Assembly (NCBI GenBank): GCA_003228955.1
Contig: QIGN01000113.1
Coordinates: 1 to 36,565 of the forward strand
Direction of reading: 5' to 3'
Length of the DNA: 36,565 nt
DNA from: Hyphomicrobiales bacterium
GTDB lineage: Bacteria > Pseudomonadota > Alphaproteobacteria > Rhizobiales > Methyloligellaceae
Every line of letters starts with the position of its first letter. Within the stretch, counting starts at the first letter, position 1. The notes beneath the pieces were generated by a model that worked only from the letters and a program-made list of their open reading frames with translations, did no database searches and was not told the DNA's origin. Shown one piece after another: positions 1 to 36,565 of the stretch. Made by a program: the position numbers and the translations under genes.

Positions 1-270
1 CAGTATACCATATTTTTTAGAAATTAAACTGACTACTATTCATCATGCAGAGTGATATATAACTAATACAACCAGTAAAATACTTTTAATATAACTTTTT
101 TTTGTTATATCTGATGTATTTTTTATATATTTCTATTAATATAGTATTTAATATCAAATTCGAATGAATAATTTTAATGTATTAAAAATTTTGTACATAC
201 ACATTTAATTGTGCACATCATTTAATATTCCCATTATTTCAATTTTCTAGCTTAAATTTCTCTGATTTTT
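1..270. other. AT-rich gene-free stretch
   Basis: This stretch is dominated by A and T runs and is full of stop codons in all frames, in sharp contrast to the GC-rich DNA from about 300 onwards. It contains a perfect 7-bp inverted repeat around eight T residues (89-95 and 104-110) and the 8-bp palindrome TGTGCACA (210-217). I see no gene, no RNA signature and no IS end. It could be the edge of an acquired segment, a binding region for an AT-preferring nucleoid protein, or ordinary divergent intergenic DNA cut by the window edge. Confidence 0.7.
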
Positions 271-642
271 GAAATACTGCTATCGCATTTATTCTCTTTC
301 ACTCTCTCCAAAAGCTGCCAAAAGCAGAATGCGCGGGCAGTCCTGCTCGTCTCCTGCAAACAGGCTCAATTCCCTTGATCCGCCAGTCAGGGACAAAATT
401 CCGCTCCGGAATTTGGCTCGATTGAAGAGAATCAGAAAATCGTTGGCCCCCTGCCCTCCTGAACTGGTGTAATTCATTAAAAACCTCCGAAAAATCGGCA
501 GAGTTATGCGCATTTCGCGCCTCTCCGCGCCGAGTCGCCGCAAATCGAAGGCAGCCATTGCCGGAAACTGGCGAAAATGGCAAGATCGCAACCGAAATCG
601 CGCCGTTGACGGCGCCTTGAATCGAATCAATTACGCCGGAGA
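271..642. other. No convincing gene
   Basis: Base composition returns to moderate GC here. Short open frames exist on both strands (for example 289-630 minus and 506-751 plus), but they overlap each other, have no recognisable domain and no convincing ribosome binding site. It probably holds the promoter or leader of the TPR/monooxygenase pair downstream, although I cannot assign -35 and -10 elements. Confidence 0.5.
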
Positions 643-987
643 TTGGGAATCGTGGCTAACTTCACCGGAGGCCCTCAATCCGCTTTTCCTCAGGCCATCG
701 TTGAGCGGGCGATTGCGCTGCAAAAACAGGGGGGCCATGAGGGCGCGATAAAACGTTACAAACGGGTGCTCAAAAAGGCCCCCGGCCACTCCCGGATACT
801 CAATATGTGCGCGCTTTCCACCGCTGAAACCGGCCATCTGGACGCCGCGGCAAAAATGTTGAAAAAAGCGGTTGCAGGCGATCCCGTACCCGTATTTGCC
901 GATGGCCGGGTCAATCTGGGAATGATTCTTCAAAAATCCGAAGATACGCGGATTTCAATCGCCTACGATGCCGTTCCACGCGGATGA
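643..987 (+). CDS. Short TPR-repeat protein, probably a truncated remnant
   Basis: The 114-residue frame carries about two tetratricopeptide-like helical repeats. Residues roughly 20-50 and 53-83 show the small/large residue pattern of TPRs (AIKRYKRVLKKAPGH, then LDAAAKMLKKAVAGDP), and a third begins at NLGMILQKSED. The frame then stops abruptly, so the last repeat is incomplete. No signal peptide or catalytic domain follows. The start is uncertain: the frame opens at TTG 643, but GTG 652 has a GGAG about ten bases upstream and may be the real start. Its TGA overlaps the ATG of the next gene by four bases, so the two could be translationally coupled. It may be the N-terminal stump of a longer TPR protein cut by an old deletion, or a genuine small adaptor. 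Coding status is moderate. Confidence 0.45.
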   Translation: MGIVANFTGGPQSAFPQAIVERAIALQKQGGHEGAIKRYKRVLKKAPGHSRILNMCALSTAETGHLDAAAKMLKKAVAGDPVPVFADGRVNLGMILQKSEDTRISIAYDAVPRG

Positions 988-2228
988 GCGCGGCCACTTA
1001 CGATGCAATTGTCATAGGCGCGGGGCCGGCAGGATTCACAACGGCGATCGCCATGGCCTGCGTCGGTTGCCACACCGCGATTGCCGGACCTCCCCACAAT
1101 CCCGACCCGGCCCGGCCGGACACCCGCACCACGGCTTTGCTACAGGCGTCCGTGCAACTGTTGCGCAATACCGGGGTCTGGGAGTTGTGCCGTGGCCACG
1201 CGGCTCCGCTGCACACGATTCGCATAATTGATGACACCGGGCGGCTGCTCCGCGCGCCGGAAGTTATTTTCGAATCCCGCGAGATCGGGGATCAACCCTT
1301 CGGTTACAACATTGCGAATACGCAATTGGTCGCGGGCCTGCGCGCACGGGCCGAAGCCATGCCAAATCTCGATATCATCGAATCGAAAGGCGCGACGGAA
1401 ATCGAGCCGGGAGATGAAAATATTCGCGTTTGCCTGGCTGAGGGGCAAAACCTCACGGCCCGGCTTGTGGCCGGCGCCGATGGCAGGGCCTCGATCAGCC
1501 GGCAGGCCGCGGGCATAAGCACCAGGGCGTGGAGCTATGAACAAATGGCGCTGGCCTGCAACTTTTCCCACAGCGAGCCTCATGACAATACCTCGAACGA
1601 GTTTCACCGGAAGGCCGGGCCCTTTACCACGGTGCCGCTGCCCGGACGGAACTCCAGCCTGGTCTGGGTCGAAACGCCCGATGAGGCAAACAGGCTGCTC
1701 GGCCTTGGCGACCGGGCCATCGCGCAGGAAATCGAAACCCGTCTGCAAGGATGTCTGGGACAAATCTCAAATGCCGGGCCGCGTGCGGCCTTTCCCCTGT
1801 CGGGCATGAGCGTGGAGCGCTACGCCGCCAGGCGCATTGCACTCGTCGGCGAGGCCGCGCATGTCATCCCGCCCATTGGCGCTCAGGGTTTGAATCTCGG
1901 CTTTCGTGACGCGGCCGCGCTGGCCGAGTGCGCCGCCTCGGCTCTGGAAAAAGGTCAGGATCCCGGCGGAGGAGATGTCCTTTCCGCCTATGACAAGGCC
2001 AGGCGAAAAGATGTCAGCTCCCGTGTTTTTGCGGTGGATTTTCTCAATCGCTCGCTGATTTCCGGGCTGCTGCCATTGCAGGCGGCCCGTGGACTGGGGC
2101 TCCACCTGCTTGACGGCATCGCTCCCTTGCGCAGGGCGTTCATGCGCGAGGGCCTGGCGCCGCAGTCCGGCCTTCCGAAACTGATGCATTCACCCGCGCC
2201 GGCTCCCGCTGGCGTTGAAATAGGGTGA
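984..2228 (+). CDS. UbiH/UbiF/Coq6-family FAD-dependent monooxygenase
   Basis: This 414-residue flavoprotein has all three class A aromatic-hydroxylase fingerprints. There is an N-terminal Rossmann GAGPAG at residues 12-17 for the FAD ADP moiety, a central ADGRAS motif at 166-170, and the C-terminal flavin-ribityl motif GEAAHVIPPIGAQGLNLG at 289-306, followed by FRDAAALAE. The Arg-Thr-Thr-Ala segment at 48-51 is also typical of the ubiquinone hydroxylase branch. Such enzymes use NADPH and O2 to hydroxylate the ring of polyprenylated ubiquinone precursors at the inner membrane. Which ring position is modified cannot be told, because alphaproteobacterial UbiH, UbiF, UbiI and UbiL paralogues are hard to separate by eye. 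The motif reads GEAAH instead of the more common GDAAH, which I recall as normal in this branch. It overlaps the TPR fragment by ATGA and precedes an acyltransferase gene by 111 bases. Confidence 0.85.
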   Translation: MSAATYDAIVIGAGPAGFTTAIAMACVGCHTAIAGPPHNPDPARPDTRTTALLQASVQLLRNTGVWELCRGHAAPLHTIRIIDDTGRLLRAPEVIFESREIGDQPFGYNIANTQLVAGLRARAEAMPNLDIIESKGATEIEPGDENIRVCLAEGQNLTARLVAGADGRASISRQAAGISTRAWSYEQMALACNFSHSEPHDNTSNEFHRKAGPFTTVPLPGRNSSLVWVETPDEANRLLGLGDRAIAQEIETRLQGCLGQISNAGPRAAFPLSGMSVERYAARRIALVGEAAHVIPPIGAQGLNLGFRDAAALAECAASALEKGQDPGGGDVLSAYDKARRKDVSSRVFAVDFLNRSLISGLLPLQAARGLGLHLLDGIAPLRRAFMREGLAPQSGLPKLMHSPAPAPAGVEIG

Positions 2229-2339
2229 TTGCGTCATTCCACCCCTTGACGCGGGCGGCCCAACACTGGCAACAGACGCCGCGGCAACATTTTTCCGCTC
2301 CAAAACGACCTGGCCCCGCAAACTACGAGATCAACCGAT

Positions 2340-3254
2340 ATGTATTGGCTGCGCGACATCAGACACCGGCTGGAATATGCGCTGATGCGGCTCATCTTCG
2401 GCCTCATACGGCTGGTCCCGCTCGACCTGGCGTCCGATTGCTCCGCCAGAATCACGCAATGGGTTTCGCGCGGCGGCCGGCGCCACCGCAAGGCGATGGA
2501 TAACCTCAAAATCGCCTATCCGGAGAAAACGGAAGCGGAGCGCGAGGAAATTGCGATGGAGATGTGGGACAATATTGGCCGCGTTGTTGTCGAAACCGTC
2601 CTTATTGACCGCATTCTGGCCGACCCGGAACGTATCGAAATTGAAAACCTTCCCATGGTGCTGCGCTACCAGGGCAAATTGGGCTCCACGATCGCCGCCA
2701 CAATGCATATGGGCAATTGGGAACTCGCCAGCTGGCCGCTTGCCGTCGCGGGTTCCAAGACCGCGGCGGTCTACCGGCTGGTTTCGAATCCTTACGTGGA
2801 GAACTATCTCCAGGAGAAGCGTAAATTGCTTTTCCCGGGCGGCTTGTTCGGCAAGGGTGGAAACAAGGGGCGTTCAACGGGCTTCGAGACCGCCCGCATG
2901 CTTGGGCGTTTTCTGCGTCAGCGCGGACGCCATGACACAGCATCTTTAGGGTTCGTCGCGGATCTGTATGACAGAAACGGCGTAGAGGTCCCATTCTTTG
3001 GCCGGCAGGAAAAATTTTCACCCTTTCCGGCCCTGCTGGTGCGCCGCCTTAACGCGCGTATGTGGATCGGGCGCTGCGTACGGGTCGGCCGGCAAAGCCG
3101 CTTTCGCGTAAATGTGGTCGAGGTCAAGGTGCCCCGGACCGAAGACGAAAAAGAAGATATCCGGACCATTACCGCAGCCATGCAAAAACAGTTTGAGGAA
3201 TGGATCCGCGAGACACCGGGACAATTTATGTGGTCCAATAAACGCTTCGTGTGA
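2340..3254 (+). CDS. Lysophospholipid/lipid A acyltransferase-family protein (LpxL/HtrB-like)
   Basis: The 304-residue product belongs to the LPLAT fold used by bacterial lipid A late acyltransferases. The catalytic HX4E motif is visible as MHMGNWE with His123 and Glu128. Downstream blocks also match the family: [14 protein letters not shown] at 209-222, normally involved in acyl-donor or acceptor binding, and [12 protein letters not shown] near the C terminus, equivalent to the usual PEQWLWxHRR. A hydrophobic segment at about 14-29 probably anchors it to the inner membrane. By family it would transfer a fatty acyl group onto lipid A or another lysolipid; the acceptor cannot be inferred because no lpx or other lipid gene is adjacent. 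The ATG at 2340 gives the usual family length. The gene sits between a quinone-type hydroxylase and a CoA ester lyase on the same strand, so co-transcription is possible but the functions are unrelated. Confidence 0.85.
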
Positions 3255-3285
3255 GCAGGCCAACAGGTTCAATCTGGAACACACC

Positions 3286-4338
3286 ATGAGTGCATCAAGA
3301 AAACTCCCCAAACGCTTCTTCGAGCCGCTTGCCGTCGGCGCACCCCAACCGCTTCGCGAATTGCCTGTGCGGCTCGAACGGATGATCCATTTCATCCCGC
3401 CGCATATCGAGAAGATCCGCGCCAGGGCGGCGGCGCTCGCAGGCCAGGTCGATATTCTGCTTGGCAATCTTGAGGACGCCATTCCCGCGGACGCCAAGAC
3501 AGCGGCGCGTGATGGCTTCATCGAGTTGGCGCAAGCCAACGACTTCGGCTCGACCGGGCTGTGGACCCGCATCAATTCGCTCAACAGCCCCTGGGCGCTC
3601 GATGATGTCACCCAGCTCGTCGCCGAGATCGGAAACAAGCTCGATGTCGTCATGCTGCCCATGGTCGAGGGGCCCTGGGATATCCATTATCTGGACCAGC
3701 TGCTGGCACAGCTAGAGGCGGCTCACGGCGTCAACCGCCCGATCCTCATTCACGCTATTCTCGAGACAGCCGAAGGCGTGAAGAATGTCGAGGCCATTGC
3801 CGGGGCAAGCCCGCGCATGCATGGCATGAGCCTGGGACCGGCGGATCTGGCTGCATCGCGCGGCATGAAGACCACGCGGGTCGGCGGCGGGCATCCCGCC
3901 TATGGTGTGCTGGCCGACGATGTAGGGCAAGGGTCGCGCCCGTTCCACCAGCAGGACCTGTGGCACTACACAATCGCCAAAATGGTGGATGCCTGCGCCG
4001 CCAATGACATCAAACCCTTTTATGGGCCGTTCGGTGATTTTTCCGATGAAGCCGCGTGCGAGGCGCAGTTTCGCAACGCCTATCTGCAAGGGTGCCACGG
4101 CGCCTGGTCGCTGCACCCAAGCCAGATCGAAATCGCCAAGCGCGTGTTCAGCCCCGACGCAGGGGAAGTCGCCTTCGCGCGCCGGATACTCAAGGCCATG
4201 CCGGACGGTACGGGCGCGGTCATGATCGATGGAAAAATGCAGGACGACGCCACCTGGAAACAGGCGAAAGTCATCGTTGATCTGGCGGACCTTGTGGAGA
4301 AAAAGGATACGGTTGTTGCCGCTGCGAACAGCGGCTGA
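3286..4338 (+). CDS. mcl: CoA ester lyase of the malyl-CoA / beta-methylmalyl-CoA lyase type
   Basis: The product is 350 residues from the ATG at 3286. The open frame extends 58 codons further upstream, but that part is the antisense-quality tail of the preceding gene and lacks family character. Conserved blocks of the HpcH/HpaI-CitE aldolase fold are present: GNLEDAIP at 60-67, the substrate-binding Arg95 in LWTRIN, PMVEGP at 125-130, metal ligand Glu160 in LETAEG, and metal ligand Asp187 in GPADLAAS. The C-terminal [10 protein letters not shown] and [12 protein letters not shown] blocks mark the malyl-CoA lyase branch and not the citrate lyase beta subunit. These enzymes cleave malyl-CoA or methylmalyl-CoA to glyoxylate plus acetyl- or propionyl-CoA with Mg2+ or Mn2+. 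From memory the whole sequence, including the N-terminal [18 protein letters not shown], is closer to the Chloroflexus multifunctional enzyme (about 348 aa) than to the shorter Rhodobacter Mcl1. Substrate preference is inferred. It starts 31 bases after the acyltransferase stop. Confidence 0.88.
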
Positions 4339-4359
4339 CCGGACTCTCCAGCCAGCCTG

Positions 4360-4389
4360 TTGACAGCCCTTGGGAAGGCGCGTGATAAC
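4360..4389 (+). promoter_or_regulatory. Likely sigma-70-type promoter of hspQ
   Basis: A consensus -35 TTGACA at 4360-4365 is separated by 18 bases from GATAAC at 4384-4389, placing the start of transcription near 4396 and leaving a leader of about 44 bases before hspQ. I saw no good sigma-32 heat-shock consensus. The call rests on sequence match alone. Confidence 0.4.
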
Positions 4390-4439
4390 AGGATCGCCAG
4401 CGTGGCCAAGTGTAAAAAAGCAATGAGCTGCTCGACAGA

Positions 4440-4766
4440 ATGTTGAAACTCGCGAAGTACCAGATCGGGCAAGTCGTGCGCCACCGGGTATACCCGTTTC
4501 GTGGGGTTATTTTCGACGTCGATCCAACCTTCTCCAACAGTGAAGAATGGTGGCAATCCATCCCGCCTGATATCAGGCCGCGAAAGGATCAGCCCTACTA
4601 CCACCTTTTTGCGGAGAATGATGAAACCGAATATGTGGCTTATGTATCGGAACAGAACCTTCTGCCCGACGACTCTGGCAAGCCGCTGCGCCATGCCGAA
4701 ATTCCGGAGTTGTTCGACGAACCGGAGAACGGCATCTACCGTTTTCGGGGCGAGTCGAAACACTAA
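4440..4766 (+). CDS. hspQ: HspQ / YccV-type hemimethylated-DNA-binding-domain protein
   Basis: This 108-residue protein matches the small HspQ (YccV) family over its whole length. The hallmark is an N-terminal beta-rich segment AKYQIGQVVRHRVYPFRGV, followed by IFDVDPTFSNSEEWW, then QPYYHLFAENDETEYVAYV and the LLPDDSGKPLRHAEIPELF ending. In enterobacteria HspQ is a heat-inducible factor that binds hemimethylated oriC DNA, affects DnaA stability and acts as a specificity-enhancing factor for Lon protease. Those roles are known for E. coli and Yersinia and are inferred here. It is a separate unit: 101 bases with a good promoter precede it, and it converges on the IalB-family gene, with a weak intrinsic terminator at the junction. 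The ribosome binding site before the ATG is poor. Confidence 0.9.
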   Translation: MLKLAKYQIGQVVRHRVYPFRGVIFDVDPTFSNSEEWWQSIPPDIRPRKDQPYYHLFAENDETEYVAYVSEQNLLPDDSGKPLRHAEIPELFDEPENGIYRFRGESKH

Positions 4767-4784
4767 AGACCCGGATAAACCAAA

Positions 4785-4805
4785 GCGCCATCAGGGTGCC
4801 TTTTT
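4785..4805 (+). terminator. Weak intrinsic terminator after hspQ
   Basis: A five-pair stem (GCGCC 4785-4789 with GGTGC 4795-4799, one G-U pair) closes a five-base loop and is followed by CTTTTT. It begins 18 bases after the hspQ stop and overlaps the last codons of the convergent gene. The short stem makes it a modest terminator at best. Confidence 0.4.
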
Positions 4806-5516
4806 CGGCGCGGGCTGTCCTGCGCCTTGAGCGGCCCCTCCCTTCTTGACGGCTTCCGCGGCTCGTTTTGCAAGTTCGGCCTGGCGCGCGCGGATTTGCA
4901 TGAACATTTCCCTTCGCGCCTTGGTGTAGATTGCCTGGTCGACCGGAGGCCCATCATATGCGGTGGCGAAGCCCGTCAACGGAACCTTAAAGCCAATTCT
5001 CTTTTGAGAGACATCGATGGTCCCGATTGTGAGTTCGCGGCCTTTCTTAAGGGCTGTAACGATCGCCGGCATCGCGGGAACTTCGGCAACGCAACCCACG
5101 GCGGTGCAGTATGAATAGGGGACTCTGATCGCCTTCTCCTTATCCACCTTGATGAACATCCCTGGTGCGAGCAGCCGGCCCAGCGGCACCATGATCATCA
5201 TGGTTTCCTGCTTCTGTCCGCTGATGTTGCGAATCGCCGCGGAAATCAGGGGCTGCCCGGTGTCGGGATGAAACCGCTCGTGATGGACCAGACAGATGGT
5301 CACTTTTTTATCGCCTCTCTGTTTCTGGCACAGCTTTACCCAGGCACTGCCGACTGGTTTCTTGGCCGCCGCCGCAGCTGGTGCTTTTTTGGCGGGTTGC
5401 TGCTGAGCCTGAGCCGGGGGAACCAGAAAGAGCGCGCCAACCGCCAGACCCATGAACAGGCTTGAAATTACTGAGGCTGAGTCTACCCGGCGATTGGCCT
5501 TTTTGCAGGTCACCAT
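4791..5516 (-). CDS. Invasion-associated locus B (IalB)-family periplasmic protein
   Basis: The 241-residue precursor has a classical signal peptide: a basic start (KKANRR), a hydrophobic core at about 18-33 and an AQA cleavage site near residue 37. An Ala/Lys/Pro-rich linker follows, then the IalB domain at about 57-190. Its four cysteines (63, 75, 137, 142) and segments such as VTICLVHHERF, MIMVPLGRLLAPGM and the SYCTAVGCVAE pair are typical of the family. IalB was named for a Bartonella factor linked to erythrocyte invasion, but the family is widespread in free-living alphaproteobacteria and its biochemical role is not known, so the name should not be read as evidence of pathogenicity. The C-terminal tail (about 195-241) is an Arg/Lys/Ala-rich helix ending in a Pro/Lys segment. 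The gene is transcribed away from the YejA-like gene across a 270-base divergent region. Confidence 0.85.
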   Translation of the reverse strand: MVTCKKANRRVDSASVISSLFMGLAVGALFLVPPAQAQQQPAKKAPAAAAAKKPVGSAWVKLCQKQRGDKKVTICLVHHERFHPDTGQPLISAAIRNISGQKQETMMIMVPLGRLLAPGMFIKVDKEKAIRVPYSYCTAVGCVAEVPAMPAIVTALKKGRELTIGTIDVSQKRIGFKVPLTGFATAYDGPPVDQAIYTKARREMFMQIRARQAELAKRAAEAVKKGGAAQGAGQPAPKKAP

Positions 5517-5719
5517 TTTTCTACCCTTTCCTTCGCTCTGATACGAGCCTTACGCACCTGTCTATTTTAACGTGCCTGAATACATTGAATTACGGCATTC
5601 GCATGGCACATGCCCGCAATGACCTCTCTCGGTCCAGAGGCTTTCGCATGGGCAAATGTACCGTCCGGACTCCGCCTGCTCTCATTTCGCAACTCCGCCA
5701 GGCGGTTCTCTTCCGTTGA

Positions 5720-5751
5720 CCAATCGAAGAATTATGTCCAATCGAGGAATT
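5720..5751. repeat. Direct repeat of a 14-base unit upstream of the YejA-like gene
   Basis: CCAATCGAAGAATT (5720-5733) recurs as CCAATCGAGGAATT (5738-5751) with one difference and an 18-base period, which is close to two helical turns. It lies 35 bases before the gene's start in the divergent promoter region. This spacing would suit two bound regulator protomers, but no regulator is identified. Chance duplication is possible. Confidence 0.5.
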
Positions 5752-5786
5752 GCTTTTGCCCGGCGCCTCGCCTAAACGGGGAGCCC

Positions 5787-7616
5787 ATGAAACAGCGCAC
5801 ATCCATCTATAACTGGGCTTTCATTTCCTTGAAAGCCTTTATGTCCGCGGCGGTTATTTTCGGTTTTTCCGGCGGCGCCCATGCGCAGCCGGCTCATGGA
5901 ATCGCCATGCATGGGTCCCTGGCGCATGAACCGGGCTTCGCCAGTTTCAGCTATGTGAACCCGGACGCGCCAAAGGGCGGAACAGTGTCTTTCGCCACGC
6001 TGGGCTCGTTCGACAGTCTCAACCCGCTGATCATCAAGGGTGCCGCCGCGGCCGGCCTGCGCGACCTTGTCTTCGAGAGCCTGATGGCGCGGGCATATGA
6101 TGAGCCCTTTTCGCTCTACGGTCTGCTTGCGGAAAATATCGAAACGCCCGAGGACAGAAGCTGGGTTGCTTTCGTCCTGCGCAAGGAGGCGCGTTTTTCT
6201 GACGGCAAACCGGTCACGGTCGAGGATGTGCTGTTTTCTTACAAGCTGCTACGCGACAAGGGCCGGCCCAATCACCGCACCTATTATTCAAAGATTACAG
6301 CCGCCGAGAAAACCGGACCCCGGACCGTGAAATTCACCTTCAACGCCGAAGGGGACCGGGAGATGCCGCTCATCATGGGACTGATGCCCATCCTGCCACG
6401 CCATTTTTTTTCCGCAGAGACCTTCGAGGAAACGACACTTAAACCGGTCATCGGCAGCGGCCCCTACCGGATCGGAAAAGTCGAGGCAGGCAAGCAGATT
6501 GTCTATGTCCGCAACCCGGACTATTGGGGCCGGAACCTGGCCGTCAATGCGGGACGGTTCAATTTCGATGAAATCCGGTTCGACTATTATCGCAATAGCG
6601 ACCCGATGTTTCAGGCCTTCCAGAAAGGACTATTTCAGCTCTGGCGCGAGTCGGATTCAGGGCGCTGGGCGCGCGGTTATGACTTTTCCGCCTACAAGGA
6701 TAAGCGAGTCCTCAAGGAGGAGTTGCCGGTCAGCATCCCTTCGGGCATGTCGGCACTGGTCTTCAACACCCGCCGTCCAGTCTTCGCCGATATTCGCGTG
6801 CGCCGTGCGCTGACGCTCATGCTGGATTTCGAATGGCTGAACAAAAACTATTATTTCGGCCTCTATACCCGGACGCAGAGCTTCTTCGACCGCTCGAATC
6901 TGTCTTCATATGGACGCGCGGCGGATGAGCGCGAACGCAAACTGCTGAAGCCGTTCGCAAACGCCGTAGATCCGGCAATTCTCGAGGGCACCTACAAGCA
7001 GCCCGTCAGCGACGGCGCAGGGCGCAACCGCGACAATCGCCGCAAGGCACTTCGCCTGCTCAAACAGGCCGGCTACACTCTCAGGGATGGCAAGCTGGTC
7101 GAGGAGAAATCCGGCGCGCCGTTCGCCTTCGAGATTCTGGCGGCCAGTAGTGCACAGCAGAGATTGCTTCTGAAATTCGTCGACGCACTCAAGGGCGTTG
7201 GCATTGCCGCGCGCCTGCGGCTGGTTGATTCGGCGCAGTTTCAACGCCGCCGCCAGACCTTCGATTTCGATATGATTCAGGCTTTCTGGTATGCATCGCT
7301 CTCGCCTGGAAACGAGCAGTTGTTCCGCTGGAGCACCAAGAGCGCGGATGCGCAAGGTTCGTTCAATTATGCCGGTGTCAAGAACCCGGCCGTGGACGCC
7401 ATGATCGCGGCTCTGCTGGCGGCCAGGAAGCGGGAAGAATTCGTCTCCGCGGTCAGGGCTCTCGACCGGGTGCTATTATCGGGCCACTATGCGATTCCCC
7501 TGTTCTACACGCGCAAGCAATGGGTTGCGAGATGGAAGACCCTCGCCCGTCCGAAAAAGACATCATTGTACGGGTATCGTGTGAATACTTGGTGGATCGA
7601 ACGCCCGGGCGGCTAG
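5787..7616 (+). CDS. ABC transporter periplasmic oligopeptide-binding protein, YejA type
   Basis: The product is 609 residues from ATG 5787, which is preceded by GGGGAG and opens a signal peptide ending in GGAHAQ; the frame extends 59 codons upstream without family features. It is a family 5 solute-binding protein (SBP_bac_5). The N-terminal lobe starts with HGSLAHEPGFASFSYVNPD and PKGGTVSFATLGSFDSLNP, and the C terminus ends with KQWVARWK and a NTWWIERPGG tail, as in the YejA/microcin C subgroup. Such proteins deliver peptides or peptide-nucleotide compounds to a YejBEF-type permease. No permease or ATPase gene is next to it, so this is an orphan binding protein that must work with a transporter encoded elsewhere. 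The following gene begins 28 bases after its stop, on the same strand, so a shared transcript is possible. The ligand is unknown. Confidence 0.85.
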   Translation: MKQRTSIYNWAFISLKAFMSAAVIFGFSGGAHAQPAHGIAMHGSLAHEPGFASFSYVNPDAPKGGTVSFATLGSFDSLNPLIIKGAAAAGLRDLVFESLMARAYDEPFSLYGLLAENIETPEDRSWVAFVLRKEARFSDGKPVTVEDVLFSYKLLRDKGRPNHRTYYSKITAAEKTGPRTVKFTFNAEGDREMPLIMGLMPILPRHFFSAETFEETTLKPVIGSGPYRIGKVEAGKQIVYVRNPDYWGRNLAVNAGRFNFDEIRFDYYRNSDPMFQAFQKGLFQLWRESDSGRWARGYDFSAYKDKRVLKEELPVSIPSGMSALVFNTRRPVFADIRVRRALTLMLDFEWLNKNYYFGLYTRTQSFFDRSNLSSYGRAADERERKLLKPFANAVDPAILEGTYKQPVSDGAGRNRDNRRKALRLLKQAGYTLRDGKLVEEKSGAPFAFEILAASSAQQRLLLKFVDALKGVGIAARLRLVDSAQFQRRRQTFDFDMIQAFWYASLSPGNEQLFRWSTKSADAQGSFNYAGVKNPAVDAMIAALLAARKREEFVSAVRALDRVLLSGHYAIPLFYTRKQWVARWKTLARPKKTSLYGYRVNTWWIERPGG

Positions 7617-7644
7617 GTTCTGGTGCCCGGCGAACGGAATTAAA

Positions 7645-9312
7645 ATGGATGATGAGGCCTCAGTCCGGATTGAGATTAAAGGCGGCGCTGCGCCGGATAT
7701 GACCAGCGCGGACGCCGCCTTGCGCCAACTTGCCGTGGATGCTGAAAACGAGGTCGCCTTCGTGGACTCACCCGACCGCGCCAAACGCGGCATGGGGCAA
7801 CCGCGCAGTCTTACATTTGCAAAAGCCAACATACTTGCTGACCAGATTGCCGTACGGTTTCTGCGCCGCGGTCTGAACACAGGCGACACAATTGCCCTGC
7901 AGATGCCAAATACGATTGAGGCGCCGCTCCTTATCCTGGGCGCCTGGCGCGCCGGGCTGACGGTCTGCCTCATGCCGCTCCTGTGGAGGTTTGATGAAAT
8001 CAATCGGGCCTTCTCCCGGCTAAAACCGAAAGCCGTGGTCACGGTTTCCCGCTATGGGGACGAAATGTCGGCCCGGACACTTGGCGAGGCCGCCGCCAAG
8101 AACCCAAGCGTTCGTTTTGTATTCGCCATTGGCGAGGACCTCCCCGATGGGGTGACACCGATTGACGACTGGATGAGCGAAGAGGGCGCGGAGGATCGCA
8201 AAACTGAATTGCTGCCGGAACCAGCGCCCCTGGACCAGACGGCCCTCATAACCTGGACCGTGCTACAGCAGGCTGCCTGCCCGGTGCCCCGCACCCACGG
8301 TGAAGTTGCCGCGCTGGCCAGAATGTTTTCCAGCCACATGAAATTGGGACCCGGCGGGAGGGTTCTCAACACCTACCCCTATTCCAGCATCGGCGCGGTG
8401 GCCGGCCAGCTGGTTGCGCCCCTCCTGGCGGGGGCACGGACCGTGCTGCACCTGCCATTCAGTTTTGATGTGTTTGTCCGGCAGTTGCAGGAAAATGAAA
8501 TCACCTATACCGCCCTGCCCGCGCCGGTCATCTCGGCCCTGGAAGAACGCTGCGATCTGGGATCATCTGCGCTGCCCCTCGCCCGCATCGGCTGTATCTG
8601 GCCAAATCCCCATGGCGTGGACTCCGGCCTCGACCTGTTTGAACCCCCGCTCCCCGTTTTTGACATCCACAATTTCGCCGAACTGGCGGTACTGGTCCGT
8701 GAAAGAAGCTCCGGCACCGATCCTTCGCTTCTGCCGCTTGGAAAAATTTATCTGCCGGGGGAAGAAGATACCGGGGACCCTGTTCTTGAAATGCGGGTCC
8801 GTGGCGCCGTCATCCATAAAGAAAGCCATCAAGTCTTGAAAGGAACGCTTTGCGTAAGCGGGCGCTCAGTGCCACCGGGCCCGTTACAACCAGCCGGAGC
8901 GCAGGACGGAACCGTAATAGAGGCCGATTCCCACGGCTTTCTCGACACCGGGATCGGCTGCGCCGTGGACGAATCCTTCGCTGGACAGTTCCGCTGCCAG
9001 AAGAGCGAGAATCTGATTTATCACGGCGGCGCGGTGATCGCGGCGAGTGAGCTCGACAAACTCTACGCGGAGTTTCCCGAGTTTCTGGATGCCGCGGCAT
9101 TCGTGCTGGACGATGCTGTCATCGGCGAACGTATCTTCGCCGCGGTGGTGCCAAAACCGGACATTGCGCCATCGCTCGACCGGCTCCGGGAGTTTTTGGA
9201 CCAAAAGAGAGTCGCTCCCTACAAGACACCCGATCAGCTGGTGATTGTGAAATCGATCCCCCGCAGCGGACAAGGAAAGGTGCAGCGCGACCAGATTCTG
9301 GCACATATCTAA
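7645..9312 (+). CDS. ANL-superfamily (acyl-CoA synthetase-like) protein with degenerate ATP site
   Basis: The 555-residue protein has the overall layout of acyl-CoA/aryl-CoA ligases: a large N domain (LTFAKANILADQIAVRFLRR at 56-75, QMPNTIEAPLLILGAWRAG at 86-104), a core domain, and a C-terminal lid with IPRSGQGKVQRDQ at 538-550 containing the usual catalytic Lys (K545). Key ATP-binding motifs are missing. Where YTSGTTGxPKG is expected, residues 201-219 read LITWTVLQQAACPVPRTHG, without the Ser/Thr/Gly loop or Lys. The YGxTE motif appears as FAELA, and the ribose-binding Asp of xTGD is replaced in GFLDTGI. It may have altered chemistry, bind acyl-AMP or CoA without ATP, or be a non-catalytic scaffold. 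The frame is intact and uniform, so this is not an obvious decaying pseudogene. It lies 28 bases after the YejA-like gene and 93 bases before the pseudo-PleD gene. Confidence 0.75.
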   Translation: MDDEASVRIEIKGGAAPDMTSADAALRQLAVDAENEVAFVDSPDRAKRGMGQPRSLTFAKANILADQIAVRFLRRGLNTGDTIALQMPNTIEAPLLILGAWRAGLTVCLMPLLWRFDEINRAFSRLKPKAVVTVSRYGDEMSARTLGEAAAKNPSVRFVFAIGEDLPDGVTPIDDWMSEEGAEDRKTELLPEPAPLDQTALITWTVLQQAACPVPRTHGEVAALARMFSSHMKLGPGGRVLNTYPYSSIGAVAGQLVAPLLAGARTVLHLPFSFDVFVRQLQENEITYTALPAPVISALEERCDLGSSALPLARIGCIWPNPHGVDSGLDLFEPPLPVFDIHNFAELAVLVRERSSGTDPSLLPLGKIYLPGEEDTGDPVLEMRVRGAVIHKESHQVLKGTLCVSGRSVPPGPLQPAGAQDGTVIEADSHGFLDTGIGCAVDESFAGQFRCQKSENLIYHGGAVIAASELDKLYAEFPEFLDAAAFVLDDAVIGERIFAAVVPKPDIAPSLDRLREFLDQKRVAPYKTPDQLVIVKSIPRSGQGKVQRDQILAHI

Positions 9313-9318
9313 AACGCC

Positions 9319-9337
9319 ATTTCATACTTTATGAAAT
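9319..9337. repeat. Perfect inverted repeat between the ANL-like and REC-REC-GGDEF genes
   Basis: ATTTCATA (9319-9326) and TATGAAAT (9330-9337) form a perfect 8-bp inverted repeat around a three-base centre, starting seven bases after the ANL gene's stop. AT-rich flanks and the absence of a T run make an intrinsic terminator unlikely; an operator for a dimeric regulator of the downstream gene is an alternative. The function is not established. Confidence 0.5.
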
Positions 9338-9405
9338 ATTAAACCAATCCGTCCGACACTCCTGCAAAGGGTAATTTCGCTTCGGACAGACGGGAATCCA
9401 GACTC

Positions 9406-10755
9406 ATGCATGGCCCAGCGCGCATCCTCATTGTCGGCAAGGACACAGGCAACGACAAGAAAATGGCGGATGCGCTTGCCGAAGGAGGCTTTGAATGCGC
9501 GATTGGCGATATTGCCCAGAGCGTCGCCGAGTTATGCGGATCGCGCAGACCAGACGTGGTCATCCTCAACATGCAGAGCGCACCGGCACTCAAGGCGCCG
9601 GAGACATTCCTGGCGCTCGGCAAAGCCCTCAAGGCCAGCGCCCTGTCCAGCCATCTGCGCATCATGCTGGTCGGCACCGACAAAAATATGGAACTTGCGG
9701 ACGCGGCGGCCGATATCGACGATCTTCTCATCGGGCCGGTAAATCCGGCGCAAATCTGCCACCGGCTCAGCTCGCTGGTGCGCCTGAATACCATGCATGA
9801 AGAGCATGTCCGGCGACTGAACACATCCGCCAAATACGGGCTCGACGCGCCGGCCGCCGTCGCCCCGCCGAGCCATGTAGACAATGCGACCGTACTTGTC
9901 CTCGGCGACCCGACACAATTTGCCATGATCGAGCATTCGCTGGCCAAACACGCCACACTCATCGGCGCCCTGAGCGAGGGGACCGCGCTCGATTATCTGA
10001 CCCGGCGAAATTTTGATGCCGTACTCATCAATGCAGCCGCCTCGGTCCAGCCTCATATCGATTTCGCCAAGGCGGTCCGCAGCCAATCACGGCTGTTCAA
10101 CCTGCCGATCGTCTTGCTGGCCGAACGAAACGAGTTGGAGAAATGCCCTCAGGTCTTTGAGTCGGACATCACCGACACGATCGCAAAGCCCTACTCCTGC
10201 GACGAGTTGAGGATTCGGATCAATCTATTGGTGCGGGAGTCCCGCTTCCGCGACTCACTCAAGAAGATATATCAACAGGCCAAACACCTTGCGACAAGTG
10301 ACGCACTGACAGGTCTCTACAGCCGGGGCTTTGCGCTTGAGCATATTACGACCATGGTAAGGGATGCAAAGAAGACCAGCCAGGGATTCTCCCTGGCGAA
10401 TCTCTCAATCGCGAATATGCCGGAAATCAATGAAACGCTGGGTTTTGCCTCCGGAGACCGGATTATCAGGCAGGTCGGCGAAGTGATCAGTTTGCTGATC
10501 CGGGGCGAGGACATGGCGGCCCGGTATTCCGGTACCGAGTTCATTCTCGCATTGCCCGACACGCCGGTGGAGCGCGCCCGGAAAGCCATCCTCAGAATCA
10601 ACGGCGTTGTCGCGCACACGGAATTCGCGGTGGAGGGGCATAACGCACCGGTCTTTGTGCGGCTGGAGACCCGCCTGGCAGGCTACCAGAAGGATGATAC
10701 CGCTGAGACTGTCGTCAAGCGAAGCCGCACCGTGGACCTCAAGGCCGCAGCCTGA
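9406..10755 (+). CDS. Degenerate PleD/PopA-like REC-REC-GGDEF protein with intact c-di-GMP I-site
   Basis: The 449-residue protein has two receiver-like domains (about 5-125 and 162-277) and a C-terminal GGDEF-like domain (about 296-440) after DALTGLYSRGFALEH, the layout of PleD and PopA. Both receivers lack the phospho-acceptor: the position normally occupied by Asp is Asn55 in VVILNM and Asn209 in AVLINA. REC1 also lacks the conserved Lys (GPVNP), whereas REC2 keeps KPYSCDEL. The GG(D/E)EF signature is SGTEF at 375-379, so diguanylate cyclase activity is unlikely. Yet the inhibitory-site motif RxxD is present as R366-G-E-D369, exactly five residues before the signature, as in active PleD. 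This points to a c-di-GMP-binding effector, comparable to Caulobacter PopA, which uses its I-site to bind c-di-GMP and recruits cell-cycle factors. Loss of both phosphorylation sites suggests signalling without a histidine kinase. Partners are unknown. Confidence 0.85.
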   Translation: MHGPARILIVGKDTGNDKKMADALAEGGFECAIGDIAQSVAELCGSRRPDVVILNMQSAPALKAPETFLALGKALKASALSSHLRIMLVGTDKNMELADAAADIDDLLIGPVNPAQICHRLSSLVRLNTMHEEHVRRLNTSAKYGLDAPAAVAPPSHVDNATVLVLGDPTQFAMIEHSLAKHATLIGALSEGTALDYLTRRNFDAVLINAAASVQPHIDFAKAVRSQSRLFNLPIVLLAERNELEKCPQVFESDITDTIAKPYSCDELRIRINLLVRESRFRDSLKKIYQQAKHLATSDALTGLYSRGFALEHITTMVRDAKKTSQGFSLANLSIANMPEINETLGFASGDRIIRQVGEVISLLIRGEDMAARYSGTEFILALPDTPVERARKAILRINGVVAHTEFAVEGHNAPVFVRLETRLAGYQKDDTAETVVKRSRTVDLKAAA

Positions 10756-10798
10756 TAATCACATATCCCCGTGTTTGTATCAGGTATGATGAATTCCA

Positions 10799-11470
10799 AT
10801 GCGCGAAATAGATGTCCTGACCATTGATGTGGTTTCCGATGTGATGTGCCCATGGTGCTATATCGGTAAGCGGCGGCTCGACAGGGCGCAGGTTCTGGCG
10901 CCGGATATCGAACCGGTCGTCCGCTGGCGGCCGTTTCAACTGGATGCGACAATCCCCGCCAATGGCATGGACCGGCAGGACTATCTCGACAAAAAATTTG
11001 GCCGGGACAAAGCTGCGGAAATGTATGCGCAGATCAAGGAAACCGGCGAAGTCGAGGGCATCCAATTTGCATTCGACCGCATTACAAAATCCCCCAACAC
11101 GATGAATGCGCACCGGCTGATCCGCTGGGCCGAGGTCGGCCATCAGCAGGACGCCGTGGTGGAGAGCCTGTTCGAGCTCTACTTCACCGAAGGAGAAGAC
11201 ATTGGCGAGACTCCTGTTTTGCTTGGTGCGGCCCGGGAGGCAAGAATGGATACCGGTCTTGTGGAAGAAGTGCTGGCCACTGACAGGGACGTGGATGAAG
11301 TCAAGAAGGAGATTGAACTCGCCCATGAACTTGGCGTGCAGGGCGTCCCCACATTCATCATAGACCAGCAGCATATTCTGGTTGGCGCGCAGCGCGCCGA
11401 GTTGCTGGCCGACGCATTGGTGCAGATTTCCCAGGAACCGAGTTTCGGCGACGAAGAAGGACTGGGCTAA
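10799..11470 (+). CDS. DsbA-family oxidoreductase of the FrnE / 2-hydroxychromene-2-carboxylate isomerase type
   Basis: The 223-residue protein has a thioredoxin fold with a large helical insertion. The redox motif C17-P-W-C20 follows the first strand (DVVSDVMCPWCYIGKRRL), and the cis-Pro loop is GVQGVPTFII with Pro184. The segment AHRLIRWAEVGHQ and the LFELYFTEGEDIGE block are typical of FrnE-like proteins. There is no signal peptide, so it is cytoplasmic, unlike classical DsbA. Family members act as thiol-disulfide oxidoreductases or isomerases, with roles in oxidative stress reported for Deinococcus FrnE; the substrate here is unknown. It lies 43 bases after the pseudo-PleD gene on the same strand and converges on mfd with only 11 bases between stops. 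Confidence 0.87.
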   Translation: MREIDVLTIDVVSDVMCPWCYIGKRRLDRAQVLAPDIEPVVRWRPFQLDATIPANGMDRQDYLDKKFGRDKAAEMYAQIKETGEVEGIQFAFDRITKSPNTMNAHRLIRWAEVGHQQDAVVESLFELYFTEGEDIGETPVLLGAAREARMDTGLVEEVLATDRDVDEVKKEIELAHELGVQGVPTFIIDQQHILVGAQRAELLADALVQISQEPSFGDEEGLG

Positions 11471-11481
11471 GGGCAAAACCT

Positions 11482-14400
11482 TCAGGCTGCCTTGCGTCCC
11501 TTTTCGGCCAGCTCGGCCAGTTGCCGCAAGATCGCCCGCGCGCCGCTTAGTCTTTGCGCCGGTTCTTTCCAGTCACCCTTCAGAACCAGCCGGTGATCGG
11601 GCTGAAGCCGCATCCGCCCGGCCTCTCGCGTGATAAGCGCGATCAGCCCTTCGGGATTGGCAAACCGATTGTCACGAAAAGCAATGACGGCGCCGCGCGG
11701 ACCCGCTTCCACTTCCGATACGCTGGCCCGCCGGCACAAAGCCTTGATCTGAACGATATCGAGGAGGTGCTTGACTTCATCGGGCAGCGGCCCGAAGCGG
11801 TCCAGCAGTTCCGCCGCGAAGCCCTCGATTTCAGTTGCCGAGTTGACTTCCGACAGCCGCCGGTAGAGACCGAGCCGCACCTGCAAATCGGGCACATAAT
11901 TTTCCGGCAGCAACACGGATGTCCCCAGCGCAATGCGCGGCGACCACTGATCCTCCAGTTCCGCCGCGCCGCCGCCTTTCAGCCCGGCAACAGCCTCTTC
12001 GAGCATGGACTGATAAAGCTCAAAGCCAACTTCCTTGATGTGCCCGGACTGCTCCTCGCCCAGCAGGTTTCCCGCTCCCCGGATATCCAGATCGTGGCTT
12101 GCTAGTGAAAAACCCGCACCCAGCGTGTCGAGGGATTGCAGCACCTTGAGGCGCTTTTCCGCCGCCGGTGTCAGCTTGGTCCCGTCGGGTAGGGTAAAAT
12201 AGGCATAGGCGCGCGTTTTGGAGCGCCCGACACGGCCCCTTAGCTGATACAGCTGCGACAGTCCGAAGCGGTCGGCGCGATGCACGATCAAAGTGTTGGC
12301 GGTGGAAATATCGAGACCGGACTCGATGATCGTCGTGCTCAGCAGAACGTCATATTGCCGGTCATAGAACCCGGCCATTACATCTTCCAGCTCCGCTGAA
12401 CCCATTTTCCCGTGGGCGCGGGCGACTTTCAGCTCGGGAATATGCTCCGCCAGAAACGCCCCCGCGCCATCCAGATCGGCAATGCGCGGACATACATAAA
12501 AGCTCTGTCCGCCGCGAAACCGCTCCCGCAGCAGCGCCTCGCGCAGGATCATGGGGTCGAAGGGCGTGACATAGGTGCGCACGGCCAGGCGGTCCACGGG
12601 CGGCGTGGCGATGAGGGAGAGTTCCCGCACACCCGACAGCGCCAGTTGCAGCGTGCGCGGAATGGGGGTCGCGGTGAGCGTCAGCACATGCACATCCTCA
12701 CGCAATCGTTTGAGGCGCTCTTTGTGCTGCACGCCGAAATGCTGCTCTTCATCAATAATCAGCTGCCCGAGATCGGCGAACTCGATGGAATTCCCGAGCA
12801 GCGCATGGGTGCCGATGACAATATCGATGTGACCGCTCCTGATGCCCTCCTTGACCCTTTCAAGTTCGCGCGGTGTCACCATGCGCGACGCCTGCGCAAT
12901 ATTGACCGGCAGACCGGCGAAACGCTCGCAAAAGGTCTGATAGTGCTGGCGCACCAGCAAGGTGGTCGGAGCGACGAGCGCGACCTGGCTGCCGGCCATG
13001 GCGGTCACAAGCGCCGAGCGAAGCGCCACTTCCGTCTTGCCAAACCCGACATCGCCGCAAATCAGGCGGTCCATGGGACGCCCGGATGCAAGATCGGAAA
13101 GCACATCGGCAATACTCGACGCCTGGTCTTCGGTCTCCTCAAACGCGAATCCGGAGCAAAACTCCTGATAGACCCCTTCGGGCGTCTCGAACACTGGCGC
13201 GCGTTTGAGTTCGCGCGCTGCCGCAACTCCGATCAGCTTGTCGGCAATTTCGAGAATGCGCTTCTTCAGCCGCGCCTTGCGGGACTGCCACGCGACCCCG
13301 CCCAGCTTGTCGAGTGTGGCGCCGGCCTCATCGGAGCCGTAGCGGGTGAGAAGCTCGATATTCTCAACCGGCAGATAGAGGCGGTCACCGCCCTGATAGG
13401 TCAGCTCCATGCAGTCATGGGGCGCGCCGGCCGCATCGATGATCTTCAGGCCCTCGAAGCGGGCAATGCCATGTTCGGCATGGACCACAAGATCGCCCGA
13501 CCCAATGCTGGAGACCTCGGTCAGAACCTTTGCGCCGCGGCGCGACCTGGTTTTCCGGATCAGGCGATCTCCAAGAATATCCTGCTCGGAGATGATTGCG
13601 AAATCCGGCGTTTCGAACCCTGTCTCCAGGCCGAGCACCCCAAGTGCCGTCGTCCCTTTTGGCAGCCCCGATAATTCCGCAAATGAATCGATCTGCGCGG
13701 TCGCCTCCAGACCATGGTCATTCAGCAGTTTCTCGAGCCGCTCGCGCGCGCCCTTGCTCCAGCAGGCGACGAGCGGGCGCCGGGTCCCGGAATTGAGTTT
13801 CCCTATATGTTCCACGACCACGTCAAATATATTGGTGCCTTCGCGCGCGCGTTCCGCGGCAAATGAGCGCCCGACGCGCCCGCCTAGCGAAACGACCCTC
13901 CCCGAGCCCTTCCCCTGAGGCACCTCAAAGGGGGAAAAAGTCACTACCTGGCGCGCGGCCAGCGCGTCGTTCCAGTCCTGCGTGTCCAGAAACATCCCTT
14001 TCGGCGGAACGGGCTTGTAAGGCGGCGCACCGAAACTTTTCTGCTCCAGAGAGGCGGCGCGCGATTGATGGTGATCGGCGATCTGTTCCGCGCGTTTCTC
14101 CCGCGCCTCCTCGACCAGACGGTCGCAGCTCACCAGCGCGCCCGGCACATAATCGAACAGGGTCTCAAGGCGCTCATGAAACAGCGGCAGCCAATGCTCC
14201 ATCCCCTGATAGCGCGTCTGGGCCGATATGGCCTCATAGAGCGGATCGGCGCTGGTCACCGGGCCGAACAGTTCCACATAGCGCTGGCGGAAGCCGCTGA
14301 CCGTATCGGCGTTCAATATCGCCTCGCTGACGGGGAGCAGAAGAACATCGCTCAGGTTCTTTGTCGTGCGCTGGGTTTCGGTGTCAAACTCCCGGATCGT

Positions 14401-15015
14401 TTCCAGCGTATCGCCGAAGAAATCGAGCCGGACAGGCCTCTTCCTGCCCGGCGGAAACAAATCCGCTATGCCACCGCGTACCGCATATTCTCCCGGCTCC
14501 ATTACATTGCCCGTGCGAATGTAGCCGGTTGATTCAAGGCGTGCGGTAAGGCCATCCATGCCGGGCGCGGATCCCGCCGCCAACCGCAAAACCGCCTGTT
14601 CCATAAACGCACGCGGGGGCACGCGCTGCACGGCTGCGTTAACGCTGGTCAGCACAATCACTGCCCCCGAACCGCTCCCGCCTTGTGATCGCGTCAGTTC
14701 CGCAAGCGCCGCGAGGCGGCGGCTGGCAATGTCCCCATTGGGCGAAATACGGTCATATGGCACGCAATCCCACGCCGGAAAAACAATCGTCCTGATATTG
14801 CCGCCGCCAAAGAATTCCAGCCCCGCCCTGAGCGCGGAGATGCGCTTGTCATCGCGGGCGATGTGCAGAATTGTTGCGGGCTTCGCAGGGTCGCTTGCCG
14901 CCAGGGCCTGTGCGATTTCCGCGAGCGCCAGCGCATCCAGCCCCTCTGGCGTGGCGGCCAGGGTCTGCGCGCCCCGGGCCTCGAGAATCTCTTGCACCGG
15001 AATGATGGAGTTCAT
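11482..15015 (-). CDS. mfd: Transcription-repair coupling factor Mfd
   Basis: At 1177 residues this is full length for Mfd. The N-terminal UvrB-homology region includes VFPAWDCVPYDRISPNGD. The RNA-polymerase-interacting domain lies around 500-560 (GDLVVHAEHGIARFEGL). The translocase module has Walker A GDVGFGKTE (654-662), the DEEQ box at 755-758 and motif TATPIPRTLQ, followed by the TRG region with LYQLRGRVGRS shared with RecG. The enzyme displaces RNA polymerase stalled at DNA lesions and recruits UvrA for nucleotide excision repair. It is preceded on the same strand by sdhE, 27 bases away, and both diverge from recG. This order is common in alphaproteobacteria as I remember it. A 420-residue open frame on the opposite strand inside it is a codon-bias shadow. 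Confidence 0.98.
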   Translation of the reverse strand: MNSIIPVQEILEARGAQTLAATPEGLDALALAEIAQALAASDPAKPATILHIARDDKRISALRAGLEFFGGGNIRTIVFPAWDCVPYDRISPNGDIASRRLAALAELTRSQGGSGSGAVIVLTSVNAAVQRVPPRAFMEQAVLRLAAGSAPGMDGLTARLESTGYIRTGNVMEPGEYAVRGGIADLFPPGRKRPVRLDFFGDTLETIREFDTETQRTTKNLSDVLLLPVSEAILNADTVSGFRQRYVELFGPVTSADPLYEAISAQTRYQGMEHWLPLFHERLETLFDYVPGALVSCDRLVEEAREKRAEQIADHHQSRAASLEQKSFGAPPYKPVPPKGMFLDTQDWNDALAARQVVTFSPFEVPQGKGSGRVVSLGGRVGRSFAAERAREGTNIFDVVVEHIGKLNSGTRRPLVACWSKGARERLEKLLNDHGLEATAQIDSFAELSGLPKGTTALGVLGLETGFETPDFAIISEQDILGDRLIRKTRSRRGAKVLTEVSSIGSGDLVVHAEHGIARFEGLKIIDAAGAPHDCMELTYQGGDRLYLPVENIELLTRYGSDEAGATLDKLGGVAWQSRKARLKKRILEIADKLIGVAAARELKRAPVFETPEGVYQEFCSGFAFEETEDQASSIADVLSDLASGRPMDRLICGDVGFGKTEVALRSALVTAMAGSQVALVAPTTLLVRQHYQTFCERFAGLPVNIAQASRMVTPRELERVKEGIRSGHIDIVIGTHALLGNSIEFADLGQLIIDEEQHFGVQHKERLKRLREDVHVLTLTATPIPRTLQLALSGVRELSLIATPPVDRLAVRTYVTPFDPMILREALLRERFRGGQSFYVCPRIADLDGAGAFLAEHIPELKVARAHGKMGSAELEDVMAGFYDRQYDVLLSTTIIESGLDISTANTLIVHRADRFGLSQLYQLRGRVGRSKTRAYAYFTLPDGTKLTPAAEKRLKVLQSLDTLGAGFSLASHDLDIRGAGNLLGEEQSGHIKEVGFELYQSMLEEAVAGLKGGGAAELEDQWSPRIALGTSVLLPENYVPDLQVRLGLYRRLSEVNSATEIEGFAAELLDRFGPLPDEVKHLLDIVQIKALCRRASVSEVEAGPRGAVIAFRDNRFANPEGLIALITREAGRMRLQPDHRLVLKGDWKEPAQRLSGARAILRQLAELAEKGRKAA

Positions 15016-15042
15016 CTGGCCATACTCAATATTTCCGGCGCC

Positions 15043-15327
15043 CTAGAGATCATGAAACCGCTTCAACCGCGCAACAAATTCGCCCGCTTTCCCCCCGGGC
15101 GCGGGGCAGTCCGGAACAAGCAGCCAGTTTTCGATGTCCGGATCGGGCAAGGCAAGAAACTCCTCGAAGTCCTTTAATTCCGCATCGTCCATCTTGTCGG
15201 CCTCGCTCTTGGCAAAGCGGCCCAGAAGCCAGTCCATTTCCTTGGTCCCGCGATGACCCGCCCGATATCTGGCGCGCCGGCGGAGGGCATCTAGATCGTT
15301 TTCCATGTCGTTGCGCGTATCAGCCAT
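15043..15327 (-). CDS. sdhE: FAD assembly factor SdhE (Sdh5/YgfY family)
   Basis: The 94-residue product contains the diagnostic motif of the family as HRGTKEMDWLLGRF at about 24-37, with the RGxxE core that contacts the flavoprotein. The acidic helix DDAELKDFEEFLALPDPDI and the closing tryptophan/proline segment ENWLLVPDC also fit. SdhE promotes covalent attachment of FAD to SdhA of succinate dehydrogenase and to the fumarate reductase flavoprotein, in the cytoplasm. It is the first gene of a probable sdhE-mfd transcript, diverging from recG over 131 bases. The length is normal. Confidence 0.92.
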   Translation of the reverse strand: MADTRNDMENDLDALRRRARYRAGHRGTKEMDWLLGRFAKSEADKMDDAELKDFEEFLALPDPDIENWLLVPDCPAPGGKAGEFVARLKRFHDL

Positions 15328-15458
15328 TGGGTCCAGGCTTGGGAAGCATTAGTCTTGCGTTGCCACCCGCGCCATATACTCCCCCGGAGCCGCGCTGTCA
15401 GCCACGGATCGGCGGGGCGTGAACCTACGGCCGGAAAACTTCAGGGAACAGCTATCCA

Positions 15459-17573
15459 ATGCGGCCACACATTCTTACTCCCCTGTTCGCGGGCCTGCGC
15501 ACCCTCGACGGGATCGGACCGCGCCTCCAGACGCTACTGAAGCGTTTGCTTGCGCCCCATGCCCCGGGCGACGAGGCGAAGATTATCGACCTCCTTCTGC
15601 ATTTTCCCGTGTCCCTGATCGACAGGAGGGCAAGGCCGAAAATTGCCGAAGCTGTTCCCGGGCAACTGGCCACCATTGCCGTAACCGTGAACGAACACAG
15701 AGCGCCGCCGCGCGGCCAGCGCCGCATTCCATACCGTGTCACCTGCGCCGATGAAACGGGCTTTCTGGAGTTGGTCTTTTTCCACGCCAAGGCGCCCTAT
15801 CTGGAAAAACTGCTCCCCGTTGGCGAAACACGGATTGTGTCGGGTAAAATCGAGGAGTATGCGGGGCGGCGGCAGATGCCCCACCCCGACTATGTGGTCA
15901 AGCTGGACGAGGCCGGTGAATTACCGCTGCTGGAGCCGGTCTATCCGCTCACCTCCGGTCTTTCCGGAAAAGTAGCGCGCAAGGCGCTCGCACAAGCCAT
16001 CGCCCGCATACCGGAATTGCCGGAGTGGCAGGACGCGGCGTGGGTCAGTCGAAATTCCTGGCCGGTCTTCGCTGAGGCGCTGCGCATGGTTCACGCTCCC
16101 CAATCGGATGAAGATATTCTCGTGACTGCCCCAGCACGCGCGCGAATTGCCTATGACGAGTTGCTCGCCAATCAGCTGGCGCTCGCGCTGGTGCGCAAGA
16201 ATCTGCGCAAGACCGCCGGGAGCCCGACCGAAGGCACCGGCGAATTGAGCGGAAAAATTCTGAACTCCCTCCCTTTCACGTTAACGGCTTCGCAGATGCG
16301 GGTTCTGGAGGAGATCGATGCGGACATGCGCGGGCCCCACCGGATGTTGCGGCTGCTGCAGGGCGATGTCGGCAGCGGCAAAACCATTGTCGCACTGCTG
16401 GCCATGACAAACGCGGTGGAGGCGGGCCGGCAGGCGGCCCTGATGGCGCCGACCGATTTGCTGGCGCGCCAGCATCTCAACACGCTGACCCCCTTGTGCG
16501 AGAGCGCGGGTATCGGGCTTGCATTGCTGACGGGACGCGAAAAAGGCAAGGAGCGTTCATCCATCCTGGACCGGCTGGGTGAAGGCGATCTCGATATACT
16601 GATCGGTACCCATGCACTGTTTCAGGAGGGGGTCGACTTCAAGGATATTGCTATCGCGGTCATCGACGAACAGCACCGTTTCGGCGTGCATCAGCGCCTC
16701 GCGCTTCAGGCCAAAAGCAGCCGGGGGGGAACCGACGTTCTGGTGATGACCGCCACACCCATTCCCCGCACCCTGCTTCTGACCCACTATGGCGACATGG
16801 AAGTTTCAAAACTTCTTGAAAAACCGGCGGGTCGGCTACCGGTCGCGACCCGCGCCATGCCGTCTACGCGCCTTGGCGAGGTGATGGACCGGCTGGGGCG
16901 CGCCATTGAAGGCGGCGCGCAGGCCTATTGGGTCTGTCCGCTGGTCGAGGAATCCGACATCCTTGATGCCACCGCGGCGCAGGAACGCTACGCGGCCCTG
17001 AAAGAACGCTTTGGAGACAAGGTCGCACTGGTTCATGGCCAGATGCCCGGTGCGGAAAAAGATGCTGTGATGCAGGGTTTTGCCCTGGGCGAAATTTCCC
17101 TTCTCGTCGCCACGACCGTCATTGAAGTTGGCGTCGACGTGCCCAACGCCACCATCATGGTGATCGAACACGCGGAGCGTTTTGGCCTCGCGCAGCTGCA
17201 CCAGTTGCGCGGGCGGGTCGGGCGCGGTACGGACAAATCCGCCTGCATCATGATGTACAAGCCGCCGCTGGGCGACACAGCCCATGCGCGGCTCAATGCC
17301 CTGCGCGAAACCGAAGACGGGTTCGCGATTGCGGAGGAAGATTTGCGCCTGCGCGGCGGCGGCGAGGTGCTGGGCACACGCCAGAGCGGCCTGCCTGAGT
17401 TCCGGGTGGCCGCCTTGCCGCGCGATGGGGAATTGCTGGCCGCGGCGCGCGATGACGCCAGGATGATATTGGCGGGCGATACGGAACTTTCAGGTGGACG
17501 CGGCGAGGCTTTACGCAGTTTGCTCTATCTTTTTGAGCGCGATGAGGCGATACGCCTGCTCAAGGCCGGGTAA
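15459..17573 (+). CDS. recG: ATP-dependent DNA helicase RecG
   Basis: This 704-residue protein is full length. It begins with the wedge/OB region (LRTLDGIGPRLQTLLKRLL, the HhH-like lead-in), followed by PYRVTCADETGFLELVFF of the OB fold. The helicase core has Walker A GDVGSGKTI (302-310), the DEQH box at 403-406 (written VIDEQHRFGV), TATPIPRTL, and the C-terminal TRG motif with LHQLRGRVGRG. RecG remodels stalled replication forks and branch-migrates Holliday junctions. The ATG at 15459 has AGGGA about 12 bases upstream. It converges on the DUF502 gene with 26 bases between stops and no obvious terminator. Confidence 0.98.
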   Translation: MRPHILTPLFAGLRTLDGIGPRLQTLLKRLLAPHAPGDEAKIIDLLLHFPVSLIDRRARPKIAEAVPGQLATIAVTVNEHRAPPRGQRRIPYRVTCADETGFLELVFFHAKAPYLEKLLPVGETRIVSGKIEEYAGRRQMPHPDYVVKLDEAGELPLLEPVYPLTSGLSGKVARKALAQAIARIPELPEWQDAAWVSRNSWPVFAEALRMVHAPQSDEDILVTAPARARIAYDELLANQLALALVRKNLRKTAGSPTEGTGELSGKILNSLPFTLTASQMRVLEEIDADMRGPHRMLRLLQGDVGSGKTIVALLAMTNAVEAGRQAALMAPTDLLARQHLNTLTPLCESAGIGLALLTGREKGKERSSILDRLGEGDLDILIGTHALFQEGVDFKDIAIAVIDEQHRFGVHQRLALQAKSSRGGTDVLVMTATPIPRTLLLTHYGDMEVSKLLEKPAGRLPVATRAMPSTRLGEVMDRLGRAIEGGAQAYWVCPLVEESDILDATAAQERYAALKERFGDKVALVHGQMPGAEKDAVMQGFALGEISLLVATTVIEVGVDVPNATIMVIEHAERFGLAQLHQLRGRVGRGTDKSACIMMYKPPLGDTAHARLNALRETEDGFAIAEEDLRLRGGGEVLGTRQSGLPEFRVAALPRDGELLAAARDDARMILAGDTELSGGRGEALRSLLYLFERDEAIRLLKAG

Positions 17574-17599
17574 AGAGTTTCCGATTTTCCTGAAGACTT

Positions 17600-18409
17600 C
17601 TAAACGGGTGTTTTCTGGCTGGAGCGCGTTGACTTTGCGCGCGGCCTGGACTTGGAGCTCTTTGCCAGTTTTTTCAGTTTTGCCTGATAGGGCGGCACAA
17701 CAAGACCGGCGGAAATTACGAGCTTTGCGCCCTCCTCAACGCTCATATCCAGCAGCGTCACATCCTTTTCCGCCACGAACAGCAAATATCCCGAAGTCGG
17801 ATTGGGCGTGGTCGGCAAAAAGACACTCAATACCCGCTCGCCCTTATGGACCTTTTCGTCAACCTCCCCCTTGGCCGGTGTGGAAACAAACACGATGGCA
17901 TAGAGGCCCCGGCGCGGGTATTCGACCAATCCAACCTGCTGGAAGGAATTGCTGGACTGGGAAAGAATGGTTTCGAATATCTGCTTCAGAGCCCGGTAGA
18001 CACCGCGCACCACCGGCATACGGCCCACCAGAATCTCCCCGTAACTGACGACCGTTCGCCCAAACAAATTGGCTGTCAGAGCGCCCACCACAATCAACAT
18101 GGCAATGGAGAAGATCAATCCAACGCCGGGCACAGTGAACGGCAGATATGTTTCGGGAAGGTAGATTTGCGGCACCCAGGGTTTCACCCAGGCGTCGACA
18201 AGGTTGATAAACCACCAGAGGGCGTAGAGCGTTATTCCGACCGGTCCAACGATAATAAGACCGGTCAAAAAGTAGTTTCGCAAACGTGCACTCAAATGCA
18301 GCGCTGGTTTGGGTTCGAGGCTCCTCAGACGTGTCAGCGTTTCAGCTGGAGATTCGTCAATCCGCTCTCCGCCTGAACCCGATCTCTTATTGTTTTTGTC
18401 TTTCGCCAT
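17600..18409 (-). CDS. DUF502-family inner-membrane protein
   Basis: From ATG 18409, which has an AGG-containing binding site (AAAAGCAGGTT), the product is 269 residues; the frame upstream to 18484 is without family character. It has a hydrophilic N-terminal tail, two transmembrane segments at about 47-70 and 93-117 separated by a short loop (VDAWVKPWVPQIYLPE), then a long soluble C-terminal part. The segments GRMPVVRGVYRALKQIFETI and PTTPNPTSGYLLFV are the DUF502 signature. The function of this widespread family is unknown; a plant homologue, COV1, affects vascular patterning. The C terminus is Lys/Arg/Ser-rich. It is the last gene of the minus-strand row glmU-glmS-TPR/SPOR-DUF502, but 163 bases separate it from the SPOR gene, so an own promoter is possible. 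Confidence 0.85.
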   Translation of the reverse strand: MAKDKNNKRSGSGGERIDESPAETLTRLRSLEPKPALHLSARLRNYFLTGLIIVGPVGITLYALWWFINLVDAWVKPWVPQIYLPETYLPFTVPGVGLIFSIAMLIVVGALTANLFGRTVVSYGEILVGRMPVVRGVYRALKQIFETILSQSSNSFQQVGLVEYPRRGLYAIVFVSTPAKGEVDEKVHKGERVLSVFLPTTPNPTSGYLLFVAEKDVTLLDMSVEEGAKLVISAGLVVPPYQAKLKKLAKSSKSRPRAKSTRSSQKTPV

Positions 18410-18572
18410 AACCTGCTTTTCTTGAATCTGTAAGCTTGTAGGAGCGGGGGCAATATTCAGCCACCACTTTCGCCCAGAATCCAACGGCTGTGAAGTCCGC
18501 TCAACTCCAGTTTATCAGGATCGTGCGCCGTGGCCGGTCTGGCAAGGGCGCATTTTTCTGAAGCCTTGGGCC

Positions 18573-19829
18573 CTAGGGCGCCAAAAGGAAACAATCGAGA
18601 CCGCCACTCTTGAAATCGTTACAGAGTTGCTGCGATGATCCCTTGTCCGCGAAGGGTCCGAGCTGCACGCGGTAAAATGTTCCCAGGCCGCCAAGCTCGG
18701 TCTTGACAATATTGGGCTGGCGGCCTGCCAGAAATTTCTGGTGCTTGCTCACCAGGCGCTTCCAGGTCGCTTGCGCTTCCGCATCGCTGCGCAATGCCGC
18801 AAGCTGAATGCGATAACCGCCACCGGCAACTGAAACGGGCTGCGCGGTGATCGCCGGGCGCAGCTCTGGCGCCGCCGGGCGCGCCGCGGGCGTGGAACGT
18901 ATGACGGTTGAGGTCTGGCTCCATTGCGGCGGCGCTGCCGCGGGCGCCGCGGCGGCTTGCTGCTGATTGTCGCCAACGCTGGTCGCACGGTTCCATAAAC
19001 CACCAAAAAACTGCCCCACACGGCCCTCGGATTTTTCTGGCTGGGGTGTTGGCGCGGAAGTTCCTTGAACCGCAACCGATGTGTCCCAGTTTGAAGCCGC
19101 CGCCGCCGGTCTTGCCTCCGCCACACGTTGATTTGCCCGTGGCGTCCGCGTGCGGCTCTCCTGCGGCAATATTGTGGTGCGGAAACGCGTTATCGGGTCA
19201 CGCGGCGCACGGGTGCTGGTCTCGAACGAAGCCGTCTGCTGACGCGTTGGTCCGGACGCACGGCTATTCACCTGTGTGCGGAAGGAGGGCGCGGGCGCCT
19301 GGACGCTGGTTGAAAAACCCGGTGCGCCGGGTATAGCTGGCGTGGCCTGACTGGATCTCGCAATCTGCCGTTCGCTGGCCCCGCCGCTTCTGGCCCGCGA
19401 TGAGTCCGCGCGCGCCAGGTCGCTCATGCCAACGGCCTCATAGGCGCGCCCGCGGCTGAGATACGCCTTGACGCGATCTCCGCCCGGCAATCCCACAATA
19501 TACAGGGCATTGGTAATATCAGCGATCGCCTGCGCGGGGCGTCCGGTTTTCTCGTAGGCAATGCCGCGCTGATAGAGGGCCTTGGCAACCTGTATGTTCG
19601 AAAGATCGCCAGCGCGCATGGCTTTGGAGAAATCCCGGGCCGCCGCCTGATATTGTCCCTTTGCGAGCGCGCCTTCGCCGGATTTCAGAAGATCACCGCC
19701 CTGGGTTTGTCCCGCCCCTCCAGCCTGGGTTTGTCCCCCACCTCTAGTTTGAGCCGGTGGACCATCCGCCCCAAGTGCAACGCCCGGATACATGGCGATC
19801 AGTAACATCAAAGTTCTAATTTTCCACAT
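18573..19829 (-). CDS. Secreted TPR protein with C-terminal SPOR domain
   Basis: The 418-residue precursor has a signal peptide (MWKIRTLMLL... cleaved near ALGA at 18-21) and a Gly/Gln-rich stretch at 28-46, where GGQTQAGGAGQTQGG is encoded by a short DNA repeat. Two or three TPR/Sel1-like units follow at about 47-145 (GEGALAKGQYQAAARDFSKA, ALYQRGIAYEKTGRPAQAI), then a long Ser/Pro/Arg/Ala-rich linker (150-335). The SPOR domain is at 338-416, with GGYRIQLAALRSDAEAQATW and YRVQLGPFADKGSSQQLC. SPOR domains bind denuded peptidoglycan at division sites; TPRs bind protein partners. It is probably a periplasmic, possibly septal, cell-wall factor. It lies 148 bases downstream of glmS on the same strand. 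Confidence 0.85.
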   Translation of the reverse strand: MWKIRTLMLLIAMYPGVALGADGPPAQTRGGGQTQAGGAGQTQGGDLLKSGEGALAKGQYQAAARDFSKAMRAGDLSNIQVAKALYQRGIAYEKTGRPAQAIADITNALYIVGLPGGDRVKAYLSRGRAYEAVGMSDLARADSSRARSGGASERQIARSSQATPAIPGAPGFSTSVQAPAPSFRTQVNSRASGPTRQQTASFETSTRAPRDPITRFRTTILPQESRTRTPRANQRVAEARPAAAASNWDTSVAVQGTSAPTPQPEKSEGRVGQFFGGLWNRATSVGDNQQQAAAAPAAAPPQWSQTSTVIRSTPAARPAAPELRPAITAQPVSVAGGGYRIQLAALRSDAEAQATWKRLVSKHQKFLAGRQPNIVKTELGGLGTFYRVQLGPFADKGSSQQLCNDFKSGGLDCFLLAP

Positions 19830-19853
19830 GACCAGTCTCTATCATCCCCCAAC

Positions 19854-19871
19854 GGCTGCCGCGTGGCAGCC
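19854..19871. repeat. Perfect hairpin in the glmS to TPR-SPOR gap
   Basis: GGCTGCC (19854-19860) and GGCAGCC (19865-19871) form a perfect 7-bp stem with a GCGT loop in the leader of the TPR-SPOR gene, about 25 bases before its start. No T run follows on either strand, so it is not a standard terminator. It might stabilise or process the transcript. Confidence 0.45.
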
Positions 19872-19977
19872 ATACGCTGAAGTGACATAACCTCAAACAA
19901 ACGAATTAGGCCAAAACGGGGCCGCGCCCGCATTTCTTCGGCTCTGCTTGTCAGCCACAACGGCTATGACTGCAAGC

Positions 19978-21798
19978 CTATTCCACCGTAACCGATTTCG
20001 CCAGATTGCGGGGTTGATCCACATCGGTCCCCATGAACACTGCTGTATGGTAGGCGATCAACTGCATGGGGAGCGCATAAACAAGCGGTGCGGTAAAGGT
20101 ATGGACCGCGGGCAGCTTGATGGCGGTCATGATTTCGCACCCGGCCGCGCTTTCGCCGGCATCGCTTATGAACACAATCTGCCCGCCCCGCGCGGCGACT
20201 TCCTGCACATTGGAAACGGTCTTTTCGAAGATACCGTCGCGCGGCGCGACCACAACCACCGGCACCGCCTCGTCGATGAGCGCAATCGGCCCATGTTTCA
20301 ATTCGCCCGCCGCATAGCCTTCCGCGTGGATGTAGGAAATTTCCTTGAGTTTCAGCGCGCCCTCAAGCGCGACAGGATAATTCACACCGCGCCCGAGATA
20401 GAGTACATCCCGGGCCTTCGCCAGAGTGTGCGCAAGCGCATCATATGTGCCCGCCTCGCGCAGGATCGCGGACATATGACGCGGCACCTCGGAAAGCGCG
20501 CCGACGAGTTCAGCTTCCGTTTCCTCGCTGAGCGTTCCGCGCGCGCGCCCGGCCGCGATTGCAAGACAGGCGAGAACGGAAAGCTGGCACGTAAAGGCCT
20601 TGGTGGATGCGACACCGATCTCAGGCCCGGCGAGCGTGGGCAATACCAGATCGGAATCACGCGCGATCGAGGACTCCCGTACATTGACTATGGAAGCAAT
20701 ATTCTGGCCCTGCTCGCGGCAATAGCGCAGCGCCGCCAGGGTATCGGCCGTCTCCCCCGACTGCGAGATAAACAGCGCCAGGCCGCCTTGCTCCATGGGG
20801 ACTTCGCGGTAGCGGAATTCGGATGCCACATCGATTTCCACGGGCAGCCGAGCCAGTTTCTCAAACCAGTATTTGGCAATGAGACCGGCAATATACGCGG
20901 TCCCGCAGGCGGAAATTGAAATGCGGTTTAAGGACGTAAAATCTACAGGTAGATCAGGCATTTGCACGCGTGAATTCGCAAAATCAATGAAATTCGCCAG
21001 GGTGTGGCCAACCACTTCGGGCTGTTCATGGATTTCCTTGGCCATGAAGTGGCGATGATTGCCCTTGTCAACCATCAGCGCGGAGGCCACGGATTTCTGG
21101 ACGGGCCGCGCGACCGCCGCGCCTTCCCGGTCCCGGATTGCCACACCTTCCCGTGTTATTACTGCCCAGTCGCCATCTTCAAGGTAGGTAATGGTGCCGG
21201 TAAACGGGGCGAGCGCGATGGCGTCCGATCCCAGATACATCTCCCCGTCGCCAAACCCGACGGCCAGCGGGCTGCCCTGGCGCGCCGCGATCATGAGATT
21301 GTCATGCCCCTCGAAAATAAAGGCGACAGCGAAGGCGCCCTCCAGCCTGCGCAGCGTGTGCTGGACGGCAATAGCCGGATCATGACCCGCATCCATCTCG
21401 CGCGTCACCAGATGGGCGATCAACTCGGTGTCCGTATCGGTGGAGAGTTCGACGCCCGCGGATTTCAGCTCCGAACCCAGTTGCCTGAAATTCTCGATAA
21501 TGCCGTTGTGAACAACCGAGACGCGCTTCGTCATATGCGGGTGGGCATTGGTTTCAGTTGGCGCGCCATGGGTCGCCCAGCGCGTATGACCAATGCCAAT
21601 CCGCCCCGGAAGCGGCTCATTGGCGAGGCGGGCCTCAAGGTTTTCGAGCTTGCCTTCGGCACGGCGGCGATCCAGCTCACCATTCTCGACCGTGGCCACA
21701 CCAGCGGAGTCATAGCCGCGATACTCCAGCCGCTTGAGGGCATCAAGAATCTGGCCTGAAACCGGTTCCTTGCCCAGAATTCCGACTATTCCACACAT
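19978..21798 (-). CDS. glmS: Glutamine-fructose-6-phosphate aminotransferase (isomerizing)
   Basis: The 606-residue enzyme is full length. It starts MCGIVGILG, exposing Cys2 as the glutaminase nucleophile after Met removal. The N-terminal class II amidotransferase domain shows GIGHTRWATHGAPTETNAHP and VHNGIIENF. Two SIS isomerase domains follow, with SACGTAYIAGL, SQSGETADTLAAL and GRGVNYPVALEGALKLKEI. The C terminus has HAEGYAAGELKHGPIALI and ends DVDQPRNLAKSVTVE, as expected. It makes glucosamine-6-phosphate from fructose-6-phosphate and glutamine, the first step to UDP-GlcNAc for peptidoglycan and lipid A. It lies 93 bases downstream of glmU, so the two probably share a transcript. I see no glmS ribozyme-like leader. 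Confidence 0.98.
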   Translation of the reverse strand: MCGIVGILGKEPVSGQILDALKRLEYRGYDSAGVATVENGELDRRRAEGKLENLEARLANEPLPGRIGIGHTRWATHGAPTETNAHPHMTKRVSVVHNGIIENFRQLGSELKSAGVELSTDTDTELIAHLVTREMDAGHDPAIAVQHTLRRLEGAFAVAFIFEGHDNLMIAARQGSPLAVGFGDGEMYLGSDAIALAPFTGTITYLEDGDWAVITREGVAIRDREGAAVARPVQKSVASALMVDKGNHRHFMAKEIHEQPEVVGHTLANFIDFANSRVQMPDLPVDFTSLNRISISACGTAYIAGLIAKYWFEKLARLPVEIDVASEFRYREVPMEQGGLALFISQSGETADTLAALRYCREQGQNIASIVNVRESSIARDSDLVLPTLAGPEIGVASTKAFTCQLSVLACLAIAAGRARGTLSEETEAELVGALSEVPRHMSAILREAGTYDALAHTLAKARDVLYLGRGVNYPVALEGALKLKEISYIHAEGYAAGELKHGPIALIDEAVPVVVVAPRDGIFEKTVSNVQEVAARGGQIVFISDAGESAAGCEIMTAIKLPAVHTFTAPLVYALPMQLIAYHTAVFMGTDVDQPRNLAKSVTVE

Positions 21799-21891
21799 GC
21801 CAGTTTCAGTCCCTTGGCGGTTAGAAAATCATCAGTTGGAGCCTTCCGCCTACGTAGCGGCGTGGTTGGCGCCCGCGCAAATCAAGTGCTG

Positions 21892-23262
21892 TTACTTTTT
21901 GTTTCCCCTGGCTGCGGAGCCCATGCGCTCCCTGCGCACGCGCATTTTTGCCGCCCAGCCGTCGCGCTGGTCGAGCGGTCCGCGCGTCACCACCAGGGCG
22001 TCAGCAGGCACATTCTTTGAGATTACGCTTCCTGAACCAATGAACGCGCCCTCGCCGATTTTTACCGGCGCAATAAGTGCTGTATTCGACCCGACAAACA
22101 CGCCTTTGCCGATTTCCGTGCGGTGTTTTTGAAAACCGTCATAATTGCAGGTGATGGTTCCGGCGCCGAGATTGGCCTTCGCACCGACATGGGTGTCCCC
22201 CACATAAGCCAGATGGTTCGCCTTTGATCCCTCGTCCATGGTGGAGTTCTTCACCTCGACGAAATTTCCGATGCGGACTTCAGGACCCAGATTCGCACCG
22301 GGCCGCAGCCGGGCAAAGGGGCCAACGACCGCGCCCGCGCCTATTTGAGCGCCCTCAAGATGGGAAAAAGCCCTGATCCGCGCGCCGTCCCCAATACTGA
22401 CGCCTGGCCCGAACACAACATTCGGCTCGACAATGACATCACGCCCAAACTTCGTATCGCGGCACAAAAACACCGTTTCGGGTGCAACGAGAGTGGTCCC
22501 ATCCTCAAGCGCCCGCGCCCGCAGGCGCTTTTGCAGCTCAGCCTCCGCGGCGGCCAGTTGAACCTTCGAGTTCACGCCCATAACCTCCTCTTCGGCACAC
22601 AGGACAACAGCGGTCTTCAATCCCTCGCCGCACGCCAGTTCCACCGTGTCCGTGAGATAATATTCCTCATTGGCATTGTCATTACCGATTCTGTCCAGCA
22701 GCCCCAGCAGGTTTTCACCGCGAAACGCGAACACGCCGGAATTACACAGCGTCTCGGCGCGCTCTTCGGGGCTTGCATCTTTTTCCTCGCGCACCGCCAG
22801 CAAGGCTCCCGATGCATCGCTCATCAGCCTGCCATAGCCCGTCGGCTCCCCCGCTTCGAAACCAAGCACAGCCAGATCCGTACCGGTTTCCAGAAGCTCT
22901 AGCATCCGCGCGAGTGTTTTCGGGCGAATGAGCGGCGTATCGCCATAAAGAATAACCACATCGCCGTGAAACCCCTCAAGCGCCTCACGGGCCGCCAGCA
23001 CGGCATGGCCTGTCCCAAGCGGCCGGTCCTGAACAAACCCTCTTGCCGCGGGGAAGATCGAGCGGGCAACGCCCACAACCTCATCCATGCCGGGCGCCAC
23101 CACGACCGCCGCGTCCCGCAGGCCGCCCTGGCGTGCTGTCTCCAATACATGGGCCAGCATCGGTGTGCCTGCGATTTCGTGGAGAACCTTCGGCCGCGCC
23201 GATTTCATGCGGGCGCCCTGCCCGGCGGCCAGAACAAGTGCTAGTGAAGGTCGTTGACTCAT
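21892..23262 (-). CDS. glmU: Bifunctional GlmU (N-acetylglucosamine-1-phosphate uridyltransferase / glucosamine-1-phosphate acetyltransferase)
   Basis: From ATG 23262 the product is 456 residues; the frame continues 31 codons upstream without family similarity. The N-terminal pyrophosphorylase domain has the nucleotide-binding LAAGQGARMKSARPKVL (11-27) and YGDTPLI. The C-terminal left-handed beta helix shows hexapeptide repeats and the acetyltransferase signature (GNFVEVKNSTMDEGSKANH, LAYVGDTHVGAKANLGAGT, ITCNYDGFQKHRTEIG). It acetylates glucosamine-1-P and couples the product to UTP, giving UDP-GlcNAc. The C terminus is basic (KMRVRRERMGSAARGNKK). It is the first gene of the glmU-glmS row and diverges from the SPOR-like gene over 233 bases. 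Confidence 0.97.
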   Translation of the reverse strand: MSQRPSLALVLAAGQGARMKSARPKVLHEIAGTPMLAHVLETARQGGLRDAAVVVAPGMDEVVGVARSIFPAARGFVQDRPLGTGHAVLAAREALEGFHGDVVILYGDTPLIRPKTLARMLELLETGTDLAVLGFEAGEPTGYGRLMSDASGALLAVREEKDASPEERAETLCNSGVFAFRGENLLGLLDRIGNDNANEEYYLTDTVELACGEGLKTAVVLCAEEEVMGVNSKVQLAAAEAELQKRLRARALEDGTTLVAPETVFLCRDTKFGRDVIVEPNVVFGPGVSIGDGARIRAFSHLEGAQIGAGAVVGPFARLRPGANLGPEVRIGNFVEVKNSTMDEGSKANHLAYVGDTHVGAKANLGAGTITCNYDGFQKHRTEIGKGVFVGSNTALIAPVKIGEGAFIGSGSVISKNVPADALVVTRGPLDQRDGWAAKMRVRRERMGSAARGNKK

Positions 23263-23495
23263 GGCAGACCGATTGGTGCAGTTTGACTTGCGATGAACTG
23301 GGTGGAAAAAAACTAAGCAGGAATCATGCCGGACCCGATCATTCCCGCCGCGCAATCCTTATCGCAAACCTTGCGGGATGGAAATACACTCAGGTGAAAG
23401 GCGCGCCGGATTGACCGCCGGTCCAGACTCAGACAAGTTCACTCCCACGCTGATTCAGTAAAAAATGACCCGTTTCGAATGCACGGGGTTCGACC

Positions 23496-24284
23496 ATGAC
23501 ACCAGCGGTAACGCGCCGGCTCTATGTGACTGCATGGCTCATGCTGGGCGCGATCGCGCTCGTCTATTTTTTCACGCTGTTTCAATCGTTCAGCGGATGG
23601 AATGGCAGAACAGCTTCAACTCCCGCCTCCGCCCCGGAAATACTCTCCGGAACAACATCCGCCCCCGCCGACAAGACCCTCTCCCGGGCTCTGGTGCGTA
23701 TGCGCGGCGAAATCGACCGGCTCAAGGGTTCCCTGAAGGCCGCGACCAAGGAAAATGCCGCGCTGAAAGCTCATATCGGGACATTGGAAGCTGCTTTCGG
23801 CCAGACAACCACCGCCTCCCTTCCCCGCGAATCCATGCCAGCGGAACCGGGCGAGAAAAAAGAAGAGAATACCGCGCAATCCGCACCCGCGCCAGAGGTC
23901 GAAATCACCATGCTCGCAATGCCTGTGGATGGCTTCGCGCGAAACAATCTGCAGGGATCGCCTCTTCCGATTTCCGGCCAGGGCAAACCGACCCGGACAT
24001 TGTTCGGCGTGGAACTCGCCAGCGGACTCAAGCCCAATGCGGTGGAAGCACGCTGGAGCGACCTCAAACGCCGTCACGGCAAGTTGCTGGGCCAACTGCA
24101 ACCGCGCAGCGTAAAGGTCCTCACCGCCGTAAAAAACAGCCAAGGGGACATGACCCTTGTCGCCGGACCGTTCAGCAATGCAGCGGCGGCGGCAAGGCTG
24201 TGCGCCCGGCTGATCGCCGCGGGCGCCAAGTGCAAAGGAACCATATTCGCCGGGTCGCCTTTGGGAGACGTGGCGTCACGCTAG
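23496..24284 (+). CDS. Membrane-anchored coiled-coil protein with SPOR-like C-terminal domain
   Basis: The 262-residue protein has one N-terminal transmembrane helix (about 11-30, after RRLYVT) and no signal-peptidase site, so it is probably a type II anchored protein with its C terminus in the periplasm. Residues 62-101 form a charged coiled coil (MRGEIDRLKGSLKAATKENA), and 102-165 is a Pro/Ala/Glu-rich linker. The C-terminal 168-253 region resembles a SPOR domain: TLFGVELASGLKPNAVEARW, then DMTLVAGPFSNAAAAARLC and AAGAKCKGTIFAG. It parallels the C-terminal part of the TPR-SPOR protein nearby (RVQLGPFADKGSSQQLC). By family it would bind peptidoglycan, perhaps at the septum. It diverges from glmU and converges with livF. 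Confidence 0.75.
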   Translation: MTPAVTRRLYVTAWLMLGAIALVYFFTLFQSFSGWNGRTASTPASAPEILSGTTSAPADKTLSRALVRMRGEIDRLKGSLKAATKENAALKAHIGTLEAAFGQTTTASLPRESMPAEPGEKKEENTAQSAPAPEVEITMLAMPVDGFARNNLQGSPLPISGQGKPTRTLFGVELASGLKPNAVEARWSDLKRRHGKLLGQLQPRSVKVLTAVKNSQGDMTLVAGPFSNAAAAARLCARLIAAGAKCKGTIFAGSPLGDVASR

Positions 24285-24306
24285 TACAGCTAGATCGGAC
24301 AAAGCC

Positions 24307-25223
24307 CTAACCGCCGAGGAACAGCCGGCCGACTTCCGGGTTTTTCAGCAATTTGTCGCCTTCACCCGCGATGGCCACTTCACCCGATACCAGCACATAG
24401 CCGATATCGGCGAATTCGAGCCCCTTCTTGGCGTTCTGCTCAACCATGATAATGGTCTTGCCCTCGCCATGCTGAAGGTCATGGAGAATCTCGAACACCA
24501 TATCGATGAAGCGCGGCTCAAGGCCGATGGAGGGCTCGTCCACAAGCAGGATTTCCGGCTCCATGACGAGGGCCCGCGAGATTTCCAGCAATCTGCGCTC
24601 CCCGCCCGACAGAACCTTGGCCTGATGCCTGCGGCGTTTCGCAAGGCGGGGGTATCTGTCGAACACACGTTCAGCGGCTGCTTTCGCCGCCACCGGCTTG
24701 TCCATCAAAAATCCGCCCATCCACAAATTCTCTTCCACCGTCATTGACGGAAAGACGGATTTGTCCTGAAGGATGTAGGCAATCCCGGCCTGTTTCAGTT
24801 TCGCATTCGGCGAAAGCCGTGTGATGTCCCGCCTGGCGCCATTGTCTCCGACGGTAATCTTACCGTCGAAAATATCGTTGAAGCCGAATATTGCATGAAG
24901 AATGGTCGACTTGCCCGCCCCGTTCGGCCCGATCAGGCACAAGGACTGCTTGTGACCAACCCTCAGATTCAGATTGTGCAGGATTTCCATCTTGCCGTAC
25001 CCGGCGCGAAGGTTGTCGATTTTGAGGGACGGCTCGCCCTTGACCAGAGCGTCGAGCTGCTTGACGGACACGTCCTGGGCAATGGATTCAATCTGGCGGG
25101 TGATCTCTTCCACCGAGATAACGGTGTCGACACCGCCGCCGCCATAGCCGCGCATTGACCTGCCCCCGGCGGTGTTCCTGGCCGGCGCCTTGCGCTTTTT
25201 CTTCTTTTTGCGCTCTGCCGCCA

Positions 25224-25227
<4 letters not shown>
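24307..25227 (-). CDS. livF: Branched-chain amino-acid-type ABC transporter ATPase LivF with N-terminal extension
   Basis: The ABC domain begins near residue 67 (LKIDNLRAGYGKMEILHNLN). It has Walker A GPNGAGKST (100-108), Q-loop YILQDKSVFP, signature LSGGE (206-210) and Walker B ILLVDEPSIGLEP, and ends with the LivF-type EVGRLFLGG. At 306 residues it is about 70 longer than the usual 235. The extra N-terminal part has a Lys-rich run (ERKKKKKRKAPAR), a Gly-rich spacer (GYGGGG) and a predicted helix (VEEITRQIESIAQDVSVKQL). The long start is supported by the 4-base ATGA overlap with livG, the same coupling used by the other liv genes. The extension's role is unknown; it could bind nucleic acid or acidic lipid, or regulate the ATPase. 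It is the last gene of the operon. Confidence 0.93.
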
Positions 25228-25963
<736 letters not shown>

Positions 25964-25967
<4 letters not shown>

Positions 25968-27076
25968 TGCGCGGGCCCCTTCGAGGGGGCCTTGGCCGGT
26001 GCGCGCGCGTCAACCTCAATGCCGAACCAGCCGGGATACTTCTCCTGGAGCCAGCCCACGATCCCCTGCTGAAAATAGATGATGTTGAGGATGATAATCG
26101 CGCCAAGCGTAACCCATTGCCAGCCAAGGAAATAGGTCCAGGTCGCTTCCTTCACGAAATGAAACAGGATCGCGCCCAGAACAGGGCCCCAGATTGTTCC
26201 CTTGCCGCCGAGAAGCGCCATCGCCACCATGAAGATGCCGAATGTGACGGTCGGGAAGGCCACTTCCAGCGGCTCGATAAACCCTGTCATATTACCGAAC
26301 AGGCCGCCGGCAATGCCGAGGAAGAAGGCGGAAACCGCCCATGCCACCGTCTTGTGACGCAAGGTATGTATCCCCATGGCTTGCGCCTTGTCCTCATCGT
26401 CGCGGATGGCATTGATTGCCAGGCCGAACCGCGTCGAATAAAGCCATTTAAGGAACATAAATGTGGCGATCGCGGCGACAAAGCACAGGACATAAAAGAA
26501 ATAGGATTTTCCATCGCCGCTGCCTGGGTAGACGGGCATCGGGATACCGCTGCCGCCGCCGACCCACCCCCATGCACCCACCAGTTCGCCCGCCGCGAGG
26601 GCCATCCCCAGCGTTCCAATGGCGAAATAGGGTCCGCGCAGGCCGAACACGATCCACCCCAGGGCCACCGCCAGCAGCGAGGAGCCAATGGCTGCGGCAA
26701 CCAGGCCCACGGCCACGCCAATGTAATATTGATCGGGTGTGAATCTGAAGTCGCCCTGACCGGAGACGGATGTGTACGCCCCCACGTCAGTGAACAAACC
26801 CACCTGGACAACGGCGCAGATATACATGCCCGCACCGAAGAAAAAGATGTTGCCGAGGGAATTGTAACCCATCTGGCCGCCCATGATGTCCCAGGTCAGC
26901 GCAAACAGAACCATGAGCCAAAGGACGGCGATCTGGAATGTATAGTTCGGGAACAGGATCGGGCCGAGAATACCGAACAGGACCAGGCCCGCGAATATGA
27001 AGCTGTCGTTGCGCGACATCAGCCGCCGTCTGCCCGTCCCGGCCTCCGTGGCATTATCGTCCGTCACTGCCGTCAT
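25964..27076 (-). CDS. livM: Branched-chain amino-acid-type ABC transporter permease LivM
   Basis: The 370-residue polytopic protein carries about nine or ten hydrophobic helices. Family markers include LTWDIMGGQMGYNSLGNIFFFGAG near the N terminus and the cytoplasmic EAA-like loop STRFGLAINAIRDDEDKAQAMG, followed by the MTGFIEPLEVAFPTVTFG and LLGGKGTIWGPVLGA segments. A hydrophilic N-terminal leader (about 1-24) precedes the first helix, and the C terminus is a short polar tail. It forms the heterodimeric permease with LivH. The usual substrates of the family are branched-chain amino acids, but amides, urea and aromatic acids are also known. Confidence 0.94.
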
Positions 27077-27981
27077 TGTACCGCCTGCCTTACCCGGTTC
27101 ATCTGAACCTGACGCCAGATCAGGACGAGCAGGAGCATGCCAACCACGGTCGCCTGCTGCAACTCGGCGCCAAGTATGAATCCGCCATATTGTTCAACCA
27201 CCCCAAGCCCGAGCGACGCCATGAGTACGCCCGCCAGATTTCCAAAACCCGCAGCCGTGACGATCACAAAGGAACGGATCGAGTGGGTGATTCCGTAGAA
27301 GGGCTGAATCACCCAGATCATTGAAATGAGAACACCCGCGGCGCCGCAAATCGCGGCGTTGAGCGCATAGGTGAAAGCGAAAACTTTTTCGGTGTCTATG
27401 CCCATGACCTTGGCCGCGCGCACGTCCTGCGAAGTTGCGCGAATGGCCTGCCCCATCCGGCTTTTCTTCATAAAGGCAACGACACCGCCTGCGAGAACGC
27501 AACAGATCAAAAAGGAATAAAATCTGATTGCAGCGACGGTGATCTCTCCGCCCCAAATCGGAATGGTGTGTGTCGGAAAGCCGGACTCCGCCACCTGGAC
27601 TTCGGGGCCAAAGGCCAGATTCAGACCCTGCTGGATTACGATCGCAAGACCGAAGGTGGCGAGAAGAGAAGTGAACATGTCCTTCTCGACAACTCGCGAG
27701 ATTATCGTTTTGTATACAACCCAGCCGAAACCGAACATCCCGATGACCGCAACGGGCAGAGCGTACATCGGATGGATGCCGTAGGTGCTCATGTACCAGG
27801 CAAAATATCCTCCCATGATGACAAATTCGCCCTGGGAAAGATTCTTGACGTTCATTACGCCCCACACCAGGGCGAGACCATATGCGGCCAGCGCAAATAT
27901 GGCGCCAATGAATATCCCGTCGAGCAGCAGCTGCACGCCCAGATAGGGTGCAATCACGAGCAGATTTAGATTGTCGAGCAT
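27073..27981 (-). CDS. livH: Branched-chain amino-acid-type ABC transporter permease LivH
   Basis: From ATG 27981, which has GGGGGAG eight bases upstream, the protein is 302 residues; the 9 codons further upstream are disregarded. It is a LivH-type permease with about eight membrane helices. The opening LLLDGIFIGAIFALAAYGLALVWGVMNV and LSQGEFVIMGGYFAWY are typical, as are the coupling-loop segment SRMGQAIRATSQDVRAAKVMG and the closing FGNLAGVLMASLGLGVVEQYGG. It is 93 bases downstream of livK, with a strong hairpin in between. Confidence 0.95.
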   Translation of the reverse strand: MLDNLNLLVIAPYLGVQLLLDGIFIGAIFALAAYGLALVWGVMNVKNLSQGEFVIMGGYFAWYMSTYGIHPMYALPVAVIGMFGFGWVVYKTIISRVVEKDMFTSLLATFGLAIVIQQGLNLAFGPEVQVAESGFPTHTIPIWGGEITVAAIRFYSFLICCVLAGGVVAFMKKSRMGQAIRATSQDVRAAKVMGIDTEKVFAFTYALNAAICGAAGVLISMIWVIQPFYGITHSIRSFVIVTAAGFGNLAGVLMASLGLGVVEQYGGFILGAELQQATVVGMLLLVLIWRQVQMNRVRQAVQ

Positions 27982-28005
27982 GACTGAACTCCCCCGAGGC
28001 CAGCA

Positions 28006-28053
28006 CAAAGAAAAAGAAACTCCGCCGCCCCCGCAAAAATGCCGGGACGGCGG
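28006..28053 (-). terminator. Hairpin and T-rich tract between livK and livH (partial terminator)
   Basis: On the minus strand, 28053-28041 pairs with 28034-28022 over 13 positions with two mismatches, closing a six-base ATTTTT loop; a T-rich tract (28021-28006) follows. It lies 22 bases after the livK stop and before the livH binding site. Such elements usually let most polymerase stop after the binding-protein gene, giving more LivK than permease, and protect the livK mRNA 3' end. The role is inferred. Confidence 0.65.
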
Positions 28054-28074
28054 TATTTCAAACGCGGACGAAGC

Positions 28075-29310
28075 CTACTTCACCATGCGCGGGTACTCGA
28101 TTTTGCTCGATGCCCACTCCAACGGCGCGACAACATTGTATTTGCCGTTCTGGATCTGGCGCAGCACCATGGGCTTGGCAATATTGTTGCCCTCGGGTGC
28201 GAACTTGATGCTGCCGTAGAAGGTCTTCATATCCGTCGCGGCGATCGCATCGCGAACTTTCTCGGTGTCGAGAGAGCCGGCACGCTCGAAGGCGTCTTTC
28301 CAAACCAGCACGGCGGCCGAAGCCTGCGCGGACTGATAGGGTACGGTCGTGTAGCCGTCAAAAGTCGCCTTGAAGAGTTTGTCATAGTCGGCCGCGGAAC
28401 CGAACGCCTTGCCCTTGTAGCTCAGGGTTTCGGCCCACTGGGTCGGGCACAGGAAGCCGTTGGTCGATGCGCCAAACTTGGAGATGATTTTCCCCGCCTC
28501 ACAATGGGTGATCGCGATCATCGGCGTATTGATATTCAGTTCCTTGATCTGGCGCGCGGCGGTGACGGCGCCCTTGGAATGACCGGAAATGAGGAGAAGA
28601 TCAGGTTTCAGCGCCTTGACCTTGGTCAAAGTGGCCGACATATCGGAAAGATCGCGCGGCAGCTTGTCGTCAATGACGATCTTCAGGCCGAATTTTTTGA
28701 TATCGTCGATAACGCCAGCGCGCACGTCGAGCGAAAACGGGTCCTGCTCGAACGCCATGGCGACTTTCACATCGCCAGGTTTCTTGCCATTCTTTTTGGC
28801 GATCTCGGCGGCAAGCGCGATGGTGCTGGCAAGATACTGCTCAGAGGTCGAGAGGACCGCAAACAGATACCTGTAACCCTTGTTGAACAGCGACCGGGAC
28901 GCACCCTCCGCCTCAACCATCGGAATTTTGTATTTCTCGACCACCGGAGCAGCCGCTTTGGTTGTGGCCGAGCTGTAGGGACCGAGGAAATATTTTACTC
29001 CGTCCTGCTTGATAAGGCGCTCAAGAAGTTGCGCGGTACGGGCCGGCGTGGACTCGTCGTCATAATATTTGATGCTGAGTTTGTAGCAGTTGCCGCCAAT
29101 TTTGACGCCGCCCGTTTCGTTGACCTTCTTCACCGCGAGATCATACCCGTTCTTGGCATGAATGCCGTTGGTCGAGTACTTGCCGGTAAACGAGATCGCC
29201 GAGCCGAGAATGAGTTCCTTGCAATCTGAAGCTGCATAGGCAAATTGCGACGTGCCCATCATCGCAACCGCAGCAGTGGCCGCAAGCGACCACCTGGTGA
29301 AATGGCGCAT
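28075..29310 (-). CDS. livK: Branched-chain amino-acid-type ABC transporter periplasmic binding protein (LivK-like)
   Basis: The start at 29310 is supported by GGAGG seven bases upstream and by the signal peptide MRHFTRWSLAATAAVAMMG... with cleavage near FAYA; the 26 upstream codons are not family-like. The 411-residue type I periplasmic binding protein (Peripla_BP_6) shows ILGSAISFTGKYSTNGIHAK, the typical opening strand, then YDDESTPARTAQLLERLI and YFLGPYSSATTKAAAPV. Conserved Ser/Thr residues of the ligand pocket in these segments fit a zwitterionic or carboxylate ligand, but the ligand cannot be read off. It is the first gene of the operon, 255 bases from the YpfJ-type gene, with a probable promoter 100 bases upstream. 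Confidence 0.92.
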   Translation of the reverse strand: MRHFTRWSLAATAAVAMMGTSQFAYAASDCKELILGSAISFTGKYSTNGIHAKNGYDLAVKKVNETGGVKIGGNCYKLSIKYYDDESTPARTAQLLERLIKQDGVKYFLGPYSSATTKAAAPVVEKYKIPMVEAEGASRSLFNKGYRYLFAVLSTSEQYLASTIALAAEIAKKNGKKPGDVKVAMAFEQDPFSLDVRAGVIDDIKKFGLKIVIDDKLPRDLSDMSATLTKVKALKPDLLLISGHSKGAVTAARQIKELNINTPMIAITHCEAGKIISKFGASTNGFLCPTQWAETLSYKGKAFGSAADYDKLFKATFDGYTTVPYQSAQASAAVLVWKDAFERAGSLDTEKVRDAIAATDMKTFYGSIKFAPEGNNIAKPMVLRQIQNGKYNVVAPLEWASSKIEYPRMVK

Positions 29311-29417
29311 AGTGTTTCCTCCGATTATTGCTAACTTGAGCGCTTTTTTTCGCTCGCATTCTCGAGCCACGCCCGCACCCGCACTCACATGCGCGGGAGA
29401 CAGCGAGACTTGGCAAC

Positions 29418-29446
29418 ACTAAAGCAAAGCGCAGCTTCGCTTGCAA
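29418..29446 (-). promoter_or_regulatory. Putative livK promoter
   Basis: On the minus strand TTGCAA (29446-29441) and TTTAGT (29423-29418) are 17 bases apart, each matching four of six consensus positions. Transcription would start near 29411, leaving a leader of about 100 bases. That leader contains a short GAGCG/CGCTC hairpin (29338-29355) around an A run. The evidence is sequence match only. Confidence 0.35.
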
Positions 29447-29565
29447 TGATATTCAAAAGTCCAGTTACAGTGTGGAATCTCAAATGAAACGCTTGGCTTT
29501 ACAGGCCGCTTGGCAGGCGCCAGAGGCGCATCGGAGGCCGCAATCCCAGACTAATCTCGATCCGG

Positions 29566-30588
29566 CTAGAGACTTGCCGCGTTAAAGGTATCGCACTGCT
29601 GTATGTCACCGCTATCCAGCCCGCGCTTGAACCATCGCACCCGCTGCTCCGACGTGCCATGGGTGAAGGCGTCGGGCACAATACGTCCCTGGGTCTTGCG
29701 CTGGATATTGTCATCCCCGATTGCACTTGCGGCATTCAGCGCTTCCTCGATATCCCCCTGCTCGAGAATTCGCTTCGCCTGCTCGGCACGCTGCGCCCAC
29801 ACTCCGGCGAAGCAGTCCGCCTGCAACTCCATCCGGACCTGCACGGCGTTTGCCTGGCGCTGGCTCATGCGCGACTTGGCCCGCTGTACTTTCTCGGAGA
29901 CGCCAAACAGCGTCTGAACGTGATGACCAACCTCATGGGCGATCACATAGGCCTGGGCAAAATCACCAGACACACCGAAACGGTTTTTCATTTCCCTGTA
30001 GAAGGACAGATCAATGTACATTTTCTGATCGGCCGGGCAGTAGAATGGCCCCGCAGCAGCCTGACCGAGCCCGCAGGCGGAGCGCACACCACCCGAAAAT
30101 ATAACGAGTTTGGGTTCGCGATAGGTCTTTCCCAACTCACGGAAGATCGATTGCCAAACATCTTCGGTGTAACCGAGAATGACTGAGACATAGCGCACCA
30201 GATCGTCCTTGTTTTGCGATCTTGGGGATTGAACCTGGGGGCCGGAACCCGTCCTGGGCGCCTGCCTTGGCTGGGTTCTGGAGCCCGGCAGCCGAATGTC
30301 CGGCATTTGGGTCCCTGGGCCCTGCGACGGCGGCGGCCCGCCTTGCAGAAGGGTCCTGGGGTCAACACCGAAGAACAGCATTAATCCAACGATCACCAGC
30401 ATCCCCATGATGCCGATACCGCCGCCCTTGCGGCCACCGCCACCTCTGCCTGGAAAAGGAAACCGCATGCCCCGGCCTCCGCCTCGGCCGCGGCCCCGGC
30501 CCATGGGAAAAGGAAAACCGGATGAACCGCTTTCGCCGCGGCGGTCTTCAACATTGTCGCTTTCTCTTTGACCGCGCCAGCGAACCAT
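29566..30588 (-). CDS. ypfJ: YpfJ-type neutral zinc metallopeptidase
   Basis: The 340-residue protein has the zinc-binding HExxH motif as H218-E-V-G-H222 (YVIAHEVGHHVQTLFG), with the ELQADCFAGVW segment at 254-264 likely giving the third ligand. Other family blocks are VWQSIFRELGKTYREPKLV, CGLGQAAAGPFYCPADQKMY and the C-terminal DAFTHGTSEQRVRWFKRGL. A single membrane helix at about 58-74 follows a long Arg/Gly-rich N-terminal stretch (GRGRGGGRG, GGGGRKGGG). A Pro/Gln-rich linker (82-125) joins it to the peptidase domain. Substrate and role are unknown for the family. The start has GAGGTGG at good spacing. Confidence 0.92.
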   Translation of the reverse strand: MVRWRGQRESDNVEDRRGESGSSGFPFPMGRGRGRGGGRGMRFPFPGRGGGGRKGGGIGIMGMLVIVGLMLFFGVDPRTLLQGGPPPSQGPGTQMPDIRLPGSRTQPRQAPRTGSGPQVQSPRSQNKDDLVRYVSVILGYTEDVWQSIFRELGKTYREPKLVIFSGGVRSACGLGQAAAGPFYCPADQKMYIDLSFYREMKNRFGVSGDFAQAYVIAHEVGHHVQTLFGVSEKVQRAKSRMSQRQANAVQVRMELQADCFAGVWAQRAEQAKRILEQGDIEEALNAASAIGDDNIQRKTQGRIVPDAFTHGTSEQRVRWFKRGLDSGDIQQCDTFNAASL

Positions 30589-30652
30589 AAACCACCTCGT
30601 TATTTTCTTTTGCCATCACCTGTGAGGCCGCCAATGCCGCATGGCGCCAGCT

Positions 30653-30702
30653 TCTGGCAAACCATCTCTGGCAAACCATCTCTGCATGGCGCGCGCGCGC
30701 GC
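30653..30702. repeat. 14-bp tandem repeat followed by an alternating GC run
   Basis: The unit TCTGGCAAACCATC occurs twice in tandem (30653-30666, 30667-30680) plus four bases of a third copy, and then seven GC dinucleotides follow at 30689-30702. GCATGGCGC also occurs on both sides. This fills the short gap between the matB stop and the YpfJ-type start. Slippage-prone repeats or a Z-DNA-forming stretch are possible; no function is established. Confidence 0.6.
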
Positions 30703-30746
30703 GCAAGACGTAACGCCAGGTCCGTTTCACTTTCATGCAGGCTGTT

Positions 30747-32267
30747 TCAGTTTTCGGGGGGTTGAAAGACACTTGCGTAGAGGTCGCGCAATTCCTTTTT
30801 CTGAATCTTGCCCATAGCGTTCCGCGGCAGGGCGTCAACGAAGAACACATGCTTGGGCTGCTTGTAGCGCGCCAGAACACTGCCCAGCGGGGAGACAACA
30901 TCTTCCTCGGCGAGCGTGCCGTCAGGCTTACAGGCAACGACAGCAACGACTCCCTCGCCGAAATCAGGATGCGGCGCGCCGATCACGGCGGACTCCGCGA
31001 CACCTGCAATCGCGTCAATGGCGGCCTCGATTTCCGCCGGGTAGACATTGAATCCGCCGGATATAATCAAATCCTTGTCCCGGCCGACTATATTCACATA
31101 ACCCTGATCGTCGATCCTCCCCAGATCGCCGGTAATAAAGAACCCGTCTTCGCGAAACTCCTCGCGCGTTTTCTCCGGCATGCGCCAATAGCCAGAGAAT
31201 ACGTTCGGGCCGCGCACCTCTATGGAACCTATTTCGCCCTGTTCGAGCTCAATCCCCGTCTCTGGATCGGCGATATGAATTTCAACCCCCGGCAGGGGAA
31301 ATCCGACCGTTCCGGCCCGGCGCGCGCCGTCATAGGGATTGGATGTATTCATGCCGGTCTCCGTCATGCCATAGCGTTCGAGAATGGTATGGCCGGTGCG
31401 TTTCTCGAATTCACTGTGCACATCGGGGGAAAGCGGGGCGGACCCGGAGATAAACAGGCGGATATGCGCGAGCGTATCCTTTGTCAGCCGGTCGCATTGC
31501 AACAACCGGGAATAAAACGTCGGCACGCCCATCATGACGCTTGCGCGAGGTAACAGCCCGGCCACCTCTTCGGCATCGAATTTGGGCAGGAATATCATCG
31601 ACGCCCCGGCGGCAAGAACAGTGTTGGTCGCGGTGAACAGACCATGGGTGTGGTAGATCGGCAGCGCATGCAGCAAGCGGTCCTCGCGCGTGAACGCCCA
31701 GGTTTCAAATAGCGCCCTCGCGTTTGAAGTGAGATTTCCGTGGCTGAGCATTGCGCCCTTGGCGCGGCCTGTCGTACCCGAAGTGTAGAGGATCGCGGCC
31801 AGATCGCCGGCACCGCAGGCTGCATCTTCAATCTCTTCCGAAGCCATATCGGCCAGTGCGCCGAGGGTGCCGCCCACGCCGCCATCTCCAAGCGTCTCCA
31901 ACACCGCCGCGCCGCTGACGGCCCCGGTTTCACCTTCCGTCGCCGGCCGGCAAACAACCAGTGCAGGCTCCGCGTCGCCAAGAAAAAAGCCGAGCTCAGA
32001 TGGGGTATAGGCAGTGTTCAGCGGCAGATATGCGGCGCCGGAACGGATCGCGCCAAGATAAAGCATCAGACTCTCGATGCTTTTCCCGACCTGGACAGCA
32101 ACCCGGTCCCCAGGCTTCACACCTAGCCCAATCAGTGCATTGGCATATTGGGCACTGCGCAGAAGCATGTCCCCATAGGTGAAAATATCCCCGCCTCCTG
32201 TCTCGATAAGACAGCAGTCGGGGTCGGGAAAATTGTCTCTCAGGGCGGCAAAAAGATTCTCATTCAT
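30747..32267 (-). CDS. matB: Malonyl-CoA synthetase MatB
   Basis: From ATG 32267 the product is 506 residues. It is a complete ANL ligase: P-loop YTSGTTGRAKG (161-171), adenine-binding RYGMTETG (298-305), FFITGD and the GRDKDLIISGGFNVYP hinge region, and the catalytic C-terminal Lys487 in NAMGKIQK. The segment MTETGMNTSNPYDGARRAGT is, as I recall, characteristic of malonate-activating MatB enzymes. It makes malonyl-CoA from malonate, ATP and CoA. The start overlaps the mcd stop by eight bases, so the two are translationally coupled. The upstream frame to 32378 is mcd antisense-frame noise. Its intact ATP site contrasts with the degenerate ANL homologue at 7645-9312. Confidence 0.93.
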   Translation of the reverse strand: MNENLFAALRDNFPDPDCCLIETGGGDIFTYGDMLLRSAQYANALIGLGVKPGDRVAVQVGKSIESLMLYLGAIRSGAAYLPLNTAYTPSELGFFLGDAEPALVVCRPATEGETGAVSGAAVLETLGDGGVGGTLGALADMASEEIEDAACGAGDLAAILYTSGTTGRAKGAMLSHGNLTSNARALFETWAFTREDRLLHALPIYHTHGLFTATNTVLAAGASMIFLPKFDAEEVAGLLPRASVMMGVPTFYSRLLQCDRLTKDTLAHIRLFISGSAPLSPDVHSEFEKRTGHTILERYGMTETGMNTSNPYDGARRAGTVGFPLPGVEIHIADPETGIELEQGEIGSIEVRGPNVFSGYWRMPEKTREEFREDGFFITGDLGRIDDQGYVNIVGRDKDLIISGGFNVYPAEIEAAIDAIAGVAESAVIGAPHPDFGEGVVAVVACKPDGTLAEEDVVSPLGSVLARYKQPKHVFFVDALPRNAMGKIQKKELRDLYASVFQPPEN

Positions 32268-33651
32268 CGACGGCGGCCGTCGCATTGGCTGGCATGTCCG
32301 CCTCCTTGCGCTTCTTGTTGTCAAGTTTCGTTCTCGCAGAGGAGGTGACAAGCGAACGCACAGCCTTGGATGCCGCAATTTTACCTTTATTTACATAGGC
32401 TTCATGATTTTTTTCAATGTCATCCAGATCGTAGAGATAGTTGACCATCACCCCGTGCGACTGGCGCAAGCCCCTGGCCGATTTATCGCCCAGCCAGTTG
32501 ACCCGCTCGAGCCGCGCGCCATTGCCCAGATGAAACCGCGCCACCGGATCGACCGGACTGCCGTTGCCTGTCCTTGCAACCATGAAATACTCAGCCACCA
32601 AAGGCATGAGAACAGACTTCAGACGTTCGTGATATTCCGCGTGCGCCGCCCAGCTGGAGTCCTCCAGAAGCGTTACCGTCTCGGCATCGAGCTGCGAGCC
32701 GTCCTCGTTTGCGGTGCGCACCAGCCAGGCCGCAAAACGCGGCGCCGGCGAGAGGGTAACAAAAGTCTTGAGCGACGGCATTTCCTTGGCCAGGTCCTCG
32801 GCAACCTGCTTTATCAGAAAGTTACCGAACGAAATTCCGCGCAAACCCACCTGACAATTGGATATGGAATAAAATACCGCGGTCGTCGGCGACTTTGCCT
32901 CACTGTCTTGTGCGACTTGGGCCGCGAGCAGATCCTGTATCGAGGCGGGAATCTCCGCCGTCAGCGCCACCTCGACGAAAATCACCGGCTCGTCGACAAG
33001 CGAGGGATGGAAAAAGCCGAAACACCGCCGGTCGGCAGGATCGAGGCGCCGGCGTAAATCCTCCCACCCGCGGATCTCGTGGACCGCTTCATATTCGATG
33101 ATCTTTTCCAGAATTGAAGCCGACGTGGACCAGTCGATCCGGCGCAAAACCAGAAAACCGCGATTGAACCACGATCCCAGCAAATGCATCAGATCGGCGT
33201 CGACAAGCCTCAGTTCCGGCACCTGGGGGAGCATCGCGATCAGGTCGGCCCGCATGGCGACAATACACCGGGTTGCGCCGGGCGCCAGATTCAGCCGGCG
33301 GAAAAACTCCTGGCGGGGAGATTCCACGGCCATTTCCAGCTCGGACAGCGTTTTTTGAGAGGCGTCTTCCAGATAGGCCCGCGCGGCGGTGAAAACCTCT
33401 TCCTGATCCGGTGTCAGCTGGTTCAGAAGGAACCGGAAAAACTCAAGTTTCCCGGCCTCGTCCGCACGGCTGTAGGCGGAAAGTATTTCACCCGCCAGGG
33501 CCACGCCCGACGCCTCGCCGCGCCCGGATAGAAGGCTACGCGCCAGTTCAGTCAAGGTGCTGCCGGAGGCGGCCGCCGAAGAGCCATCCAGCAACGCGCG
33601 GCCACGTTCGGCAATTGAATTCAGCAGTTCCTGAAAAAATGAAACATTCAC
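32260..33651 (-). CDS. Malonyl-CoA decarboxylase
   Basis: The 463-residue protein has the malonyl-CoA decarboxylase layout. A helical N-terminal domain (about 1-130) precedes the GNAT-like catalytic domain with RRCFGFFHPSLVDEPVIFV (208-226), FYSISNCQVGLRGISFGNFL (260-279) and VARFHLGNGARLERVNW (370-386). In the human and bacterial enzymes a Ser and a His act in catalysis; candidates here are Ser262 or Ser264 and His374. It decarboxylates malonyl-CoA to acetyl-CoA. With MatB it forms a two-step malonate-to-acetyl-CoA route. No malonate transporter or GntR-type MatR regulator is adjacent. A basic tail (KKRKEADMPANATAA) ends the protein. It is first in its operon. Confidence 0.93.
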   Translation of the reverse strand: MNVSFFQELLNSIAERGRALLDGSSAAASGSTLTELARSLLSGRGEASGVALAGEILSAYSRADEAGKLEFFRFLLNQLTPDQEEVFTAARAYLEDASQKTLSELEMAVESPRQEFFRRLNLAPGATRCIVAMRADLIAMLPQVPELRLVDADLMHLLGSWFNRGFLVLRRIDWSTSASILEKIIEYEAVHEIRGWEDLRRRLDPADRRCFGFFHPSLVDEPVIFVEVALTAEIPASIQDLLAAQVAQDSEAKSPTTAVFYSISNCQVGLRGISFGNFLIKQVAEDLAKEMPSLKTFVTLSPAPRFAAWLVRTANEDGSQLDAETVTLLEDSSWAAHAEYHERLKSVLMPLVAEYFMVARTGNGSPVDPVARFHLGNGARLERVNWLGDKSARGLRQSHGVMVNYLYDLDDIEKNHEAYVNKGKIAASKAVRSLVTSSARTKLDNKKRKEADMPANATAAVDE

Positions 33652-33662
33652 GGATCAAAGGT

Positions 33663-33676
33663 CCATTTCAAAATGG
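33663..33676. promoter_or_regulatory. Inverted repeat upstream of malonyl-CoA decarboxylase (possible operator)
   Basis: CCATTT-CA-AAATGG is a perfect 6-bp inverted repeat ending 12 bases before the start codon on the minus strand, inside the presumed leader. It could be an operator for a local regulator or a small mRNA hairpin that hides the start region. No regulator gene is adjacent. Confidence 0.4.
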
Positions 33677-33691
33677 CGCACAATTGGTGGA

Positions 33692-33719
33692 ATTATGTAT
33701 CCCAACTACCAGCGCACAA
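33692..33719 (-). promoter_or_regulatory. Putative promoter of the mcd-matB operon
   Basis: On the minus strand TTGTGC (33719-33714) and CATAAT (33697-33692) lie 16 bases apart; the -10 matches five of six consensus positions. Transcription would start near 33685, about 35 bases before the start codon. The evidence is sequence match only. Confidence 0.35.
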
Positions 33720-34519
33720 GATCGCACGCAATGGCGCGCTGGACAAGACAATCACGCCTTGATGGGCCATTTTCAACACGCATAAGTCCGGGCACTGAAT
33801 AAATGGCTGATTTTTTGCCGGGAAAGTAAAATTCAGAGTAGCGACCGGCGGTTTTCCGGCCGCTCTTGAGACTGCAAGGGTTTGGATTGCACAAAAAAGA
33901 AGAAGGCAGGGCACAATGGCCCTACCCTCCCCTAGTTCCCGCTTCAGTTACGCCGTTAAGCGCCCGTTCGGCGGAAATATCCCGAAGACCGCTTCAGTCC
34001 AATGTCGGATTTCTCCTATCGAACTGCATCAATCTCCACGAGAACCGACGATCGCCGCCCCAACTGGGTCAAGGCATTGAACACCCGGTCACGGGCTTCG
34101 ACCTCCCGTCTTGTTTTGCGTCGCGTCCGTTATGCGACGTGAATCCGGCAATAGCCTTGTCGCCAGATCCAGATGCGACAACCCCTTTTGGGCCCTCCGT
34201 CGCTACAGTCTTCCCGGCAAAGCAGGCCTTTGACGTTTCCGCCTGGCTCATTCTGCCGCTGGACCGGGCGCCGGATCAGAAAGGCGCTGTCTAAGCCATC
34301 CTCGGCAAAGGACGGCCCCGGACTTGCCGTGTCCTCTGGCTGGCGGACCCTTTCTCCCGAAAGAGATTGTTCCCGGCAGCCACGAAACACGTTAACGGGA
34401 TTCGCCGGTCCGGCCAGCACATGAAGAACGGGCGCGAGGCCTTATCCCCGCTATCCACTGTTTCCACAAGCTGCGGCGGGATCAAATGCTTCACAAGGCC
34501 TTGGGACGCGCAGAAAAGT
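33720..34519. other. Gene-poor stretch between mcd and the six-cysteine gene
   Basis: About 800 bases carry no frame with a recognisable domain; the longest (33866-34294 plus, 142 codons) has no family feature and an atypical composition. A hairpin GCGACCGG/CCGGCCGC lies at about 33842-33864 (one mismatch), and AGGGC/GCCCT flanks ACAATG near 33910-33925. The stretch could hold an unannotated RNA or a decayed gene; I could not match it to RNase P, tmRNA or SRP RNA by eye. Confidence 0.5.
34442..34468. other. Three contiguous DnaA-box-like 9-mers
   Basis: TTATCCCCG, CTATCCACT and GTTTCCACA follow each other with no gap, differing from TTATCCACA at two, two and two positions. They lie in the gene-poor stretch before the six-cysteine gene. 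There is no dnaA, dnaN, hemE or strongly AT-rich unwinding element nearby, so this is probably coincidence or at most a DnaA-titration or regulatory site. Confidence 0.2.
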
Positions 34520-35350
34520 CTACTTGCACTGCAATTCCCCAAAATAGAACCAGCGTGTAAGAGTCCATTCGCCCGCCCGGAAGTCCTTTGCAACACAGGT
34601 TTTGTATACCGCGCCGCACTCTTCCTTGGCGATGATCCAGGGCTCCGACTGGTCGGGGTATTTGATCTTGCCCTTGCATTTTACAAAATTGTTCCGGCAT
34701 GACTGAAGCACCCTGCACAGCTTTTTGTCGCGTTCAGAGCGCGAGGATGGACGCTTTTTCTCAGATTTCCCCGCCGCCAGTTCGCGCCTCACAGCCGGTT
34801 TGCGCGGCTTCCGAACCGGCAGGCCGGGCTGCATTAGAGGTTTTCGCACCTGTGGACCAATTCTTGTGGTCTCTTCTACCGTCCCGGGGGCGGGCGTCGC
34901 GGCGGCCTTTACAGGTGGCGTTTGGCCGGCATCCCCGTTGACTTCACCGACCTGACTGCCGGCATTGCCAGCGGACTCGTCAATCTGATGCTCGGAGGCT
35001 TCAAAATCATCTGGTTCGGCAGAGGATACAATAGGTTCAACGGGTACCTGGCGCGCAGGCGCTCTTTCCGGTTTTTCAACGGTCACACTGCCGGGTTTGG
35101 AATCTGCATTCCGGGCCGCCACCCTTGAGGCGCCACCGGCTGGATCGCTGGATGGATTCCGGGGATCGGCAGCTGCATCATTCTTCGAACCCGCCGAACG
35201 CGCGCCGGAGAGTTGATCAACCAGGCTTGCCGTTGTCTTGCTCCCGGCTGTCTTCGTGTGCGCAGGTGTGGATGCACCTGCAACGGGAACTCCCGCGAAT
35301 ATGCAGAGACCCACGCCACATAAAAACACCGCCCTTGCCGCTCGCGGCAT
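34520..35350 (-). CDS. Secreted low-complexity protein with six-cysteine C-terminal domain
   Basis: I do not recognise this family. From ATG 35350, which has GGGAGGGG at ideal spacing, the precursor is 276 residues; the open frame continues 80 codons upstream without a good start. A signal peptide (PRAARAVFLCGVGLCIFAG) would be cut near VAGA at 22-25. Residues 27-210 are low complexity: Ser/Ala/Asp/Pro-rich first, then Pro/Arg/Lys-rich (MQPGLPVRKPRKPAVRRE), probably disordered. The last 66 residues form a compact domain with six cysteines (212, 218, 225, 245, 252, 275), which could make three disulfides, and aromatic clusters EPWIIAKEECGAVYKTC and LTRWFYFGELQC. The cysteine pattern suggests a small periplasmic or extracellular folded module carried on a flexible stalk. 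It is flanked by tRNA-Lys upstream and the gene-poor stretch downstream. Confidence 0.75.
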   Translation of the reverse strand: MPRAARAVFLCGVGLCIFAGVPVAGASTPAHTKTAGSKTTASLVDQLSGARSAGSKNDAAADPRNPSSDPAGGASRVAARNADSKPGSVTVEKPERAPARQVPVEPIVSSAEPDDFEASEHQIDESAGNAGSQVGEVNGDAGQTPPVKAAATPAPGTVEETTRIGPQVRKPLMQPGLPVRKPRKPAVRRELAAGKSEKKRPSSRSERDKKLCRVLQSCRNNFVKCKGKIKYPDQSEPWIIAKEECGAVYKTCVAKDFRAGEWTLTRWFYFGELQCK

Positions 35351-35612
35351 GCCGTTTCCCCTCCCTGCCAACGCCCGATATCCAACCTGTTCGCGCGACA
35401 TCAAAGAAATATTGAGGGACGGCAACCCTTGCAAGGGTGTTCTGGTAACAAAAGGCTGAAGTTCGGCGATATCTGTTCGTGACCTGCAGTATGACCGGCG
35501 GCCATCCCTGATGCCCGACCCTCTCCAGAAGAACTGGTCCACGCTCTTAAGCCGGGAAACAAGGAGTTGAGCCAAAAACAAACAGATCATCTCATAGTTT
35601 CAGTCTGCGATA

Positions 35613-35688
35613 TGGTGAGCCCGCCAGGTTTCGAACCTGGGACCTACTGATTAAAAGTCAGTTGCTCTACCAGCTGAGCTACGGGCCC
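35613..35688 (-). tRNA. tRNA-Lys (anticodon TTT)
   Basis: The minus strand reads as a 76-nt cloverleaf. The acceptor stem GGGCCCG pairs with CGGGCTC, the D arm is GCTCAGCTGGTAGAGC, the anticodon arm is CTGACTTTTAATCAG with anticodon TTT, the variable loop is AGGTC, and the T arm is CCAGGTTCGAAACCTGG. Discriminator A and CCA are encoded. The fold is complete with no mismatch beyond one G-U pair. No integrase or element is attached to it in this window. Confidence 0.97.
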
Positions 35689-35707
35689 TCATATGCCAAA
35701 CGCGCGG

Positions 35708-35737
35708 ACAGTACGAGTGCATATGGATACGGGTCAA
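35708..35737 (-). promoter_or_regulatory. Probable tRNA-Lys promoter
   Basis: On the minus strand TTGACC (35737-35732) and TACTGT (35713-35708) are 18 bases apart, putting the transcript start near 35700, about a dozen bases before the tRNA 5' end. The match and position are good for a stable-RNA promoter. Confidence 0.55.
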
Positions 35738-35875
35738 TAGGCGATTGCGCCTGACTGGCGAAAGATGTGCAGGCAACCCCGAAACCGCGCAAAAGGTTAT
35801 GGCGACCCGGCCCCGGCGCCAACCCGGAAAATTCACGTTCCCACGGTCATCCGCGCTCTATAAGGTGCGCGCTCG

Positions 35876-36565
35876 ATGACCCAGACGCAATCAGGCACAT
35901 CTGCATCTCATAAGCGGAAACCCAAACGCGGTCATCTGGCGGCGATCGCATTCATGTGCGGCGCGGTCACCGTCTTCGCGGTGGTTGACGCCACGGCCAA
36001 ATATCTGGTGGACGTGCTCGCGGTCCCGGTCGCGGAAGTTGTCTGGGTCCGGTTCCTCGCCCATGCGCTGGTGACAACCGCCATACTCGGTCCGATGCTT
36101 GTAAAGCGCTCGATGCGCTCGACAAAACCAGCCCATCAGGTGGTACGCGGTATTCTCGTCGCGGCGACAACCGCGTTCAATTTCGCCGGCGTCAAATATC
36201 TTCAGCTCGACCAGACGGTGACGATATTTTTCCTCACCCCCCTGCTCGTCGCGGCGCTTGCCGGACCGCTGCTTGGCGAATGGGTCGGATGGCGCCGGCT
36301 GCTCGCCATTCTGACCGGCTTTCTCGGCGTTCTGCTGGTGATGCGCCCGGGCTTTGGCGGCATCCATTGGGCGGTTCTATATTCCTTCGGCGCCATGGTC
36401 TGCTACGCGCTCTACAGTATTCATACCCGCTATATGGCGGGCCATGATTCGGCGGAGTTGAACCTGTTTCACACCCCCCTTGCAGGCGCGGTGCTGACCG
36501 CTCCCTTCGCGCTCGCGGTATGGCAATGGCCCCAGGACTGGCTGACCTGGGCCCTGTTCGGCTGG
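35876..36565 (+). CDS. EamA/DMT-family transporter (partial, runs off the window)
   Basis: The frame opens at ATG 35876 and is uninterrupted for 230 codons to the window end. After a short basic tail (HKRKPKRG) it has repeated hydrophobic helices, each about 20 residues, in the order of the first EamA unit and the start of the second: HLAAIAFMCGAVTVFAVVDA, AHALVTTAILGPMLV, ILVAATTAFNFAGV, TIFFLTPLLVAALAGPLLGE and AILTGFLGVLLVMRPGF. The sequences FFLTPLLVAALAGPLLGE and GFLGVLLVMRPGF are typical of drug/metabolite exporters. Substrate is unknown. TATAAG at 35859-35864 may be its -10, which would give a very short leader. It diverges from tRNA-Lys over 187 bases. The C-terminal half lies outside the window. 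Confidence 0.87.
   Translation, partial: MTQTQSGTSASHKRKPKRGHLAAIAFMCGAVTVFAVVDATAKYLVDVLAVPVAEVVWVRFLAHALVTTAILGPMLVKRSMRSTKPAHQVVRGILVAATTAFNFAGVKYLQLDQTVTIFFLTPLLVAALAGPLLGEWVGWRRLLAILTGFLGVLLVMRPGFGGIHWAVLYSFGAMVCYALYSIHTRYMAGHDSAELNLFHTPLAGAVLTAPFALAVWQWPQDWLTWALFGW

Follow-up and report, generated by a model that had tools for sequence, protein, structure and literature searches.

Alignment, profile searches and structural modelling indicate that the window (the whole 36,565-nucleotide stretch of Hyphomicrobiales DNA analysed here) encodes an ANL-fold protein, psANL, which has a complete reading frame and has lost the residues of ATP chemistry. Judged from its aligned relatives, psANL is a member of a family of P-loop-less ANL proteins across the order and not a local accident. 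New beyond the initial annotation of this DNA is the link of psANL to an apparently YepA-type binding protein and to an intact second ANL gene, ANL2. We hold with medium confidence that psANL is an ATP-independent ANL pseudoenzyme and a partner of YepA-linked muropeptide recycling, a role that we infer. The features of the locus are listed below.

4791-5516, minus strand: IalB-domain protein, divergent from yepA, an arrangement seen in 56 of 61 loci
5787-7616, plus strand: SBP_bac_5 solute-binding protein of the periplasm, YejA family, putatively of YepA type; frame open from 5610, start probably at 5787
7645-9312, plus strand: psANL, predicted ANL-fold protein without a P-loop, 555 aa (Pfam, alignment, AlphaFold model, tree)
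8257-8289, plus strand: P-loop position, residues 205-215, with Leu207, Cys212 and Pro213 in place of the canonical Gly, Lys and Gly (61-sequence alignment)
8953-8955, plus strand: Ile437, replacing the ribose-binding Asp of motif A7 (Asp frequency 0.00 in 61 sequences)
9277-9279, plus strand: Lys545 at the A10 position, present in the window protein and unconserved (Lys in 4 of 61)
9313-9405, no strand: gap of 93 bases, the place of ANL2 in some relatives; a search of this genome found no ANL2
9406-10755, plus strand: PleD-like response regulator/GGDEF protein, the next gene and a variable neighbour (Pfam, NCBIfam, locus comparison)

The psANL frame starts with ATG and runs uninterrupted through 555 codons and a stop. 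Both ANL domains scored above the Pfam cut-off, the N-domain weakly (PF00501, 80.5 bits over residues 35-299, where the MatB protein of the window reaches 286) and the C-domain with 34.8 bits over residues 469-545 (PF13193). With NCBIfam, the best 25 of the 69 matching models were all far below cut-off, the top one at 97 bits against a required 736. An AlphaFold2 model built on a 45-row alignment had a mean pLDDT of 89.2 and a pTM of 0.91, and VIA-align superposed it on CahJ (5wm4) with a Z score of 36.8 and an rmsd of 2.9 over 493 residues. The top structure match was the N-terminal domain of FACL13 (Z 37.0), and the nearest solved structures were acyl or aryl-acid adenylating enzymes, including CahJ, which also ranked first by sequence (5wm2, 176 bits, E 9e-51). 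The predicted protein is thus like the aryl-acid and acyl adenylating enzymes CahJ (5wm2), DhbE (1md9) and EntE in its full fold and both domains, but unlike them it has no P-loop, no ribose Asp and no conserved A10 Lys. The complete 555-codon ANL-fold frame described in the initial annotation is therefore borne out by Pfam, AlphaFold2 and VIA-align. The same can be said of the intact MatB gene offered there as an internal comparison (30747-32267, minus strand), whose product passed the malonyl-CoA synthase model NF005702 with 776.8 bits (cut-off 558).

The canonical ANL P-loop has the motif [ST]SG[ST]TGxPKG. In the alignment, TSGTTGRAKG of MatB pairs with TVLQQAACP of psANL, and the P-loop is missing from all 61 aligned psANL proteins, with the canonical Gly at 213 in none and the Lys at 212 in three; in the AlphaFold2 model, the secondary structure in its place is a short hairpin. 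The canonical TGD of motif A7 reads TGI in psANL, where Ile437 stands for the Asp, and this Asp is likewise lost in 61 of 61. The reported absence of both the P-loop and the ribose-binding Asp is consequently confirmed and extends to every sequence aligned. The fate of Lys545, which had been cited as a kept catalytic-type residue, is different. The window protein has it, but of the other 60 sequences in the set only L091, L095 and L110 do, and the closest relative (sister L004/L034, 83% identity) has Ala instead, so the argument from a kept Lys carries no weight. The 57 sequences without it include L087-L090 and L119, from which the stretch is absent, and L104, which is seemingly out of frame there; L021, which lies outside the 61, also has a Lys at this position. 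The four proteins L087-L090, which lack the C-terminal A10 stretch, are psANL of one family (f35).

Conservation was tested on the 17 columns that are invariant across 19 canonical and ANL2 sequences, taking the weighted frequency of each residue in the psANL set. The catalytic columns are mostly lost, with frequencies of 0.22, 0.07 and 0.00 for the Gly, Lys and Gly of the P-loop, 0.00 for both the A5 Gly and the A7 Asp, 0.24 for the A8 Arg and 0.05 for the A10 Lys. Invariant columns retained in psANL are Gly76 (0.91), Gly104 (0.86), Gly462 (0.74) and Pro529 (0.90), and Asp340 (0.93) and Ala150 (0.95) are newly conserved in the family. Pro292 alone reaches a frequency of 1.00 in the wide psANL set, so these data do not pin down a binding site.

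The window protein was matched at 1e-20 in 38 of 61 genomes of relatives, and a 27-row psANL profile matched 186 of 397 genomes of the order at 1e-60 (G269 and G326 being low scorers at ~1e-61), with the P-loop status read in 61 loci. Besides the window, these loci comprise 20 found among the relatives and 40 from the order search, the latter picked among the higher-scoring matches listed and spread over families and genera; gene calling in them relied on a simple script that chose start codons heuristically and gave open psANL frames of 457-600 aa. Of 387 genomes sampled across the class, five matched: that of the window, another from the order and three from outside it. Spread across the class was rejected, as all three matches from outside the order carry P-loops. 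A search of genome contigs for related loci returned one locus only, and a plasmid search returned two Cupriavidus matches over residues 26-299, of which the one read was canonical.

In the tree, the 61 psANL proteins form one clade with a FastTree support of 0.842, and its sister is the canonical pair L127 and L129 (joint node 1.0). The class I adenylate-forming proteins L127, L129 and Cupriavidus WP_150984745.1 (L160, from the plasmid search and outside the tree) all have a PR[ST]HN stretch after the P-loop and adjoin a nitronate monooxygenase gene; unlike psANL, they have a P-loop (with PKA for PKG in L160) and the A10 Lys. Derivation of psANL from ANL2 was rejected on the basis of 15-21% identity and a separate tree position; the ANL2 rows of the tree do not include L105, which its contig end truncates. 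Sequencing error or local decay was rejected, since the loss is common to all 61 aligned sequences. Both the profile search and the phylogeny recommended in the initial annotation thus place the P-loop-less homologues in a conserved clade, and close homologues with a normal P-loop were looked for and found nowhere among the 61.

In four pairs psANL is under purifying selection, with dN/dS values of 0.233, 0.137, 0.161 and 0.134. The highest belongs to the pair of the window protein and L034 and exceeds the values for six of seven neighbouring genes (0.082-0.201), the seventh being IalB at 0.265; an excess of rate in the window lineage was not significant (29 vs 18 changes, chi2 2.57). These values, together with the P-loop-less clade, support the earlier view of a repurposed family member rather than a case of local decay. 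Relaxed selection throughout the clade was unseen in the four pairs, but some relatives have a frameshifted or interrupted gene or none. The psANL matches are split between different frames in three genomes (G013, G019, G025), one internal stop is present in three more (G156, G180, G218), and G003, of the same genus, has only a C-terminal piece with one stop. Frameshifts are probable in L021 (G018), whose first ~85 residues do not align, and in L104 (G216), which is seemingly out of frame past motif A5, and inspection of the locus in G016 found no psANL beside yepA. Given these broken or missing copies in relatives, some of which may be assembly errors, psANL is dispensable.

An SBP_bac_5 gene lies upstream of psANL on the same strand in 60 of the 61 loci, the exception being L120, with no such match. 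With heuristic starts, the gap between the two genes is -131 to 157 bases in 57 loci, 263 and 268 bases in two, and 590 bases in L099, where an internal stop interrupts the binding-protein frame. The window's binding protein has 34% identity to E. coli YejA. Since yejB of this genome lies on another contig (C52) alongside two YejA-type genes, the window's protein is an orphan, unlinked to yejBEF. We take the structure 4ony to be a Brucella protein and 3pam to be one from Bartonella henselae. The window protein matched 4ony better than S. meliloti YejA, 7z8e (634 vs 506 bits), and the order was reversed for the genome's own YejA2 (466 vs 648) and YejA1 (438 vs 480); 3pam gave 247 bits with the window protein and 187 and 167 with the two YejA proteins. 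The identity of 7z8e is taken from PMC10128002, and Bartonella henselae is said to possess YepA only (PMC9790009). As a caveat on the YepA assignment, Methylocystis MbnE (5icq) also scored high against the window protein, at 600.

Binding proteins from 21 of the loci served to train a YepA profile. With it, 59 of the 60 psANL neighbours (38 of 39 held out from training) scored above 800 bits, compared with 636-650 for the YejA proteins of this genome; the one exception, L099 (genome G288), gives 899 bits when read through its one stop. In these comparisons the neighbour of psANL is distinct in sequence from YejA, and they suggest that it is of YepA type. At 1e-215 the profile matched 336 of 397 genomes of the order, including 178 of 186 genomes with psANL vs 158 of 211 without it (Fisher p 3e-9, uncorrected for kinship). 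Since 158 of these 336 genomes lack a psANL match at 1e-60, YepA can manage without psANL. In Agrobacterium tumefaciens, YepA together with YejBEF imports muropeptides and is required for wall integrity, and bacteria deprived of this route reportedly have a weaker cell wall and tolerate beta-lactams less well (PMC9790009). The window's binding protein is likewise a YejA-family orphan, apparently of YepA type, in a genome that encodes YejB and two YejA-type proteins elsewhere, and its kinship to the Agrobacterium protein suggests, by analogy only, that it would bind muropeptides. The accessible part of PMC9790009 mentions no ANL protein, and the accessible portions of the open-access literature found on YejA, YepA and YejBEF name no ANL partner.

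An IalB-domain gene is divergent from yepA and within 1.5 kb upstream of it in 56 of the 61 loci, so conservation may extend to a three-gene unit, with the IalB-domain gene as a candidate third member. The wider gene order around the locus (UbiH, HpcH, YccV-like, IalB, Mfd, RecG) is conserved too. On the other side of psANL, a second ANL gene with a P-loop, ANL2, lies downstream in 13 of the 61 loci; A7, A8 and A10 are present as well in the 12 ANL2 proteins that do not run off a contig. ANL2 is nearest to benzoate-CoA ligases yet under the cut-off of that family (270 bits vs 375). ANL2 was looked for in the window's genome and not found, and there the next gene follows psANL after 93 bases. 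A non-random draw of 18 yepA loci from genomes without a psANL match contained eight with ANL2 directly behind yepA and ten with no ANL match. Taken with the counts above, the yepA locus holds psANL, ANL2, both or neither. The eight loci with an intact ANL2 directly behind yepA are L142-L146, L150, L156 and L158.

Sequence comparison and the predicted structure show that psANL descends from a canonical acyl- or aryl-acid adenylating enzyme, without the ATP-chemistry residues but with the fold retained. Its gene forms a tight pair with yepA, in which it comes second. From its alignment and model, it is predicted to be without catalytic activity. The YepA-type protein would catch muropeptides for the YejBEF importer, and psANL would most likely serve this route in the cytoplasm as an ATP-independent partner with a binding or regulatory task, which might sense or hold a ligand in its old acyl site and then act on the importer, on ANL2 where a locus has both, or on a downstream recycling step. 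More specifically, psANL might be a ligand-sensing pseudoenzyme in the cytoplasm that gates or couples YejBEF-YepA uptake and, with ANL2 present, teams up with it as a pseudoenzyme-enzyme pair to modify a cell-wall product after import. This extended proposal is doubtful; if true, it would add to peptidoglycan recycling an arm that has gone unrecognised. Candidate partners for the muropeptide route through YejBEF-YepA, itself a recent discovery, would be psANL and, as a second one, ANL2. psANL would also constitute an order-wide family of ANL-fold pseudoenzymes, of which no report was found in the open-access literature.

A possible, though not a probable, reading is that psANL is a true pseudoenzyme whose tie to muropeptides is incidental. 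It would share an operon with yepA for expression and have a different task, such as sensing acyl or aryl acids, a capacity passed down from a catabolic ancestor. The nitronate monooxygenase genes beside the canonical sisters (L127, L129) and L160 do indicate a catabolic setting, and with the wider gene order itself conserved, the adjacency to yepA could be passively inherited. Against this, yepA and psANL stay paired in seven loci where Mfd, UbiH, HpcH and the YccV-like gene were not found in the stretch (L099-L103, L113, L114), and nearly all psANL carriers have YepA, at the frequency given above.

It is unlikely that psANL is still an enzyme with altered chemistry, be it another phosphate donor, a CoA or thioester reaction that needs no ATP, or a different mode of ATP binding. 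The A5 acidic residue (Glu or Asp) is retained in 51 of 61 proteins and the A8 Gly-Gly mostly so (48 and 45 of 61), which makes some remaining chemistry possible, and the C-terminal PR..G..R pattern is mostly retained as well (R 55, G 50 and R 52 of 61). However, the P-loop, ribose Asp, A8 Arg and A10 Lys are mostly or wholly lost, and the whole A10 stretch is missing in L087-L090. Slow decay of a former enzyme carried along by the yepA operon appears very unlikely. The broken or missing copies in ten genomes (two of them probable, and some maybe assembly errors) and the comparatively high dN/dS of the pair with L034 would fit such decay, but all four dN/dS values are far below 1, open frames of 457-600 aa were called in the 61 loci, Asp340 and Ala150 are newly conserved, and the rate excess in the window lineage is not significant. 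A pseudoenzyme tied to YepA-linked recycling is the reading that we prefer.

Elsewhere in the window, ~11-14 kb beyond psANL, a GlmS-like gene (SIS and glutamine amidotransferase domains) and a GlmU-like gene (nucleotidyltransferase and hexapeptide) occupy 19981-23355 on the minus strand. GlmS and GlmU are makers of the cell-wall precursor UDP-GlcNAc. Genes for an ABC transporter of the branched-chain amino-acid type, with two ATPases and two permeases, are found at 24310-28008 on the same strand.
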